NCBI GenBank assembly: GCA_903858815.1
Contig: CAIOKE010000326.1
Span: 1 to 64,000 of the forward strand
Length of the DNA: 64,000 nucleotides
From: an uncultured Planctomycetaceae bacterium
Lineage (GTDB): Bacteria; Planctomycetota; Planctomycetia; Planctomycetales; Planctomycetaceae
Direction of reading: 5' to 3'
The translations under genes were made by a program, and so were the position numbers. Shown one piece after another: positions 1 to 64,000 of the stretch. The notes under the pieces are model-generated. The model was not told the DNA's origin and searched no databases. It saw only the letters and a program-made list of their open reading frames with translations. Position 1 is the first letter of the stretch; each line of letters begins with the position of its first letter.

Positions 1-13
1 GGGGGTGGGAACT

Positions 14-38
14 CGGGCTGAAGCCCAGGCTACGGGTG
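14..38. repeat. Intergenic repeat with GGGCTgaAGCCC core
   Basis: A short palindromic core, GGGCT-GA-AGCCC, followed by a CxGGxTACGGGTG-like tail. The same core and a similar tail occur twice in tandem at 4175-4226, in the same orientation. It lies outside any credible gene, just before recQ. The function is unknown; it looks like a dispersed intergenic element. Confidence 0.6.
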
Positions 39-39
39 A

Positions 40-66
40 GGGGTGGGGGGTGGGGGGTGTTTTGGG
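40..66 (+). other. G-rich tract with G-quadruplex potential
   Basis: Four G runs (4, 6, 6 and 3 Gs) are separated by T, T and TGTTTT. This fits the usual four-tract G-quadruplex pattern on the plus strand. It ends about 110 bases before the recQ start. Folding is inferred from base composition only. Confidence 0.5.
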
Positions 67-179
67 TTACTGGTTGGGTTCCGGCTGTTCCGAGTTGTTG
101 GTTTCCTGTAAGCTGTGCGTGGAGTCATTGGGTTTTGGTGGCGATCATTGGGTTTCACAGCAGTCGTCAGTGTCGTTTT

Positions 180-2378
180 ATGTCAGCAGCAGGTTCGTCG
201 GAAACAGCGGAAAAGTTACGCGTCCATCTGCAGCGGTGGTGGGGTTACAACGAATTCCGTCAGTTGCAGCTGGAGTCGATGCAGCTGGTGATGCAGCAGC
301 GTGATTCGCTGACGGTTCTACCGACTGGCGGTGGCAAATCGTTGTGTTATCAGGTCCCGGCGATGGCGCGGGATGGTCTGGCGATTGTGGTATCGCCCCT
401 GATTTCTCTGATGAAGGACCAGGTGGATTCGCTGACCAGTATTGGTGTGCCGGCGGCCTTCATCAACAGTGCTCAGACGCCCGATGAAAAGCGCATTGTG
501 GCGCGTCAGATCCGTCGTGGTGAACTGAAGCTGCTGTATATTTCTCCTGAGCGTCTGCTGCAGCCGTTTACTCTGGATTTTCTGCGTGGTGTGCAGCTGA
601 GTTTTGTGGCGATCGATGAGGCTCATTGTATCAGTCAGTGGGGGCATGATTTTCGCCCTGAGTATCGTCAGCTGAAGACTCTGCGTCAGGAGTTTCCGGG
701 AATATCTGTGCACGGCTACACGGCCACGGCGACTGAGCAGGTGCGGGCCGACATTGTGGAGCAGATGGGGCTGGAGAGTGCCGAGGTTCTGGTGGGTTCT
801 TTTGATCGTCCGAATCTGCTGTATCGAGTGGAGCGACGGGTGGATGTGATTCCGCAGATCCGTCAGGTGCTGGAACGGCACAGGAAGGATTCCGGGATTG
901 TGTATTGTATCAGTCGCAAAAAAGTGGAATCGACCAGTGAGGCCCTGAATCGACTCGGTTTTCGCACGTTGCCATATCATGCAGGTTTATCTGACGAGGA
1001 TCGTCGCAGAAGTCAGGATGCGTTTATTGACGAGACGGTGCAGATTATTGTGGCGACGGTGGCTTTCGGGATGGGGATTGACAAGAGCAATGTGCGGTTT
1101 GTGATTCACGCGGAAATGCCGAAATCACTGGAACATTATCAGCAGGAAAGTGGTCGAGCAGGTCGTGATGGTCTGCATGCGGAATGCACCATGCTGTACT
1201 CCGCGGGTGACGCTGAAACCTGGAAGTACCTGATGCAGGATGTGACGGACGAGAGTGTGCGCAGCTCGGCCGAGCAGTCCTTGCGGAGTATGCAGCGGTA
1301 CTGCAGCAGTGTGCGGTGCCGCCATCAGATGCTGGTGGAGCATTTCGGTCAGACGCTGCAGGCTGAGCGATGCGGGGCCTGTGATGTGTGTCTTCAGGAG
1401 ATGACTCCTGCGGCCGATTCGCTGGTGATTGCGCAGAAGATTCTGTCGTGTGTGATTCGGCTGGGTGAGAAGTTCGGTGCGTCGTATACGGCGCAGGTGC
1501 TGCGTGGATCGAAGGGCAAGCGGATTCTGGAGAATCGGCATGAGCAGCTGAGTACCTGGGGTCTGTTGAAGGACACCTCAGAGACTCAGGTGCGGCACTG
1601 GATTGACCAGCTGGTTTCGCTGGGTCATCTGCGTCAGGCGGGCGAGTATCAGTGTCTGCAGGTGACGACGACTGGACGACAGGTCCTGCGTGGGACTCTG
1701 ACGCCAGAGCTTTTGTGTGTGCGGACATCCGAGACGACGGAGCAGGCGGACGATTCGTGGGCGGGCGTGGATCGCAGTCTGTTTGAAGAGCTGCGAGGGC
1801 TCAGGACGCGGCTGGCGATTCAGCGTGGTGTGCCACCGTACATTATCTTCAGCGATGCGACTTTGCGATCGCTGGCGCGTCATCGTCCCACCAGCGCAGC
1901 GACTCTGCAGCAGGTGCCCGGGATTGGTGCCAAAAAACTGCAGGATCTGGGGAATGCGGTGCTGGATGAAATCCGTCGCTGGTGTCAGGCCAATCGTGCG
2001 GCGGGCGATGTGGGCTTTGGTGCGGCTGCGGGCAGTCTGCCCCCGGCTGAGCTGACAGCGGCACCGCGTCGCTCGGGGCTGGCTGAAGACTATCTGCAGA
2101 TGTTTGAAGAGCAGTTGTCGATGGAGGAGATTGCGGTGCAGCTGGATCGGACTCTGGAGACGGTCAGCCGCCATCTGGCTCAGTACATCGAGACTCGCCG
2201 GATCCGCGACATTGATATGTGGGTGGATCCGGCAGTGCAGCAGCGTGTTGAGCGTTCGCTGGAGCGGTTGGGGGCCAGCGGTCTGAAGGCGTTGTTTGAT
2301 GATCTGGGCGGGACGGTCCCGTACCACGAGCTGCGAATTATCGCGGTGGCGTGGGGGCTGCGGCGGGAATCGCAGTAG
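180..2378 (+). CDS. recQ: ATP-dependent DNA helicase RecQ
   Basis: A 3'-5' superfamily 2 DNA helicase of recombination and replication-fork repair, 732 residues. Walker A is LPTGGGKS near residue 46 and the DEAH box sits in AIDEAHCISQWGHDFRPEYR near residue 144. The zinc-binding cysteines of the RecQ C-terminal domain fall in the CRHQM...CGACDVC region near 380-405, followed by the winged-helix region. An HRDC domain (about 532-600) contains the helix-hairpin-helix sequence VPGIGAKKLQDLG. An extra C-terminal helix-turn-helix-like segment (about 635-732) matches the extension seen in some longer RecQ proteins. The frame stays open upstream, but that sequence is low-complexity and Trp/Cys-rich, so the ATG at 180 (MSAAGSSETAEKL) was chosen. 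It appears to stand alone. Confidence 0.95.
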   Translation: MSAAGSSETAEKLRVHLQRWWGYNEFRQLQLESMQLVMQQRDSLTVLPTGGGKSLCYQVPAMARDGLAIVVSPLISLMKDQVDSLTSIGVPAAFINSAQTPDEKRIVARQIRRGELKLLYISPERLLQPFTLDFLRGVQLSFVAIDEAHCISQWGHDFRPEYRQLKTLRQEFPGISVHGYTATATEQVRADIVEQMGLESAEVLVGSFDRPNLLYRVERRVDVIPQIRQVLERHRKDSGIVYCISRKKVESTSEALNRLGFRTLPYHAGLSDEDRRRSQDAFIDETVQIIVATVAFGMGIDKSNVRFVIHAEMPKSLEHYQQESGRAGRDGLHAECTMLYSAGDAETWKYLMQDVTDESVRSSAEQSLRSMQRYCSSVRCRHQMLVEHFGQTLQAERCGACDVCLQEMTPAADSLVIAQKILSCVIRLGEKFGASYTAQVLRGSKGKRILENRHEQLSTWGLLKDTSETQVRHWIDQLVSLGHLRQAGEYQCLQVTTTGRQVLRGTLTPELLCVRTSETTEQADDSWAGVDRSLFEELRGLRTRLAIQRGVPPYIIFSDATLRSLARHRPTSAATLQQVPGIGAKKLQDLGNAVLDEIRRWCQANRAAGDVGFGAAAGSLPPAELTAAPRRSGLAEDYLQMFEEQLSMEEIAVQLDRTLETVSRHLAQYIETRRIRDIDMWVDPAVQQRVERSLERLGASGLKALFDDLGGTVPYHELRIIAVAWGLRRESQ

Positions 2379-2519
2379 CGGTTCAGCCGGCGGGGTCATC
2401 AGCAGATCCGGAGTTTGCTCGAATTCTGCCGAAATCAGGTTGTGTGGACGATCGCATTGGCAGAGACTTACGTGGTTCCGGACAGCCTTAAGTTCAGCAG
2501 TTGACGACAGGGGACTGTG

Positions 2520-3893
2520 ATGGTTCGCAGGACTTCACAACCACAGACTTCCACGGCGCGGCGTCAGGCGTTGTCTGCGGCGGTTGGTCTGGCGGCATCC
2601 GGGGTCGCTGGCTTTTGCAGTCAGCTGGGGGCCGTTCAGGCGGCTGTCCCTGCGGCGTCGGTGGCGTCGGCAAAGTCGGTGATCCTGATCTTCAACTGCG
2701 GGGCTCCCAGTCATCTGGATCTGTGGGACATGAAGCCCCTCGCGACTGCCGAGGTGCGTGGTGTGTTTCAGCCTGTGCAGACGAATGTGCCGGGCATTGA
2801 AATCTCAGAACTGCTCCCCGGACTTGCTCAGCGCATGGACCGTCTGTCGATCGTGCGTTCCGTCCATCATGCTCACGGTGGTCATAATTCGGGTATGCAC
2901 TGGTCGACCGTCGGGCGTCCCTATCGGATCGACAGTACTCTGATCAATCCGGGTCCTGCGGATCTGCCCTGTTTCGGAACTCTGGTTGGCTGGTTGGCTC
3001 AGCGAGACGGTTATTCTGCCGGGGTACCGCCCTATGTGATTACTCCGTTTCCCCACTGTGACAGCCGCAAATATCTGACACCCGGGCAGTTTGGTGGTTG
3101 TCTGGGCAGTCGTTTTGATCCCTTTGTGCTGGACGCAGATCCGGGCGCACGGGATTTTCTGGTACCGGGATTGAAGCTGGATCCCGCGATGGATCGGAAG
3201 CGTTTGTCCAGTCGTCTTGAGCTGCTGGGTCAGATGGAGCAGTCCGGGGTGCGAATCGCGGCTCGGGCTGCCGACGCGATCGCTGAAACTCGGGCTCAGG
3301 CGCTGGGGATGATTGGTTCTGACCGGGCCAGCGACGCTTTCGATCTGTCGAAAGAGTCTGACAGTGTGCGTGATCGTTATGGGCGACACAGCTGGGGACA
3401 GTCGCATCTGCTGGCGCGTCGACTGATCCAGGCGGGCAGTCGATTTGTGACGACGGTGAACGGACCGTCCATCACCTGGGATACTCATAAGGACAACTTC
3501 AACCAGTTGAAGAACCGCTTAGTGCCTCCGATGGAGCAGGCGTTTACGGCACTACTGGACGATCTGCAGGAGCGGGGTTTGTTTTCGCAGACACTGGTGA
3601 TCTGGATGGGTGACTTCGGCAGGACTCCGAAGATCAACGCGGATGCCGGGCGTGATCACTGGCCGCAGTGTTATTCGATGGTGCTGGGGGGCGGTGGGAT
3701 TCGGGGTGGCATGGTGGTGGGTGAAAGTGACAGCATGGGTGCAGTTCCGCGATCCCGCCCTACGACTCCGGCCGACATCCACGCAACGGTTTACAAAGCG
3801 CTGGGCTACGATGCGCAGCAGATCGTTTATCATCAGACGGACGGCAGACCGATGCCAGTTTGCGACGGTCATCCCATTACGGAATTGTTATAG
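2520..3893 (+). CDS. DUF1501 domain protein, Tat-exported
   Basis: A member of the DUF1501 family, an alkaline-phosphatase/sulfatase-fold group greatly expanded in planctomycetes; biochemical role unknown. 457 residues. The N-terminus has a twin-arginine-type signal (RRQALSAAVGLAASGVAGF). Family landmarks include FNCGAPSHLDLWD near the start of the mature protein, a central SVHHAHGGHNSGMHW segment, and WMGDFGRTPKINADAGRDHW with Asp, Gly and His residues typical of the family. The ATG at 2520 is preceded directly by an in-frame GTG at 2517, so either could be used. It starts 141 bases after recQ and no cytochrome partner lies beside it on this strand, unlike many family members. Confidence 0.9.
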   Translation: MVRRTSQPQTSTARRQALSAAVGLAASGVAGFCSQLGAVQAAVPAASVASAKSVILIFNCGAPSHLDLWDMKPLATAEVRGVFQPVQTNVPGIEISELLPGLAQRMDRLSIVRSVHHAHGGHNSGMHWSTVGRPYRIDSTLINPGPADLPCFGTLVGWLAQRDGYSAGVPPYVITPFPHCDSRKYLTPGQFGGCLGSRFDPFVLDADPGARDFLVPGLKLDPAMDRKRLSSRLELLGQMEQSGVRIAARAADAIAETRAQALGMIGSDRASDAFDLSKESDSVRDRYGRHSWGQSHLLARRLIQAGSRFVTTVNGPSITWDTHKDNFNQLKNRLVPPMEQAFTALLDDLQERGLFSQTLVIWMGDFGRTPKINADAGRDHWPQCYSMVLGGGGIRGGMVVGESDSMGAVPRSRPTTPADIHATVYKALGYDAQQIVYHQTDGRPMPVCDGHPITELL

Positions 3894-3901
3894 AGGTTTT
3901 T

Positions 3902-3944
3902 AGTAGGGAGTAAGGGAGTAGGTGGTAGGGAGTAGGGGGGGAGA
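3902..3944 (+). repeat. Degenerate GGGAGTA tandem repeat
   Basis: The units AGTAGGG, AGTAAGGG, AGTAGGTGGTAGGG and AGTAGGGGGGG follow one another immediately after the DUF1501 stop codon. This is simple-sequence repetition with no coding potential. Confidence 0.65.
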
Positions 3945-3982
3945 TGCTGTTGCGTGGGCGTCAGTACGGGTGAGGACAAAAA

Positions 3983-4012
3983 TGTAGCCCGAGCATTCCT
4001 GCTCGGCCCAAT
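3983..4012. repeat. Imperfect hairpin repeat GTAGYCCGAGC...GYTCGG, copy A
   Basis: The sequence is TGTAGCCCGAGC, a six-base loop, then GCTCGGCCCAAT; CCGAGC pairs with GCTCGG. A second, diverged copy lies at 12425-12454 with the same GTAGYCCGAGC and YCGGYCC(C)AAT ends. This suggests a dispersed repeat family. Confidence 0.55.
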
Positions 4013-4174
4013 CTGTAGAAAACGCCTTGTTGTTGGCGTGTCCATGTGATGCCGCAGCGGGGTTTCAGTCGGGGTGAATCAGGGATTCCCCGGGGAGTTG
4101 CCGAGGACCACGGTGACTCTGGCCGTTGGCAACATTGGGGTACGGGGTGGGGTTGAGGCGGAGGGGGGGGCGTG

Positions 4175-4226
4175 TGCGGGCTGAAGCCCACGGTACGGTG
4201 TGCGGGCTGAAGCCTATGGTGCGGGT
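4175..4226. repeat. Tandem pair of GGGCTGAAGCC elements
   Basis: Two copies of about 26 bases (4175-4200 and 4201-4226), each starting TGCGGGCTGAAGCC and ending in a GGTxCGGTG or GGTGCGGGTG tail. The second copy has lost one base of the palindromic core (GCCTA instead of GCCCA). They match the element at 14-38 and end just downstream of the WD40 gene stop on the other strand. Confidence 0.65.
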
Positions 4227-4240
4227 GTGGCGCGAGCGTG

Positions 4241-7200
4241 TCAGGGTTTGCTGAGTTCTTCGAGTGTTTTCAGGAACTGGCCGTTTGTGCCATTCCAGAT
4301 TCGCACGGTGCCATTGGCACTGCCGGCGACAATCAATGACAGGTCGGGTGTGGTTGAGACACAGTGCAACCAGCTGTCTGCGCCCTGCAGGTTTCTGACA
4401 AGTCCTCCGTTTGATGCATTGTGAATTCGTACCAGTCGATCACCTGAGGCGGATGCGATGGTGTCTGTTTCTCCGATCCACTGCACGGCGGTGGCGTGCC
4501 GATTGTAGTTCTCGATTGTACGTAACTGATCACCGGTCTCGGCATCCCAGATCCGCACTGTATTGTCTGCGCCGGCTGTCGCCAGCTGTTGTCCGTCGCG
4601 TTTCCAACCCACGCTCAGGGCGTAACTGGTATGGCCTTCGAAGCGGCGAATCTGCTGGCCGGTGGTCGCATCAAATGTCCGCAGATACCGGTCTGCTCCT
4701 GCTGATGCAATCCGTCGACCATCCGGTGACAGGGCTGCGGAGTAGACGACATCGTCGTGTGCCTGTGGAATGCGGAGTACCGGGTTGCCATCGGCTGTGG
4801 AAAACAGCACCAGTTCGCCCCGTCGCGAGGGGATTCCGCTGGCTGCCAGCAGCAGTTTTGAGTCTTCAGAAAAACTGACTGAAGTGACGCGATGCGACAG
4901 CAGTTCCGGCTGATTAACGGCACCGATCGTGCGTTCAAGAACCCATTCCGGGCGAGTGTCCCAGACAAACAGCTGTCGGTCATCGGCAGCTGTCAGCAGG
5001 TAACGATTGCCACTGAAGCGAGCTGTCCGAACGACTGCCGTATGTCCGGCGAACGATTCCAGAGTGGTGCCCAGTTTTCCATCCCACATCTGAATGCCCG
5101 GGAAGTCACCGGCTGTGGCGAGTGATTCGCCGTCGACCGAGAAGCAGACAGCACGGATTGGCTGTTCCGACTGCTGCAGCGCCTGTCCGGCGGTTTCCAC
5201 TGTGGTTTTTGCTGTGGCCAGAGCTGTTTCGGCGCGCTGCAGCAGATCTTTGCGAACGGGTACCAGCTGTTGTGCTGCCTGCAGTTCGCGGGTGGCGATG
5301 GCATGCTGCTGCATCAGCAGTGTGCGAGCTGATTCGCTGGTGCGCAGTGCTGCGACCGCGTCGGACCACGGCTTCTGCACGCCTGCCAGTTTCTGTGCCA
5401 GCTCATTAGCCTTACCTGCCAGTTCTGTGGCTTTGGCCGCAGGCGTCTGGACTGCGGCCGTGCGTTCCTGAGACGTCTTTGTGGCATTCTGCAGTTCCTG
5501 CTGAGCGGTGGCAAGACGCTGTTTCAGGACTTCGCTGGCTGGATCGGCTGCGCTGGCCTGCTGCAGTCGATTCGCTCGCGCCTGCAGTGTCTGGACTGCG
5601 GCGGCTGCGTCCTTCGCAGCGGTTTCGGCAGTCTGTTTTTCAGTGGCAGCCGTGCGTGCCGCTGCTGATGCCTCGATGGCTGCCTTCTCTGCCTGGACTC
5701 GCGCTTCCAGCGTGGTTGCGACCATGGCCTTTTTCTGCTCCACGTCGGTATTGGCGGCGGTCACCATTTCCATCAGCTTCTTTTCGGCATCAGTGCGCAC
5801 GGGCAGATCCTTCTCGGCCACATCCAGCTGCTGTTTTGCCACATTGAGTCGAGTATTGGCAGCGGTTTCCTGCTGCCGCGCCCGCGTCTGGGCCACTCGC
5901 AGCCGCAGATCACCTCGCAATTCCGCGATCTGATTCCCATTCAGATTCCACAGTCGAGCAAAGCGGTTGTCCCCGCCTGCCGCGATCCGTTGCCCATCGG
6001 GAGACACGGCGATGGCATGAGCCGCAGCTCCCAGATTGTACTGCTGCTGGGCCTGTCCATTTGTCAGATTCCAGCGTCGAACAGTTCCGTCAGCACTGCC
6101 ACTGAGCAGTTGCAGAGGATTGCCGGGGAATGTGGCCAATGATGAGACCATCCCGGTGTGCCCGGTCAGTGCCTTCAGCAGTCTGTGCTGACGTACCAGC
6201 AATTGGTCGGCAGTGGCAAGTACCACACTGATGGTTGGTGGCACAGCCTGTGCTGCGGGGCGAGTCAGCAGCAGACTGCCGGTCGTGGTCTGTACCGTTT
6301 CGGGAAACCGTTCCAGAATACTGCCAGTCTGCACATCGATCAGCAGCGCATCTGGTGCGTTGCCGGCTGTCGTTGTCAGCAGCATTCTGCCATCGGCCGA
6401 GAAGGCGACCTGCTGTGCCGGGCCGGGCAGGGCTGCGACCTGCTGGATGCCTGCGGGCTGTCCTGAACTGTTCCAGAGTCGTGCGACTGCGTTTTCACCG
6501 GCGGTGGCCAGCAGCTGGCCGTCATCTGAGATTGTGAGGTCATTGATTGCTGCACCGTGGCTGGTATTCCACGCTGCCTGGCCATTGCTGCAGTTGATCC
6601 CGCGCAGCGTGCCGTCGGCGAATGCCACAACAGCAATGGCATTACTGGCGGCGAATGCAGCACCGCGGGCCGGGCTGGCCGGAGCTTCCGGGGCAAACAG
6701 GAATCGCTGTGTCAGGCGTTGTGGAGCGGCTGCGACACGAACAGTCAGCAGACTGGTCACATCTGCCGGCAGCACGCTGGCGAAGGTGCCCTGCTGTGTC
6801 ATTGATTCCAGGAATCTGCCGGTCGCGGCATCCCACAGTGAGACCTGTCCAGTGGCATCCGTGACAGCCAGTTGTTTCGCTGCGGGCCCGATACTGACGG
6901 ACAGCAGCGGGGCTGTGAATCCCTGCAGAGTCTGCAGGACCGCGCCGTTGTCCATCTGCAGCAGCCGCGCCTGCTGATCGGCACAGGCAACCAGCAGACG
7001 CTGAGTATCACTGCTGAGTGCGGCGGTGGTCGGTGGGGCTGGCAATGGAAACGTGCGGACCTGAGCTCCGTCAGCCGGATTCCAGAATCGGGCGGATGCA
7101 TCACGGCTGAGGCTGAAGATCTGGCCGTTCAGGAAGGCTGTGTGGAGCAGGGCAGCTGTGTGTCCCGTGAATTTCTGCTGGACAGCACCATCGGCTGAGC

Positions 7201-9121
7201 TGACCAGTTGCAGCTGTCCATTTTCGAGGCCGATGATCAGCTGACTGCCGTCGTTGCTGGGCCCTACGGCAGTCGGGTTTGCCGGCAGTTCAGCGACTCG
7301 TGAAAGTTCCGCGGCTGGCTGCACCTGCAGATTCCAGAGTCGCACAATGCGGTCACTGCCGGCCGTGGCCAGTTTTGTCTCGTCATTTGTGAACTGCAGA
7401 GCCAGCACGCTGCCGGTGTGGCCAGCGAGGGTGTGCAGAACGCGTCCCGTTTCCACGCTGCGAATGATGACGGCAGGCTGGCCATCTTTCTGTGAGGTTG
7501 TTGCCAGCAGCTTACCGGATGGGCTGAGCAGCACCGGGCCGGCCGTTTCTTCGACTGCTCGTTCCAGCTCAGCGGGATCCGGAGTTTCCAGTTTCCAAAG
7601 TCGAACAGAACCATCCTGCGCGGCAGCCACGGCCAGTTTGCCATCGCCACCTGCGGCAACGGCGGTGATCGCACTGCTGCCACCTTTCCACGCCGTCAGC
7701 TGACGTTTTTCTGAGAGAGACCATGTTTGCAGACTGCCGGTTGTGTCTGCGGTCAGCAGATTCCACATGGCTGCTGGTTCGGAATTGGCAGGTGCGGCCG
7801 ATTTACGGGCGAATGTGAATGCAGAAAGCTGGGGAAGGGGTCCGAATTCGGCGATGGGAGTGTCGGACAGCAGAGCGGTTTCCGGCTGGATGAGGAAGAT
7901 TCTGAGTTGTCCGGCAGCATCGATTGTTGCGAGCAGGCGGCGATCGGGTGAGGAGGTTGAGAGTCGAGTCCCGTTGGGCCAGTTCGGGGCGAGGGCCGTG
8001 GGAGTTGTGGGCAGGTTCCAGAGTCGAATCAGGTTATCACCGCCGGCCGTGGCCAGCAGTGGTGTGGTCTGAGGATCTGCGGTTGGCAGAATCTGCAGGG
8101 CGGACAGTGCGGTTGCTGTATCAATGCGTGCAGCGAGGCTGCCGTCTGCCAGATTCCAGACTCGCACGGATTTGTCGGCGGAGCCGGACAGAATGCGAGT
8201 CCCGTCGGGATTGAACTGCAGTGCGGGAATAGTTTCAGTGTGGCCCTGCAGAGTCAGTCCTGGGGCCCCGTCCTGCAGGTTGAACAGTCGAATGGCGTGA
8301 TCGGCTGATGCCACGGCCAGCCAGCGTTCATCAGGGCTGACGGTGCTGGCTGTCGGGGCTGCGGGCAGTGTGATGGTCAGGCGACGGGCATCGCGCGGAC
8401 GGCGGTACAGGCGAATTTCCCGGAAACCTCCGGAAGCCAGCAGGTCGCCATCAGGGTTGAAGGCGAGGGACTGGACGAGATCTCGGTGAGCAATTCCCTC
8501 AGTACCGAGCGCGGGATCGGCGAGAGTGGCGAGCCGTTGTCCCGATCCAACGTGATGCAGATGAATCCGTGAGCCTCGGCTGAAGGCTACGACCTGTCCA
8601 TCGGGCGCGAGGACGACGGCCTGTACCGGCTGCAGTCGCTGGGGCAGATTCTGCATGGCCAGTGGTGACAGACTGTCGATGCCTCCGGTACCCTGAGCAC
8701 CCTGATCGATCCAGAGTTTCAGTAAGCCCAGTTGTGCGGGTGACAGATCAGCGGCGGCGACATCGTTGTCAGCCGGGGGCATGACGGGTTCCTGCTGATG
8801 AGCGGCCAGTTTAAGGAGCAGGCTGTTGGCGGAATTTCCGGGAGTGACAGCTGGTCCATTGTCGCCGCCTTTCAGAATACCGGCAGGCGTTTCAAGGATC
8901 AGGCCACCCTGGCGTTCGCTGGCTGAATGGCAGGCGAGGCAGTTTTTCTGCAGAACGGGCAGGATTTCTTTTTCAAAGCTGACGGGTTCGGCGCGTTGCA
9001 GCTGATCGACAGTGATGGGCGGGCCGGGGGCAGGTGTTTTGGGGAACGCAGCGGATGTGCATGCGGCGATCAGCAGAGGGGTGATCAGAGCCGCGGATTT
9101 CAGCACTGGCAGCACGCACAT
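4241..9121 (-). CDS. Planctomycete c-type cytochrome / WD40 repeat / coiled-coil protein
   Basis: A very large exported protein, 1626 residues, of unknown reaction. A lipobox-like signal (LIAAC near residue 21) leads into a PSCyt-type cytochrome c domain (about 48-140) with one heme motif, CLACH, and a distal MPP that could supply the axial Met. Many WD40 blades follow from about residue 150 to 1065, recognisable by recurring DGxxRLWNL endings. A long Ala/Glu/Lys/Gln-rich coiled coil spans about 1067-1320, then a second WD40 block runs to the end. Two beta-propellers separated by a coiled coil is the obvious reading. It lies 8 bases downstream of a DUF1501 gene on the same strand, so the two are probably co-transcribed. 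A usual PSD1 (DUF1549/DUF1553) partner is absent. The role may be a cell-surface scaffold or redox sensor; that is inference. Confidence 0.88.
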   Translation of the reverse strand: MCVLPVLKSAALITPLLIAACTSAAFPKTPAPGPPITVDQLQRAEPVSFEKEILPVLQKNCLACHSASERQGGLILETPAGILKGGDNGPAVTPGNSANSLLLKLAAHQQEPVMPPADNDVAAADLSPAQLGLLKLWIDQGAQGTGGIDSLSPLAMQNLPQRLQPVQAVVLAPDGQVVAFSRGSRIHLHHVGSGQRLATLADPALGTEGIAHRDLVQSLAFNPDGDLLASGGFREIRLYRRPRDARRLTITLPAAPTASTVSPDERWLAVASADHAIRLFNLQDGAPGLTLQGHTETIPALQFNPDGTRILSGSADKSVRVWNLADGSLAARIDTATALSALQILPTADPQTTPLLATAGGDNLIRLWNLPTTPTALAPNWPNGTRLSTSSPDRRLLATIDAAGQLRIFLIQPETALLSDTPIAEFGPLPQLSAFTFARKSAAPANSEPAAMWNLLTADTTGSLQTWSLSEKRQLTAWKGGSSAITAVAAGGDGKLAVAAAQDGSVRLWKLETPDPAELERAVEETAGPVLLSPSGKLLATTSQKDGQPAVIIRSVETGRVLHTLAGHTGSVLALQFTNDETKLATAGSDRIVRLWNLQVQPAAELSRVAELPANPTAVGPSNDGSQLIIGLENGQLQLVSSADGAVQQKFTGHTAALLHTAFLNGQIFSLSRDASARFWNPADGAQVRTFPLPAPPTTAALSSDTQRLLVACADQQARLLQMDNGAVLQTLQGFTAPLLSVSIGPAAKQLAVTDATGQVSLWDAATGRFLESMTQQGTFASVLPADVTSLLTVRVAAAPQRLTQRFLFAPEAPASPARGAAFAASNAIAVVAFADGTLRGINCSNGQAAWNTSHGAAINDLTISDDGQLLATAGENAVARLWNSSGQPAGIQQVAALPGPAQQVAFSADGRMLLTTTAGNAPDALLIDVQTGSILERFPETVQTTTGSLLLTRPAAQAVPPTISVVLATADQLLVRQHRLLKALTGHTGMVSSLATFPGNPLQLLSGSADGTVRRWNLTNGQAQQQYNLGAAAHAIAVSPDGQRIAAGGDNRFARLWNLNGNQIAELRGDLRLRVAQTRARQQETAANTRLNVAKQQLDVAEKDLPVRTDAEKKLMEMVTAANTDVEQKKAMVATTLEARVQAEKAAIEASAAARTAATEKQTAETAAKDAAAAVQTLQARANRLQQASAADPASEVLKQRLATAQQELQNATKTSQERTAAVQTPAAKATELAGKANELAQKLAGVQKPWSDAVAALRTSESARTLLMQQHAIATRELQAAQQLVPVRKDLLQRAETALATAKTTVETAGQALQQSEQPIRAVCFSVDGESLATAGDFPGIQMWDGKLGTTLESFAGHTAVVRTARFSGNRYLLTAADDRQLFVWDTRPEWVLERTIGAVNQPELLSHRVTSVSFSEDSKLLLAASGIPSRRGELVLFSTADGNPVLRIPQAHDDVVYSAALSPDGRRIASAGADRYLRTFDATTGQQIRRFEGHTSYALSVGWKRDGQQLATAGADNTVRIWDAETGDQLRTIENYNRHATAVQWIGETDTIASASGDRLVRIHNASNGGLVRNLQGADSWLHCVSTTPDLSLIVAGSANGTVRIWNGTNGQFLKTLEELSKP

Positions 9122-9129
9122 CGGACACC

Positions 9130-10590
9130 TCAGGTACAGATCTGCTGAATGATACTGCCGTGGACGTCCGTCAGTCGGAAGTCACGGCCCGCATAGCGGT
9201 AGGTCAGACGCTTATGGTCAAAGCCGAGGCAGTGCAGCATGGTGGCGTGCAGGTCGTGCACGCTGACGGGGTTTTCGGCCGCTCGAAAACCCAGTTCATC
9301 GGTAGCACCCCAGGTCTGGCCGCCGCGAATCCCGCCACCGGCCAGCCAGACGGAAAATCCCCAGTGATTGTGGTCACGGCCGGATTGCGGTTTCCCGTCG
9401 GCCGACAGCTCGACGGTTGGTGTGCGTCCGAATTCACCACCCCACAGGATCAGGGTGTCTTCGAACATCCCGCGTTGTTTCAGGTCGGCCAGCAGAGCGG
9501 CGATGGGTTGATCAATCTGTGCAGCGAGATTTCGATGAGCAGATTCGATGTTGGTGTGGTTATCCCATGGCTGACCGGCGCCGTGCCAGAGCTGGACATA
9601 ACGGACACCACGTTCCAGCAACCGTCGTGCGATCAATGTCTGGCGACCGTGAGTACCGGATCCGTAGAGCGCCTGGATGTGGGCGGGTTCCCGGGACAGG
9701 TCGAAGGCTTCCGAGGCATCGCGCTGCATGCGAAAAGCCAGTTCGAACGATTGAATGCGTGCTTCGAGTCTGGGGTCGGGGCGAGTGTGTCGGTGTTGCT
9801 GATTGAGGCGTGCCAGCAGATCCAGCTGGCGACGTTGTGCGGGTGTGGCGATTTGCGGGTGTTCGATGTTTTCGATGAGTCGTTTCAGTTCGGTGTGCTG
9901 TGAATCGACAAAGGTGCCCTGGAATGCGCCGGGCAGGAAAGCGGCCTGCCAGTTTTCTGTGTCTTTGATAGGTAATCCGCCCGGGCACATCGATACAAAG
10001 CCCGGCAGATTCTGATTTTCGCTGCCGAGACCGTACAGCACCCAGGCGCCGGCGCTGGGGCGCGGTTGTACCGAATCACCGCAGTTCATCAGCATCAGTG
10101 ATGGTTCGTGATTGGGGACCTGAGCCTGCATTGAGCGAATGACGGCGATGTCATCGATGTGGGCGGCTGTACGGGCAAAGATTTCGCTGACTTCGATGCC
10201 CGATTGTCCGTAGCGGCGAAAGCGAAACGGGGATGGGAAGGCAGCGCCGGTTTTACGTTCGGTCAGCAGGTTGTCCGCAACGGTGCGATTGCTGAATCGC
10301 GCGAGCATGGGTTTGGGATCGAAGGTATCGACGTGGGAAGGTCCACCGTTCAGGAAAAAATGAATGACTCGTTTGGCCCTTGGAGCGTAGTGCGGTTGAC
10401 GCGGTGCGAGGGCTGCGGGATTTGCTGGTGCTGTTGGAGAACCTGGTGCCACGGGCGAAGGCGAGTCGGCGTGAAGCAGATCGGCAAGGGCTAATGAACC
10501 GATTCCCAGACCGCTGCTGACAAGTGCCGAGCGACGATTGGGCGTGAGTTGCAGAGCGTGTGTGCGAAACCTGTCAGCGACTGCGCTCAT
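9130..10590 (-). CDS. DUF1501 domain protein, Tat-exported
   Basis: Second DUF1501 paralogue, 486 residues. The start MSAVADRFRTHALQLTPNRR puts the twin-arginine motif (RRSALVSSGLGIGSLALADL) about 20 residues in, as in typical family members; the longer upstream frame is Cys/Arg-rich and unlikely. Family signatures are HFFLNGGPSHVDTFDPKP, the LWGGEFGRTPTVE segment and GRDHNHWGFSVWLAGGGIRGG near the C-terminus, ending with the usual DVHGSIIQQI. It is the first gene of a two-gene unit with the cytochrome/WD40 protein. Proteins of this family often accompany planctomycete cytochromes, and the enzymatic role remains unproven. Confidence 0.92.
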   Translation of the reverse strand: MSAVADRFRTHALQLTPNRRSALVSSGLGIGSLALADLLHADSPSPVAPGSPTAPANPAALAPRQPHYAPRAKRVIHFFLNGGPSHVDTFDPKPMLARFSNRTVADNLLTERKTGAAFPSPFRFRRYGQSGIEVSEIFARTAAHIDDIAVIRSMQAQVPNHEPSLMLMNCGDSVQPRPSAGAWVLYGLGSENQNLPGFVSMCPGGLPIKDTENWQAAFLPGAFQGTFVDSQHTELKRLIENIEHPQIATPAQRRQLDLLARLNQQHRHTRPDPRLEARIQSFELAFRMQRDASEAFDLSREPAHIQALYGSGTHGRQTLIARRLLERGVRYVQLWHGAGQPWDNHTNIESAHRNLAAQIDQPIAALLADLKQRGMFEDTLILWGGEFGRTPTVELSADGKPQSGRDHNHWGFSVWLAGGGIRGGQTWGATDELGFRAAENPVSVHDLHATMLHCLGFDHKRLTYRYAGRDFRLTDVHGSIIQQICT

Positions 10591-11263
10591 GGGATTAGCT
10601 TGCAGAGCAGTGGTGGGTGCGGAGTGGAGGGTGACGCGAGTTTTTGTCACAGGTCGGCAGGGAGGACAGAATAGCCGACAATTCCGGGAATGTCGCTGCA
10701 AAAAACCGGGAAGTTTTGGCAGATTTTGAGGGTGTGCGGTTGCCCGGGAGTGTCCCGCTAACGTCGAGTCACGGTGAAAAGTTCGCAGCGAATTGGTATT
10801 TTTTTTGAAATTGAAGCGAACTTGAGCTTCGGAGGGTGAGGAAAACCGATATGGTTGGTAGATTCGGCAGGTTTGAAAAAAATAATTGCCGGAAGCCCGT
10901 TTCTGTGAATCCGAGGGTCGTCAGGCGTTGAATCGCCTGCTGGTCTGTGCGGAACATTCGCTCAGTCTGCCGTTATTCTGTCCGTAATCTCAGGATTCGG
11001 ACAAAAAAAAACAGATTTGGGCGATTGGTTACATAGATTCAGGTTTGGGCGTGATCATCTGGGGTTGGATCCAGTGCTTCGGCAAGATGTGGTGTGGAAT
11101 AGCCGGGCAATTGTTAAGTTTTCGTGTAGCGATCAGCTTGGGTGCGCGGTGGACTGAATGTGTTTGACGGCACAAGACAGTCTGCGGTTGCTGCAGGCAG
11201 AAGTGGTGTTTTTTGGTGTTGAGTCAGCGATAGGGCTCAGGGACTGAGGGGGAGGGCGGGATC
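10591..11263. other. Divergent intergenic region, no gene recognised
   Basis: 673 bases between a leftward DUF1501 gene and a rightward FHA gene. It should hold promoters for both, but no clean -35/-10 pair was found. It contains AT-rich patches (an eight-T run near 10800, a nine-A run after 11003), a small CAGGCG/CGCCTG hairpin at 10922-10939 and a longer hairpin at 10979-11003. Shine-Dalgarno-like GGGGGAGGG precedes the FHA gene start. Confidence 0.6.
10979..11003 (+). other. Hairpin followed by an A tract
   Basis: TGTCCG-T-AAT, a six-base loop, then ATT-CGGACA gives a nine-pair stem with one bulged base, directly followed by nine As. The tract is on the wrong side to act as a terminator for either neighbour. 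The role is unknown; it lies about 260 bases upstream of the FHA gene. Confidence 0.4.
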
Positions 11264-12175
11264 ATGATATCCGCGGAATTGAAAGTCGTTGGTGGCAAGC
11301 ATTCCGGGCAGGTGATACCGTTAAACCGCAAGAAATTTCTGATTGGTCGCGAGCAGGACTGTCAGCTGCGGCCGAACAGCGAGATGGTCAGTCGGCATCA
11401 CTGTGTCTTCAGTCTGGACGATTATTCGGTGCGTTTGCGAGACCTTGGCAGCACCAATGGGACTCTGGTGAACGGCGAGCGGATTCAGCGCGAGGTGGTG
11501 TTGGCGAGTGCTGATCGCATTGTGATTGGGAATCTCGATTTCGAGTTGGTGATTCGCGCCGATGTGCAGGCGCCGGACGTTGACAGCCGGGTGTTTCCGA
11601 CCGCGGTTTTGGCAAGCGACGAGACCCAGGTGTCAGCTCCCACGGTCACAGAGGCTCCGGCGGTCTCAGGGGCTGCGATCCCGTCAGACCAGACGATATC
11701 GATGCCGATCCCTGCTGCGGCGTCTTCAGCTGACACGACCGTCATGTCGATGCCTCAGATGATGCCTGGTATGGCTGGTATGCCCGGCATGCCCGGCCAG
11801 TATCCATTTCAGCCGATGATGCCCCAGATGGGTGGATATCCCGGCGGGATGTACGGTGGTTATCCGTATCAGCCGCCGATGATGCCCGGTTATGGCCAGA
11901 TGTATCCTCAAATGATGCCTCAAATGGGGTATCCGATGGGTGGCGGGATGATGCCACCGGGGATGCCGGTTCCTGGCATGGCTCCGCCAGCGCCGGCTGC
12001 AGTTCCTGAGGCTGTTGATGCCGGGAAGTTAGAAGTTTCGCTTCCAGACCCCAGCACCACGGGTGCTCGCGAGGGCGAGCCATCGAAGGGAAGTACGGGA
12101 GCGACGCCAAAGGATTCTTCCAAGCCGACCGGCGCTGCTGATGCGATTATTAAGCAGTATCTGGGTCGTCGTTGA
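11264..12175 (+). CDS. FHA domain protein with Met/Gly/Pro-rich tail
   Basis: A phosphothreonine-peptide-binding protein, 303 residues. The FHA domain (about residues 1-100) shows the family core: FLIGREQDCQLR, then SRHHCVF, then LRDLGSTNGTLVNG. A linker rich in Ala, Thr and Val is followed by a long low-complexity region (about 160-250) of MPGMxGMPG, YPxQPMMPQMG and GYP units, then an acidic/Ser-rich end. No membrane segment or signal peptide is evident, so it is probably cytoplasmic. The ATG at 11264 follows a strong GGGGGAGGG ribosome-binding site. The next gene starts 23 bases downstream. A similar Met/Gly/Pro-rich tail occurs on the secretin encoded at 25.4-27.7 kb, although the folded domains are unrelated. 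The target kinase pathway is not visible here. Confidence 0.9.
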   Translation: MISAELKVVGGKHSGQVIPLNRKKFLIGREQDCQLRPNSEMVSRHHCVFSLDDYSVRLRDLGSTNGTLVNGERIQREVVLASADRIVIGNLDFELVIRADVQAPDVDSRVFPTAVLASDETQVSAPTVTEAPAVSGAAIPSDQTISMPIPAAASSADTTVMSMPQMMPGMAGMPGMPGQYPFQPMMPQMGGYPGGMYGGYPYQPPMMPGYGQMYPQMMPQMGYPMGGGMMPPGMPVPGMAPPAPAAVPEAVDAGKLEVSLPDPSTTGAREGEPSKGSTGATPKDSSKPTGAADAIIKQYLGRR

Positions 12176-12198
12176 CTGGATTTTGCAGTACGGGAGAA

Positions 12199-12429
12199 AT
12201 GAAGATGGCAGATTCGACGGACGTGCAGCGACGCTATCGCGAGTTCCTGGATTTGCTGCCATTGACCTTGTCGCTGGCCGGCTTGCCGCCCAGCGACCAC
12301 GGCCGCTACTTTACGGCTGAACAGATAGAATCACGGTTGTTCACCATTCGGCATGCCTGGAAGGCTGCTCGCCAGGTTGTTCGCGAGTGTGTTGCCGGTG
12401 GTGGTGACGTGCCGGGTCAACAATCGTAG
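12199..12429 (+). CDS. Small conserved-looking protein of unknown function
   Basis: 76 residues starting MKMADSTDVQRRYREF, with a second ATG two codons in (12205). It is predicted mainly helical: charged N-terminus, LDLLPLTLSLAGLPPSD, then YFTAEQIESRLFTIRHAWKAAR. No known motif is recognised. It sits 23 bases after the FHA gene and is likely co-transcribed and perhaps functionally linked. GGGAGAA immediately before the start is a plausible ribosome-binding site. The stop codon TAG lies inside the hairpin repeat at 12425-12454. Confidence 0.7.
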   Translation: MKMADSTDVQRRYREFLDLLPLTLSLAGLPPSDHGRYFTAEQIESRLFTIRHAWKAARQVVRECVAGGGDVPGQQS

Positions 12430-12454
12430 TCCGAGCTTTAGTTCGGTCCCAATT
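12425..12454. repeat. Imperfect hairpin repeat, copy B
   Basis: CGTAGTCCGAGC, then TTTA, then GTTCGGTCCCAATT; CCGAGC pairs imperfectly with GTTCGG. It matches copy A at 3983-4012 at both ends. The TAG in GTAGTCC is the stop codon of the small protein gene. Confidence 0.55.
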
Positions 12455-12715
12455 CAGTCGCATACTTGCTCGCCCTCGCTGATTTCTCATGATTTGGGGC
12501 TGAGCGGGATTCTGGAATGAAGCCAGGTCCACCGTTGAGTCCGTTGTGTCAGGTGTGTTCGTGCCACGGATCTGCTGCAGTGTTTTAGTTCTTGGGGGGA
12601 TTTGTGTTGTGGTGTCAGATTCGTGGGAATCCCTTCGCTTGCGCGTCAAACGTGGTTGATTGATTGAAACCATGACGTGAGAGTAGACGACAAGGGCGGA
12701 TGAAGCTCTGGTAGC

Positions 12716-12744
12716 TTGACAACGTCAACTCTCTCCACTACTGT
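12716..12744 (+). promoter_or_regulatory. Sigma-70-type promoter, nusA leader
   Basis: Perfect -35 TTGACA (12716-12721), a 17-base spacer, then -10 TACTGT (12739-12744). Transcription would begin near 12751 and run through the leader into nusA. Read from consensus only. Confidence 0.6.
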
Positions 12745-12957
12745 GTTTGATGTGAGCGATCGCTTTGCTGTTGTTCTGGCGGATTTGCTGGGGCGGTCAG
12801 TGTGCTTTTGTTCCGTATGCTGTTGTGATTTTGGGTTGTGATTGTTTTGTTAGTTCCTGTCAGTCATTCAGAAATCCCGTTTCCGGTTGAACGGTTGGCG
12901 TGATGCGTGGGTGTGCTGTCGGGTGATTGGGCGTTGGTCATCGTGCTTAAGGGACCT

Positions 12958-12990
12958 GAAATGGACAAGATCTAGATCTTTCTCCATTTC
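12958..12990 (+). promoter_or_regulatory. Stable hairpin in the nusA leader
   Basis: Outer stem GAAATGGA/TCCATTTC (12958-12965 with 12983-12990) encloses an inner AAGATC-TA-GATCTT stem. No U tract follows, so it is not a terminator by itself. It could be part of a regulatory fold that competes with the downstream terminator. Confidence 0.5.
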
Positions 12991-13087
12991 TTCAGTTGGC
13001 AGTGCATGTTGAGAAGTGATTCTCGGCTGTGTATTGTTCTGCCGGCTGATGAGGTTTTTGGCAGTCTTTTGTGGGCTGCCGGGTGCG

Positions 13088-13118
13088 AAAAGTGGGACTT
13101 TGATCCCGCTTTTTTTTT
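13088..13118 (+). terminator. Intrinsic terminator (possible attenuator) just before nusA
   Basis: The stem AAAAGTGGGA/TCCCGCTTTT (13088-13097 with 13104-13113) has a six-base loop CTTTGA, and nine Ts run from 13110 to 13118. It lies inside the leader, 24 bases upstream of the nusA ATG, and no gene ends nearby on this strand. It is therefore either an attenuator controlling nusA or the end of an unrecognised small RNA. Confidence 0.75.
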
Positions 13119-13142
13119 ACAGGTGCAGTGAACGTCAGCCTC

Positions 13143-14411
13143 ATGAACGGTAACGAAATACTCAGAATTGTTGATGCGATTCACCGCGATAAGGCCATCG
13201 ATTCGGATGTGGTCTTTGAGGGGATTGAGCAGGCAATTCTTTCGGCGGCTCGGAAGCATTTTTCCGAAGAAGAGCAACTTGAGGTGCGGATTGACCGCGA
13301 GTCGGGCGAGCCTTCGCTGATTTGTGACGGTCGAGCGCTTGAGCCTGAGTTGCTGGGTGACCTGCTGGGGCGCATCTCGGCTCAGACAGCCAAGCAGGTG
13401 ATGATTCAGAAGATTCGCGAGGCAGAGCGTGACGCTTTGTACGACGAGTATCTGGATTTGCGGAGTCAGTTAATTTCCGGCCAGGTGACTCGAGTTGACC
13501 GTGGCACGGTGATTGTGAAGCTGGATAAGATTGAAGCGATTCTGCCTCGCAGCGAGCAGATTCGGAAAGAGAATTTCCGCACGGGCGACCGGTTGCGTGC
13601 GATTGTTCTGGATGTGCGTAAAGCGGGATCTCGCGTGCGTGTCATTCTCAGCCGCACTCATCAGGACTTTGTGCGTCGGTTGTTTGAGGTTGAGATTCCT
13701 GAGGTCAATGATCGGGTGATCGAGGTTCGCTCGATTGCTCGTGAGGCTGGCAATCGTTCCAAGGTTGCGGTGTCCTGTTCTGACAGCACGATTGACTGTG
13801 TTGGTGCCTGTGTTGGTGTCCGTGGTGCTCGTATTCGTGGCATTGTGGAAGAGCTGGCGGGCGAGCGGATTGACATTGTCCGTTGGAACGATTCGTTGTC
13901 GGTGCTGGTTCCGAATGCACTGCAGCCGGCTGAAGTTGAGGACGTGATTCTGTGTCCGATGCTTGGAAAAGTGATCGTTCTGGTGCGGGACGACCAGTTA
14001 TCTCTGGCGATTGGCAAGTTTGGTCAGAACGTTCGGTTGGCCTCGAAGCTGGTAGGTTGGGACATCAATGTGATGACTCAGGTGCAGCTGGATGCTCAGC
14101 TGGACAAGTCGATTGAAGCATTCTGCGTGATTCCCGAGGTGACAGCAGAGCTCGCTGAAAGCCTTGTGTCTCAGGGTTTCTTTACATTTGACGATCTGTC
14201 CGTGATTGAGCCGGATCAGTTGATGGAGATCAGTGGGCTGTCTGAAGAGGACTGCAGTCGGATTGTGGACTACGCAGATTCGGAGAGTGCTCGACTGGAA
14301 TCCGAAGAGAAGTTTCAGGCTGAGCAGCGGAAGCTGGCTGGTGAGCGATCGGAATCGCCATCACCGGCTCCGGTGGCAGATCCTGCAGCGGATTCTGCTG
14401 ACGCGGGTTGA
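13143..14411 (+). CDS. nusA: Transcription termination/antitermination factor NusA
   Basis: Cytoplasmic RNA-polymerase-binding factor that modulates pausing, termination and antitermination. 422 residues. The N-terminal domain starts [17 protein letters not shown], the classic NusA opening, which fixes the ATG at 13143 rather than the in-frame GTG at 13128. An S1 domain (about 130-200, [15 protein letters not shown]) is followed by KH1 and KH2 (about 225-345, [19 protein letters not shown] and [19 protein letters not shown]). A single helix-hairpin-helix region (about 350-400) ends in a Ser/Ala/Pro-rich acidic tail. No rimP lies upstream, unlike the common rimP-nusA-infB order. The first gene of a probable nusA-infB-rbfA operon. 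A long leader ending in an intrinsic terminator suggests attenuation control. Confidence 0.96.
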
Positions 14412-14664
14412 TTATTTTCTGTTGTTTGTTCGCTGGTTTCAGGAGTGGAATCTTCAAAAGTTCATCCCATGTTGTGCTGGCCTGACCGAGACTGTCTCGA
14501 GCGGGCAGAAGTTAACGAGTGGAAGATTGAGGTCGGTCATTCCGATCGGTGAGCGTACTGACCTGTTTTGGGGTCGGACGGCGGCTGAATTCTAAAGGTT
14601 GATAGTGGGTGCAGCGGTTGTAGTTGCACCGATCTTTGTGCTGCCGCGGTTTTGCATGGGAGCT

Positions 14665-14681
14665 GGCCGCGGTTGGCGGCC
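14665..14681 (+). promoter_or_regulatory. GC-rich hairpin abutting the infB ribosome-binding site
   Basis: GGCCGC-GGTTG-GCGGCC is a perfect six-pair stem with a five-base loop. It ends one base before the TAAGGGG Shine-Dalgarno sequence of infB, whose start is TTG at 14697. A second hairpin, GGTGCA/TGCACC, lies at 14608-14630 in the same 285-base spacer. A translational control element is possible but unproven. Confidence 0.4.
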
Positions 14682-14696
14682 TAAGGGGTTTGTGTT

Positions 14697-17621
14697 TTGA
14701 AGATTCGTATCTTTGCCCTGGCCAGAGATCTGGGGCTCGACAGTAAAGTCCTGATTGATCTTTGCGAAGAAGCTGGCGTCAAGCTGCGCAATGCTCTGGC
14801 GACTATCAGTGAAGAAGAGCGAGACATTGTCGTCGCCTATCTTCGTCGCAAGGGGACTCCTGGGGCTGCCGAGCTGCCCACAACTGAGCTGGCGCCAGTC
14901 CGTGAGCAACAGAGCTCAACGGGCCGCGTGCGAGTAATTGGAGCAACGGGGCGTGGCACAGGTCGTTCGGGTGACGGTCAGTCTGGTGACGCCGGAGGCA
15001 TCACCGATGATGACGTGGCGGAATCCCTCGCGGCTGAGACGACAGACGATGTTGGCGAGTTGGCGGTAGAGCCAGCGGAGCCTGTGTCTGAAGTGGTTGA
15101 GGCTGTGGTTCCGGTGGCAGAGCCGGAGCTGGCAGCGGGATCTGAGCAGGTTGAGGTGGCATCTCCCGCGGTGACTATTACGGATGTTTCTGTGGACGGT
15201 GGTGTGTCTGCGGTGACTGAGCCGCAGAGCGTTGCCGAAGCCGTGGTGACTCCTGTCGCTCCCGTAGCACCAGTAGCACCTGTAGCTGCTGTTTCACCGG
15301 TGGCTCCTGCAGCACCCACCTCAGTTGCACCGGTGGCTCCTGCTGCAGTGGCTGGCAGTACTGCGGCGGTATCTGGCAATCCCGGGCAGGCTAATGATGC
15401 ATCTCGGCGTCCCCGCATGCAGCAGCTGAGGGAGATGCGTCCGATTGGTTCTGTGAAGGACCGTGAGGCTGCAGCGGCTCCTCAGGCCCCTCGACCGGCA
15501 GGTCCGATCAAGGTGAACCGTGACAAGCCCGTTGCGCGGCCAATGGTGGCTGCTCCGCCTGACTACACGCCACCGGTGATCAAGAAGCCGAAGCCGAAGG
15601 AAGAGAAGGTTCAGAAGCCTGACATGGCGTTGTCTGACCTTGTGGACCGTCGTAGTCCTCTGGCAGACCAGTTAAAGGCCCTCCGTGAGGCTCGTGAGGA
15701 GCATGAGGCACCAAAGGCCGCTCCGGCGCGCCCCGCCCGTCCCGGCATGGCTCGTGGTTCACTGCTGAAGGAGCTCCGTGAGACTCGCGAGGCTGAGCGG
15801 CAGGCGAAGAAGCTGAAGCGGAAAAAGCGTACGGGTGCTGCTGAGCTGAAGACGACAGCTCAGATGACCTTCCCGGTCACGGTTCGTGCGTTGTCTGAGG
15901 CGATTGGTCGTCCGGCCCGAGCGATTCTTGGTCTGCTGTTGAAGCAGGGTCGCATGGTCACGATCAACGATGCTCTGGGTGAAGAAGAGGCGATGGAAGT
16001 CGCTCTGGAGCTGGGGGTTGACCTCTCCTTCAAGAGGACTCGTGATATCGAGGCTGAGCTGCTGGCGTCACTGGATCACGAGGATCCGTCTGAGCAGATG
16101 TTTGGTCGTCCGGCGATCATCACGATTCTGGGCCACGTCGACCATGGCAAGACGACGATGGTTGACAAGATCCGCAATGCGAATGTTGCTGCTGGTGAAT
16201 TCGGCGGGATTACTCAGCATATCGCGGCCTATCAGGTTCAGCACGAGGGTCACTGGCTGACCTTCGTGGATACTCCGGGTCACGCGGCATTCGGCGAAAT
16301 GCGTTCCCGCGGTGCCAACGTGACGGACATTGTGGTGCTGGTAGTTGCTGCCGACGACGGTGTGATGCCGCAGACGGTGGAGTGTATCAGCCACGCGAAG
16401 AATGCTGGTGTTCCGATTGTGGTGGCATTGAACAAGATCGATCTGCCGGGTGTTGACGAGCAGAAGATTCTGTCGCAGCTGGCGCAGCATGGGATTCTGG
16501 CGGCGGAGTGGGGTGGCGAGTACGAAGTTGTGCGAACATCGGGTGCGACTGGTGTTGGCATCGACAAGCTGCTTGAGACTTTAATCCTGACGGCTGAGCT
16601 GCATGAGCTGAAGGCGAATCCGCAGCGTGAGGCGCTGGGTGTTTGTCTGGAATCCTTCCGTGACGAGGGTCGTGGAGCGATTGCGTGGTTGATCGTGCAG
16701 AAGGGGACACTGAAGGTCGGCGACGTGGTGTTGTGTGGATCGACCTATGGTCGTATTCGCGCCATGTACAATGATCGTGATGAGGCGATTGTTGAGGCTG
16801 GTCCTTCGGTGCCGGTCAAGGTTTCGGGTCTGACTGACGTTCCGGGTGCAGGCGATCATTTCTTCGTCATGAAGGACATCGAGGAAGCTCGCGAAACCGC
16901 GGATGCTCGTTCGCACGAGGGTCGTCGTGAGTCTCTGGCACAGCGGGTAACTCCACGGACACTTGAGGACATCCTGAATCAGCCTCGTGATGGCGAGGGT
17001 GTGCAGGATCTTCCGTTGATTCTGAAGGCGGATTCGCCGGGATCGATTGAAGCCTTGCGAAGTGAGATTAGCAAGTTCGAGCATCCGGAAGTTCGGGTGC
17101 AGGTAATTCACTATGGCATTGGCGGGGTGAACGAAAGCGACGTTTATCTGGCCAGTGCAGCCGGTGCGATTGTGATCGCCTTCCATGTGGTCGCCGAAGA
17201 CAGGGCTCAGCTGCTGGCGGACCGTGAGGGAGTTGAGATCCGTCGTTACAACATCATCTACGAAGTGACAGACCACATCCGTTTGGCACTGCAGGGACTG
17301 TTGCGACCTGAGCGAGTGGAGGTATCGACGGGTCGTGCGATTGTGCTGCGAACCTTCAATATCAGCCGCTTTGGTACGATTGCCGGCTGTCGCGTGCTGA
17401 ACGGAACAATTTCAAGAGACAGTCGAGTGCACCTGATCCGCGACCAGAAGGTGCTCAACGACTACCGAATTGGTTCTCTGAAGCGCGAAAAGGATGATGC
17501 CAAAGAGGTCCGTGACGGGATGGAATGTGGTATTCGTCTGGACGGATTCAACGATGTGAAAGAGGGCGACCTGCTTGAAGCCTATCGTGTGGACGAAATC
17601 AAGCGGACGCTGGATTCCTGA
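14697..17621 (+). CDS. infB: Translation initiation factor IF-2
   Basis: GTPase that delivers initiator tRNA to the 30S subunit and promotes subunit joining. 974 residues, long for the family because of a large Ala/Pro/Val-rich linker. The N-terminal IF2_N domain begins [19 protein letters not shown]. The linker (about 60-300) contains tandem PVAP units. A second IF2_N-like domain lies near 385-445. G-domain motifs are GHVDHGKT near 478, DTPGHAAF near 524 and NKID near 578, followed by the beta-barrel, C1 and C2 domains. The start is TTG, supported by an AAGGGG ribosome-binding site 8 bases upstream and by the conserved opening sequence. It follows nusA by 285 bases and precedes rbfA by 34, matching the usual gene order. 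Confidence 0.96.
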
Positions 17622-17655
17622 CATGGTCAGCTGGATCTGAAGGAAGGTTCCCTGA

Positions 17656-18087
17656 ATGTCAGCTCGCAGAACAGCCCGAGTGGCCTCGATGGTACGTGAA
17701 GTGGTCAGTTCGGCCATTCTCTCGGAATTGCGGGATCCGCGGATTCGAAACGTCACGGTTCTTGGAGCGGAGGTCAGTCCTGATCTTCGTCTCGCCCGGG
17801 TACGGATTTCGGTCATGGGAGACGAGAAGGCTGCTGCATTGACCATGCATGGCCTGAATTCGGCGAAGGGTTATCTGCAGGCTCGCGTGGGGGCCTACAT
17901 TCGCAGCAGGTATACTCCTGAACTGCGGTTTATACTGGACGATGGCGTCAGGAAGTCTGTCGAGGCTGCTGCGATCATTCGCGAGGCGCTGGAGCAGGAT
18001 GCTGCGCTGCATGGGGCGGTTGCCGTTGATGATGAGTCGCAGCCCGAGGATTCGGAAGTGGGTCTGACGGATTCTGCGGGTGGTTGA
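17656..18087 (+). CDS. rbfA: Ribosome-binding factor A
   Basis: Cytoplasmic 30S maturation factor with a type II KH fold that helps process the 5' end of 16S rRNA. 143 residues. The family pattern is visible: RVASMVREVVSSAILSELRD at the start, then VTVLGAEVSPDLRLARVRIS, and SRYTPELRFILDDGVRKSVE toward the end, the expected RxPxLxFxxD segment. A short acidic tail (DDESQPEDSE) follows. GAAGGA upstream of the ATG is a fair ribosome-binding site. It is the third gene of the nusA-infB-rbfA run; the next gene is not truB but an HhH-GPD-like gene 53 bases downstream. Confidence 0.93.
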   Translation: MSARRTARVASMVREVVSSAILSELRDPRIRNVTVLGAEVSPDLRLARVRISVMGDEKAAALTMHGLNSAKGYLQARVGAYIRSRYTPELRFILDDGVRKSVEAAAIIREALEQDAALHGAVAVDDESQPEDSEVGLTDSAGG

Positions 18088-18140
18088 TTGGTCATTCTGG
18101 ATTGGTGCTTTGCTTAGGTTCGGGTCGACAGGAAACTGAA

Positions 18141-19124
18141 ATGGGTACAGCTAAAGCCAAACCGATCGACAAGTCTCAGGTTTGTCGTCGCCTGGTGCAG
18201 TCGCTGCACAAACTGTACGGTAAGTCTGTTCCAGCATCGCGCCAGGAGTCAGTTCTGGATACCATGCTGTTTGCGGTTTGCCTTGAGGACAACCGCTGGG
18301 AACAGGCTGATGCCGGTCTGAAGCGTCTGAATGCCTCCTTCTTTGATCTGAATGAAATCCGGGTGAGTTCGGTTACTGAGCTGGAGCGTGCATTAGAGGG
18401 ATTATCGCAGCCGGACTGGAAGGGCGTGCGGATTCGGGCGATATTGCGGCATGTTTTCGAGGGCACCTACACCTTCGAGTTTGAAAAGCTGCGCAGAATG
18501 ACTCTTGAGCAGGCCATTAAAGCGCTCAAGAAAATTCAGGAACTCAGTCCCTTCGTTCGGGATTATGTTCTGCATGAAATTCTGGGCAATCATGTTGTGT
18601 GTCTTGATAATCTGATGCTTACGGCGGCTCGCTGGCTGGGTCTTGTCTCAGCGACTGCTGACATTAATGAGGCTTCTGAATCACTGAAGACGGTTGTCAG
18701 AAAATCGGAGGTTTCCGAGTTCTGTCATCTGCTGAAGTGTCTGTCGACGGATCCGAAGTTCGTGGATCGACTGTCTGAGCCTTTGGATCGTGCGTATACG
18801 ATGGCGGACGTTGCGGAACGAATTGTCGAACTGCAGTCGCCGAAGCCTGCTCCGAAGCCAGTCCCGGTGAGTGATCCCAAGCCTCAGGTTCAAAAGCCGG
18901 CCAAAGCGGTGGGATCGACCGAAAAGGGTGCCGTGAAAAAGAAACCGGCCCCTGCGGGGAAGGGTGCAGTAACTGGTGCAAAAGCGGCATCAGGGAAGGC
19001 TGCTGCGGGTGCGGGGAAGGCTGCTGCGGGTTCGGGGAAGGCTGCCGTTGCGCCGTCGAAGGGAAGCAGTTCTGCGGGCAAATCTGCCGGGAGTAAGTCG
19101 GCGAGTGGTAAAGGTCGTCGCTGA
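18141..19124 (+). CDS. HhH-GPD/endonuclease III-like protein with H1-like Lys/Ala tail, probably non-catalytic
   Basis: 327 residues. The N-terminal two thirds looks like the helical HhH-GPD fold of endonuclease III: SVLDTMLFAVCLEDNRWEQA matches the first helices, then LSPFVRDYVLHEILG aligns with the LPGVGRKTANVVLNTAFG region, and VVCLDNLMLTAARWLG with the VDTHIFRV region. In this by-eye alignment the catalytic Asp is kept, but the catalytic Lys position is Phe, the HhH glycines are lost, and the four iron-sulfur cysteines are absent. From about residue 245 there is a Lys/Ala/Gly/Pro/Ser-rich tail with GKAAAG repeats, like histone H1 or other DNA-binding tails. It may be a DNA- or RNA-binding structural relative rather than a glycosylase. 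Start MGTAKAKP chosen because AGGAAAC precedes it. The fold assignment needs a profile search. Confidence 0.6.
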   Translation: MGTAKAKPIDKSQVCRRLVQSLHKLYGKSVPASRQESVLDTMLFAVCLEDNRWEQADAGLKRLNASFFDLNEIRVSSVTELERALEGLSQPDWKGVRIRAILRHVFEGTYTFEFEKLRRMTLEQAIKALKKIQELSPFVRDYVLHEILGNHVVCLDNLMLTAARWLGLVSATADINEASESLKTVVRKSEVSEFCHLLKCLSTDPKFVDRLSEPLDRAYTMADVAERIVELQSPKPAPKPVPVSDPKPQVQKPAKAVGSTEKGAVKKKPAPAGKGAVTGAKAASGKAAAGAGKAAAGSGKAAVAPSKGSSSAGKSAGSKSASGKGRR

Positions 19125-19233
19125 GCTGCTGAACGAATTGCCGACTCTGGCAAAGTGAACTCGACAGAAGCCCCACCGCAGTTGATAATGCAGGCAACGG
19201 TCTGCGTTATCTGGAATTTGCAGGTGGGTTGCC

Positions 19234-21609
19234 ATGAAGCTGTATTTTGCCAGCCGTGAACGGCTGTGTGGTTTGAGGGCGGTGGTTTGTGCGCGGGTGT
19301 TTTCCACGCTGCCGATCGCTTCGGTACTACTGCTGTTGCTGTCGTATTGTTCCAGCGTTGAGGCCGTTTTTCCGGCTGTGCTGCAGGACGAGGGCCAGCC
19401 GCCAGCGGACGCCAGTCAGCCTCCTGAGCCACGGGCGCTGAAGGACGAGTCTGAGGCGCTGGACCCGACGAACAAGGATGCGCTGGCCTGGTACATGGCC
19501 GGGCACAAAGCCTTGAAGCGCGGTGATCTGAAGGAGGCAGCGGATGCTTTCGAGAAGTCAGCCGAGGCTGCTCCGGATTCCCCTGTTCCCCTGCGTGCTC
19601 GGGCCATGGTGCTGTTTCGTCTGGGGCGAGCGGCGGATGGCCTCGCCACGGCTGAAACAGCGATGAAGATGGATCCGGACGACTGGCAGACGCGACTGGA
19701 GCTGGCGATTGCATTTTTCCAGAACCGACAGCCTGGTCGTGCGGTGGAGTTGATTGAGCAGGCTGTTGCTTCCCAGTCGTTGAACCGGAAGTCGCTCGAT
19801 TTTGTTCAGTGTCATCAGGTGCGGTCTGCCATTCAGCTGCAGCTGCGGAATACCGGAGCGGCGGCGGACAGTTACGAAGTGATTCTGAATGCCCTTGAGA
19901 AGCCTGAGGACTTTGGTCTGTCGCAGCGCGATCATGCCAATCTGATGAGAAACCGTGCCACGGGTTACGAGCTGACGGGGCGAGTGTTGCTGGAAGCGGG
20001 GCGTACAGCTCAGGCCATTCGTGCCTTTGAAGGGCTCAGTCGTGTTCAGCAGGATCAGCCGGGAGAGCATCACCTGCTGCTGGCTCGCGCGTTGTATCAG
20101 CAGGATAAGCTGGCTGAGTGTGAAAAGAATCTGGATCGTTTTTTTGAGACGGGCAAACGCAGTCGTGAATCGCTTGCGCTGCTGCGGGACCTGTACGAGA
20201 ATTCGTCTCGCAGTGATGCTCTTGCTGATCGCCTGAAGCAGTTGACTGAGGGTGCTTCGCGGAAGTCGGAAGTGCAGTTGTTTCTGGGGCAGTTGCTGCT
20301 TGATCAGGGGCGAGCGAAGGATGCTGGTGATGTCTTTCGTGAAGTGCTGCAGAACAGTGGCGAGGCCGAGGCGAATGTCGGTTTGATTCGCGTGGCGATG
20401 GCCGAGCGTGATCCGGCTGCGGTGCTCAGCTCGCTCAACAAGGCTTCGGCAGCGCGTATTACATTCCGTGAGCTTGTACCTCTGGTTCAGTCTCTGGAGA
20501 CGGCCGAGGAGTTTGGAAAGACATTGATTGCGGAATGTCTGAAGGCTTTTGATGCGGGCGATGCCGAGCTGCAGCCTCTGACGACGTGGTTCTGTGCGGC
20601 GACTGCTGCCGAGCTGGAGATGATGGAGCAGCAGGGGGCGTTGTTGAAGGCGACACTTGAGCTGGAACCGGACCAGGAATTGATGCTGGAAACGCTGGAT
20701 AAGTACGCCGGCGGGCTGCTGGTTGCAGCTGAGTATCAGCAGGCAGCAAGGATCTTCGAGCAGATGTTGGCGCAGCCCGGTCTGCCTGACGGTGTTCGAG
20801 TGAATGCTTTGTTTCGAATTGCGATAGCTTATGGGGCGCTGAAGGATCTGAAGGCTGCGAGGGCAGCGATCAATCAGGCTTTGCAGTTGTTGCCTAATGA
20901 GCCGCAGCTGCTGATGCGACTGGCGGCCATTGAGGCGATGGATGGGAAGCTGGAGGTTGCAGAAGGGATTCTGCTGGGCGCGGTGGCAGCACTGGAGGGG
21001 CGTCGCGAGGAGCGTGGTGAGCTGCTGATTGATGCGAGACTGCAGCTGGCCGGTGTGTATTCACGTCGAGGCCAGTGGGAGAACGCTGCAGAACAGTATG
21101 ATGTTGTGCTGCAGATGGAAGAGGTGCCGAAAGATGTGGTCCGTTCGGTGAAAATGGGTCTCTCAAATGCCCTCGTGCAGGGCGGTGATATGGCTCGCGG
21201 AGAAAAAGTACTGGAGGAAGTGTATCAGGAAGATCCGCAGGATCCGGGTGTGAACAATGATCTGGGTTATCTGTACGCGGATCAGGGCAAGAACCTTGAG
21301 CAGGCCGAGAAGATGATTCGGCTGGCAGTTCAGAATCAACCGGAGAATCCGGCTTATCTGGACAGTCTCGGCTGGGTCCTGTTCCGTCTTGGTCGGAACG
21401 CTGAGGCTCTGGATGTGCTCAAGAAGGCGAATGCCATACCGGACTATCAGGATTCCACTCTGCTGGAGCATCAGGCGGACGTGCATCAGGCTTTGCAGCA
21501 GTCAGACGAGGCGAAGCAGATGTGGCAGAAGGCGGTGGAAGTTGAGGAAAAGGACAGCAGCCCGGATGCAGCTGTGCTGAAGCGTCTGCGGGAAAAGCTT
21601 GGGAAATAG
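19234..21609 (+). CDS. Exported tetratricopeptide repeat protein
   Basis: 791 residues with an N-terminal hydrophobic segment ([18 protein letters not shown]) fitting a signal peptide or membrane anchor. A Pro/Asp-rich linker leads into many TPR units, clearest at [20 protein letters not shown] near 90, VGLIRVA near 390 and [20 protein letters not shown] near 675, followed by [19 protein letters not shown] near 710. The C-terminal set has the tightly spaced [10 protein letters not shown] pattern common in outer-membrane-linked TPR proteins. TPR arrays mediate protein-protein contacts; no enzyme domain is seen. It follows the HhH-GPD-like gene by 109 bases and precedes ruvB by 22, so it may be in the same transcript. 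Confidence 0.85.
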
Positions 21610-21631
21610 TGCAAACGCAGACAGGGGGCCG

Positions 21632-22726
21632 ATGATGGCCAGAAAAACGACAATCACCAGTCCTGGCGATGATGATGAACCACTGCCGGGGCCTGTCCCC
21701 GCGGGTGGTGGCAGCAGCGGGGAGCAGGAGCAGCTTGACGACGAGCTGCGGCCGTCACGACTTGTGGATGTGGTGGGCCAGCGCGATGTTGTTGAGCGGC
21801 TGATGATTCTGCTGGAGGCTACAAAGAAGCGTCGTGAACCGTTGGGACATCTGCTGCTGGATGGTCCTCCGGGGCTGGGTAAGACGACTCTGGCAACGGT
21901 GATTCCGCGGGAACTGGGCACGGATATTCAGATCACAGCCGGACCATCACTGAATGCTCCGAAGGATCTGCTGCCGTACCTGACGAATGCCAGTCACGGC
22001 AGTGTGCTGTTTATCGATGAAATTCATCGAATGCCTCCGGCGGTCGAGGAGTTTATCTATCCGGCGATGGAAGACTTTCGAGTGGACATCACTCTGGGTG
22101 AAGGTCTGAACGCGCGGACCATCAACATGAAGCTGCAGCACTTCACTGTGATCGGCGCTACGACTCGCAGTGGCATGTTGACAGCCCCGCTGCGGGATCG
22201 TTTCGTGAACCGCGAACACCTCGACTTTTACACGCAGCAGGAACTGGCGACCATCATTCTGAGAAATTCAGGGAAGCTGCGTACGCATATGGAAGCGGCG
22301 GCTGCAGACGAGATCGCCATGCGTTCTCGTGGTACACCTCGCAAAGCCAATAACTGGCTCCGCTGGACGCGAGATTTTGCGGATGCCCGTGCTGACGGAC
22401 GAATTACTCTGGAAGTGGCCCGAGCGGCACTGAAGATGAAGGGTGTTGATGAGGCGGGGCTGGAAGAACAGGACCGTCGATATCTTGAAACCATCATCAG
22501 TGTGTTTGGTGGTGGTCCGGCCGGAGTTCAGGCGATTGGCCACACGATGAATATCCCGGCGGACACGCTGGAGGACGAGGTGGAGCCGTTCCTGCTTCGC
22601 GAGGGTTTTATTCAGAGAACGCCACGAGGAAGGACCATCACGGCGCGGGCTCTGGCGCATCTTGGAGCCGTGGACAAAGCCATGGGGCGCAAGTCAGCAC
22701 CGCGAGACCGCCCGTCGCTGTTCTGA
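21632..22726 (+). CDS. ruvB: Holliday junction branch migration helicase RuvB
   Basis: AAA+ motor of the RuvAB branch migration complex, 364 residues. The family opening is kept as [19 protein letters not shown]. Walker A is GPPGLGKTT near 79, Walker B is LFIDEIHR near 128, and the sensor/arginine-finger region is [17 protein letters not shown] near 180. The C-terminal winged helix contains [16 protein letters not shown] and ends [17 protein letters not shown]. Start is ATG 21632 or the adjacent ATG 21635; AGGGGG upstream favours the second slightly. The N-terminal extension of about 30 Gly/Pro/acidic residues is longer than usual. ruvA and ruvC are not nearby. It converges on gcvT. Confidence 0.95.
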
Positions 22727-22748
22727 TCAGTCGCAAACACAGAGGTGC

Positions 22749-23843
22749 TCAGCCGGCACGACGATAAAAGGGAAGAGGCGTCGTTCTGGCCGAGACTCGG
22801 CTGCCACGAATATCCACCTCAACATTCAGCCCTGGTTCCTGCAGCTCTGCAGGTATCAATGCCATGGCGATGACCTGTTGCAGAGTCGGTGAGAACGTGC
22901 CTGAAGTGACGGTACCGATGGAGTGGTCACCGGACAACACGACACTGTTTTCTCGGGCGATTCTGCGACCCTCAAGGATCAAACCGACGCGGCGCAGCTT
23001 CGGCCCATCCCGACGGATCTGTTCGAGGGCCGCTTTGCCGCAGAAGTCCTGTTTGTCGAAATGCACGGCGAAGCCGAGTCCGACAGACAGGGGATCGATC
23101 TGTTCTGACAGCTCATGGCCATACAGCGGCATCGCTGCTTCCAGTCTGAGTGTATCGCGACATCCGAGACCTGCGGGATTGATACTGAAATCACGACCGA
23201 CATCCAGCAGCCGTTGCCATACAGTCTCAGCATCCTGAGCCGGAATCGTCAGCTCAAACCCATCTTCGCCGGTGTATCCGGTTCGGGACATCAGACATTC
23301 GTCTCCGGAAGGTCCCCGGAACGCAGCACAGGTGTAGTACTTCAGTGCGCTGGCGGAAGGCAGTCCGAAGGCCTGCAGGATACGGGCGGCGTGAGGTCCC
23401 TGAATGGCCAGCATGGCTGTCCGGGTGGTGACATCTGCCAGCTGGACGGCAGCATAACCGGCGGTGTGCTCAAACCACTCCAGCAGTTTCAGGCGGTTGG
23501 AGGCATTGACCACAAGTTCCCAGTGAGCGTCGAGGCGATACACCAGAATATCGTCGAGGATGCCACCCTCATGGTTGCAGACAAGGGCATAGCGCACCTG
23601 TCCTGCTCGCATGCGGCTCACGTCGATCGTGACAAGTCGATTGAGAAATTCGGTTGCGAACGGTCCGGCAAGACTGAGTCGCCCCATGTGGGAGATATCA
23701 AACAGGCCCGCTGCCGCTCGGACGGCAAGGTGTTCTTCAACGATCGAAGTGTACTGAACCGGCATTTCCCAGCCGGCAAATTCCACCATGCGTCCGTGAT
23801 TCTGCTGATGCCATCTGCCGAGCGGTGTAATGAGCATGCTCAT
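22749..23843 (-). CDS. gcvT: Glycine cleavage system T protein (aminomethyltransferase)
   Basis: Transfers the methylene group of aminomethylated H protein to tetrahydrofolate, releasing ammonia. 364 residues, the normal size. The opening TPLGRWHQQNHGRMVEFAGWEMPVQY is typical, followed by AAAGLFDISHMGR, LDDILVYR, and TGYTGEDGFEL, then NPAGLGCRDTLRLEAAMPLYGHEL. The C-terminal barrel has GTVTSGTFSPTL. Its ATG overlaps the stop of the upstream secreted-protein gene by four bases (ATGA), implying translational coupling. The other glycine cleavage genes (gcvH, gcvP) are not in the window. Confidence 0.95.
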   Translation of the reverse strand: MSMLITPLGRWHQQNHGRMVEFAGWEMPVQYTSIVEEHLAVRAAAGLFDISHMGRLSLAGPFATEFLNRLVTIDVSRMRAGQVRYALVCNHEGGILDDILVYRLDAHWELVVNASNRLKLLEWFEHTAGYAAVQLADVTTRTAMLAIQGPHAARILQAFGLPSASALKYYTCAAFRGPSGDECLMSRTGYTGEDGFELTIPAQDAETVWQRLLDVGRDFSINPAGLGCRDTLRLEAAMPLYGHELSEQIDPLSVGLGFAVHFDKQDFCGKAALEQIRRDGPKLRRVGLILEGRRIARENSVVLSGDHSIGTVTSGTFSPTLQQVIAMALIPAELQEPGLNVEVDIRGSRVSARTTPLPFYRRAG

Positions 23844-24343
23844 CGCCGAATTCGCTGCTCGGGCTGTGCTGGCCGCATGGTGGCCCGACCGCTCACGGTG
23901 CCGGGCTGCTGCATGGCAGGCGTGGCTCGCCAGGCAATGGGCTGAACTGGCTTTGCAGTGACAGCATCACCGCTGCGGGGAATTGTCAGCGGGGCATTCT
24001 GTGAGCGGATATGCGGCTGACCTTCGAGGTAGTTGCCTCGGTAGCGATTCCAGAATTGCTGCGAGTAGGGCATCCCCATGGGAGATCCCCAGCCACTGGC
24101 GATTTGAGCCTGCGCCGCCACGTGTTTGTAGTTGTACGGGCGAAAGCTGGCGTAGCCACCGTAAGCCGGGTAGCGTTGAAAATGTCCGTGGATCCAGGTG
24201 TCCTGCTGGTCGAACGGATAAAGATCGACGCCCGAGCTGGCGCCGCTGGACCACGCCATTGGTTCGGCATACATCATCTGAGCCGCTGCATCAGCAGATG
24301 CCAGCAGCAGTATGAACAATGTCAGACAGCAGTTTCTGACCAT
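23840..24343 (-). CDS. Small secreted Tyr/Pro-rich protein of unknown function
   Basis: 167 residues with a clear signal peptide (CCLTLFILLLASADAAAQ). The mature part is rich in Tyr, Pro, Gln and Gly (YPFDQQDTWIHGHFQRYPAYGGYASFRPYNYKHV). No enzyme motif is recognised. A strong GGGAGGGAG ribosome-binding site lies just upstream of the ATG. It overlaps gcvT by four bases, although the two products have no obvious link. The FRPYNYKH segment resembles FRYPNYSYRAPW in the divergently oriented gene at 24674, hinting at a common family of planctomycete surface or matrix proteins. Confidence 0.75.
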   Translation of the reverse strand: MVRNCCLTLFILLLASADAAAQMMYAEPMAWSSGASSGVDLYPFDQQDTWIHGHFQRYPAYGGYASFRPYNYKHVAAQAQIASGWGSPMGMPYSQQFWNRYRGNYLEGQPHIRSQNAPLTIPRSGDAVTAKPVQPIAWRATPAMQQPGTVSGRATMRPAQPEQRIRR

Positions 24344-24673
24344 GGACTCCCTCCCTGTGATCGCAGCCCGTATTCCATGCTGATGCTAAAACAGTTGCCT
24401 GTGCTGCGACACTTTCGGTTCATCGGGTCGGGTTTTGCGGCGGCTTGCTGGATCCTGAGAAAATGGTTGTGTTATCAGAGCGTTTTTTGCGAACAGCTTT
24501 CGAGAACTGACTGATCGTCAAACTTTAACCCTTTGGCGGGCGGAAGATTTTCTGAATTCGTGGGGATTTTTCCGGCTTCGCCTGAAACCGGTGGTATAGA
24601 GGAGTGTGGGGTTCTGTTGATGGCGTGTGTCGGCGTTATTTGCGACGTTCAGCGGTTTGTAAGGAGATTGCAG
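24344..24673. other. Divergent intergenic region between two secreted-protein genes
   Basis: 330 bases that must carry promoters in both directions. On the plus strand a TGGTATAGA near 24592-24600 resembles an extended -10 box without a good -35. Strong ribosome-binding sites flank both genes. No ORF or repeat of note was seen. Confidence 0.5.
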
Positions 24674-25084
24674 ATGAAACCTGGCATTTGTGCGGTACGG
24701 CGGAGCCTGAAATCGATGCTGTTCGTGATGTTGTCTGTAATCGGTCTTGATGGGGTTGTGGCGGGCGACTGCGGCTGTCGCCGCCCAACGCCTTTCGCGT
24801 CGGTTGTGGCACCGGCCTTTCTGCCGACCCCGGTGCTGATGCCGGGATGTCCCTGTGCCGGTGGTCTGCAGCTGGCCGTTCCTGGCAGCCTCTGGATGTC
24901 ACCAGGTGGCTGGGCTACCGAGCCGTATCCTGGATTCCATGGCGTGACATCGCTGCCTGCTGTTCCAGCATGGCCGGGGTCATTGACGGATGGGGGCGTT
25001 CATTTTCGTTACCCGAACTATTCGTATCGTGCACCGTGGAACCACCCTGGCCCGGCCGCTCCTCGGGTCAATATTGTCTGGTGA
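24674..25084 (+). CDS. Small secreted Pro/Cys-rich protein of unknown function
   Basis: 136 residues. A signal peptide (KSMLFVMLSVIGLDGVVAG) precedes a CGCRRP segment and a Pro/Gly/Trp-rich mature chain that ends VHFRYPNYSYRAPWNHPGP. Two short cysteine groups (CGC and CPC) could bind metal or form disulfides. The ATG at 24674 follows AAGGAG at good spacing; the frame upstream is open but lacks a better start. It resembles the divergently transcribed protein at 23840-24343 in composition and in the FRxYNY-type motif. Confidence 0.7.
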   Translation: MKPGICAVRRSLKSMLFVMLSVIGLDGVVAGDCGCRRPTPFASVVAPAFLPTPVLMPGCPCAGGLQLAVPGSLWMSPGGWATEPYPGFHGVTSLPAVPAWPGSLTDGGVHFRYPNYSYRAPWNHPGPAAPRVNIVW

Positions 25085-25407
25085 TACAGAGATTCGGCAG
25101 CTTTTGCCGGCAGGCAGAAGACTTCTCGAGAGCGGTTGGATGCGTCATCCGGCAGAATAGCGTTACACATTTCCCAGTTTGCCAGACCGGTACGACTGTC
25201 GAAATTCGAACCTGAAGTCGGCGGGTATACCTGCATCTGCGGGCACCGACTCGACGATACTCCCTCCGCCCTGTTGGCTGTTTTTCTGCATTGACTGCAG
25301 GCGATTTTTCGGTTCATGGACGTGTCCGAACGATCTGCCGACGTGGAAAAAAGGCCGATTTGCTGTCAGTAATGACGGCAGGGTGCGACACGGAAGGAGC
25401 ATCGCGA
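25085..25407. other. Spacer before the secretin gene, no gene recognised
   Basis: 323 bases. A CGGCA/TGCCG hairpin lies near 25097-25112 just after the preceding gene, without a T run. A TTGACT element near 25292 lacks a good -10 partner. GGAAGGAG at 25392-25399 is the ribosome-binding site for the secretin gene. Confidence 0.5.
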
Positions 25408-27663
25408 ATGTCAGTCAATTGGTGTTGTCCGCACTTTCTGATGCGAATGCATCAGGAAGCCGTCAGGTGTGGCCTGTGGGCCTGCCTGTCAGCGGCATTT
25501 CTTCTGCCGCTGCAGTCGGCAACGGTTCTGGCTGTTCAGCCACCGGCAGGGGGGAACCTGCGTCTGGAGATGCCCGAGGTTTCGGGGCGTGTGGATGCGT
25601 CTCTCAGTCCCAATTTCAATCAGTTGCTGAAACCCGAGTATCATCTTGAGATCGAGCGTCATCACAGCCGTCTGATTATTACGAACAAGCGAGTTCGTCG
25701 AATTGCGGTCAGCGATGCGGAAGTGGCGAACTACGTTCAGTATTCGGAAAACGAGATCAGCATTCTGGCCCTGTCACTTGGTCGCACAGATCTGACGCTG
25801 TGGTTCGAGGACGAGACAACGCCGACGCTGTACGAGATTACGGTCGTTCGAGATGCCAGCCTTGAAGAACAGCGAACGATTGACTTCGGCAAACTGGAGC
25901 GGCGAATTCGCATTCTGTATCCGAATTCCAACGTGGCTCTGATTCCCATCGGTGCTCAGGTGATCGTGCGTGGTACAGCGTATGACGGTGAAGAAGCCCA
26001 GAATATTCTGCAGGTCGTTCGAACGGAAGTGATTCGATCACTGCGTAATGCTTCGAATGATGATGGCGGACTGGCAGGGGGACTTGCCGGGCTTGGTGGT
26101 GCCGGGTTGAACGGTGCGGGTGGTGGAGGTGGGGGCGGTAACGGTCAGAACCGGGGATTTCGAGATATCGTCATCAACGAGCTTGTTGTTCCGGGCGAAT
26201 ACAACATTTCGCTGCGGGTGATTGTGGCCGAGGTCAATCGGTCTGAGTTGAAGAATGCCGGGGTGGACTGGCGGATGTTGTTTGGCAGCGGTCGTAACAG
26301 TATTGGATCAACGCTGGGGGCCGGATCAGGGGCAACGCTCAGCGGCATTTTTGAAAACGGCGAGATCAGTATCTTCATCTCGTGGCTGAAGTCGAATGGT
26401 ACGATCAAGCTGCTGGCAGAGCCTCGTCTTACGGTTCTGAGTGGAACGGGTGCCAGTATTCTGGCGGGTGGTGAGTTTGCAGTTCCGTCGATCATCGGAT
26501 TGGGGGGCGGACAGCAGACCAGCTTCCGTGGTTTTGGTACCAGTCTGGTTGTAACTCCGACGGTCATCGATCGTGACCTGATCCGGATGCAGGTTGTGCC
26601 TGAATTCAGTCAGACGACAACTGCGAATACTGTGAATGGGATTCCGGGAACGAATGTCAAACGGGTGCAGACGACTGTGGAACTGCGTGAAGGTCAGACG
26701 TTTGCAATCGGCGGCTTGATTTCCAATCAGACGCTGACTGAAGTCAGTCATGTGCCGCTGCTGGGCGATATTCCCTGGATTGGTCCGCGAGTTTTTCAGT
26801 CGAAGAAGGCATCACAGGTCGAGACAGAGCTGCTGGTGCTTGTGTCTCCGGAAATTGTTCGTCCGTATGATGCGGATGATGTTCCGCCGATGCCTGGCTT
26901 CAATGTGACTCAGCCTACGGATGATGATCTGTGGGCTCGTGGTCAGACTGAAGGAACACCGGATCACAATGTTTATCAGCTGGCACCGTATGGCAGTGGC
27001 GAGATGCGGGGTATTCCGCAGGGCTACAGTCTGGAGGCTGGTGTGCCGGCAGGGCCTCAGCCCACGGCCGGATTTGGTGGTTACCCTGGTGGCTATGCCG
27101 GAGGGTTTGGTAATCCCCAGATGATGGCACCCTATGGCGCCTGGGGACAGCCGATGATGATGGATCCGGGTAGTTCCGGCATGCCAATGCAGCCAATGAT
27201 GATGCCTGGTGATCCTGCAGGTGTACCGGGTGGATACATGATGCCGGGGATGGCTCCCGGCAATTTCCAGGGCGGGATGCCGGGCGCAGGACCAGGTGGA
27301 ATGTCGGGCATGCCGATGCAGCCTGGATATCAGGGCGTTCCAATGCAGCCTGGATATCAGGGAGTTCCGGGTGGAGCCGGTCAGGAGTATCCTGGTGGCC
27401 CGCCTGCGGGGCAGGGTATGGCAGCTCCTCAGGATCTGACAATTCCGGAACCTGGTATGGAGCAGCCGCAGAGCATTCCTCAGGATGCACCGATGCCGAC
27501 GCCGGATTCCATTTCAACTCAGACGCGTCGAGATCAGACGCGTGTGCCTGCAGGCCGACAGTCGATGTTTGCGGGTTGGAGAAACGGTGTGCAGCGGAAT
27601 CGTGAGTCCCGCCCTGTTTCGGGGGATGGAGTGCGACCTGCCGGCTGGAAAGCCAATCGTTGA
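25408..27663 (+). CDS. CpaC/RcpA-like outer-membrane secretin with Met/Gly/Pro-rich tail
   Basis: Outer-membrane pore-forming secretin of the pilus/type II superfamily, 751 residues. An uncleaved-looking N-terminus ends in a hydrophobic segment and signal cleavage region (LLPLQSATVLAVQP). A pilus-assembly N domain (LEIERHHSRLIITNKRVRRIAV) and a BON-like region (about 150-210) precede a Gly-rich stretch and the secretin core (about 250-480), with VAEVNRSELKNAGVDWR and the VPLLGDIPWIGPRVFQSK motif diagnostic of secretins. After LLVLVSPEIVRP comes a 250-residue low-complexity tail of MMPG, GYPGGYAGGFG and twice-repeated MQPGYQGVP units. ATG at 25408 follows GGAAGGAG. The next gene, a lipoprotein 65 bases on, may be its partner. 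Tad ATPase and inner-membrane genes are not nearby. Confidence 0.9.
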   Translation: MSVNWCCPHFLMRMHQEAVRCGLWACLSAAFLLPLQSATVLAVQPPAGGNLRLEMPEVSGRVDASLSPNFNQLLKPEYHLEIERHHSRLIITNKRVRRIAVSDAEVANYVQYSENEISILALSLGRTDLTLWFEDETTPTLYEITVVRDASLEEQRTIDFGKLERRIRILYPNSNVALIPIGAQVIVRGTAYDGEEAQNILQVVRTEVIRSLRNASNDDGGLAGGLAGLGGAGLNGAGGGGGGGNGQNRGFRDIVINELVVPGEYNISLRVIVAEVNRSELKNAGVDWRMLFGSGRNSIGSTLGAGSGATLSGIFENGEISIFISWLKSNGTIKLLAEPRLTVLSGTGASILAGGEFAVPSIIGLGGGQQTSFRGFGTSLVVTPTVIDRDLIRMQVVPEFSQTTTANTVNGIPGTNVKRVQTTVELREGQTFAIGGLISNQTLTEVSHVPLLGDIPWIGPRVFQSKKASQVETELLVLVSPEIVRPYDADDVPPMPGFNVTQPTDDDLWARGQTEGTPDHNVYQLAPYGSGEMRGIPQGYSLEAGVPAGPQPTAGFGGYPGGYAGGFGNPQMMAPYGAWGQPMMMDPGSSGMPMQPMMMPGDPAGVPGGYMMPGMAPGNFQGGMPGAGPGGMSGMPMQPGYQGVPMQPGYQGVPGGAGQEYPGGPPAGQGMAAPQDLTIPEPGMEQPQSIPQDAPMPTPDSISTQTRRDQTRVPAGRQSMFAGWRNGVQRNRESRPVSGDGVRPAGWKANR
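27316..27369 (+). repeat. Two 27-base tandem repeats inside the secretin gene
   Basis: Two near-identical units each encode MQPGYQGVP in the low-complexity tail. They differ at a few third positions. Recent slippage duplication is likely. Confidence 0.7.
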
Positions 27664-27728
27664 AGAAAACGAGTTCTGTCACCTGCGGAATTCGCGGCCG
27701 ATGCTGAGCGTGTCTGGAAGGACGGGTT

Positions 27729-28349
27729 ATGCGTAAGCGACAACTTCCCCTGCGAGAAATTACAGCACTGGCATTCAGTGGCCTGCTGGCTGTCGGCTGC
27801 ACGTCGACAAAAGACTGTTACGTCGGTTCCGAGTGTGATATGTACGGCCAGCCGATGTGCAGCACCGGCGCCTGTGATCCATGTCAGGCATCGGGAGGCC
27901 GCAATAGTTGGTGGCCTTGGAGTCGCAACTACTACCCACCCAGTCGCTATCCAATTCCTGATGTGATGCCACTGGGTTCCATCCTGCGTTCTCACTGGCA
28001 TGTGATGGAGACCAATGGTGAAGCGGCCGACTTTGTGATTTATCGCAATGAGTTTGTGGACAGTTCGTCCGAACTGACTCCGTATGGTCGCGATCACATC
28101 GCTGAAATCGCAGCCAGAATGCCGTCAACGCCATTTCCGGTGCTGGTGCAGCGGGGCTTCAATAATGCGGACCCGGAACTGGATCAGATCCGTCGGGAAG
28201 TGGTTGTTCGCGTCCTGACGGACCTTGGAAACCCGGACGCTGAACGACGTACGTACGTATCGCAGCCATATGGCAGTGGACTGAACTCCATGGAGGCCGA
28301 GCAGGACTACGCGAAGTTCCGCAGTATTCGTAATTCCGGACAGAACTGA
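27729..28349 (+). CDS. Lipoprotein downstream of the secretin
   Basis: 206 residues with a lipoprotein signal ending LLAVGC near residue 24. A Cys-containing stretch (CYVGSECDMYG...CSTGACDPC) follows, then a Trp/Tyr/Pro-rich region and a C-terminal domain (about 95-195) with EAADFVIYRNEFVD, LTPYGRDHIAEIAARM, PVLVQR and DPELDQIRREVVVRVL. The last part has the order of an OmpA-like peptidoglycan-associated domain (strand, helix, strand, helix), though the canonical residues are not all visible. The location after a secretin suggests a pilotin or cell-wall anchor for it. That is inference. The ATG at 27729 is 65 bases after the secretin stop. Confidence 0.75.
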   Translation: MRKRQLPLREITALAFSGLLAVGCTSTKDCYVGSECDMYGQPMCSTGACDPCQASGGRNSWWPWSRNYYPPSRYPIPDVMPLGSILRSHWHVMETNGEAADFVIYRNEFVDSSSELTPYGRDHIAEIAARMPSTPFPVLVQRGFNNADPELDQIRREVVVRVLTDLGNPDAERRTYVSQPYGSGLNSMEAEQDYAKFRSIRNSGQN

Positions 28350-28379
28350 AGCGGTTCGGTGGGTGGGCCGGATGTCGTT

Positions 28380-29192
28380 TCAGCGGGGCAGCCAGAGTCC
28401 TGTTGATGTGACTGTTGAGGTCTGTTCATCCGCAGTGCGTGTTCGGCGTCTGGCTTTGATCCGTATGTATGGTGGGATGAAGCGTCCGCGGTATCCGAAG
28501 TGTGAGACGTCGACCTGATAGTCGGCCCGTTTCGGTTCACGCAGGTCTTCAATCACAAATCCGGATGTACACAACCCACCGACAAGATCTTCAAGTCGGT
28601 GCAGGTATTCTGTAGTGCCTTCTTCGCGATAGGCTTTGTCCTGCAGAGCTGGTAATGGGCCGTCGTGGTAGTATTCGAGGCCGATGACGAACTGTTGTCG
28701 TTCGTTCCGATGGCTGATCTGCAGACTGATGGGTTGTTTGTGCTGTGAGATATACAGTCCATTATCCCGCAGGACTCGACTGATTTCCCGATAGACCGGC
28801 TGCAGCTGGGGGACGTAGCACGTGCTGACGGGCTGATGAACGATGTCGAAGGATTCGCTGCCCAGCATGGAGAGGTCTTCCATGGACGTCCGTACTGTCT
28901 GGACACGGTAGCCTCGGTTATGGCATTCCCGGGTGTCAAGTTCCAGCATCGAGTCACTGAGATCGACGACGGTCACGATTGCTCCTGCTGCTGCATACAG
29001 GACTGACTGCCAGCCTCCACCCGCTGCGAGGCAGAGTACGCGGAGTCCGGCCACGCTGGTGGGCAGCCACCCGCGACCGTCGAGCGATTTCAGGGGATTG
29101 CGGCATTCGTCGTCTGTTGCAGTCCGGGCAAAGAGGCTGCCTGAGTCTGCGAGGCTGTTCCACGCTCGTTGATTGACGTGCAGATGTTCCAC
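28380..29192 (-). CDS. SAM-dependent methyltransferase
   Basis: Class I methyltransferase, about 270 residues. The SAM-binding motif I is VLCLAAGGGWQSVLYAAAGA, followed by VTVVDLSDSMLELD (motif II acidic residue), then SFDIVHQPVSTCYVPQLQPVYREISRVLRDNGLYI, which holds the post-I and motif III region. The C-terminal part (YREEGTTEYLHRLEDLVGGL, ending SHFGYRGRFIPPYIRIKA) is compatible with a small-molecule substrate, which cannot be named. The frame is open far upstream, but that part is antisense to the kinase gene, so a GTG start at 29192 (VEHLHVNQRAW) is proposed; other starts remain possible. It is divergent from the kinase, with roughly 100 bases between the chosen starts. Confidence 0.75.
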   Translation of the reverse strand: MEHLHVNQRAWNSLADSGSLFARTATDDECRNPLKSLDGRGWLPTSVAGLRVLCLAAGGGWQSVLYAAAGAIVTVVDLSDSMLELDTRECHNRGYRVQTVRTSMEDLSMLGSESFDIVHQPVSTCYVPQLQPVYREISRVLRDNGLYISQHKQPISLQISHRNERQQFVIGLEYYHDGPLPALQDKAYREEGTTEYLHRLEDLVGGLCTSGFVIEDLREPKRADYQVDVSHFGYRGRFIPPYIRIKARRRTRTADEQTSTVTSTGLWLPR

Positions 29193-29288
29193 GACTGGGT
29201 GTCCAGGGAGGTTTTCGGTTTGAAACTGTCCGTTTCTGTGGTGGCTCAGTATAACAGGGATGTGGGTATTCGGCTGACCAACTGTGGA

Positions 29289-29936
29289 ATGTTCCTGGAG
29301 CGGGCAGGTGAGCGTGTGAAAGGGGACTGGAGCGATGGTGGGCCAGTAGTGCTGAAACTGGGTGGCAGCCTGCTGGATCTCTGGGATCTTGGAGAGCGAC
29401 TGCTGGAGTTCAGTCGTGGTCGCCGGGTTCTGGTGATTCCGGGAGGTGGTGTTGCGGCCGACGTTGTACGGCGTCTGGATCTGTATGGGGGCCTGACGGC
29501 CGAGCAGTCGCACTGGATGGCGATTGAGGCGATGAGTTTCAATGCTGAGCTGCTGCTGCGAACGCTGCGGGGAGTGCAGGTTGCGGATGGCGTCGAGGGT
29601 GATGTCAGTCGCTGGGTTGAGGGCACTCCGGTTGTTCTGCGGATTGGCTCGTGGCTGCGGGGGAGTGGTCGTGCGGTTGCGGAGCGGATTCCGGCGACGT
29701 GGGATGCGACGAGTGATTCGATTGCTGCCATTGTTGCAGGGGCGATTGGTGTGGAATCTTTGATTCTGGGGAAATCCTGCGAGCCTGGCGGTGTGGAGTC
29801 TGCCGATCTGGCTGGAGCCGGGCAGGTAGACGCCTGTTTTCCCGAGTTTTCGCGTGGTCTGCGGATTGGGTGGTGCAATTTCCGATCTGCCGCGCTGCAT
29901 ATCCGGTGGCTGCAGTCTGGAAATGTGGCTGAGTAG
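29289..29936 (+). CDS. COG2054/MfnE-like amino acid kinase family protein
   Basis: Aspartate/glutamate/uridylate-kinase fold protein, 215 residues. It has VVLKLGGSLLD at the nucleotide-binding start, VLVIPGGGVAADVVRRLD, then LTAEQSHWMAIEAM, and PATWDATSDSIAAIVAGAIG near the C-terminus. This arrangement (GGG-A-VR-D, SH-AI--M, W--TSDS) recalls archaeal MfnE, an aminomethylfuran-phosphate kinase of methanofuran synthesis, more than aspartokinase or acetylglutamate kinase. Several planctomycetes carry tetrahydromethanopterin/methanofuran-linked C1 genes, so a cofactor role is plausible, but no other such gene is here. The start is uncertain: ATG 29289 was chosen; TTG 29220 with GGGAGG upstream is an alternative that would add 23 residues. 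It precedes uppP by 31 bases. Confidence 0.65.
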   Translation: MFLERAGERVKGDWSDGGPVVLKLGGSLLDLWDLGERLLEFSRGRRVLVIPGGGVAADVVRRLDLYGGLTAEQSHWMAIEAMSFNAELLLRTLRGVQVADGVEGDVSRWVEGTPVVLRIGSWLRGSGRAVAERIPATWDATSDSIAAIVAGAIGVESLILGKSCEPGGVESADLAGAGQVDACFPEFSRGLRIGWCNFRSAALHIRWLQSGNVAE

Positions 29937-29967
29937 TTTGACAGGTCTGTTTCGTCTGGAAGATTTG

Positions 29968-30762
29968 ATGAATCTGATTTATGCGATCATTCTGGGCGCG
30001 GTCCAGGGAGTGGCGGAATTCCTGCCGATCAGTTCTTCGGGGCATCTGGTGATCGTCGGTGAGTTGCTGACGGCGCTGTTTGGTCGCAGTCTGCCGGACT
30101 GGCTGCAGGGCATGACCATGAATGTGGCGCTGCATTTCGGGACGCTGCTGTCGATTGCAACGGTCTATTTCCGTGATCTGCTGGGCCTTTTGCAGCGCTG
30201 GCGACTGTTGCTTTTGATTGTGCTGTCGTCGATCCCTGCGGGTGTGGTGGGCATCCTGTACAAGGACGCGCTGGAGGCGTTGTTTCAGAATGCATTGGCG
30301 GCAGGGATCTGTCTGCTGGGGACGGCCACCATTCTGCTGGCAGCGCGGCGTCTCCGCGGGGCGGAGCGTAGTTTATCGGAGTTGTCTGCGGGCCGAGCGC
30401 TGGTCATTGGCGTGTTTCAGGCGGTGGCAATTCTGCCGGGGATTTCGCGAGCCGGCAGTACGGTAGGTGCGGGGCTGATGTGTGGGCTGCGTCCGGCGGA
30501 TGCAGCGAAGTATTCGTTTTTTCTGGCGGTTCCGGCGATTGGCGGGGCTTCTCTGCTGGAGCTGGTTGAGCTGTTCGGTGAGCAGGACTCGACCAGACCG
30601 CAGTTATTGCCGATTCTGCTGGGGATGCTGGTGAGTTATCTGGTGGGAGTGATCAGTCTGCGAGCACTGATTCGATTACTGGCAGCCGATCGTCTGCACT
30701 GGTTTGCGTGGTACTGTGGCACTGTGGGTCTGTTGACAATTGGCTGGCAATTGTGTGTCTGA
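29968..30762 (+). CDS. uppP: Undecaprenyl-diphosphatase (UppP/BacA family)
   Basis: Polytopic membrane enzyme that dephosphorylates undecaprenyl pyrophosphate to recycle the lipid carrier of envelope polysaccharides. 264 residues, normal size. The first signature is GAVQGVAEFLPISSSGHL with the catalytic Glu and Ser residues. The second is LPGISRAGSTVGAGL, with the conserved PGxSRSG-type motif. Seven to eight membrane segments are expected. The ATG at 29968 (MNLIYAIILGAVQG) fits the family; the upstream frame overlaps the kinase and is not credible. It lies in a same-strand run of kinase, uppP and molybdopterin oxidoreductase. Confidence 0.95.
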   Translation: MNLIYAIILGAVQGVAEFLPISSSGHLVIVGELLTALFGRSLPDWLQGMTMNVALHFGTLLSIATVYFRDLLGLLQRWRLLLLIVLSSIPAGVVGILYKDALEALFQNALAAGICLLGTATILLAARRLRGAERSLSELSAGRALVIGVFQAVAILPGISRAGSTVGAGLMCGLRPADAAKYSFFLAVPAIGGASLLELVELFGEQDSTRPQLLPILLGMLVSYLVGVISLRALIRLLAADRLHWFAWYCGTVGLLTIGWQLCV

Positions 30763-30794
30763 GTTGGCTGCGCGGTTGCTGTGAGGGCAGGCGG

Positions 30795-32855
30795 ATGACG
30801 GAGACGGGGCTGCTGAAAGTTGTGCATGGTGCGTGTGGGCACGACTGCCCGGACACGTGTGCGTGGATCGCTGAAACTCGCGATGGCACAGCGGTACGAC
30901 TGTACGGTGATCCGGATCACCCGTTTACTCGTGGAGTCCTGTGTGCAAAGGTGAATCATTATCTGTCGCGGGTGTATCATCCGGACAGGCTGCAGTATCC
31001 GCTGCGTCGATGTGGTCCGAAGGGAGCGGGGCAGTTTGAACGTATCAGCTGGCAGTCTGCTCTGCAGTTGATTGCGGATCGCTGGCTGAGCGACATGCGG
31101 GACTACGGTGCGGAGTCGATACTGCCCTTCAGTTCCGCCGGTAATCAGGGATTGATTCAGCATTCATCGCTTGATCAGCGACTGTTTTCGCTGCTGGGAG
31201 TCAGTCGTCTGGAGCGGAACATCTGTGGTGCAGTGGCTCATGAGGGGTTATGTGCAACTCAGGGAAGTGGCGTGGGTGTGAATCCGGAGGAACTGGTTCA
31301 CAGTCGCTATATCGTGCTGTGGGGAACCAATACTCTGGTAACGAATCTGCATCTCTGGCCGGTGATTCAGGAGGCGCGGAATCGCGGCGCTCGGATTGTT
31401 GTGGTGGATCCGATCAGAACGAAGACAGCAGCGGCGGCAGACTGGCATCTGCCGGTGCGCCCCGGTACGGACACGGTCCTGGCACTGGCGATGATGCATG
31501 TGATCATTCGTGAGGGGCGGGTAGACCGTGACTATGTCTCGCAGCACGCCACGGGTTTTGATGAGCTGGCAGCGAGGGTGGAGCAGTATAGTCCGGCCAG
31601 TGTGTCCGGGCTCACGGGACTTGCAGCCGGCGATATTGAGCGGTTCGCGCTGGAGTATGCAGACGCAAAGCCATCGTTGCTGCGGCCACTGATCGGCCTT
31701 GAGCATCATCGAAACGGGGCGATGATGTTTCGAACGCTGGCATGTCTGCCGGTGCTGACGGGAGCGTGGCGGTATCGAGGCGGGGGGCTGTCGCGTTCGA
31801 CAGGCGCATTTCAGTTTTCCATGCTGAATATGGATGGTCTGCTGATGCCGGCTCTGGCGCAGCGACCGACAAGGTCCCTGAATATGCGGGATCTGGGACG
31901 GGATCTGTGCAGCACAACGCTGTCACCGGGGATTCGTTCGCTGCTGGTATATAACAGCAATCCTGCCGTCAGTCTGCCCCAGCAGACCCTGGTGCGACAA
32001 GGCCTGCAGAGGGACGATCTGTTTACAGTGGTGCATGATTTGTTTCTGACAGATACGGCCATGTATGCCGATGTGGTGCTTCCAGCGACCAGTCAACTGG
32101 AGCATCTGGATCTTGTGCCTTCCTGGGGACATCATTATGTGTCACTGAATCAGCCGGCGATCGAGCCGTCCGGAGAGAGTGTTGCGAATACGGAATTGTT
32201 TCGGCGACTGGCCCGTGTGCTGGGGCGTACCGAGCCGTATCTGTTTGAGAGTGATGAGGAGCTGCTGAGTACGGCTTTGCAGACGGATCATCCGATGATG
32301 CAGGGAATCACTCTGGACAGTCTTCGTGCTCATGGCTGGCTGCATCTGAAACATGCGGAGGACTGGCGACCGTTTGCAGACGGTGGTTTCCCGACGCGCA
32401 GTGGGAAAGCCGAGCTGTGGTCAGCGAGGCTGGAGGAGCAGGGGCTGGATCCGCTGCCGGGACCCGGAGAGATTCAGAGGGGGGGAGTCGGGCAGTTGCA
32501 GTTGATTTCCGGAAAGACGCTGCATTATCTGAATTCGGGGTATTCGCATCAGGAACCTCATCGTCGGCGTGAGGGGATTCTGCAGATTGAGCTGCATGCG
32601 GAGGATGTGGCGCTGCGCGGTCTGCAGGATGGCATGCAGGTGCTTGTACGCAGCCAGCAGGGGGAAGTCACGGCGATCTGCTGCCGTTCTGAACGCGTTC
32701 AGCCGGGAGTTGCGTGGATGCCATTCGGCGGTCTGTCAGATGCTGCGGGTGTGCGACGACACGTCAACAGTCTGACTCCGGAGGAGCCGACAGACTGGGG
32801 TGGAGGCAGTGGTTTTTATGACACGTTTGTTGATGTTCTGGCGATCTCTGACTGA
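30795..32855 (+). CDS. Molybdopterin-dependent oxidoreductase (DMSO reductase superfamily)
   Basis: Bis-MGD molybdenum enzyme with an N-terminal iron-sulfur cluster, 686 residues. The cluster ligands are Cys 14, 18, 22 and 50 (CGHDCPDTC ... GVLC), with C-x3-C-x3-C spacing resembling the YoaE-like group rather than formate dehydrogenase. Later landmarks are ILPFSSAGNQG, ICGAVAHEG, GTNTLVTNLHLWPV, VVDPIRTKTAAAADWHLPVRPGTD, and the C-terminal substrate-funnel domain (QLQLISGKTLHYLNSGY and HAEDVALRGLQDGMQVLV). The metal-ligand side chain cannot be assigned from sequence by eye. No signal peptide or Tat motif is present, so it seems cytoplasmic. No dedicated electron-transfer subunit is adjacent. 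Substrate unknown. Confidence 0.88.
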   Translation: MTETGLLKVVHGACGHDCPDTCAWIAETRDGTAVRLYGDPDHPFTRGVLCAKVNHYLSRVYHPDRLQYPLRRCGPKGAGQFERISWQSALQLIADRWLSDMRDYGAESILPFSSAGNQGLIQHSSLDQRLFSLLGVSRLERNICGAVAHEGLCATQGSGVGVNPEELVHSRYIVLWGTNTLVTNLHLWPVIQEARNRGARIVVVDPIRTKTAAAADWHLPVRPGTDTVLALAMMHVIIREGRVDRDYVSQHATGFDELAARVEQYSPASVSGLTGLAAGDIERFALEYADAKPSLLRPLIGLEHHRNGAMMFRTLACLPVLTGAWRYRGGGLSRSTGAFQFSMLNMDGLLMPALAQRPTRSLNMRDLGRDLCSTTLSPGIRSLLVYNSNPAVSLPQQTLVRQGLQRDDLFTVVHDLFLTDTAMYADVVLPATSQLEHLDLVPSWGHHYVSLNQPAIEPSGESVANTELFRRLARVLGRTEPYLFESDEELLSTALQTDHPMMQGITLDSLRAHGWLHLKHAEDWRPFADGGFPTRSGKAELWSARLEEQGLDPLPGPGEIQRGGVGQLQLISGKTLHYLNSGYSHQEPHRRREGILQIELHAEDVALRGLQDGMQVLVRSQQGEVTAICCRSERVQPGVAWMPFGGLSDAAGVRRHVNSLTPEEPTDWGGGSGFYDTFVDVLAISD

Positions 32856-33243
32856 ACATCAGTTTGCGGGACAGTGTGGCTGCGATGCTGTCAACTGTGA
32901 GCAGGCCAAAGTTTCGCAGAAACTACCGAAAAGCTTTCAAAACATACTCATCTCTTATGCAGGCAAAGCTTTGCGAAAAGCCCGGCTGAATCACGTGCAG
33001 AAAAGACAGACACTCGTTTGACACTCGGTTGTCACAGGGTAACATCGGGACCGTTGAGTGAGCACGTCGAACAGGACATCTGCGGTTCTGTTCGGCAACA
33101 GTCCTGTCAGTTCCCCAGTCTGTACTTCAAGACGATCCCCTCGTCGGTGTTCCCCCTTCAATGTCTGCTGCTTTCCGTCTGCAGGGAAGTTGTGGCCTTC
33201 AGGGTGTGGCACGTAGTGCGCGCTGGTCAAATGGAGGGGGCGC
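32856..33243. other. Intergenic region upstream of dnaA
   Basis: 388 bases. It contains a good sigma-70-type promoter (33018-33045), which would give a leader of about 190 nt, and a GGAGGGGG ribosome-binding site directly before dnaA. No TTATCCACA-type DnaA boxes and no AT-rich unwinding stretch were seen, so an origin here is not supported. A TCACGTG near 32986 is only a poor match to a parS core. Confidence 0.6.
33018..33045 (+). promoter_or_regulatory. Sigma-70-type promoter for dnaA
   Basis: -35 TTGACA (33018-33023), a 16-base spacer, then -10 TAACAT (33040-33045). Transcription would start near 33052. Consensus reading only. Confidence 0.6.
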
Positions 33244-34929
33244 ATGACGCTGCCCATACGTCACGACGACACAAATTTACCTCGTCGCAAGAAACCGAAC
33301 AGTCGTATTGCGCCTGCAGTTTCGAAGAAGGGTTCGTCCCTGACCGATGCTGTGGCTGCGTGCAGTGAATCGGTTGCGGCTGTGGCTGCGTCATCGCTGC
33401 AGTCACTTTCAGCGGATGAGGCTGGTCTTGTCGCTGCTGTCAGAAGTGCGGTTGGCGAGCAGAATTACCAGCATTGGTTCAGTCGCAGTTGTCGTCTGCA
33501 GTGCCGGCAGGACCGTTTGATTGTCAGCGTGCCGAATCCGTTTATTCTGAACTGGATGCTGAAGCGATTTCGCACAGAGTTGACCCTTGCGGCTCAAAGG
33601 TTGCTGGGTCCTGCGGCAGCGTGTCAGTTTGAGGTGGATGCGACCTCGGCGGAAAATCCGGTTTCGAACTCTGATGCTGAGCCGGTATCTCGTGCTGCGA
33701 AAAGTACCTCCAATCAGTCGCCGTCGCCGCAGCCCGCAGCAGTGGGTGCGAAAGCCCGTGGTGGGGTTGCTGCAGACGAGGTTGCTTCGCTGGCTGTTGC
33801 CGAGGTAGGTGCTGCGGCTCGTGCCGTTCGAAAATCGCCGATTTCGTCAGACGCTGTTGCCGGGGATGTGGCGGGGCGAAGGCGGTTTCGTGATTTTGCC
33901 TCGTTCGTTGCCGGTGAGTGCAACAGCCTCGCGGTTCTGGCTGCCCGTCAGGTCAGCGGTAACCCTGGTCAGAAGTACAATCCCGTTTTCATCTATGGTG
34001 CGACGGGAACGGGCAAGACGCATCTGCTGGAGGCAATTTACTCCCAGGTTCGCGTCGAGCATCCGAAGTTGCGGACGATGTATCTGACGAGTGAAGCGTT
34101 TACGAATTATTTTACGGCTGCACTGACTGCTCGCACAGTTCCTTCATTTCGACAGAAGTTCCGCAGTGTAGATGTGCTGATTGTTGACAACATTGAGTTT
34201 CTGGACAACAAGCGAGCGACTCAGGAAGAGTTTCTGCACACGATTGTGCAGGTGGTCGAGCATGGTGGTCAGGTGGTGATTTCGTCGGATCGTCATCCGA
34301 AGATGCTGACGAAGCATCGTGAAGAGCTGACGACTCGTTTTCTGAGCGGACTGGTTTGTCGTATGGAGGATCCTGACGAGGAAACTCGTCGGCGTCTTGT
34401 GCACTCGTTGTCGCTCAGCTGTCAGGTCGCTTTATCACCGGGTGTTGTGGATCTGCTGGTGCGTCGCGGTGGCCGTGGTGCTCGTGAACTCCAGGGCGTC
34501 GTGAACCAGTTACAGACGTTTACTCAGCTGACGGGGCGGCGGATTACAGAGAGTGTCGTGCGGGACATGCTGGGTAATCTGCAGGAGGAGTGTCGCCGAC
34601 TGATTCGCATCAGTGATGTTGAGAAGGCAGTGAGTGAGGCTTTTGGGGTAACGGCTGCGGAGTTGCGGTCGGCATCGCGTCGAAAGGCACTGGCGATACC
34701 GCGAGCGATCGCGATGTTTCTGTCACGACGTCTGACAAACAGTGCGTATCGTGAGATTGGTGCTTGGTTTGGTGGCAGAGATCACAGTACGGTCGTGGCA
34801 GCTGAAAAACGAGTTGCTGCGCAGGTCAGCGCTGGTGATGTCCCGGGATTGCCGACCCTGACCACCTGTCGCTCGATGGCAGAACTGATTGAGCATCTTG
34901 AGCGACAAGTGACCAGTATGGCATCCTGA
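33244..34929 (+). CDS. dnaA: Chromosomal replication initiator DnaA
   Basis: AAA+ initiator that opens the replication origin. 561 residues, longer than the usual 450, owing to a basic N-terminal extension of about 60 residues and an Ala/Ser-rich linker. Domain I contains VGEQNYQHWFSRSCRLQCRQD. Walker A is GATGTGKTH near 252. The Walker B region reads VLIVDNIEFLDNKRATQEEFL near 312, with Asn where the second acidic residue of the VDD/IDDIQF motif normally stands. Sensor 2 (RGARELQGVVNQL) keeps its Arg. Domain IV ends in GGRDHSTVV near 510, the DnaA-box-binding signature. The start ATG follows GGAGGGGG. The partner dnaN is not adjacent. It converges with the esterase gene, one base between stops. 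Confidence 0.93.
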   Translation: MTLPIRHDDTNLPRRKKPNSRIAPAVSKKGSSLTDAVAACSESVAAVAASSLQSLSADEAGLVAAVRSAVGEQNYQHWFSRSCRLQCRQDRLIVSVPNPFILNWMLKRFRTELTLAAQRLLGPAAACQFEVDATSAENPVSNSDAEPVSRAAKSTSNQSPSPQPAAVGAKARGGVAADEVASLAVAEVGAAARAVRKSPISSDAVAGDVAGRRRFRDFASFVAGECNSLAVLAARQVSGNPGQKYNPVFIYGATGTGKTHLLEAIYSQVRVEHPKLRTMYLTSEAFTNYFTAALTARTVPSFRQKFRSVDVLIVDNIEFLDNKRATQEEFLHTIVQVVEHGGQVVISSDRHPKMLTKHREELTTRFLSGLVCRMEDPDEETRRRLVHSLSLSCQVALSPGVVDLLVRRGGRGARELQGVVNQLQTFTQLTGRRITESVVRDMLGNLQEECRRLIRISDVEKAVSEAFGVTAAELRSASRRKALAIPRAIAMFLSRRLTNSAYREIGAWFGGRDHSTVVAAEKRVAAQVSAGDVPGLPTLTTCRSMAELIEHLERQVTSMAS

Positions 34930-34930
34930 A

Positions 34931-35830
34931 CTACTGCTGGTCGGTTGCTGTTGCCGGTGTGCTGGTTTTCAGGTGATTATCGAACCAGTCAACCAGAGAT
35001 TTTTCGGCCTGCTGCCCCTGTTCGCCCGGGAATCCGTGTGCGGCCCCCTTCATCACAATCAATTCGCACTTTGCCGCAGCTTTCTGCATGGCTTCGTGAA
35101 ATTTCTCACTGTGAAATAGTGGTACCAGTTCGTCTTTATCGCCATGTACGAGGAGTGTTGGTGGAGTGTGGCGGTTGACGGCCAGCAGAGGTGAAGCGTC
35201 GGCTGCCTGGTCGTTGGGGAATACAAGGGCAGGAAACGATTTGCTGAGTGTTTCGTGATTGACATAGGTTCGCAGGTCGGTTGGTGGGAACCACGCTACG
35301 ACAGCCTGCACGCGGCTGGAGGTTTTCTCCAGTTCGACGGCGGCGTCCGGATCGCCGTCATCACCCATGGTGCCCAGTGCAAGTGCGAGATGACCGCCGG
35401 CACTGCCACCGCAGACTCCGATGCGGTCCGGGTCAATCTGGTAATCGTTCGCATGTTTTCGAATGTGTCGGATAGCCAGTCGGACGTCAGCAATCGCTTC
35501 GGGTACCTTGAACCAGGGGCTACTGCCGTGTCGGACGAGGATCAGTGTGTAGCCTCGATCAACGATTTTCTCGAACAGGTTGAGGTTTTTCTGTTCGGGG
35601 CGAACTACGGATTCCGGGGGGGCCCAGATAGAGACCCAGCCTCCGCTGACCATGAACAGGACAGCGGCACCGTTGGGATTGCGAGTGGGGCGAATGACGT
35701 CGTAGGTCAGGGCCATCCCGGCTTTATGACTGTAGATCACATCCGGGCGGATTGTTCGCCACTCTTCAGCCAGCGCAGGAGAGACAGTGAAAGTCAGGAG
35801 CAACAGGCAGCAAGTCAGAAGTTTATTCAT
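34931..35830 (-). CDS. Exported alpha/beta-hydrolase (esterase/lipase, BD-FAE-like)
   Basis: 299 residues with a signal peptide (LLTCCLLLLTFTVSPALA). The catalytic triad is readable: nucleophile Ser in GVCGGSAGGHLALAL, Asp in LLVHGDKDELVP, and His in KGAAHGFPGEQG. An oxyanion-hole-type VSGGWVSIWAP segment lies near 60. This is the usual layout of bacterial acetyl esterase/carboxylesterase relatives that act on plant or polysaccharide esters, but the substrate is unknown. It ends one base from dnaA in convergent orientation and is divergent from parB across a repeat-bearing spacer. Confidence 0.88.
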   Translation of the reverse strand: MNKLLTCCLLLLTFTVSPALAEEWRTIRPDVIYSHKAGMALTYDVIRPTRNPNGAAVLFMVSGGWVSIWAPPESVVRPEQKNLNLFEKIVDRGYTLILVRHGSSPWFKVPEAIADVRLAIRHIRKHANDYQIDPDRIGVCGGSAGGHLALALGTMGDDGDPDAAVELEKTSSRVQAVVAWFPPTDLRTYVNHETLSKSFPALVFPNDQAADASPLLAVNRHTPPTLLVHGDKDELVPLFHSEKFHEAMQKAAAKCELIVMKGAAHGFPGEQGQQAEKSLVDWFDNHLKTSTPATATDQQ

Positions 35831-35891
35831 GATGATCGGGTTCCGGTTTCAGGCTGGACCTTGCGGGGACTTGATGAAAAGGGCGGATGTT

Positions 35892-35916
35892 GGAATCGGC
35901 AGATTCTGCCGATTCC
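35892..35916. promoter_or_regulatory. Perfect 25-base dyad upstream of parB
   Basis: GGAATCGGCAGA, a single central T, then TCTGCCGATTCC: twelve perfectly paired bases each side. It lies about 60 bases before the esterase start on one side and 155 before parB on the other. It could be an operator or a centromere-like site. It does not match the parS consensus. Confidence 0.6.
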
Positions 35917-35935
35917 TGGTGCCGAATGGGGGAAT

Positions 35936-35978
35936 GACTGGCCGTTTCTGCCGATCGTTGGCGCCGACTGGCCGTTTC
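35936..35978 (+). repeat. Direct repeats of GACTGGCCGTTTC upstream of parB
   Basis: Two exact copies (35936-35948 and 35966-35978) are spaced 30 bases start to start, with CTGCCGAT, a piece of the neighbouring dyad, between them. Regularly spaced sites near three helical turns suggest protein binding. Function unknown. Confidence 0.55.
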
Positions 35979-36071
35979 GAGGATCGACTGTACCGAATCC
36001 GGTGGGGGGATCAAGACCGGCAGTGGGGCTGGCGTGCTAAACTGGACTGATCGTTGGTGGGTGGAAGCGGA

Positions 36072-37094
36072 ATGGATTTCAGATCAGGGCTCACTGCAGG
36101 GGCGGGGAACAGGTCTATGGAAGCGCAGGCATTTGACAATTCGGCAGGGTCTCCTGTGATCCGACGACGGCTTGGGCGGGGATTGAGTGCATTGCTGGGT
36201 AATGGTGCAGAGGCGGACAGTCAGGATTCGCCTGGGGTGATTCCAATGCATCAGCCGTCAGCCGCGCCGGCTCCGGGAGCAGATGATATTGCGCTGGAGA
36301 TGATCGAACGCAGTCCTTCTCAGCCACGGCGGGACTTTGACCAGGCAGCGATTGATGAGCTGGCAGACAGTATTCGGCGTCATGGAATGCTGCAGCCGCT
36401 GCTGGTGCGGAAGCGTGAGGACGGTGGTCCCGGATACCAGCTGATTGCTGGCGAGCGTCGCTGGCGGGCAGCACAGCAGATTGGTCTGGAGCGAGTCCCG
36501 TGTCGGGTGATTCAGTTTACTGATCGGCAGGCTTCCGAGGCCGCTCTGGAAGAAAATCTGAAGCGTGAAGACCTGAATGTGCTGGAGAAGGCGCTGGCGT
36601 TTCGGGAGTATCTGGATCGATTCGGTGGAACGATTGAGGATCTGGCTCGGCAGCTCAGTATGAGTCGGGCCAATGTCAGCAACATCATGCGTCTGCTGGA
36701 GCTTCCAGAGGCCGTTCAGCTGCTGGTGCGATCTGATCGGCTGAGTGCCGGCCATGCTCGAGCGATGCTTCCTTTGTCTGCTGCCCAGCAATGCCAGCTG
36801 GCCGAGCAGATAGAAAAGGATCAGCTGTCGGTCCGTCGTGTTGAAGAAATCGTACGAGAGCTGCTGGCGCAGACTGAGTCAACAGTGGAAACAACAGCAG
36901 CACAGGAGACGGCAGTGGCTGAATCACCTGAGCTGTCCAATCATGTGCTGTCTCTGCAGACAGCTCTGAGAGATGTGCTTGGAGCGAAGATCGAGATTCG
37001 CCTGAAGAAGAACGATATCGGGCAGATAGTGATTCACTTTCGCGGCAATGATGACTTTGAAAGGCTTGTCGGACGCCTGCGAAAAGCGTCCTGA
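36072..37094 (+). CDS. parB: Chromosome partitioning protein ParB
   Basis: CTP-dependent DNA clamp that loads at parS sites and aids origin segregation. About 340 residues. The hallmark RRRLGRGLSALLG is present near the N-terminus. The ParB/Srx domain has QPRRDFDQAAIDELADSIRRHG, then LLVRKREDGGPGYQLIAGERRWRAAQ (GERRWRA is diagnostic), AALEENLKREDLNVLEKALAF, and the helix-turn-helix ARQLSMSRANVSNIMRLLELP. The C-terminal dimer region ends DDFERLVGRLRK. Start ATG 36072 was chosen over ATG 36117, which would drop 15 residues but also fits. parA is not adjacent. The downstream YggU-family gene follows by 26 bases. Confidence 0.93.
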   Translation: MDFRSGLTAGAGNRSMEAQAFDNSAGSPVIRRRLGRGLSALLGNGAEADSQDSPGVIPMHQPSAAPAPGADDIALEMIERSPSQPRRDFDQAAIDELADSIRRHGMLQPLLVRKREDGGPGYQLIAGERRWRAAQQIGLERVPCRVIQFTDRQASEAALEENLKREDLNVLEKALAFREYLDRFGGTIEDLARQLSMSRANVSNIMRLLELPEAVQLLVRSDRLSAGHARAMLPLSAAQQCQLAEQIEKDQLSVRRVEEIVRELLAQTESTVETTAAQETAVAESPELSNHVLSLQTALRDVLGAKIEIRLKKNDIGQIVIHFRGNDDFERLVGRLRKAS

Positions 37095-37120
37095 ATGCAC
37101 TCCGGTGTCTGGGGACAACA

Positions 37121-37435
37121 GTGACAGGCGTTTCGATTGCAGTCTCAGTTCATTCGCAGGGGGTTGTCATACGTCTGCATGTGCAGCCCGGTGCGCGAAG
37201 GACCGCTGTTGGTGGGCTGCATGGTGAGCGGTTGCGGGTTGCTGTGGCTGAAGCACCAGAGAAGGGGCGGGCTACTGAGGCAGTGCTGCGATTAGTGGCT
37301 GATAGTCTGCAGTTGCCAGTGGCGGCAGTGTCGCTGCTGCGTGGCGCAACAGCTCGTCAGAAGGACGTTCTGGTAACCGGACTTTCACTGTCTGAAGTGG
37401 TGGCACGGCTGCAGGCCGTGATCGGGCCAGCCTGA
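37121..37435 (+). CDS. DUF167/YggU family protein
   Basis: 104 residues, GTG start. The family core is visible: IRLHVQPGARRTAVGGLHGERLRVAV, then APEKGRATEAVLRLVADSL and VSLLRGATARQKDVLVTGL. The fold is a small alpha/beta domain; the molecular role of the family is not established. It follows parB by 26 bases on the same strand and is probably co-transcribed. A dyad at 37447-37468 ends the unit. Confidence 0.9.
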   Translation: MTGVSIAVSVHSQGVVIRLHVQPGARRTAVGGLHGERLRVAVAEAPEKGRATEAVLRLVADSLQLPVAAVSLLRGATARQKDVLVTGLSLSEVVARLQAVIGPA

Positions 37436-37446
37436 AAAACGAAAGA

Positions 37447-37468
37447 CTCGCTGACGATCGTCAGCGAG
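37447..37468. terminator. Bidirectional terminator hairpin
   Basis: A perfect 22-base palindrome (CTCGCTGACGA/TCGTCAGCGAG) lies between convergent genes. The minus-strand transcript has the better tail, a T-rich TCTTTCGTTTTTC after the stem. On the plus strand only CCTTTGC follows, so it probably serves mainly the cupredoxin gene. Confidence 0.65.
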
Positions 37469-37502
37469 CCTTTGCAGAGGTGCGTTTTCGAAAGTTCCGA
37501 AA

Positions 37503-38267
37503 TTACTTCAGTGAACCCTTCTTCAGAGCGTCACCGCTGACTTCCACTGCCTTCTGTGGATTGTCGCCAGCCTTCACCTTCACGGTGTACTTGCGATTGA
37601 TGTAGCCGACCTTTTCATGCCAGATACGGAATTCGTGATCGCCTGCCGGCAGGTTCGGAATTGTGAATTTACCATCGGCATCGGTCACTGCGGCATACGG
37701 ATGATCAACAGCCAGCCAGTAGGCGGTCATCCACGGGTGGAAGTCACAGGCCACTTTAAAAGGCAGAATCTCTGCGGCCTTGATGGCAATCTTCTGGCCG
37801 CTGCCCCTGGCTGTGGCAGGAGCGATCAGAACGTTAGTGCCCGCATTCTTCAGTGGATAGGTGTGTGTATTGTGAGCAACTGCGTCGCCGGAGATGACTT
37901 CCACAGTCTGACCTGTGCGAGCAATCAGGGCGTGTGGGCTGAAGACACAGTTCTTCTGGTCGAACACAACCGTTGCCGGATCGGCGTCCTTCAGATCCGG
38001 ATGAATGCTTTTCGGCGCCTTGGAAAGGTACACGAAGACATTCGCGAGCCCTTTGCTGGTGGGGTTAATAACGAGATCATCTTTATAGGTGTCAGCCGCT
38101 GCGCAGACTTCCTTGTCCTTAATGTCTGCGCCCTGCTTGTGCAGCAGTTCCGCAGCGGGAACGTTACCGGACACAATCACCTGACCGGTGACTGTTCCCC
38201 AGTCATCTGCGGCAGCAGATGCGAAGGGAGCGACGCACAGAATGGCCGACAACAGGATCTTCTTCAT
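37503..38267 (-). CDS. Exported blue-copper (plastocyanin-like) protein
   Basis: 254 residues with a signal peptide (LLSAILCVAPFASAAA). A cupredoxin site is visible: first His at 122 or 125 (AHNTHTYP) and the CDFHPWM loop giving Cys 164, His 167 and Met 170, the C-x2-H-x2-M type-1 copper arrangement. The C-terminal third has a carboxypeptidase-regulatory-like domain (VTDADGKFTIPNLPAGDHEFRIWHE). Family members of this combined type are common in planctomycetes and probably act in periplasmic electron transfer. ATG 38267 is the start of a clean signal peptide; the longer frame is not. AAAGAAAAG precedes it. The terminator at 37447 follows. Confidence 0.85.
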   Translation of the reverse strand: MKKILLSAILCVAPFASAAADDWGTVTGQVIVSGNVPAAELLHKQGADIKDKEVCAAADTYKDDLVINPTSKGLANVFVYLSKAPKSIHPDLKDADPATVVFDQKNCVFSPHALIARTGQTVEVISGDAVAHNTHTYPLKNAGTNVLIAPATARGSGQKIAIKAAEILPFKVACDFHPWMTAYWLAVDHPYAAVTDADGKFTIPNLPAGDHEFRIWHEKVGYINRKYTVKVKAGDNPQKAVEVSGDALKKGSLK

Positions 38268-38571
38268 GTCTTTTCTTTCGGAATGAACGCGGACGGTGCC
38301 CACAGAATGGGGGTCTGTCTTTGCAGGACCAAACCTGCATCCATGTCAGAACAAACCGCTGAATGGCACTGTCGTTCACTGAATTTATACGGCTGTATCG
38401 GTCAGAAGTCGAATTCCTCTGTTTTTTGGCTGCAGTGGGCTTCGTGGATTGCCAGTGTTGGGAGTCTATGGAATCGGTCTGTGTCGGTATGACAGATGTA
38501 CTGTGACTGGATGTGCGGATTTGGCGCGGGTGTGTGACGGATTTGCCGTCAATTTGAGCCACGGTGGGCTG
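38268..38571. other. Spacer upstream of the cupredoxin gene
   Basis: 304 bases between yraN and the cupredoxin gene, both leftward. It contains one possible minus-strand promoter (38384-38413). Nothing else was recognised. Confidence 0.5.
38384..38413 (-). promoter_or_regulatory. Possible promoter for the cupredoxin gene
   Basis: On the minus strand: TTCGAC, an 18-base spacer, then TATAAA. The -10 box is close to consensus and the -35 is moderate. It would start transcription about 110 bases before the gene. Confidence 0.4.
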
Positions 38572-38964
38572 TTAGTACATTTGTCCACGGCTGTTCGGTT
38601 CGAACGCGGCCGGGTAGTGTGTGATCTGGGGTTGCTGTTGATCTTTGGGCCAGAGTATTGAGATGACATCAAGGCGACAGCGGCATTCGAGGCGTCGGTT
38701 TTGTTTCAGCCACGCCAGTGCGGCACGAGCCATGCGGTTCTGACGTTTCCTGTCGACTGCTTCAAATGGCAGCCCAGCCTGATCAGACGATCGAGTTTTG
38801 ACCTCAACAAAGACAGTGGTGTCACCGTCTTCGGCGATGACGTCAATTTCTCCGAAGCTGTTGCGATGGCGGGTATCCAGAATCTTCAGGCCCTTCGATC
38901 GCAGGAACTGCACTGCGGCTTTTTCACCCAGACTTCCAAGTTTGCCGGATTGTGATTCCGCCAT
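38572..38964 (-). CDS. YraN/UPF0102 family protein
   Basis: 130 residues of the PD-(D/E)xK nuclease-like UPF0102 group. Diagnostic segments are GEKAAVQFLRSKGLKILDTRHR, then FGEIDVIAEDGDTTVFVEVKTRSS (GEID and EVKTR carry the nuclease-like acidic and Lys residues), and KRQNRMARAALAWL. The biological role is not firmly established. It starts 11 bases after the DUF1501 gene on the same strand. Confidence 0.9.
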   Translation of the reverse strand: MAESQSGKLGSLGEKAAVQFLRSKGLKILDTRHRNSFGEIDVIAEDGDTTVFVEVKTRSSDQAGLPFEAVDRKRQNRMARAALAWLKQNRRLECRCRLDVISILWPKDQQQPQITHYPAAFEPNSRGQMY

Positions 38965-38975
38965 GACCGGGACCT

Positions 38976-40373
38976 TCAGCTGAGAATCTCTTTCAGGACT
39001 GTTCCGTGAACATCGGTCAGTCGCATGTCTCGACCTCCGAATCGGTAGGTCAGTTTCTGGTGATCGACGCCCATCAGGTGCAGCATTGTGGCATGCAGGT
39101 CATGAATTTCTGCGCGGTCCTGAACGGCTTTGTAGCCGAATTCGTCGGTTGCACCGTAGATGGTGCCACCCTTGATCCCGCCGCCGGCCATCCACAGTGA
39201 AAAGCCGAACGGATTGTGGTCACGACCGTCACTGCCCTGAGCGAAGGGTGTTCGGCCAAATTCACCTGACCAGACGACCAGAGTACGATTGAGCAGTCCG
39301 CGCTGTTTCAGATCGGTCAGCAGGGCCGAGATGGGTTTATCGACGGAGCGAGCATTTTTCGTGTGTCCGTCAACAAGATTACTGTGCTGGTCCCAGCGAT
39401 CTCCGTTTCCGGCCGGACAGGTCAGTTCGATGAATCGAACACCACGTTCCACAAGGCGACGTGCCAGCAGGCATTCCCGGGCAAATGTGCGAGTATTAGG
39501 GAATTCATCGGACAAGCCGTACAGATCCTGAGTTTCTTTGGTTTCATCTTTCAGATCCATCAGGTCCGGCACAGCCAGCTGCATGCGGGCCGCCAGTTCA
39601 TAGTTACGAATGGCCGATTCAATCTGATCGTCGTTTCCGAAGCGGTCCACACTGGCGAGGTCGAGACTGCGAATGAAGTCCAGTTTGCGCCGTTGCAGAC
39701 CGTTGGCTGTTTCCTGCGGTCTGATATCCGAGACCGGAGGATCCCCGGGACCAAAAACGGACCCCTGAAAGCTGGCGGGCAGGAAACCACTGCCGAAATT
39801 ATCAAGCCCACCAGGCGGGATCAGACCACCATTCAGGATGACGAAATGTGGCAGGTCCTGGCATTCAGATCCCAGTCCATACCCGAACCACGCGCCCATG
39901 GATGGGCGTCCCTGCAGACCCGATCCGGTGTGCAGGAAATAATTGGCATTTGTGTGTTCGGGGAATGCAGACGTCATGGACCTGACGATCGCCATATCGT
40001 CCACGTGTCTGGCCATCTCAGGGAACAGATCACTGACCGGAATGCCGCTTTGGCCGTAATTCTGGAATTTCCACGGGCTGGCGAGCGTGTTACCGATGTT
40101 GTTGAACTGTGTCGGTTCGATCTTTGCCGGGAATGGCTGACCATTGCGACGATCCAGCTCGGGTTTGGGATCGAATGAGTCCACCTGGGAGACCCCGCCA
40201 TCCATGTACAGGAAGATCACACTGAGTGCTTTGGGGGTGAAGTCCGTCTTCTGTTTTTCGCCTGCCAGCAGGTGAGCAGCGGCGACCGAGCCAAAGCCAC
40301 AGGCTGCGCGAGACAGAAGAGTGCGGCGAGAGCTTCTGAAGCGAACGGTACAACCCGAATATCCGGCAGTCAT
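38976..40373 (-). CDS. DUF1501 domain protein, Tat-exported
   Basis: Third DUF1501 paralogue, 465 residues. The start MTAGYSGCTVRFRSS leads directly to a twin-arginine signal (RRTLLSRAACGFGSVAAAHLL); upstream codons are Gln/His-rich and were excluded. Signature pieces are FLYMDGGVSQVDSFDPKPELD, GLGSECQDLPHFVILNGG, VVWSGEFGRTPFAQG and GRDHNPFGFSLWMAGGGIKGG, with the usual LTDVHGTVLKEIL ending. It resembles the 9130-10590 protein more closely than the 2520-3893 one in length and landmarks. It is followed by yraN. Confidence 0.92.
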   Translation of the reverse strand: MTAGYSGCTVRFRSSRRTLLSRAACGFGSVAAAHLLAGEKQKTDFTPKALSVIFLYMDGGVSQVDSFDPKPELDRRNGQPFPAKIEPTQFNNIGNTLASPWKFQNYGQSGIPVSDLFPEMARHVDDMAIVRSMTSAFPEHTNANYFLHTGSGLQGRPSMGAWFGYGLGSECQDLPHFVILNGGLIPPGGLDNFGSGFLPASFQGSVFGPGDPPVSDIRPQETANGLQRRKLDFIRSLDLASVDRFGNDDQIESAIRNYELAARMQLAVPDLMDLKDETKETQDLYGLSDEFPNTRTFARECLLARRLVERGVRFIELTCPAGNGDRWDQHSNLVDGHTKNARSVDKPISALLTDLKQRGLLNRTLVVWSGEFGRTPFAQGSDGRDHNPFGFSLWMAGGGIKGGTIYGATDEFGYKAVQDRAEIHDLHATMLHLMGVDHQKLTYRFGGRDMRLTDVHGTVLKEILS

Positions 40374-40499
40374 GAGACGATCCCTGCATTGGTGACTTTC
40401 AGAATGCCTGAATGCTGCAGGCATCTGCTGTTCTATTCTCACTGCTCAACCGCCGGCTGGCAACACTGCAATCCAAAAACAAATAACCGTTCGGCAGGT

Positions 40500-41399
40500 T
40501 CAGGTAAACAGCGCGGATTTTGCAGTGCTTGAGATGGCCAGTACCGCGGGATGGCGAATCCGACGCTCCACCGAAATTGCATAGAAATGCTCGACAACCC
40601 CGTCCAGTTCTCCGGCAAGCTCAACCTCGTACTGACGACAGATCTCATCTGCAATCGCCAGCGTTCCGGGAAACAGTCCTTCCCCCGTCTGTCCAAAGGC
40701 CTTCAACAGAGCCTTGTCATCAAATTCACCGCGAATTCGCGGGGTCAGGTCATGAAGCTGCAGCCAGGATTCGAGGGACCTGCGCAGTGCTGTGTTTCGC
40801 CCGGGTAAAAGCAACGGGACGCGATTCAGCGACTTCGGAAAGTCCCTTCGCACGCGAGCGACCAGCTGGGGGGTACCAAACAAACCCACTCCGGATTGTC
40901 CCAGCAGATGATTGAATGCCCGCACTCCACCGGCGGGTGTCAGCGGAGAGTCCGAGAGTACCAGATCGACGGAATGTCGGCCCAATTCGGTCAACAGCGT
41001 ACTCAGATCATTTTCGACACAGACAAGTCGCAGGTCCGCAGAAAGTTGCAGAGCGGGTTCCAGCAGCCGTCGCACCATCAGCTTCGGCATGGCATCAGCA
41101 ACTCCTGCGACAAACTTTGAGCCGGGAGCCGGTTCCCCGGTTCGCAGAGCATCCGTCATTTCACGTCCCAGCGAAAAAATCTGTTCGGCATATCGGAAAA
41201 CCGTGCGGCCGGTTTCGGTGAGTTCCAGTCTTCGTCCCGTGCGTCGAAAAAGTTTCTGCTGCAGCGACTGTTCAAGCTGCTGCAGCTGCGTGCTGATGGC
41301 CGGTTGTCCCACATGCAGCAGTCTGGACGCCTGCTGAATCGTGCCTTCGCGAGCGACAATCCAGAAGTAGTGCAGGTGATGGTAGTTCAGCCACGTCAT
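40500..41399 (-). CDS. nhaR: LysR-family regulator, NhaR-like
   Basis: Transcriptional regulator, 299 residues. The opening WLNYHHLHYFWIVAREGTIQQAS is characteristic of the NhaR group, which in E. coli activates the sodium/proton antiporter gene nhaA. The LysR helix-turn-helix (LLHVGQPAISTQLQQLEQSL) and a substrate-binding domain follow, with GVADAMPKLMVRRLLEPAL, HSVDLVLSDSP, LLLPGRNTALRRSLESWL and GEFDDKALLKAFGQTGEG, which closely track the E. coli protein. No antiporter gene lies nearby, so the regulon here is unknown. Inverted repeats between its start and the divergent neighbour are likely operators. Confidence 0.85.
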   Translation of the reverse strand: MTWLNYHHLHYFWIVAREGTIQQASRLLHVGQPAISTQLQQLEQSLQQKLFRRTGRRLELTETGRTVFRYAEQIFSLGREMTDALRTGEPAPGSKFVAGVADAMPKLMVRRLLEPALQLSADLRLVCVENDLSTLLTELGRHSVDLVLSDSPLTPAGGVRAFNHLLGQSGVGLFGTPQLVARVRRDFPKSLNRVPLLLPGRNTALRRSLESWLQLHDLTPRIRGEFDDKALLKAFGQTGEGLFPGTLAIADEICRQYEVELAGELDGVVEHFYAISVERRIRHPAVLAISSTAKSALFT

Positions 41400-41425
41400 A
41401 CGCTGTTCCTGACAATTCGATTTTA

Positions 41426-41460
41426 TTGAAGTATCAATTCAAAACTTTGAAATAGTCAAA
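41426..41460. promoter_or_regulatory. Possible LysR-type operator (two dyads)
   Basis: TTGAA-N7-TTCAA at 41426-41442 and TTTGA-N5-TCAAA at 41446-41460 sit side by side upstream of the NhaR-like gene. The second contains a T-N11-A core, the usual LysR-box form. The region is AT-rich compared with its surroundings. Autoregulation is a reasonable guess. Confidence 0.5.
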
Positions 41461-41534
41461 TGTTACGGCGAGCGTATTGTGTTGTCGATGGTGAACTCCG
41501 AGTTATCTCAGGACTCTGATTGAGGAGCAGATCG

Positions 41535-41789
41535 ATGCACGATCGCGTGTTTACGAGTGGCAGGCACGGTTATCGAGGCGTGCCGTTTACGGATGAACTG
41601 AGCGTCGCTGCGGATGCGCTGCTGCAGCGAGTGTCATACCGTCGCAGAGCGCTGGAGGCAGCCACATCCACTCGCGGTGCGCAGCGCACAGAACTGCTGT
41701 TGTTGACGCTGCGTGAGTCCAGCGGTGCGGGTGGGCAGGTTTCTGCTCAGTATCGCGCAGCCGCGGGACGTGAAGACGATATTGACTGA
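41535..41789 (+). CDS. Small basic protein of unknown function
   Basis: 84 residues, MHDRVFTSGRHGYRGVPFTDELS. GAGGAG lies at good distance before the ATG. Composition is Arg/Ala-rich with YRRRALEAAT and an acidic end (REDDID). No known family is recognised. It is divergent from the NhaR-like gene and 62 bases upstream of the HPF-like gene, so the two may be co-transcribed. Confidence 0.5.
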   Translation: MHDRVFTSGRHGYRGVPFTDELSVAADALLQRVSYRRRALEAATSTRGAQRTELLLLTLRESSGAGGQVSAQYRAAAGREDDID

Positions 41790-41851
41790 ACAGGTATCTG
41801 CAGAGCTGGGTGTTCTGCGGTTTCAATTCTGCTGCAGGAAAGGTGTGTGCG

Positions 41852-42202
41852 ATGCAGTTTCAGCTGGTGGAAGATGGGGTTCGGCTCAGGGATTCACAGC
41901 GTGAGTTCGTTGAGCGTCGGCTGTTGTTTGCTCTGGGGCGATTTGCGGATCGTATTCGTCAGGTCGTGGTACGATTCAGTGATCTGAATGGTCCTCGAGG
42001 AGGCCCGGGGTTGCAGTGTCTGTTGTCGATATCCGTCAGTGGCTGCCGTGATTTACTGGTCACTTCGGGTGGAGCGACCGTGGAGGGGGCTGCTTCTGAA
42101 TGCTTCGCACGTGGCGGTCGCAGTCTTGCGCGGCGATTGATGCGGCGTCGTGCCGGACGTCGTGATGGCAATGCCGCTGTAGCGACACCACGAAGGCACT
42201 GA
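41852..42202 (+). CDS. HPF/RaiA-like ribosome-associated protein
   Basis: 116 residues. The fold of the sigma-54-modulation/S30EA family is suggested by MQFQLVEDGVRLRDSQREFVERRLLFALGRFADRIRQVVVRFSDLNGPRGG, followed by a strand-rich CLLSISVSG segment and an Arg-rich end (RRLMRRRAGRR). Related bacterial proteins bind the decoding centre of idle ribosomes. The strongly basic C-terminus fits RNA binding. The ATG at 41852 fits the domain. A strong intrinsic terminator follows 13 bases after the stop codon. Confidence 0.7.
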   Translation: MQFQLVEDGVRLRDSQREFVERRLLFALGRFADRIRQVVVRFSDLNGPRGGPGLQCLLSISVSGCRDLLVTSGGATVEGAASECFARGGRSLARRLMRRRAGRRDGNAAVATPRRH

Positions 42203-42214
42203 CGGAGAGGGGGA

Positions 42215-42253
42215 GCCGACCGACAGGAGGGAATTCTGTCGGTCGGCATTTTT
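42215..42253 (+). terminator. Intrinsic terminator after the HPF-like gene
   Basis: GCCGACCGACAG pairs with CTGTCGGTCGGC (12 pairs, nine-base loop), followed by ATTTTT. It lies 40 bases before the terC-family gene, so it ends the upstream unit or attenuates entry into the TerC gene. Confidence 0.85.
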
Positions 42254-42293
42254 GGGGCGCGTGATTCCAACTGCTGGGGCCGAGGTGAGTCTG

Positions 42294-43220
42294 ATGATGT
42301 CCGGTTGGGCGTGGATTGGTTTTGGCCTGTTTCTGCTGCTGATGCTTTCAGCCGATCTGGGGATCTGGCATCGTCGTCCTCGGATTCCACGATTTCGCGA
42401 AGCGATCTTGTGGAGTCTTCTGTGGGCTGGTCTGGCCCTGATCTTTTCGGGAGGTCTGCTTTTTTGGATCGGCAGTCAGACAGCGACTGAGTTTTTGACT
42501 GCATGGCTGATCGAGAAATCACTGAGCATAGATAATGTGTTTGTCTTCACACTGATTTTTCAGTCACTGCGGGTACCTTGCGAACTGCAGCATCGTGTGC
42601 TGTTCTGGGGTGTTTGCGGAGCATTACTGCTGAGATTTGCGATGATCATGGCTGGCCTTGAGCTGCTGGAAGCGGTGCACTGGCTGGTCTATCTGTTTGG
42701 AATACAGCTGATGGTGGCGGCGGTTGGGATGATCAGGAATGGAGGCGTGTCGCAATCAATGCGTGTACCATGGCTGATCAGGAAACTGCAGCAGGCAGTG
42801 CCGACGACAGCCGATCTGTGTGGCGATCGATTTCTGCTGCGTGGACCGGCAGGCTGGATGGCAACACCTCTGTTGTGGGCTCTGCTGATGGCGGAGTGGT
42901 CTGATCTGATCTTTGCGATAGATTCGATTCCGGTTGTGCTGTCAGTATCTCGAGACCCGTTTGTCGTATTCACATCGAATGCGTTTGCAATTCTGGGGCT
43001 GAGATCCCTGTATTTTGCAGTCAGTGGGCTGCTGGAACGCTGCCGAAATCTGCATTACGGTCTGGCGGCACTGCTGGGGTTCGCCGGCCTCAAGATGCTG
43101 GTTTCCGGATTTATGCCTGTTCCGCCGGCAGTCAGTCTGGCGATCGTTCTGCTGATCATCTTACTCAGCCTGCTGATATTCAGAAGGGAGGCTGTTCATA
43201 TTCATCAGGCTGCGAGCTGA
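42294..43220 (+). CDS. TerC/Alx family integral membrane protein
   Basis: 308 residues with about nine hydrophobic segments. TerC family landmarks are EKSLSIDNVFVFTLIF and EWSDLIFAIDSIPVVLSVS, which hold the conserved acidic residues of metal transport, and the FLTAWLIEKS segment before the first. Relatives such as Alx export manganese, and others are linked to tellurite resistance; the substrate here is not known. Start is ATG 42294 or the adjacent 42297 after GAGGTGA. The 3' end overlaps the uvrD-like gene on the opposite strand by 41 bases. Confidence 0.9.
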   Translation: MMSGWAWIGFGLFLLLMLSADLGIWHRRPRIPRFREAILWSLLWAGLALIFSGGLLFWIGSQTATEFLTAWLIEKSLSIDNVFVFTLIFQSLRVPCELQHRVLFWGVCGALLLRFAMIMAGLELLEAVHWLVYLFGIQLMVAAVGMIRNGGVSQSMRVPWLIRKLQQAVPTTADLCGDRFLLRGPAGWMATPLLWALLMAEWSDLIFAIDSIPVVLSVSRDPFVVFTSNAFAILGLRSLYFAVSGLLERCRNLHYGLAALLGFAGLKMLVSGFMPVPPAVSLAIVLLIILLSLLIFRREAVHIHQAAS

Positions 43221-45264
43221 GGCTGGTCTGCTGTCGGGGCGTTGCAGCGTGAGGATTTACTGTTGAGACAGCGGGCCCGGCGTCTGAGTTTTCGCTGCTG
43301 ATATGTTCTTCCTGCAGAGGCAGTCCGGGATCGGCCTGCATTTCGAACAGGAAGCGGGAGGGCAGAGAGTCTCGTCGCCGTCCCCATTTCATGCGGCTTT
43401 TGCTGCGAGTCAGTGTGAGATAGTCCATGGCGCGAGTAATCCCGACGTAAGCAAGGCGACGTTCCTCGGCGATGGCTTTTTCGGAGTCTTCTTCGATACT
43501 GCGTTTATGCGGCAGAAACCCTTCCTCCATCCCCACCAGATAGACACGAGGAAACTCAAGGCCCTTTGCTGAGTGCAGGGTCATCAACCGCACAGCGTCC
43601 TGCTGTTTTTCTTCGCCGCGATCAGATTCTTCCTCGCGATCCAGCAGGGCCATACTTTCGAGGAAGCCACTGAGCGTTGGGCGCGGGTTCTTTTCCGCGT
43701 ACAGACCGATCGAGCTGACAAACTCTTCAAGAATATTGCGTCGCACTTCTCGCTGAGTTTCCTCCTTATACTGCTTTTCAATTTCGCTTTCGTAGTTGAT
43801 TTCCTGCAGCAGTGAGCGAGTAAGGCTGGCCAGTTCTGTCGGGCGTTCATGCATCGCCGCTGCATAACGACTGAGCAGTCCGCGGAACTGGCTGAGGGCT
43901 GTGCGAGTTTTTGCAGACACGGTCCCGGCTTCTGCCATTTGTTCTGACACGTCCCAGAAGCTGGTACCGTTTTTGACGGCCGACTGCAGGATCTTCTCGG
44001 TTGAGGAATCTCCGATTCCGCGAGCGGGTATATTGATGATGCGGAGCAGGCTGACTTCGTCGCGTGGATTATCAATGGCTTTGAGGTAGGCCATCATGTC
44101 ACGGATTTCGCGGCGATCAAAAAACGACTGCCCGCCGACGAGCAGATAGGGAACCTTCCGCCGCCGCAGCTCCTGCTCAAACACACGCGGTTGTTCATTG
44201 GTGCGAAACAGAATGGCGATCTGTCTGGGGCGAATCCCCAGTTCCTGCGTCAGGTAGGAAATCTCCTGAACGACATTTTCGGCTTCTGCTGTTTCATCAT
44301 CAAAGACCTGCATGCGGACACTGGATGCAGACTGCTTGTGGGCGATCAGAGTCTTATCGTGGCGCTGTCGATTGTGGCGAACAAGTCGGTTTGCACAGGC
44401 AAGAATATCGGCGGTACAGCGATAGTTGTTTTCCAGTCGTACGGTTTTTGTTCCGGGAAAATGCCGAGCAAAGTTGATGATGTGTTCTACTTCCGCGCCG
44501 CGCCAGCCGTAGATGGACTGATCATCATCACCCACGACGCAGATATTACGATGCGGCCTGACCAGCATTTCGATCAACTGAAACTGCACGCCGTTGGTGT
44601 CCTGGTACTCGTCAATCTGTACGTGGTCATAGCGTGACTGAAACTTCTGCAGTACAGCGGGATGATCCTGCAGCAGTTTGACAGTCAGCAGCAGCAGGTC
44701 GTCAAAATCCACAGCTCCGGATGCACGGAGCTGTCGCTGGTATTTGCGGTAGGCCATGGCGGCCAGTGTGTCGTGCGGCGATTCCGTATGACTGGATGCC
44801 TGGGAGTCATCGATTCCCAGCATTTTCCAGCGACTGATACGATTGATCAGATCTCCGGGCTTGAATGCTGCATCGCCGATGCGAATGTCCCGGAGCGCTG
44901 TGCGTGCTGCGGATTCCTGATCACCGCGGTCGTAAATCACAAATTTTTTCGGGTAACCAAGTTTGTCAATATCTTCGCGCAGGACTCGCACACACCACGC
45001 GTGAAACGTGGAAACTTCGGGGCGCAGTGAGACTTTTTTCCCGATTAACCCGATCGCGCGTTCCCGCATTTCACGGGCCGCTTTGTTGGTAAAGGTGACA
45101 GACAGAATCCGATCAGCCCGAATCCCGCTGGCAATCAGGTTTGCCATGCGGTAGGTGATGACGCGAGTTTTCCCGGTACCGGCACCTGCCAGCACGAGAA
45201 GTGGTCCTCGAAGTACCGAGACAGCGTCACGTTGGGACGGATTCAGGCCTGTAAGACTGATCAT
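43180..45264 (-). CDS. UvrD/Rep/PcrA family DNA helicase
   Basis: Superfamily 1 3'-5' helicase of repair and replication, 694 residues. Motif I is AGAGTGKTRVITYR, motif Ia FTNKAAREMRER, motif II DEYQDTN, motif III GDDDQSIYGWRGA, motif IV LENNYRC, motif V LMTLHSAKGLEFPRVYLVGMEEG and motif VI EERRLAYVGITRAMDYLTL. The C-terminal 50 residues are Gln/Ser/Pro-rich, as in the PcrA tail. ATG 45264 gives ISLTGLNPSQRDAV, the usual first motif; upstream codons are Arg/Ser-rich and unsupported. It follows putA by 61 bases. UvrD, Rep and PcrA cannot be distinguished confidently by eye. Confidence 0.93.
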   Translation of the reverse strand: MISLTGLNPSQRDAVSVLRGPLLVLAGAGTGKTRVITYRMANLIASGIRADRILSVTFTNKAAREMRERAIGLIGKKVSLRPEVSTFHAWCVRVLREDIDKLGYPKKFVIYDRGDQESAARTALRDIRIGDAAFKPGDLINRISRWKMLGIDDSQASSHTESPHDTLAAMAYRKYQRQLRASGAVDFDDLLLLTVKLLQDHPAVLQKFQSRYDHVQIDEYQDTNGVQFQLIEMLVRPHRNICVVGDDDQSIYGWRGAEVEHIINFARHFPGTKTVRLENNYRCTADILACANRLVRHNRQRHDKTLIAHKQSASSVRMQVFDDETAEAENVVQEISYLTQELGIRPRQIAILFRTNEQPRVFEQELRRRKVPYLLVGGQSFFDRREIRDMMAYLKAIDNPRDEVSLLRIINIPARGIGDSSTEKILQSAVKNGTSFWDVSEQMAEAGTVSAKTRTALSQFRGLLSRYAAAMHERPTELASLTRSLLQEINYESEIEKQYKEETQREVRRNILEEFVSSIGLYAEKNPRPTLSGFLESMALLDREEESDRGEEKQQDAVRLMTLHSAKGLEFPRVYLVGMEEGFLPHKRSIEEDSEKAIAEERRLAYVGITRAMDYLTLTRSKSRMKWGRRRDSLPSRFLFEMQADPGLPLQEEHISSENSDAGPAVSTVNPHAATPRQQTSLSSQPDEYEQPPF

Positions 45265-45325
45265 GGAGAGAATGCAGGATAGTGGACGCAGTAAGGCCGA
45301 TTCCGAGCGGCCACCGAATCGGCCG

Positions 45326-48300
45326 TCAGCTGCGGTTTTCGGTCGCCGGAGCAAAGCCACGGCGCATGGTATTTTCGGATATATTGACCGGAATTACAAA
45401 CTGCAGCAGGTAATCCGGGCCTCCGGCTTTACTGCCAATCCCCGACATGCGATAGCCACCAAACGGATGTCTCTGCACGAGTGCACCAGTGATTTCGCGA
45501 TTGAGGTACAGGTTTCCGGCCTGAAGTTCGGCACGCACGCGCTTGAGGGTTACCGGGCTGCGACTGTAGACTCCGGCCGTCAGGGCGTAACGCGTTCCGT
45601 TGGCAACTGTGATGGCGTCGTCCAGGGTACGCACACGAATGATGGCCAGCACCGGACCGAACAGTTCCTGCTGAGCCAGGGGAGTGGCCGGGTCCACATT
45701 GGTGAAAATGTGAGGGCCTATGAAGCTGCCCTGACGACTGAGCGTTCCCGGGTCAACAGCCAGCAGCAACTGTCCACCGTGTTCAGGATCGATCCTGCGG
45801 ATGAATTCCTGCAGTCGTTCCCGCGATTCATTATCAATCACCGGTCCGATTTTCGTGCCGGGATCTTCAGCCGGTCCAATCTGCAGGCTCTTGACGGCTT
45901 CGATCAGTCTCTGCACGAATGGTTCGTATACTGTTTCCAGTACGATGACGCGGGAGCACGCGGAACATTTCTGCCCGGCATAACCAAAGGCACTGCGGAC
46001 CACGCCCTGAACGGCTTCGTCAAGATCAGCGTCTTCGTCGATAATGATGGCGTTTTTGCCGCCCATTTCGGCGATCACTCGGCGGACATTCTTCTGGCCG
46101 GCCAGAGTTTCTGCGGCTGCCTGGTTGATCTCAAGGCCAACGGCCTGTGAGCCTGTGAATGCAATGAGATCCACGTCAGGGTGCCGAGTCAGCACTGGTC
46201 CGACGTCCTCGCCAATACCCGGCAGGAAATTCACGACACCTGCCGGAATGCCGCAGTTGCGGACAATTTCCATCAGCTTTGCTGCTGTGACAGAGGACTG
46301 TTCGGCTGGCTTCATGATGACAGTGTTGCCGGTCACGATGGCAGCCAGAGTCATGCCTGTGAGGATAGCCAGTGGGAAATTCCATGGCGAGATCACAGCG
46401 CAGACACCGCGCGGGCGGTAGACGTAACTGTTTTCTTCTCCTGGAAAGTCGCAGCGCCGTGGTTCGGCAAGGCGCAGTGCTTCGCTGGCGTAATAGGTGC
46501 AGAAATCGATGGCTTCGGCGACATCTGCATCGGCCTCCAGCCACGGCTTGCCTGTTTCCAGAATGATCCACGCTGCCAGCTCGAAACGACGTTCCCGCAT
46601 TTCCGCAGCAATCAATCCGGCATACTCAGCACGGTTCTCCACAGGCACTCGTGACCATGGCTCAAACGCCCGCCGCGCTGCTGCAATCGCTTCAACCGTC
46701 TGATCCGGACTGGCAGATGACACCTTGCCGATGATCTCGGAGGTTTTGGAAGGATTGCGCGAAATCAGGGTTGTGCGAGTGTCACACAGCTTGCCATCGA
46801 TCACCAGCGGGTAGGCCGCGCCGAGGTGGTCACGAACCCACGCCAGCGCATCCTGCATGGCTTCGCGGACTTCCGGCCTGGAGAAATCGCTGAGCGGTTC
46901 GTTTGTAAATCCAGTCTGTGGTGGATCTACGACAGGTGGTTCGGTGGCAGCGTGGCTCGATGGCTTCATGAGCAGATTCTCGACGGAAGTACTCGCGATG
47001 TAACTCTGGCGCAAAAACGATTCATTTGAGGTGTTCTCGAGCAGCCTGCGGACGAGGTAAGCCATCCCCGGGATCAATTCGCCAAACGGCGTATAGATGC
47101 GGACACGATAGCCTCGTTTACGGAACAGGTTCGCCTGCTGATCGCCCATCCCGTACAGCATCTGAATTTCCAGACTGTTCGCAGGGATCTGCAGGTCTTC
47201 TGCCAGAGCCATAGCATGTGCGAGGCTGCGCAGGTTGTGACTGGCAAAGGCCGGTCTGAGCCATTCTCGGTTCTGCAGCAGAATCATGGTCAGACGTTCA
47301 AAGCAATCGTCAGACTGCCATTTGCGACGGTATACTGGTATCGGCCAGCCACGGTATCGGGCAACGATGTTTTCAAAGTCCCAGTAGGCTCCTTTGACAA
47401 GACGTACCGTAATGGGAGTGCCACGCTGACGAGTCCAGTCCAGCAGTTCCTGAAGATCCTGCTCGGCAGACTGCAGATAGGCCTGCACCACGATCCCACA
47501 GTCAGCGAAGTCCTGAAACTCAGGTTCCATCAGCACGCGTTGAAAGATATCGCGAGTCAGCAGGCGATAATCATTCTGCTCCATGTCGATGTTGACGAAT
47601 GCGTGATGTTCACGAGCCATCCGCAGGATTGGTCTGAGCCGTGCTGCGACACGACGAAAGGATCCCTCGGCATCCACCGGAGCAAACTGGCTGTCCAGTG
47701 CCGAAAGCTTCAGGCTGATGTTCAGGCGCGGAATGTGGCCACGGTCATCACAGTCAAGCAGGGGATCTTCGGGCCACGCATTCACCTCAGCGGCAAGACC
47801 CTCAATCAGCTGCAGATAGGCCTGTTGATAACGATCGGCATCGAGATTACTGATTGTGGCCTCACCCAGCAGATCAAGGGTGAAGGCATTACCGGCTTTG
47901 CGTAAGCCACGCACGCAGCTCAGGACTTCCGGAACGTTGCTGCCGGCGATAAACCGGCGGGCCATACGAGCCGCATTGATGCGAGCATTGTAAGCCAGTG
48001 CGCGGCTGAGAATGGCGTTCCCGGAAGACAGGTCAAGTCCAAGCCGGACGGCCATGGGCAATCGGTCGCGAACTTCGTCAAAATACTCTTCAAGATGCCG
48101 CGCAATGGAGCCGTGGTCACGCAGCATCGGCAGCACATCGACGAAGCGAAACATCTGCAGCTTGACGGCTTCGTCGCCCATGGCCCAGTTCATCAGCCGG
48201 TCTTCCCACCAGCGGGCATGAAAAACCGAAGGCGCGTAATGACTGAATTCCGTGAACAGTTCGCGGCCGATGCTTTGCGTCCGCTGCTCGAGCAAATCCT

Positions 48301-48346
48301 CAGAGCCGGCAGCGTCGGTCTTCTTTTTTGAGGATTTTTTTGCCAT
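45326..48346 (-). CDS. putA: Bifunctional proline dehydrogenase / glutamate-semialdehyde dehydrogenase
   Basis: Oxidises proline to glutamate in two steps, FAD- then NAD-dependent, 1006 residues: the short PutA type without a DNA-binding domain. The proline dehydrogenase barrel (about 70-470) contains NISLKLSAL, RLVKGAYWDFE, FASHNLRS and LYGMGDQQANLFRKRGYRVRIYTPFG with the RLLENTSNESFLR end. The aldehyde dehydrogenase domain (about 520-990) has ISPWNFPLAI, AEMGGKNAIIIDEDAD and the catalytic Cys in GQKCSACSRVIV, then HPFGGYRMSGIGSKAGG. The N-terminus is Lys/Ser-rich (MAKKSSKKKT). It is divergent from the TIM-barrel gene. Confidence 0.96.
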   Translation of the reverse strand: MAKKSSKKKTDAAGSEDLLEQRTQSIGRELFTEFSHYAPSVFHARWWEDRLMNWAMGDEAVKLQMFRFVDVLPMLRDHGSIARHLEEYFDEVRDRLPMAVRLGLDLSSGNAILSRALAYNARINAARMARRFIAGSNVPEVLSCVRGLRKAGNAFTLDLLGEATISNLDADRYQQAYLQLIEGLAAEVNAWPEDPLLDCDDRGHIPRLNISLKLSALDSQFAPVDAEGSFRRVAARLRPILRMAREHHAFVNIDMEQNDYRLLTRDIFQRVLMEPEFQDFADCGIVVQAYLQSAEQDLQELLDWTRQRGTPITVRLVKGAYWDFENIVARYRGWPIPVYRRKWQSDDCFERLTMILLQNREWLRPAFASHNLRSLAHAMALAEDLQIPANSLEIQMLYGMGDQQANLFRKRGYRVRIYTPFGELIPGMAYLVRRLLENTSNESFLRQSYIASTSVENLLMKPSSHAATEPPVVDPPQTGFTNEPLSDFSRPEVREAMQDALAWVRDHLGAAYPLVIDGKLCDTRTTLISRNPSKTSEIIGKVSSASPDQTVEAIAAARRAFEPWSRVPVENRAEYAGLIAAEMRERRFELAAWIILETGKPWLEADADVAEAIDFCTYYASEALRLAEPRRCDFPGEENSYVYRPRGVCAVISPWNFPLAILTGMTLAAIVTGNTVIMKPAEQSSVTAAKLMEIVRNCGIPAGVVNFLPGIGEDVGPVLTRHPDVDLIAFTGSQAVGLEINQAAAETLAGQKNVRRVIAEMGGKNAIIIDEDADLDEAVQGVVRSAFGYAGQKCSACSRVIVLETVYEPFVQRLIEAVKSLQIGPAEDPGTKIGPVIDNESRERLQEFIRRIDPEHGGQLLLAVDPGTLSRQGSFIGPHIFTNVDPATPLAQQELFGPVLAIIRVRTLDDAITVANGTRYALTAGVYSRSPVTLKRVRAELQAGNLYLNREITGALVQRHPFGGYRMSGIGSKAGGPDYLLQFVIPVNISENTMRRGFAPATENRS

Positions 48347-48659
48347 GTTTTGATAGATTCAGGGTTGGCTGGCTGAAGTCAGGAAGACAGGAGATCCAGG
48401 CCGACAGAGATCCGGGCCAACAGAGAGCCAGTGCTGTATCGGCCGAAGTTCCGCCGGATTGCGACGGGAATCAATCTGCATTCTATGCTGGACGGGTCAG
48501 AATGACAAAGAACGGTGCTGGTGATTCTCAGACCAGCCGACACTCCTGCTGTCAAAAAATCGGAAATCTGCGAAAAATCAGAATCCGGCCATGAAGTACC
48601 GGTGCTGAATTATGCCCTGAACGGACTACTGCTGAACTGAATTCCAAAGGAACACTGCC
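48347..48659. other. Divergent intergenic region between putA and a TIM-barrel gene
   Basis: 313 bases. It contains a two-copy 16-base tandem repeat (48393-48424) and an AT-richer patch near 48547-48590. No consensus promoter stands out. Confidence 0.5.
48393..48424 (+). repeat. Two-copy 16-base tandem repeat
   Basis: GATCCAGGCCGACAGA is followed directly by GATCCGGGCCAACAGA; 14 of 16 bases match. It lies about 45 bases upstream of putA on its coding strand. It may be a regulatory site or simple slippage. Confidence 0.6.
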
Positions 48660-49640
48660 ATGCAGAATCGCTCGACCGCCACATTCGGGATGCCATCAAT
48701 CAGCCGCCGTGCTCTCTTGTCAAAAACTCTGGCTGCCACCTGGGCTGTCGGTGGCGTTGCCGGTGTTTTGCCGGCTGCGGCCGCCCCTGCCGCGCCCACC
48801 ACCGGTACAGGACGGGTGCGATTCGCCGTCTCCACGTATTCCTTCTGGCAGTTCAATCGTGAAGACCTGAGGGATATCAGTCTGTGCCTTGATCTGGCAG
48901 CGGAATGGGGCTTTGATGGAGTTGAGATTCTGCATCGGCAGATGACTGATGAAAGCAACGCTGCCCTGCAGAAGATCAAACAGCGAGCCTTCGTGAACGG
49001 GCTGGATCTCTGTGGCTTCTCGACTCATCAGGGTTGGGTGTCGCCTGACCCCGCCGTCCGCAAAAAGAATACCGAACACACGATTCACTGCATTGAATTG
49101 TCCTACGCGCTGGGCATCCCCACGATGCGTGTCAATACAGGCCGCTGGGGAACCAGTGGCAGTTTTGATGAACTGATGAAAAACCGCGGCATCGAACCAG
49201 TGCTGACAGGATATACGGAAGAGCAGGGGTTTCAGTGGGTGATTGAAGGGTTGACAGAGTGTCTGCCGGCGGCAGAACGCTGCGGAGTGACACTGGGGCT
49301 TGAGAATCACTGGGGGCTTGGACGCACTCCTGAGGGCGTCATGAGAATCGTGAAAGCCATCAATTCACCATGGCTTAAAACGACGCTGGATACCGGCAAC
49401 TTTCTTGAGGATCCTTATGATCGACTGGAACTGATGGCTGATGATGCGGTATTGGTGCAGGCCAAAACCTATTATGGCGGTGGACTGTGGTACTCCCTTG
49501 ACCTTGATTATCGAAGGATCGCCGATTTGCTTAAGAAGCATCGTTTTGGTGGTTACGTATCGCTGGAGTTTGAGGGCAGGGAAGATCCTCGCAAAGCGAT
49601 TCCGCAGAGTCTGCAGATGCTGCGTGAAGCCTTTGCCTGA
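48660..49640 (+). CDS. Tat-exported sugar-phosphate isomerase/epimerase-like TIM-barrel protein
   Basis: 326 residues. A twin-arginine signal (ISRRALLSKTLAATWAVGGVAG) targets it outside the cytoplasm. The mature domain is the xylose-isomerase-like barrel: FAVSTYSFWQF, WGFDGVEILHRQM, ALGIPTMRVNTGRWG, GVTLGLENHWG, LKTTLDTGNFL, AKTYYGG and GGYVSLEFEGRED. Metal ligands are probably the Glu of LGLENHW, Asp of LDTGNF and Glu of LEFEG. Planctomycetes have many such exported members, thought to act on unusual sugars; the substrate is unknown. ATG 48660 opens the Tat signal. Confidence 0.88.
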   Translation: MQNRSTATFGMPSISRRALLSKTLAATWAVGGVAGVLPAAAAPAAPTTGTGRVRFAVSTYSFWQFNREDLRDISLCLDLAAEWGFDGVEILHRQMTDESNAALQKIKQRAFVNGLDLCGFSTHQGWVSPDPAVRKKNTEHTIHCIELSYALGIPTMRVNTGRWGTSGSFDELMKNRGIEPVLTGYTEEQGFQWVIEGLTECLPAAERCGVTLGLENHWGLGRTPEGVMRIVKAINSPWLKTTLDTGNFLEDPYDRLELMADDAVLVQAKTYYGGGLWYSLDLDYRRIADLLKKHRFGGYVSLEFEGREDPRKAIPQSLQMLREAFA

Positions 49641-49666
49641 AGGAATCCGACAACGTCAATCGGCGA

Positions 49667-51838
49667 TCAGGATTTCGTGGCCCCGGTTTTTCGGTCAAGC
49701 CGTCGTTTCAGCCGCAAAGAGTTGCCCACGACTGTGAGGTCGCTGAGTGCCATGGCAACGGCTGCGATCAGTGGGCCACGTTGCCCCAGCATGCCAAAGG
49801 CAGCCAGTGGAATGGCCAGGCCGTTATACACAATAGCCAGAAACAGATTCTGGCGGATCACCTGCAATGTGTCACGAGAAATCTGCAGAAAGTCAGCCAC
49901 GGCAGAAATGCGTTCGCCGGGAATAATCACGGATGCTGCTTCGAGGGCGGCGCCGGTGCCACCTCCTACGGCAATTCCCACCGGGGCTGCAGTCAGCGCG
50001 GCAGCATCATTCAGGCCATCACCAACCATCACAGCGGAGTCTGAGGCGTTCTGCAGGATGTGCAGTTTCTGCTGAGGTGAGGCGTCGGCTGTGACCTGTT
50101 CGGCTGCGATACCGGCTTCTGCTGCGATGGCAGTCGCCGCTGCCGCACGATCGCCGGACAACATGCCAACTTTGATGCCCATGGTTTTCAGTGCCTGCAC
50201 AGCAGCAGCGGCATCCGGCCGCAGGCGATCGCGGAGTTCAAGGAACGCGGCTGTGGAACCGTCGATGAGTATGCGAGCGGACGCCTGGTGATCACGTTCA
50301 ATTCGGACCCTGTGGCCAGCCACAACTCCCTCAACACCGAGGCCCGGGAATGCTGTAAAATCAAAGACGGCAGTCAACGGAATGTGTTCGTTGCGAGCAA
50401 CTGTCATCACAGCATGGGCGGCCGGATGTTCGCTCAGGGCTTCAACCGAAGCCGCCAGCCGCAGAATGTCCCGGCGATCAAAGCCAGGCAGAACCCTGAG
50501 TTCGATAACTTCCGGACGACCGACCGTCAGTGTGCCGGTCTTATCAAAAATCACTTCGGTTGAGCGACCAGCCAGTTCGAGCGCTTCCGCTGATCTGATC
50601 AGAATACCCCGCCGGCTGGCAGCTCCCGTCCCGGCCATTACCGCCATCGGAACGGCGAGCCCGAGGGCGCAGGGACAGGAAATGATCAGCACGGTGACGG
50701 CTGCAGCGATGCCCGTTCCGGCATCACCAGACAGTGTCCAGCCGAACAGAGAGCACACTGCGATCAGCAGTACAGCCGGGACAAAGACGGCTGCGATCTG
50801 ATCCGCCAGCTGCTGGATGGGTGCTCGACTGGATTGAGCCTGTTCAACAAGTCGGGCGATGCGGGAGATGGTTGTGTCGGTTCCCGGAACGGTGGCGGAG
50901 ATCAGCAGTTGTCCTGTGGTATTGACGGACCCGGCGATGACGTTGTGACCGGCTTCGCGGAGGACTGGAAGGGCCTCACCGGTGATGATGGATTCGTCAA
51001 GTTCTGATCGTCCGTCGAGGATTGTGCCGTCGATGGGAATGCGGTCACCTGGCCGAATTCGGAGCTGCTGTCCGGGGACCACAGACGCGAGGGGCACAGC
51101 GGTTTCGGTCCCATCTGCCTGCTGTAATCGTACAGTTTCGGGCTGCAGGCTGAGCAGATCGCGTACTGCTGAACCCGCTCGACTGCTGACACTGGATTCC
51201 AGCCAGTGTCCGAGGCTGACGATAGCCAGCAGTCCTGCCGCTTCACTGAACCACAGTGGCATCGAGATTTGCAGTGCGAGAATAATGGCGGAGGAGAGCC
51301 ATGCAGAGGCGGCGCCAAGAGCGATCAGTGTATCCATGTTGGCGGAGCGCTGGAGCAGGGCGCGCCATGCTGATTTCAGGAACCCCGGTCCGGCAATCAG
51401 CAGTACAGAGCCGGAACCGCCGGCCATCAGTACTGGCATCCACGTCGGATGCCAGTGCAGGGCAGTGGCGATCCAGTGCAGCACTTCCAGTGGCAGCCAG
51501 AGTGACAGTCCCAGAAGAGCGCGGCGTTTCCAGAGCCGTGTGGTCGTCTGCTGCTGTTGTTCGAGAGCAGAGCCGGCAGTGGACGACAACTCGGGTGTGG
51601 CATCAAAGCCACGACTGCGAATCCGTTGAATAATGTCGGTATCAGACAGAGAGCTGCGAACCTGTGCGATGCCCGAGATGATGCTGACGGAGGCAAACTG
51701 AACCTGCGGATCATTTGCCAGCATTTTCTGCAGTCCGGCAGCGCAGCCGGCACAGGTCATTCCGGAAACTCTGAAGGAAGCCGATGGCCCGATCGGGGAT
51801 GTGGTGTGCTGATGTTTGAGGTGCTGGTTACCCGCCAT
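49667..51838 (-). CDS. Copper-type P1B ATPase
   Basis: Membrane ATPase for monovalent copper (or silver) transport, 723 residues. The N-terminal heavy-metal domain has GMTCAGCA. After several membrane segments come the actuator (DESIITGEALPV, with TGE), the CPC membrane motif (ISCPCALGLAVP), the phosphorylation site DKTGTLTVG, the HP motif (SEHPAAHA) and the hinge MVGDGLNDAAAL. The last segment, NGLAIPLAAFG, fits CopA-type pumps. Transport direction is not decided by sequence. The upstream open frame and the N-terminal His/Gln-rich patch (NQHLKHQHTTS) suggest extra metal affinity. It lies close to the other copper genes further right. Confidence 0.93.
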   Translation of the reverse strand: MAGNQHLKHQHTTSPIGPSASFRVSGMTCAGCAAGLQKMLANDPQVQFASVSIISGIAQVRSSLSDTDIIQRIRSRGFDATPELSSTAGSALEQQQQTTTRLWKRRALLGLSLWLPLEVLHWIATALHWHPTWMPVLMAGGSGSVLLIAGPGFLKSAWRALLQRSANMDTLIALGAASAWLSSAIILALQISMPLWFSEAAGLLAIVSLGHWLESSVSSRAGSAVRDLLSLQPETVRLQQADGTETAVPLASVVPGQQLRIRPGDRIPIDGTILDGRSELDESIITGEALPVLREAGHNVIAGSVNTTGQLLISATVPGTDTTISRIARLVEQAQSSRAPIQQLADQIAAVFVPAVLLIAVCSLFGWTLSGDAGTGIAAAVTVLIISCPCALGLAVPMAVMAGTGAASRRGILIRSAEALELAGRSTEVIFDKTGTLTVGRPEVIELRVLPGFDRRDILRLAASVEALSEHPAAHAVMTVARNEHIPLTAVFDFTAFPGLGVEGVVAGHRVRIERDHQASARILIDGSTAAFLELRDRLRPDAAAAVQALKTMGIKVGMLSGDRAAAATAIAAEAGIAAEQVTADASPQQKLHILQNASDSAVMVGDGLNDAAALTAAPVGIAVGGGTGAALEAASVIIPGERISAVADFLQISRDTLQVIRQNLFLAIVYNGLAIPLAAFGMLGQRGPLIAAVAMALSDLTVVGNSLRLKRRLDRKTGATKS

Positions 51839-51967
51839 GGCCGGTGTTCCCTGTAGGATAGTCTGCGGGTGGCAGTGGAGCGACCGGCAGTCATCTGCTG
51901 ATTCTGAACAGAACAGCTGCCGCAGAGAAGTGGAGCGATGCCGACAGGACGGGATTCCCTCGAAGCA

Positions 51968-53221
51968 TTATCTGAGAACGGAAGTGGCTGGTCTGGGCAG
52001 GGCGGGTACGGGGCGCGCTGACGAGGGGACCTGATTTCCCTGGGATCGCTGAGCTGGATTGGCATTTGAAAAATCGTCTGGCTGGGGAAAACGATCCGTA
52101 ACGACAGTCGAATCGAGGGACATGGATTCGTCCGGAATTGCGGCAGCGTCCGGATTGTTCCTGCTGCGCTGAGCTTCAGCTGCAGGTGGTGGTTGTAAAA
52201 ACGCCTGCAGATCCGCGGGCAGAACCGAGGGGGTGACGACAGAGTTTCCGAGCGGGATGATGCGGGGATCGGCACAGTACTCGACGATGACTGCGTCGTC
52301 GGTGACTGCCAGCACCGGTAGTGGCAGATCCGGAATTGCAAGACTCTGATTGCGTCCAGCCCAGTAGATATCCCCGGTGCGCAGATCGACGAACCACGCG
52401 CGACGAGTCTTTCCGGTGAGTATGGACCCGGCAAAGCGACAGGCTTCGGCTGCCGTCAGCTGGTACGGAGCCGTCTCGGTTCCAGCCTCGGCCGGAGCCT
52501 GCAGTTCGGTTTCAGAAGGGGCTGTGTCAGCGATCGGCAGTTCGGGTGTGACTGGTTCTGTGACGATCGGGGGATCGGATTGAAATTCGGCAGGCACTCC
52601 GGTGAAGATATTATTGTCGGCCAGTGCGTTCTGCAGGGTGGAAGTCGGATCGGCGGGAGCGAATTCGGACGGCAGGCTATCGACAGAGGGGGCTTCCGGG
52701 AGGGCAATGGCTTCGATGCTGACGGCCAGTTGCAGTGAGTCGTCAACTCCCATGCTGACGCTGGTGATCTGCAGGCTGGTCATTCTGTGCAGCAGGTTTG
52801 CCGCAGAGAAGCGGTCGATGAAATCGCCGATGGCAGCCGCTGTACCGGTACATTCCACCGAGAACGGCAGTCGGTGTCCCAGAGCTTCATCAGGGATGGC
52901 CTGAACAGGGTTGACGGAGGGTGTCTGCAGTCCGGCGGCTTCGAGTTGCTGGACCAGCCACGCCTGATAGACGGCAGCGGCCTGACCGGGATCAGCCGGC
53001 AGGCTGGCGGTTCGCAGTGTGCGCAGCTTTTTGATGGCCTGCATCAGTCGCAGTTCTTCGAAGTTGCTGTTTTCCACTGCTGTTTTGGCCGTCTGCAGTT
53101 CCTGCTCCAGTCCGTTCAGAGGCTGGAGCAGCAGCGTACTGCAGGATTCCCAGCCGACTGCGGCCGTGAGGCAGCAGGCAGTAATGACAGCGAGGGCACG
53201 TTCGCGGGGGGTATTCAGCAT
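51968..53221 (-). CDS. Type II secretion GspM/PilO-like inner-membrane protein
   Basis: 417 residues. A single membrane segment (RALAVITACCLTAAVG, about 7-25) precedes a coiled-coil region (LEQELQTAKTAVENSNFEEL) and a ferredoxin-like domain (about 100-190, LLHRMTSLQITSVSMGV), the layout of GspM or PilO. The second half is Pro/Ala/Ser-rich and has a small domain (ACRFAGSILTGKTRRAWFVDL) that is not recognised. Position, directly after the GspL-like gene with one base between stop and start, supports the assignment more than sequence alone. Start ATG 53221 is set by the membrane segment. Confidence 0.65.
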   Translation of the reverse strand: MLNTPRERALAVITACCLTAAVGWESCSTLLLQPLNGLEQELQTAKTAVENSNFEELRLMQAIKKLRTLRTASLPADPGQAAAVYQAWLVQQLEAAGLQTPSVNPVQAIPDEALGHRLPFSVECTGTAAAIGDFIDRFSAANLLHRMTSLQITSVSMGVDDSLQLAVSIEAIALPEAPSVDSLPSEFAPADPTSTLQNALADNNIFTGVPAEFQSDPPIVTEPVTPELPIADTAPSETELQAPAEAGTETAPYQLTAAEACRFAGSILTGKTRRAWFVDLRTGDIYWAGRNQSLAIPDLPLPVLAVTDDAVIVEYCADPRIIPLGNSVVTPSVLPADLQAFLQPPPAAEAQRSRNNPDAAAIPDESMSLDSTVVTDRFPQPDDFSNANPAQRSQGNQVPSSARPVPALPRPATSVLR

Positions 53222-53222
53222 G

Positions 53223-54716
53223 TCAGTTCTCCTGTTCCGCACTGCTGTCACTGGTTGATTGGCTGGTTGACTGATCTGAGGTGTTTTGCTGCAGGATTTC
53301 AGATTCGATGCTGAACTGCACGGGCAGCAGACTGCCGGCTGGTGCCGGTCCAATACCGCTGGGGTGCAGAGCATAGTGGTCATGCCGGGCAAGAACCGCT
53401 GTATTCAGATCCTGCACGACCTGCGGGTCCTGCGCGAGCCCTTCGACTCGCAGAATACGTTCGGTTGCATCCGAGATGTTTTCCAGTTGCAGTCGTGTGA
53501 GGACCATCTGCTCGCGTGGTGGAATGATGAGTGCGAGGTTACGAACTTCGCTGGCGGCGTGCAGGGATTGTTCTGTCCACTCAGACAGTTTTTTGAACTG
53601 CAGGAGTGCCGGCTGCCCTCGAGTCAGAAGTTCCTGCTGGGCGCTAAGTCGTTCCTGCTGATGGAGCAGTTGATTCTGCAGGTCACTGTTGCGGCTCCAC
53701 AGCAGCCCGGCAGCAGTAATCAGCAGCCCGGAGGCAGCGACAGCAGTGCGTATTGCGAAGCGATGTCGCACATGAAATGTGGCTGGTGCACTGCGTGGTT
53801 TCAGCAGGTTGCAGTGCTTTTCGGGCGCGTACAGGGCATCCACCAGAGCAAAGGCCCGCGGACTGCGTTCATCAAAGGGAGCCGGCAGCACCGTCACACC
53901 GTGAGACTGCAGCAGTCGAGCGAGTGGCGCAGCATGAGATCCGGCGACAGACAGTGGAATCTCGCCGCTGCCGACACGCCACAATTCCGGCAGTGTTTCG
54001 ACAACCCGCTGCATCAGAGACAGAACGATGGAGCCGAGGCTGTCCGTATCACGCACGAACTGTGTGCCGGTGGCCATTGAAGCTGCTGGTAACCCACTTC
54101 GGAACACAACGACTTCCAGTTTGGAGCGATTCATCTGGAGCGAGATGCGGAAATCGCCGGCCTGCATCTGAGCGTTACCGACGAACAGATCGGCCGGAGT
54201 CAGCAAAGGGTTTCGCCAGCCTGCCAGCAGCATGATTCGTGTCATGGCATCGGTAATGCGGGCTGGAATCTGCAGCACGGTGACGTGCAGACCATCTGTC
54301 GTGCCCGCGTCATGCTGCAGAAAGTCCCACGTTTGAGGTTCGGCTGACTGCTGTCGGGTTTCGATCTGCAGCGCGACAGCACCTGCAAGATCAGCGGCAG
54401 CGGCCGATGGCACCTGCAGCAGCCGCAGAGTGGTCAGCTGTCGAGGCACAGAGACGGCAACAGGTCGATCGATCCATGGAAAACGCTGCTGCAGATTTTT
54501 CAGCAGTGTGGCAGTTTCGGAGGCATCATTGAAGGGGTCAAAATCCGCAGGCCATGGTTCAAAATGCGACTGCAGCAGTTGATTCTGGCCGGCCGTTCGC
54601 TGGACGCGTGAGAAGACGATTCCGGACGTTGTCCAGTCGGCGACAGTCAGTGTGGCTGTCGAGGCTGTGGCAGACCTGAGTTGCAGGCGTTTCAGAAGTG
54701 TGAAGAGCGACATCAT
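53223..54716 (-). CDS. Type II secretion GspL-like (PilM-PilN-like) protein
   Basis: 497 residues. The N-terminal half (about 1-310) resembles the actin-like PilM/GspL cytoplasmic domain (LTVADWTTSGIVFSRVQ, VAVSVPRQLTTLRLLQVPS). A single membrane segment (TAVAASGLLITAAGLLW, about 325-345) then leads into a periplasmic coiled-coil and ferredoxin-like region (LQNQLLHQQERLSAQQELL and LTRLQLENISDATERILRVEGL), as in PilN or the GspL periplasmic domain. The tail is Ser/Thr/Gln-rich. One start codon of two adjacent ATGs (54716 or 54713). It overlaps nothing but abuts the GspM-like gene. Confidence 0.7.
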   Translation of the reverse strand: MMSLFTLLKRLQLRSATASTATLTVADWTTSGIVFSRVQRTAGQNQLLQSHFEPWPADFDPFNDASETATLLKNLQQRFPWIDRPVAVSVPRQLTTLRLLQVPSAAAADLAGAVALQIETRQQSAEPQTWDFLQHDAGTTDGLHVTVLQIPARITDAMTRIMLLAGWRNPLLTPADLFVGNAQMQAGDFRISLQMNRSKLEVVVFRSGLPAASMATGTQFVRDTDSLGSIVLSLMQRVVETLPELWRVGSGEIPLSVAGSHAAPLARLLQSHGVTVLPAPFDERSPRAFALVDALYAPEKHCNLLKPRSAPATFHVRHRFAIRTAVAASGLLITAAGLLWSRNSDLQNQLLHQQERLSAQQELLTRGQPALLQFKKLSEWTEQSLHAASEVRNLALIIPPREQMVLTRLQLENISDATERILRVEGLAQDPQVVQDLNTAVLARHDHYALHPSGIGPAPAGSLLPVQFSIESEILQQNTSDQSTSQSTSDSSAEQEN

Positions 54717-54748
54717 TGAATTCCTGAATTGCCGTTGACCGCTGACGA

Positions 54749-55261
54749 TCAGACCTGACTGGAGGCTGGCTGATGGATCCGCACAGACCCGGTCAGTCGG
54801 TCCAGTGAAAGTGCAAGGGAATGCCCCCGCTGATCACTGAGCTGCAGAGAAATGTCTGAACAGGTTCCATCGGGACGAAAGACAAGTCGAATGGTTTCCA
54901 TGCTGGTGGGGACAGCGTTGTGTCGGGACATTGCTTTCCAGCTGATGTCAGCAGGGAATCTGACTGGTGCTGGTGTGATTTGCGGGCGATCGGGACAGAG
55001 CTGCAGACTGGTTTTTTCCGGCAGTGACAGGACCAGCAGCCAGCGTTCTCCGGACTGAATACTGCGGAGTCGTGTTTCGGTGATCTGCTGCTGCAGTGTG
55101 GAGGCAGCCTGTTCCAGTGTGAGTCTCTGTTGCCAGCCCTGCAGGGATGGGACAGTAATGGCTGCGAGGACGGTCATCAGCGCAAGCACCAGCAGCAGTT
55201 CCATCAGGCTGAAGCCGGATCGAGCTGCTGCGGGATAAGAATTGCGTTCAGCGAGTTTCAT
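54749..55261 (-). CDS. gspH: Type II secretion pseudopilin GspH-like
   Basis: 170 residues. Prepilin peptidase site SG/FSLMELLLVLALMTVLAAI, with Gly at -1 and Glu at +5. The rest (about 45-160) has the minor pseudopilin pattern with EQAASTLQQQITETRLRSIQSGERWLLVL and RLVFRPDGTCSDISLQL, matching GspH beta-sandwich architecture. It overlaps the preceding gspG stop by four bases (ATGA), so translation is coupled. Confidence 0.8.
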   Translation of the reverse strand: MKLAERNSYPAAARSGFSLMELLLVLALMTVLAAITVPSLQGWQQRLTLEQAASTLQQQITETRLRSIQSGERWLLVLSLPEKTSLQLCPDRPQITPAPVRFPADISWKAMSRHNAVPTSMETIRLVFRPDGTCSDISLQLSDQRGHSLALSLDRLTGSVRIHQPASSQV

Positions 55262-55710
55262 TTCTGCCAGTTTCCGATGTCGTCCTGATTTCCGTGAATG
55301 CGGTCGGGTCCGGCCGAGCTGATATCGAACAGTTCAGGATTACGAGTGCCGGGGCAGCGATAGGTGAGAGCAGAGCCCCATGGATCCAGTGGCTCCTTTT
55401 CCAGATACGGTCCCTTCCATGACGGGTCCTTGCCTGACGGCCGACGCATCAGCACCTGCAGGCCCTGTGCGGTCGTAGGGAAGTCCCCGGCGTGATCGAG
55501 TGCATACAGTTTCAGTGCATCGGCGAGACCACTAAGGCTGGCTCTGGCCACATCCTCGTAAGCCCCTTTCTGTCTGCCCAGGACGCGAGGGACGACCATG
55601 GCCATGATGATTCCGAGGATCCCGAGGACGAGCAGGACTTCCATCAGAGTGAATGCTGATCGAGCGGGCGTTGGCTGTGAGTTGTGATTGCGGGGCGATT
55701 GAATGAGCAT
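55258..55710 (-). CDS. gspG: Type II secretion major pseudopilin GspG
   Basis: 150 residues. The N-terminus has a prepilin-like site (RSA/FTLMEVLLVLGILGIIMAMVVPRV), with Ala at -1 instead of the usual Gly and Glu at +5. The rest is typical of GspG: ALKLYALDHAGDFPTTAQGLQVL, WKGPYLEKEPLDPWG, YRCPGTRNPELFDISSAGPD and NQDDIGNW, including the Ca-binding loop. ATG 55710 gives a 19-residue leader. It follows gspF by 34 bases and is coupled to gspH. Confidence 0.9.
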   Translation of the reverse strand: MLIQSPRNHNSQPTPARSAFTLMEVLLVLGILGIIMAMVVPRVLGRQKGAYEDVARASLSGLADALKLYALDHAGDFPTTAQGLQVLMRRPSGKDPSWKGPYLEKEPLDPWGSALTYRCPGTRNPELFDISSAGPDRIHGNQDDIGNWQK

Positions 55711-55744
55711 CTGTAGATTCCTAATGACACAGGAGCAGAAGTTT

Positions 55745-56941
55745 TCAGGCCAGACCACTGCCTTCAAAAACCGGCATCAGCAGTGCGATGACCATAAAAC
55801 CAACAACAACAGCCATAACCAGCATCAAGGCTGGTTCCAATAATCGCAGCAGGATATCGAGTCGCTGCTGAGCACGGGCTTCCAGCTTGTCGGCCAGTTT
55901 CAGCAGTACGGTTGGAAGTCGATTGGATTGTTCACCCACGGAGAGCATTTCGAGGACATCGGCTGGGAAACATCCGCTGGCAGCGAGAGGACCGGCAAGA
56001 TTGCGGCCGGAACAGATGCTGTCGGAGGCAGCCGAGATGGATTCTTTGAGGATCTGATTTCCGGTGGCCTGTCCGGCAATTGCGAGGGAGCGGATCATGG
56101 GAACGCCATTCTGCAGCAGGGATCCGAGGACGCGGCAGAAACGGGAGATTGCAACGGAACGAACCACGGGGCCGATTCCTTTGAAGTTCATCAGCAGTCG
56201 ATCCAGTGGCCGTGAGAAGCGGTTGAGCAGGCCGCGAGACCGCAGCACGAAGATGCCGACGGTCAGCAGAATGATCAATGGCAGAGCCCACGTTTTCAGC
56301 ACGGTGCTGGCAGCCAGCAGCAGGGTGGTGGGCCATGGCAGTCGTCCTGCATCGCGTAATGAGGCGAACAGCGGTTCGAACCGGGGCACGAAGAAGATCA
56401 GCATTCCGGCCACCACCAGCGTGGCCACCGTAGCCAGCAGAAGTGGGTAAGCCGAGGCGCTGACGATTCGACTGCGGATTTCTTCCTGTCGTTCACGAAC
56501 GGCAGCCAGTCGTCTTAAGGACTCTTCCAGGAAGCCACCCTCTTCCCCGGCCTGAATCATGCTGACATCCAACTGTGAGAACAGTTCGGGTCGAGCAGCG
56601 AGAGCAGCAGCCAGCGAGGATCCGTCAGCGATTTCTGTGGCGACAGCCGTGAGTGTGCTGCGAAGGAGCACGTCAGCTGACTGTTCAGAAAGAACGTGAA
56701 GTGCGCGAAGCAGAGGAACGCCGGTTTCGAGCTGATCAGAGAGCAGGCTGAAAGCGGCAGCCAGAGCCGCGGGCGCGATCCGTTTTTTTCGGAGCTGCAG
56801 AGTGCGTTGTTCGGCAAGGCTGAGCGGTGTCAGGTTGCGACTGGCCAGTGCCTGCAGAGCTTCTGCGCGAGTGCCAGCCTGCAGTGTACCCGGAAGCCGG
56901 GTACCTGCAGAGTTCACAGCGAGATAGCGAAACTGGGGCAT
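55745..56941 (-). CDS. gspF: Type II secretion inner-membrane platform protein GspF
   Basis: 398 residues with the two repeated GspF halves. The first has LSDQLETGVPLLRALHVLSEQ and AGEEGGFLEESLRRLA; the second has FCRVLGSLLQNGVPMIRSLAIAG and LSVGEQSNRLPTVLLKLAD. Three membrane segments are visible (near 172, 222 and 375). Start ATG 56941 opens with MPQFRYLAVNSAG, the family norm. It is the first gene of the F-G-H-L-M run; gspE and gspD are not in the window. Confidence 0.92.
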   Translation of the reverse strand: MPQFRYLAVNSAGTRLPGTLQAGTRAEALQALASRNLTPLSLAEQRTLQLRKKRIAPAALAAAFSLLSDQLETGVPLLRALHVLSEQSADVLLRSTLTAVATEIADGSSLAAALAARPELFSQLDVSMIQAGEEGGFLEESLRRLAAVRERQEEIRSRIVSASAYPLLLATVATLVVAGMLIFFVPRFEPLFASLRDAGRLPWPTTLLLAASTVLKTWALPLIILLTVGIFVLRSRGLLNRFSRPLDRLLMNFKGIGPVVRSVAISRFCRVLGSLLQNGVPMIRSLAIAGQATGNQILKESISAASDSICSGRNLAGPLAASGCFPADVLEMLSVGEQSNRLPTVLLKLADKLEARAQQRLDILLRLLEPALMLVMAVVVGFMVIALLMPVFEGSGLA

Positions 56942-57111
56942 GCCAGAACCGTCGGGGCAGGAAATCTGAGGAAATTCCTGCGGGCATGGCCCGAAACACA
57001 GGGGCAGACTCGCAGGGAACAACACGCCCTATATCTTCCTTGTGGATTGCAGAAGACAAACCAGAAATCGGGGTTTCGACCGGCGGAAACCCGGGAAGCC
57101 GGGAAATGAAA

Positions 57112-57139
57112 CGAGATGCTGCATTTCTGCAGCATCTCG
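57112..57139 (-). terminator. Terminator hairpin after the SCO gene
   Basis: CGAGATGCTGCA, TTTC loop, TGCAGCATCTCG: a perfect 12-pair stem. On the minus strand it is followed by TTTCATTTC. It lies 77 bases after the SCO gene stop and 170 before gspF, so it separates the copper unit from the secretion unit. Confidence 0.65.
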
Positions 57140-57216
57140 CAGGGGGAGATGTTGATTTCCGGCAACATGATCGGAGACGTCAATCGCGAGGACGGACGGC
57201 TGAGAAGTTGCAGCCT

Positions 57217-58215
57217 TTAGTTTCCGATGCTGGTCTGGAGATCAGAGCTGGTGTTCTTACTGCAATGGCTGCAGGTACTGGTTTTCTCTGAGCAGCAGGA
57301 TTTTGTTTTCGATTTACCGTTGCAGCAGGGCTTTGCTGATGGGCCCTGATCGCAGCAGCTGGCGGTAGACTCTTCGGTGCTATTTCTGGCTGTTGAAAAC
57401 CCCACCGGGGCTGCCTCCATATCAGCGAGGGCATCATCTTTGAAGCCACTGTCCAGCGCCAATCGCAGTCCGAATCGCTGTCGTTCCGTTGTGCCGGCAA
57501 TTCTCAGCACCGTTTCGTGAATCTCCTCGACCGGCAGTCCTGAAGGAGCCGACGCCCAGCGATTGTAGCGATCGTTACCCATCACGATCATGGCCGCGTG
57601 TTGAGTGCGATCAGAGTCGACTTCGGGGTCCAGATCGTACATGCCGAGAGCGCGGCGTACGAGTTCCACATCGTGTGGCGTTCCGGTGCAGAAGTGAATA
57701 TCCGCCAGTGCCGGGTTATGTAAGCCGTTGACAGATTTCGCATACTGCAGGAGTGTTTCCGGGGAATCATTTTCCGGATCGAGTGTGATACAGACGAACT
57801 GGATACTGTCGCGTCCGAACTGGCTGGTGAGTGATTCACGGATTTTCAGCATCTTGGCGATTGTACCGGGACATGTGCCGGTACAGCGGGTGTAAAACAT
57901 GGCGAAGCACGTCACCTTGTCTCTCACCAGATCCTCTCGGAAATTCATGGAGATGCCATCCTGATTCACAAGCACAGCATCGGGGAATTGATCAGAGACT
58001 CGGTTGCCTTGAAATTCGGGAATCGCCTGTGTATCCAGTTCGGTGGCACGCTCGCGCAGGTGCTGGTACTGCATTTTTGCGGCGGCGGGAGATCGGTCAA
58101 GCAGAGAGGTCAGGCGAGCTGCGCTGGCCTGCGGCGAGTTGGTTCCGAATGACGCCACGAAGAGCCCGCAGATAAGAATCGTTGTGATGACGAGCAGTTC
58201 AAGTCGGATCTTCAT
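57217..58215 (-). CDS. SCO-type copper chaperone with Cys-rich tail
   Basis: 332 residues with an N-terminal membrane anchor (LELLVITTILICGLFVASFG). The SCO1/SenC thioredoxin-like domain (about 75-245) has the copper-binding CTGTC (Cys 111 and 115) and the partner His 206 (DRTQHAAM). Family function is copper delivery to CuA of cytochrome oxidase and other copper enzymes. An extra tail (about 287-319) carries eight cysteines as CC, CC, CC and CSHC groups, not seen in ordinary SCO proteins. ATG 58215 is used; the codon before it is TTG. It starts 86 bases after the multicopper oxidase stop on the same strand, and probably serves it. Confidence 0.88.
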   Translation of the reverse strand: MKIRLELLVITTILICGLFVASFGTNSPQASAARLTSLLDRSPAAAKMQYQHLRERATELDTQAIPEFQGNRVSDQFPDAVLVNQDGISMNFREDLVRDKVTCFAMFYTRCTGTCPGTIAKMLKIRESLTSQFGRDSIQFVCITLDPENDSPETLLQYAKSVNGLHNPALADIHFCTGTPHDVELVRRALGMYDLDPEVDSDRTQHAAMIVMGNDRYNRWASAPSGLPVEEIHETVLRIAGTTERQRFGLRLALDSGFKDDALADMEAAPVGFSTARNSTEESTASCCDQGPSAKPCCNGKSKTKSCCSEKTSTCSHCSKNTSSDLQTSIGN

Positions 58216-58301
58216 CAATGTTGCCTGCTGATGGAGTGAACGTTTGTGGAAGGCGGGCGGGCTGTGACGGAGAATGTCACGGCCCGCTTTGTGTGATGAT
58301 C

Positions 58302-60104
58302 TTAAGGGAAGCTTGCCTGGACTCTTGCGGGAGCCTGAGTTGGTGCAACACGAGGATCGAGATTACACATCATGCGGTGATCTTCGTGAGCGTTGTTGTG
58401 ACAATGGAAAACGAATGGGCCTTTGAAAGTTCGGAAACGCATCAGCAGTTCCACGACACCGTTGCCCGTGAGGTAGGTCGTGTCGTTCTTGAAGGCAAAG
58501 GCCGCCGGCGGTGGGCCACCATTAAAACTGAGCAGTTGGTGCGATTCGAGATGGATGTGGATGGGATGCCACCAGCCACCGCTGTTGTTGCGGAGAATCC
58601 ACTTTTCGGTGGTACCGAGTGTCGGTGTCGCATCAGCCCGATTGGGATCATAGAACTGCTGATTGATCTGCCATGCTCCGTTGCGACGATGAAAATCGAA
58701 AGTGCGGACCGCAACGGCGGATGCCGGATCAAGTTTTTCATGGGGCCGCAGCGTGGTATTCATGTCGATGGTGGCGCTGTCAGGCTGCGGAGGACCTTCG
58801 ACGATGAATTTCATGAACGGAACGGGATCTGCAAGGTGAGCTCGCTGTGAGAAGCTGCCATTCGGGCCACGTCCACTGTCCTGCGACAGAATATTCTGCA
58901 GGTAAAGTTCCGGCGGAGCATCGGTGAAATCGATGATCACATCATGGCGGTTGGCAGGGCTGACCAGCAGCGTCTGCTGTTCGACAGGCTTTGGCAGCAA
59001 CCAGGTGTCTTTGCCGATCACCATGAACGGCTTACCATCGCTGAGTTGCCATTCGATAAATCGAGCGTTGCAGCCGTTGAGGATGCGGAAGCGGTACTTG
59101 CGTCGCTGGACCTTTAGAAATGGCTGGGCGATCCCGTTGACAAGCCACATGTTGCCAAGATGGCCGTTGTTATCCAGTGGATTGAAAGCGAGTGTCCCGT
59201 CGGCATTCAGTGACCGATCCTGAGCACACAGCGGTATATCGTACTGTTCAGCTGGAAGTGTGTTGCTGTCAATCAGAGCCTGCTCGATATCATCCACTGT
59301 GATGCAGAATCCGCACATGGCCCGCCAAACGTTGTGATCTGTAATGTCGAGGCCGTGGTCGTGATACCACATGGTCGAAGGACTTTCGGAGAAGTCCGGC
59401 TGTCCGTTCAGCATCGGGACTGTCAAGGGGTAGAAATAGTCACGGGCGCGGCCAGGAAGCACAAAGAAATGCGGTGAACCGTCAGAATGTGACGGTGTAT
59501 GAGCACCGTGGAGGTGGATTGAGGTTTCAACTGGCAGATCGTTCCAGTAGCGAACGACGATCGGCTGGCCAACGCGAGACCGGATCGTTCGACCCGGATA
59601 GAAGCCATCGTAAGCGAAGATCGGTGTTTTGACGCCGGGAATGAATTCGTGAACTGTCTGCTGCATCCGAACTTCGTAGTACTTTTCCGGACCACGCTCG
59701 TACCATGGCTGGTGTGGCGCTTCAGCGGTCCGCCTGTCAAAGTATTCTGGTGCGATACCGTGGAAACAGTCGCCCGGTTTGTATGGGGAAGTCCCTATTC
59801 CAACAGGCTGCAGTTCGACCGGAATGGGCAAGGGCACCTGGAATGGGGTGTATTTGAACGGGCCTGCGACTGTCTGCCCAGGGGGCGGCGCTGGGGTGGG
59901 AGCGGGAGTAGGATTGATCGGCCGGGGTGTAGTGGATGGCTTCGGAACTGAACTTCCAGTGGGGCGGGCCGGTTTGGGAACGGACGGTGGAGCCGGTGTG
60001 GGTTTGGGAGGCGCCGAGATGGCGTAGGCGGTGCTACCAGCCGCAAGCAGCGTGGCGGTACTGCGAAGGGCCGAACGACGTGATGTCTGTTTGCGAGAAC
60101 TCAT
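58302..60104 (-). CDS. Exported multicopper oxidase, first of a tandem pair
   Basis: Secreted laccase/CotA-like oxidase, 600 residues. A Tat signal (SRRSALRSTATLLAAGSTAYA) precedes a Pro/Lys/Thr-rich linker (about 32-90). Copper motifs, in order: HLHGAHTPSHSDG near 190, WYHDHGLDIT near 245, HPIHIHLESH near 510, and HCHNNAHEDHRMM near 575, which supplies type-1 Cys/His ligands and the axial Met. All three copper sites look complete. Oxidation substrate is unknown; metal ions or phenols are typical. The paralogue upstream has the same architecture. Confidence 0.93.
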   Translation of the reverse strand: MSSRKQTSRRSALRSTATLLAAGSTAYAISAPPKPTPAPPSVPKPARPTGSSVPKPSTTPRPINPTPAPTPAPPPGQTVAGPFKYTPFQVPLPIPVELQPVGIGTSPYKPGDCFHGIAPEYFDRRTAEAPHQPWYERGPEKYYEVRMQQTVHEFIPGVKTPIFAYDGFYPGRTIRSRVGQPIVVRYWNDLPVETSIHLHGAHTPSHSDGSPHFFVLPGRARDYFYPLTVPMLNGQPDFSESPSTMWYHDHGLDITDHNVWRAMCGFCITVDDIEQALIDSNTLPAEQYDIPLCAQDRSLNADGTLAFNPLDNNGHLGNMWLVNGIAQPFLKVQRRKYRFRILNGCNARFIEWQLSDGKPFMVIGKDTWLLPKPVEQQTLLVSPANRHDVIIDFTDAPPELYLQNILSQDSGRGPNGSFSQRAHLADPVPFMKFIVEGPPQPDSATIDMNTTLRPHEKLDPASAVAVRTFDFHRRNGAWQINQQFYDPNRADATPTLGTTEKWILRNNSGGWWHPIHIHLESHQLLSFNGGPPPAAFAFKNDTTYLTGNGVVELLMRFRTFKGPFVFHCHNNAHEDHRMMCNLDPRVAPTQAPARVQASFP

Positions 60105-60396
60105 GTTGAAAAACCTTCGAAGCTGCTCTTCGAGAGACAGTACGCAGCAGAAAAAATAGGGGATCTCACGGGACTCTGATCACTCAGGATCCCTGAATCA
60201 CGGCGAGAAACATGCCGAAACTGGATACCGACATCAATTATCCTTCAGCGGGCACTGGCCGTACAAAATTGGTCCGCATGTAACGATTGTGACGGTTGCG
60301 AGGCTCTTCAGAGGGGCGGAGAATCACCAGTCCTCGTGCAACAGGAGTATTCAGTGAAATCCGGATAAACTGATCACGAAGGAATTAAGTGTGGCG

Positions 60397-60412
60397 GTCA
60401 AGAATGCTTGAC
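60397..60412. promoter_or_regulatory. Inverted repeat GTCAAG-N4-CTTGAC
   Basis: A six-base perfect dyad with a four-base spacer, about 290 bases upstream of the downstream oxidase gene. Its arms carry TTGAC on both strands. A regulator site is possible. Confidence 0.35.
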
Positions 60413-60456
60413 GGTCTGTTAACCAGAAACGCAAAGCATGTGACACAAAAGCAATG

Positions 60457-60489
60457 AGCCTGCGGCAGTCCGGGACTGCAACACAGGCT
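60457..60489 (-). terminator. Probable terminator after the upstream oxidase gene
   Basis: Outer stem AGCCTG/CAGGCT, inner stem GCAGTCC/GGACTGC with one central G. On the minus strand, CATTGCTTTTGTG follows. The U tract is short, so efficiency is uncertain. Confidence 0.45.
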
Positions 60490-60524
60490 TGCATTGGCTT
60501 TTACCGGGGAAAACGATGAAAAAA

Positions 60525-62336
60525 TCAGGGATAACTGGCCTGAATCGGCTGAGGTGAGGTTGTTGGCGAAATTCTTGGATCGAATGTAAACATCATTCGC
60601 ATGTCCTCGTGCTCGACATTGTGACAGTGAAACACGAATGGGCCCTTGAATGTGCGGAACCGCATCAGCATCTGCACCTCACTGTTGCCGTCCAGAATGT
60701 GCAGATCGCTTTTGAAACGGTCGTGCAGCGCTGGCTGACGCCCGTTGTAGCTGATGATCTGGTGAGACTCGAGATGGAAGTGGATGGGGTGCCACCAGCC
60801 ACCGCTGCCGTTGCGGCAGATCCAGCGTTCGACTGATCCCAGAGTGGGGGTCGCATTCGCCAGATGCGGATTGTAAAACTGCTGATTGATCTGCCACGCA
60901 CCATTCCGGCGGTGGAATTCAAACACTCGCGTGACCTTTGCCTCACTGGGGGAAATGGGGTGGTGCGGACGCAGTGCAGTACCGACTGTCACAGTGGCAC
61001 TGTCCGGCTGACGCTCGCCTTCCACGATGAACTTCAGAAACGGCACCGGCACATCAAGATGTACGGGATTATCGATCGAACCCTGTGGCTTGCGGCCGTC
61101 CGTCTGTGCAAGGATATTCTGCAGAAAGACCTCGTTCGGGGCGTCTGTGAAGTCCACCACGACATCCGCCCGCTGCCCGGAACTGAGCAGCATCGTGGAC
61201 TGCTCGATGGCCTGAGGATAGAGCCACGAGTCCTTACCGAGGCGTGTGAAGGGCTGGCCGGTGCTGAGTTTCACTTCGAGGAAGCGAGCGTTACAGCCAT
61301 TCAGGATGCGGAAGCGGTACTTGCGTCGCTGGACCTTCAGAAATGGCTGCGCATGACCATTGACCACCCAGATGTTGCCCAGCGTACCGTTGTGGTCGAA
61401 GTGATCGAAGAACAGTGTACCGTCAGGGTTCAGTCGGCGATCCTGAAGGCACAGTGGGATATCGTAAGCCTCTGCGGGCAGTACGTTTCTGGCGATCAGA
61501 TCTTCTTCCAGAGCGTCAGTGGTCGGTGCGAATCCACAAAGGCCCTTCCAGACACTGCCCGCCGTGATGTCCATGGCGTGGTCATGGTACCAGGTCGTTG
61601 ATGGACTTTCGCTGAAGTCTGGTTCACCGTTCAGGAAGGGGACCGTGTTGGGGTAAAAATAGTCGCGTGCTCGACCCGGCAGGACGTAGAAGGCCGGATG
61701 TCCGTCCGAATGTGCCGGGGTATGGCCGCCGTGCAGATGCAGTGATGTCTCGATTGGAATCTGGTTGGTGACGCGTACCACGGCTGGTTCACCAATGCGA
61801 AAACGCATGGTTGGGCCGGGATAAGTGCCATTGTATCCGTAAATCGGCGTTTTCACGCCAGGGATGATCTCGTGCACAGCTGACTGCAGCCGCAGTTCAT
61901 AGAATTTCGTGGGCCGATTTTCAAAGAAATTCAGATCCGGACGCTCAGCGATGCGACGATCGAAATACTCCGGGGCAATTCCGTGGAATACGGCACCCGG
62001 TTCCCACGGGGGAGTACCAACGGCGACAGGCTGAAGTTCCGGGGGTCGGGTTAGGGGCACGGTGAACGGAGTGAAGGGAAACGGCACCGCGTCCGGGGGC
62101 TGGGTGGGCGTGACGGGGGGCCGCGGTGCAGGCACTGGCCGCGGGGCTGTCGAACCACCGCGCGGGACCGCGGGCTTGGGCACTGAAGGTACCGTGCGGG
62201 TGGGTTTGGGTACAGAAGGCGTGCGTGGGGGTGCCTGCTGCACCCCCGATGCTACTGTGGCTGCCGTCGTGGCAAGTAGCCCGAGCGACTGAAGGGACCG
62301 GCGGCGAGTACTGCGGGGTGAACGTTTTTCGGCCAT
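60525..62336 (-). CDS. Exported multicopper oxidase, second of a tandem pair
   Basis: 603 residues. Tat signal (RRRSLQSLGLLATTAATVASG), then a Pro/Arg/Val-rich linker (about 32-90). Copper motifs in order: HLHGGHTPAHSDG, WYHDHAMDIT, HPIHFHLESH and HCHNVEHEDMRMM, a complete set. It shares long stretches with the adjacent paralogue, for example FLKVQRRKYRFRILNGCNAR, and so arose by gene duplication. ATG 62336 was chosen because the longer frame is Arg/Phe-rich and unsupported. Its neighbours are the paralogue on one side and the divergent gspI on the other. Confidence 0.93.
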   Translation of the reverse strand: MAEKRSPRSTRRRSLQSLGLLATTAATVASGVQQAPPRTPSVPKPTRTVPSVPKPAVPRGGSTAPRPVPAPRPPVTPTQPPDAVPFPFTPFTVPLTRPPELQPVAVGTPPWEPGAVFHGIAPEYFDRRIAERPDLNFFENRPTKFYELRLQSAVHEIIPGVKTPIYGYNGTYPGPTMRFRIGEPAVVRVTNQIPIETSLHLHGGHTPAHSDGHPAFYVLPGRARDYFYPNTVPFLNGEPDFSESPSTTWYHDHAMDITAGSVWKGLCGFAPTTDALEEDLIARNVLPAEAYDIPLCLQDRRLNPDGTLFFDHFDHNGTLGNIWVVNGHAQPFLKVQRRKYRFRILNGCNARFLEVKLSTGQPFTRLGKDSWLYPQAIEQSTMLLSSGQRADVVVDFTDAPNEVFLQNILAQTDGRKPQGSIDNPVHLDVPVPFLKFIVEGERQPDSATVTVGTALRPHHPISPSEAKVTRVFEFHRRNGAWQINQQFYNPHLANATPTLGSVERWICRNGSGGWWHPIHFHLESHQIISYNGRQPALHDRFKSDLHILDGNSEVQMLMRFRTFKGPFVFHCHNVEHEDMRMMFTFDPRISPTTSPQPIQASYP

Positions 62337-62832
62337 CTGGTTGTCTTCTCTTCTGAACGCCGAGAGGGGTTTGAATTGACGGAAGTGCCAACTCATCAAT
62401 GGTTCGAAGAGGCAGGCAGTGTGCCGAAAACAGGGTGCTGCGATGATTGGTTAATAAACCTATGATTAGCATTGCTTTTGTCGATTTGAGGCATCCGATT
62501 ATTCGTTTTGAGGCGGTTTTCTGGGGAAATTGTGGCGGCTGAGGCCTGTGGCCGTTTTTGTTTGTGGTGAACGTTTCTGTGCTCAGCGAAGCGATGTTTC
62601 TTCTCCTGTACACTTTGCAAGTGGGTTTTGTTCATAGTGTTTCTCGAGGGGGCTCTGGATTTTCTGGCTGTGCTGAACTGCGAAGAGGGCGGGTTGTTTT
62701 TTTCTGCATGTTGCTTTTTGGCAGCGTGGGTTTCGTGGGAGATTTGGTTTTCTCCGGTCCTTCGACCTGCAGAAAAGCTAGAATTCCGGACGGTTTTCTG
62801 GGTTTGTCCGACGTCTTTTCTGCAGATGCTGT
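62337..62832. other. Divergent intergenic region before gspI
   Basis: 496 bases between a leftward multicopper oxidase gene and gspI. It is locally AT-rich near 62450-62510 (GGTTAATAAACC). A small GGCC-TGT-GGCC structure with TTTTTG lies near 62543. No credible gene and no clean promoter pair were found. Confidence 0.5.
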
Positions 62833-63327
62833 ATGCGTCGCTGCCTGCCAATCTCAAATCTTTTGCCAGTGAGGCTGACAGCCAGAGGTGTTTGCCAGTT
62901 TCGTGCTGGACTGTCGTTGCTGGAAGTGGTTCTTGGGACTGCCCTGCTGGCGATGGCTCTGGCGGTACTTGCGCAGCAGTCTGCTGTCGGTGTGAAAGCG
63001 GCGGTGCGTTGCCAGTTGATTTCTGAGGCTACGGTACTTTGCCAGACACAGCTGGATCGTATTCTGGCAGGTGGTCTGGAGCGGAGGACTCTGCGTGCAA
63101 TTCCGATCGAGGGGTATGAGGGGTGGATGTGGACGGCCGAGGAGCGTGCGACGGCGATTCCGGATCTGCAGCGACTGACGGTGGAGGTTTACAAGAGCAG
63201 CCAGCCAGTGCTCAGTCGCTGCCGTCTGGTGCGTCTGGTGGCGAGCAGTCCTGAAGGGGGCCCTGCACCAGTTGCGGAATCCCGCGTGACGTCGACCGAC
63301 GGCATGTTTCAGTCGGGAGCGCGGTGA
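62833..63327 (+). CDS. gspI: Type II secretion minor pseudopilin GspI-like
   Basis: 164 residues from ATG 62833. The prepilin site is RAG/LSLLEVVLGTALLAMALAVLAQQ, with Gly at -1, Leu at +1 and Glu at +5. The leader is 26 residues, long for the class, so an internal start cannot be excluded. The short mature domain (AVRCQLISEATVLCQTQLDRI) fits GspI. Its stop overlaps the gspJ start by one base (TGATG). Confidence 0.75.
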   Translation: MRRCLPISNLLPVRLTARGVCQFRAGLSLLEVVLGTALLAMALAVLAQQSAVGVKAAVRCQLISEATVLCQTQLDRILAGGLERRTLRAIPIEGYEGWMWTAEERATAIPDLQRLTVEVYKSSQPVLSRCRLVRLVASSPEGGPAPVAESRVTSTDGMFQSGAR

Positions 63328-64000
63328 TGTTCTCCCGGGCGCAGCTTTTGGTTGCCGGAAAGCGTGGTGGCTTCACTTTGCTGGAGTTGCTGGTGTCCCT
63401 GGCATTGACAGTCTTTCTGCTGGGTTCGATCGGTACGGCACTGTCCATGTTTTATCGCTACCGATCGTTGTCTCAGCAGAATTCGCTGGCGGCGGTGCAG
63501 CGGCGTGGTGTGCTTGAGGATCTTTCGGCTGATCTCAGGCGAGTTCTGCGTCCGACTGAATCGCCGAAGAAGCCGTCTGGTGGTCAGTCATTTCTGGCTC
63601 GCAGTCTGATGGTTGATGAGTCTGATAAAACAGAGCAGGTGCTGGATTTTTCTCGATCATTATTGATTCCGGATGACGCAGTGGCTCGTCATCCGGTGAG
63701 TCTGGTGGGCGAGCGTTCGTGGCTGGCTGTGCTGGTTCGTGGGCGTGGCGAGCGATTTGGGGACTATGGCACGTACGGTGCTGATCTGCAGCATGTGATC
63801 TGGTGGAATGGTCGAGCGTTTTCAGCGGCGCTGGCCACGCGGAACGGGCAGCCACAGCCTGTAGCTATCCCGGCTGCGCAGGGGCTGACGGGGGTAATTC
63901 GTGGTGCGCGCAATTTTTTCGAGCGTGGTTCGGGTCGCTCTGATTTGCTGCAGCCGGTAGTTGTGAGTGCAGCAGTTCAGAGCCTTTTGTTTCGGTATTT
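63327..64000 (+). CDS. gspJ: Type II secretion minor pseudopilin GspJ-like, cut by the window end
   Basis: At least 224 residues, open to the last base. The start is ATG 63327, overlapping the gspI stop. Prepilin site: KRGG/FTLLELLVSLALTVFLLGSI, with Gly at -1 and Glu at +5. The chain continues with LRRVLRPTESPKKPSGG and VSLVGERSWLAVLV. Position after gspI supports GspJ. The gene continues beyond the window. Confidence 0.75.
   Translation, partial: MFSRAQLLVAGKRGGFTLLELLVSLALTVFLLGSIGTALSMFYRYRSLSQQNSLAAVQRRGVLEDLSADLRRVLRPTESPKKPSGGQSFLARSLMVDESDKTEQVLDFSRSLLIPDDAVARHPVSLVGERSWLAVLVRGRGERFGDYGTYGADLQHVIWWNGRAFSAALATRNGQPQPVAIPAAQGLTGVIRGARNFFERGSGRSDLLQPVVVSAAVQSLLFRY

What the first reader, a model, noticed from the sequence alone, without database searches (positions are those of the whole stretch)
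12716..13142. Attenuator-like leader in front of nusA
A consensus-quality promoter (TTGACA, 17 bases, TACTGT) is followed by about 370 nt of non-coding leader with a stable hairpin (12958-12990) and then a strong intrinsic terminator (13088-13118) only 24 bases before the nusA ATG. No gene ends there on this strand, so the terminator cannot be ordinary gene-end punctuation. The simplest idea is premature termination in the leader that NusA itself, or ribosome traffic, modulates. Seen directly: promoter, stems and the nine-T run. Inferred: the regulatory use.
Basis: partly seen in the sequence, partly recalled or inferred. Interest (0 to 1): 0.7.

Follow-up and report, generated by a model that had tools for sequence, protein, structure and literature searches.

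The report
Start-stop mini-gene before nusA terminator
In these planctomycete bacteria the gene for the transcription factor NusA sits behind a built-in stop signal that every message must read through, and about 110 bases before that stop signal nearly every genus of the family keeps a 'gene' of only one to four codons (most often a start codon directly followed by a stop codon), which looks like a way to let ribosomes, and NusA itself, set how much NusA and initiation factor IF2 is made.

Summary
Promoter, hairpin and terminator are at the stated coordinates, and comparison shows much more.

The terminator (AAGTGGGac...CCCrCTTTTTT) is kept in all 18 genomes of the genus. The strict pattern has a single locus per genome in 86 of 170 family genomes, and in all 84 that could be checked it lies just upstream of nusA. 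No promoter lies between it and nusA in any of 34 leaders with room for one, so nusA is read through it. The same signature precedes rimP in 18 loci outside the Planctomycetota. It is the published 'rimP-leader' attenuator terminator (Naville & Gautheret 2010), here in a genome with no detectable rimP.

In 44 of 47 genera an ORF of 1-4 codons sits at this place (5.2 expected). In 31 it is a pure start-stop (ATG-TAG/TGA/TAA; 1.5 expected). The encoded peptide is not conserved; shortness is.

No antiterminator pairing was found. Best reading: a NusA-tuned leader terminator with a minimal ORF that makes it responsive to translation initiation. The architecture is shown by comparison; the regulation is inferred.

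The parts
12716..12744 (+). Promoter TTGACA-17-TACTGT; predicted start of transcription about 12751
   Evidence: Sequence; conserved in genus; TTGAC-17..19-TANNNT upstream of the terminator in 41/47 genera vs 0.3 +- 0.6 in shuffles
12751..13118 (+). Leader RNA, about 368 nt up to the end of the U-run
   Evidence: Inferred from promoter and terminator; folds z -7.3
12949..12954 (+). Shine-Dalgarno AAGGGA of the mini-ORF, 6 nt before its ATG
   Evidence: Sequence; AAGGRA/GAGGRA in the genus; purine-rich peak at -12..-9 when 46 genera are aligned on the ATG
12961..12975 (+). Mini-ORF ATG GAC AAG ATC TAG (M-D-K-I-stop)
   Evidence: Stop TAG kept in 18/18 genus genomes, start ATG or (L005) GTG; ORFs of 1-4 codons in the homologous window in 44/47 genera vs 5.2 +- 2.1; full list
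12958..12990 (+). Hairpin GAAATGGA/TCCATTTC enclosing the mini-ORF
   Evidence: All pairs kept in 22 sequences of two genera, changes only A-U to G-U or the reverse
13060..13080 (+). Pre-terminator hairpin GGCAGTC...GGCTGCC
   Evidence: Predicted fold; by eye, relatives carry different but complementary arms (GACAG/CTGTC, GGCAG/CTGCC) in the alignment; not found by RNAalifold on that alignment
13087..13118 (+). Intrinsic terminator GAAAAGTGGGA-CTTTGA-TCCCGC-T9, rimP-leader type
   Evidence: z -3.9; only match of AAGYGGGAN{3,7}CCCRCTTTTTT in the 6.39-Mb genome; one locus per genome in 86/170 family genomes, 84/84 upstream of nusA
13143..14411 (+). nusA
   Evidence: Pfam NusA_N, S1, KH_5
14697..17621 (+). 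infB (IF2), TTG start
   Evidence: Pfam IF-2, GTP_EFTU
17656..18087 (+). rbfA
   Evidence: Pfam RBFA

Best explanation
It is a transcription attenuator in the leader of the nusA-infB-rbfA operon. Transcription starts near 12751. RNA polymerase then meets a rimP-leader-type intrinsic terminator at 13087-13118, and only polymerases that read through make nusA. NusA, through sequence-specific or hairpin-specific action on the invariant AGUGGG...CCC stem, most likely raises termination and so limits its own synthesis. A ribosome loads on the mini-ORF about 110 nt upstream, initiates, and meets a stop codon after one to four codons, so it stays parked on the leader. Its occupancy (set by initiation factors, fMet-tRNA and free 30S subunits) changes the fold or the coupling state of the following RNA and thereby the readthrough, tying IF2, NusA and RbfA output to initiation capacity. 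Shown by comparison: promoter, mini-ORF, terminator, obligatory readthrough. Inferred: NusA action, ribosome effect. Unknown: sign of the ribosome effect and the RNA rearrangement.
For: Terminator kept with nusA in 84/84 testable genomes, single locus per genome. No promoter between terminator and nusA in 34 leaders with gaps of 60 nt or more; promoter upstream in 41/47 genera. Mini-ORF of 1-4 codons in 44/47 genera vs 5.2 expected, start-stop in 31/47 vs 1.5, neighbouring windows at background. All three stop codons are used, while the look-alike ATGTGG occurs once against 98 ATG-stops. In genus g70 the codon between start and stop is ATG, ATA, AAT, AGA or absent while start and stop are kept. 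45/46 genera have a Shine-Dalgarno word (partly by selection). Held-out leaders not used to define it: 16/20 carry SD plus start-stop. AUG-stop codons are less paired than in shuffles (0.47 vs 0.62). The signature also precedes RimP-like ORFs in 18 loci outside the Planctomycetota. B. subtilis NusA autoregulates by leader termination.
Against: No antiterminator: neither arm of the terminator pairs upstream better than chance (mean z +0.23 and +0.21), so how a ribosome 110 nt away acts is unexplained. No transcript, ribosome or NusA-binding data. The mini-ORF could act on RNA stability instead. The same terminator in other phyla shows no consistent mini-ORF, so the mini-ORF is not essential to the terminator's basic function.
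Confidence: 0.5

Rival explanations
1. Pure NusA autoregulation at a rimP-leader terminator; the mini-ORF is a separate stability device: a ribosome held at a strong SD with a stop at once protects the leader or mRNA from RNase, without affecting termination.
For: Terminator signature is widespread without a mini-ORF. Absence of an antiterminator matches Naville & Gautheret's inference of a protein-recognised terminator. A two-codon minigene that raises expression, perhaps through mRNA stability, is reported for axe-txe (PMC8708949).
Against: Mini-ORF stop to terminator distance is tight (median 108 nt, IQR 97-116) although the distance from terminator to nusA varies from 24 to 404 nt: the mini-ORF is spaced to the terminator, not to the gene.
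Confidence: 0.25
2. The unit from promoter to terminator is a separate small RNA gene next to nusA, acting in trans, and the terminator simply ends it.
For: Compact promoter-terminator unit of about 200-380 nt with structured spacer (mean z -2.2).
Against: In genus g1 and several others only about 24-36 nt separate terminator and nusA ATG, and no promoter is found in that gap in any genus; synteny with nusA is unbroken in 84 genomes.
Confidence: 0.08
3. Classical translation attenuation with mutually exclusive terminator and antiterminator, switched by a ribosome on the mini-ORF.
For: Leader ORF, following hairpins and terminator have the trp/his layout.
Against: No conserved antiterminator pairing to either terminator arm; no regulatory sense codons, since most ORFs have none beyond ATG.
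Confidence: 0.1
4. Ordinary gene-end terminator of the upstream operon (FHA gene and small ORF ending at 12429).
For: In several genomes outside the family the terminator appears to follow an upstream reading frame closely (L246, L249-L252, L254, reading-frame ends judged by eye).
Against: Here the upstream ORF ends 658 nt earlier and a conserved promoter intervenes.
Confidence: 0.04

Closest known systems
rimP-leader attenuator (Naville & Gautheret 2010, PMC2965389)
   Same: Terminator in the leader of the nusA-infB operon with a conserved GGG...CCC stem sequence and U-run, signature specific to this leader, no antiterminator seen
   Different: No rimP here (none found in the genome), nusA is the first gene; distance up to 404 nt; a mini-ORF and a conserved promoter form a larger unit, whereas the 2010 study found no larger conserved element; no match to the Rfam model RF01770
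B. subtilis NusA autoregulation by leader termination (review PMC12288461)
   Same: nusA operon behind an intrinsic terminator in its own leader
   Different: NusA dependence shown experimentally there, not tested here; no start-stop ORF mentioned in the passage read
fthC uORF motif of Streptococcus (PMC11109978)
   Same: Hairpins, SD, short uORF start and terminator-like hairpin; initiation speed (fMet-tRNA) proposed as the signal
   Different: Different gene and phylum; the ORF there is not described as a start-stop
Two-codon minigenes (lambda bar type, from memory; axe-txe mg2, PMC8708949)
   Same: SD plus ATG, zero or one codon, stop; some leaders have ATG-ATA-TAG or ATG-AGA-TAG
   Different: Those act on translation of a nearby gene or through peptidyl-tRNA drop-off; here the element is spaced to a terminator
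trp/his leader-peptide attenuators (from general knowledge)
   Same: Translated leader ORF upstream of a terminator
   Different: No regulatory codons, no antiterminator pairing found

Membership tests
rimP-leader (as defined by Naville & Gautheret 2010) | Terminator stem with conserved GGG...CCC sequence followed by a U-stretch | tested here: met
   GTGGGA-CTTTGA-TCCCGC-T9 in the window; GGG in 47/47 genera
rimP-leader (as defined by Naville & Gautheret 2010) | Located in the 5' leader of the rimP-nusA-infB operon, 4-130 nt from the first gene | tested here: met
   24 nt before nusA here; 24-404 nt in the family; rimP not found in the genome, so nusA is first gene
rimP-leader (as defined by Naville & Gautheret 2010) | Signature specific to this leader | tested here: met
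   One locus per genome in 86 genomes, 84/84 testable ones at nusA, none in reversed controls
rimP-leader (as defined by Naville & Gautheret 2010) | No visible antiterminator | tested here: met
   Mean z +0.23 and +0.21 for the two arms
rimP-leader (as defined by Naville & Gautheret 2010) | Recognition by NusA (proposed, not proven, in the paper) | not testable with these tools
   Needs binding or termination assay
Rfam RF01770 (rimP, 102 positions) | Match to the covariance model | tested here: not met
   No match in the genome at E <= 10; only 1 of 14 control genomes passes its cut-off. Hence not filed under RF01770
Leader-peptide (trp/his) attenuator | Leader ORF rich in regulatory codons | tested here: not met
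   30 of 46 representative leaders have ATG only
Leader-peptide (trp/his) attenuator | Terminator and antiterminator mutually exclusive | tested here: not met
Known riboswitch or other Rfam element | Rfam hit in the leader | tested here: not met
   None at gathering threshold in the window or in 20 relatives' leaders apart from an upstream tRNA in L212; nothing convincing with relaxed thresholds

The most novel reading that the evidence does not exclude
A start-stop ORF (AUG followed at once by a stop codon, no coding content) is used by bacteria as a direct sensor of translation initiation: ribosome occupancy of this minimal ORF controls termination in front of nusA-infB-rbfA, closing a loop in which IF2 and NusA output is set by initiation capacity.
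Probability: 0.35. Interest if true: 0.85.

Novelty: new variant of a known kind. Interest (0 to 1): 0.65.

Why it matters
The rimP/nusA leader terminator is among the most widespread attenuators known, yet what acts on it has been an open question; RimP and NusA were both proposed in 2010. Here the signature survives in a genome with no detectable rimP, which argues against RimP as the required regulator and leaves NusA as the better candidate. The mini-ORF adds a second, apparently undescribed input. A start-stop ORF kept across dozens of genera with all three stop codons in use is a rare natural case of translation without a peptide, and gives a simple system to test how initiation alone can feed back on transcription.

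Tried and rejected
Antiterminator pairing with either terminator arm: no enrichment over shuffles; my early impression that UCCAUUUC of the mini-ORF hairpin pairs with GAAAAGUGGGA was not borne out. Folding without the 3' arm gave no common partner. A hairpin directly after the stop codon as a general feature: not supported (paired fraction equals shuffles at +0..+11; structure rises from +18). Generic genome-wide terminator sequence: rejected. Independent small RNA: disfavoured. Conserved leader peptide: rejected, peptides differ (M, MDKI, MLNM, MHSM, MATP, MSPE and so on). An AUGURR RNA motif without coding meaning: disfavoured (ATGTGG 1 vs 98 stops, plus in-frame stops after 1-3 other codons). 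Rfam, including RF01770: no match. Nucleotide profile of the g1 element does not reach other genera. Literature searches gave no earlier description of the mini-ORF, but most subscription papers are not held. The whole genome could not be loaded as a file; the 2016 B. subtilis NusA paper is not held, so it is cited through a review.

Full report
WHAT IS THERE. The window carries nusA (13143-14411), infB (14697-17621) and rbfA (17656-18087) on the + strand. The nearest ORF of 60 aa or more upstream on that strand ends at 12429. The terminator stretch folds with z -3.9 and the whole leader with z -7.3.

TERMINATOR. NusA-based searches gave 17 further genomes of the genus and many of the family. 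All 18 genus genomes keep the terminator about 24-36 nt before nusA. The pattern AAGYGGGAN{3,7}CCCRCTTTTTT occurs once in this 6.39-Mb genome. It occurs at a single locus per genome in 86 of 170 family genomes (30 of 58 genera; in G022 the palindrome is counted on both strands) and never in the reversed control. In all 84 genomes where nusA coordinates were listed it lies upstream of nusA on the same strand, 24-404 nt away. Relaxed forms bring the count to 133 leaders in 47 genera, and most of the remaining 20 leaders have further variants such as GTGGG...CCCAC. The 5' arm is AGUGGG or AGCGGG with only minor exceptions, while its partner varies between CCCG and CCCA. The same signature lies before nusA in some genomes of other planctomycete families and in two more distant planctomycete loci.

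LINK TO A KNOWN ATTENUATOR. Naville & Gautheret 2010 (PMC2965389) described the 'rimP-leader', a terminator with a GGG...CCC stem sequence in front of rimP-nusA-infB, as the most ubiquitous attenuator in their survey, specific to that operon and without antiterminator. In 18 loci outside the Planctomycetota fetched here the same kind of sequence (for example GTGGGCCACTGGCCCACTTTTTT) lies just before an ORF that I read as RimP from its LEVSSPG-type motif (in L122 the frame printed was not the RimP one); I did not run a family search on those ORFs. The window's genome has no RimP_N match, while 10 of 14 control genomes do. I therefore take the terminator as the planctomycete form of the rimP-leader, attached directly to nusA. 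It does not match the Rfam model RF01770, whose cut-off is passed by only one of 14 control genomes.

THE MINI-ORF. It contains AAGGGA (12949-12954) and ATG GAC AAG ATC TAG (12961-12975). In the genus the stop is always TAG, the start ATG (GTG in L005), and codons two to four vary. In other genera the sequence is different but the feature persists: SD, ATG, zero to three codons, stop. In the window 85-145 nt before the terminator, one genome per genus, 44 of 47 genera have such an ORF against 5.2 +- 2.1 in dinucleotide shuffles; pure start-stops 31 against 1.5 +- 1.2; with SD 36 against 0.7 +- 0.8; neighbouring windows are at background. TAG, TGA and TAA are all used; ATGTGG occurs once against 98 ATG-stops. 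In g70 the middle codon changes between species (ATG, ATA, AAT, AGA or none) with start and stop kept; in g43 the ORFs have two to four codons with different residues. Of 20 leaders left out of the analysis because the terminator pattern failed, 16 have an SD plus start-stop. Aligned on the ATG, purines dominate at -12 to -9. The AUG-stop codons are less paired than in shuffles (0.47 vs 0.62).

ONE UNIT. The promoter is found upstream of the mini-ORF in 41/47 genera against 0.3 in shuffles; the distance from mini-ORF stop to terminator is 108 nt (median, IQR 97-116); the spacer folds better than shuffles (mean z -2.2). None of 34 leaders with at least 60 nt between terminator and nusA has even a loose sigma-70-type promoter there. 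So nusA is most likely transcribed through the terminator. This is a consensus scan, not transcript data.

MECHANISM. No antiterminator was found. Together with the sequence-invariant stem this fits recognition by a protein, as proposed in 2010; B. subtilis NusA is known to stimulate termination in its own leader (PMC12288461). RimP cannot be required where it is absent. The mini-ORF carries no peptide information, so what it can report is whether a ribosome has initiated. A similar idea (fMet-tRNA and initiation speed) was put forward for the fthC uORF (PMC11109978). I propose two inputs, NusA at the terminator and ribosome loading at the mini-ORF, that tune nusA-infB-rbfA. Shown by comparison: promoter, mini-ORF, terminator, obligatory readthrough. 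Inferred: NusA action and the ribosome effect. Unknown: the sign of the ribosome effect and how a ribosome about 110 nt upstream acts.

LIMITS. All evidence is comparative; genomes are related, so counts are not independent events, though NusA identity to the window falls to about 63% within the family and leader sequences outside the islands are largely unalignable. The choice of ORF favoured SD-bearing candidates; without the SD requirement does not depend on that. Literature held is open-access only.

Noticed in passing
window 14680-14702: infB starts with TTG after a TAAGGGG Shine-Dalgarno, and this TTG is kept in 17/17 genus genomes. A strictly kept rare start codon on an initiation-factor gene recalls infC's AUU start and may mean translational autoregulation.
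   Followed up: partly
window, whole genome G000: No RimP_N domain found in a 99%-complete genome although 10 of 14 control genomes have it.
   Followed up: partly
window 12202-12429: ORF of about 75 aa with no Pfam match, conserved at roughly 50% nucleotide identity in the genus, between the FHA gene and the nusA leader.
   Followed up: no
L224, L226, L242, L234, L238, L239 (g70), L023 (g13): Mini-ORFs ATG-ATA-TAG and ATG-AGA-TAG resemble the two-codon minigenes known for peptidyl-tRNA drop-off.
   Followed up: no
L246, L249-L252, L254: In other families the AAGTGGG terminator seems to follow an upstream reading frame within some tens of bases and still precedes nusA; no start-stop seen.
   Followed up: partly
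L230, L235, L236, L237 (g67): The one genus with no mini-ORF and no consensus promoter found; a hairpin TAGGGCATTCCCTGC-TTTTTT lies 270-350 nt before nusA.
   Followed up: no
window 14608-14630: Terminator-like hairpin GGTGCAGCGGTTGTAGTTGCACC between nusA and infB with a poor T-run; modest conservation in the genus.
   Followed up: partly
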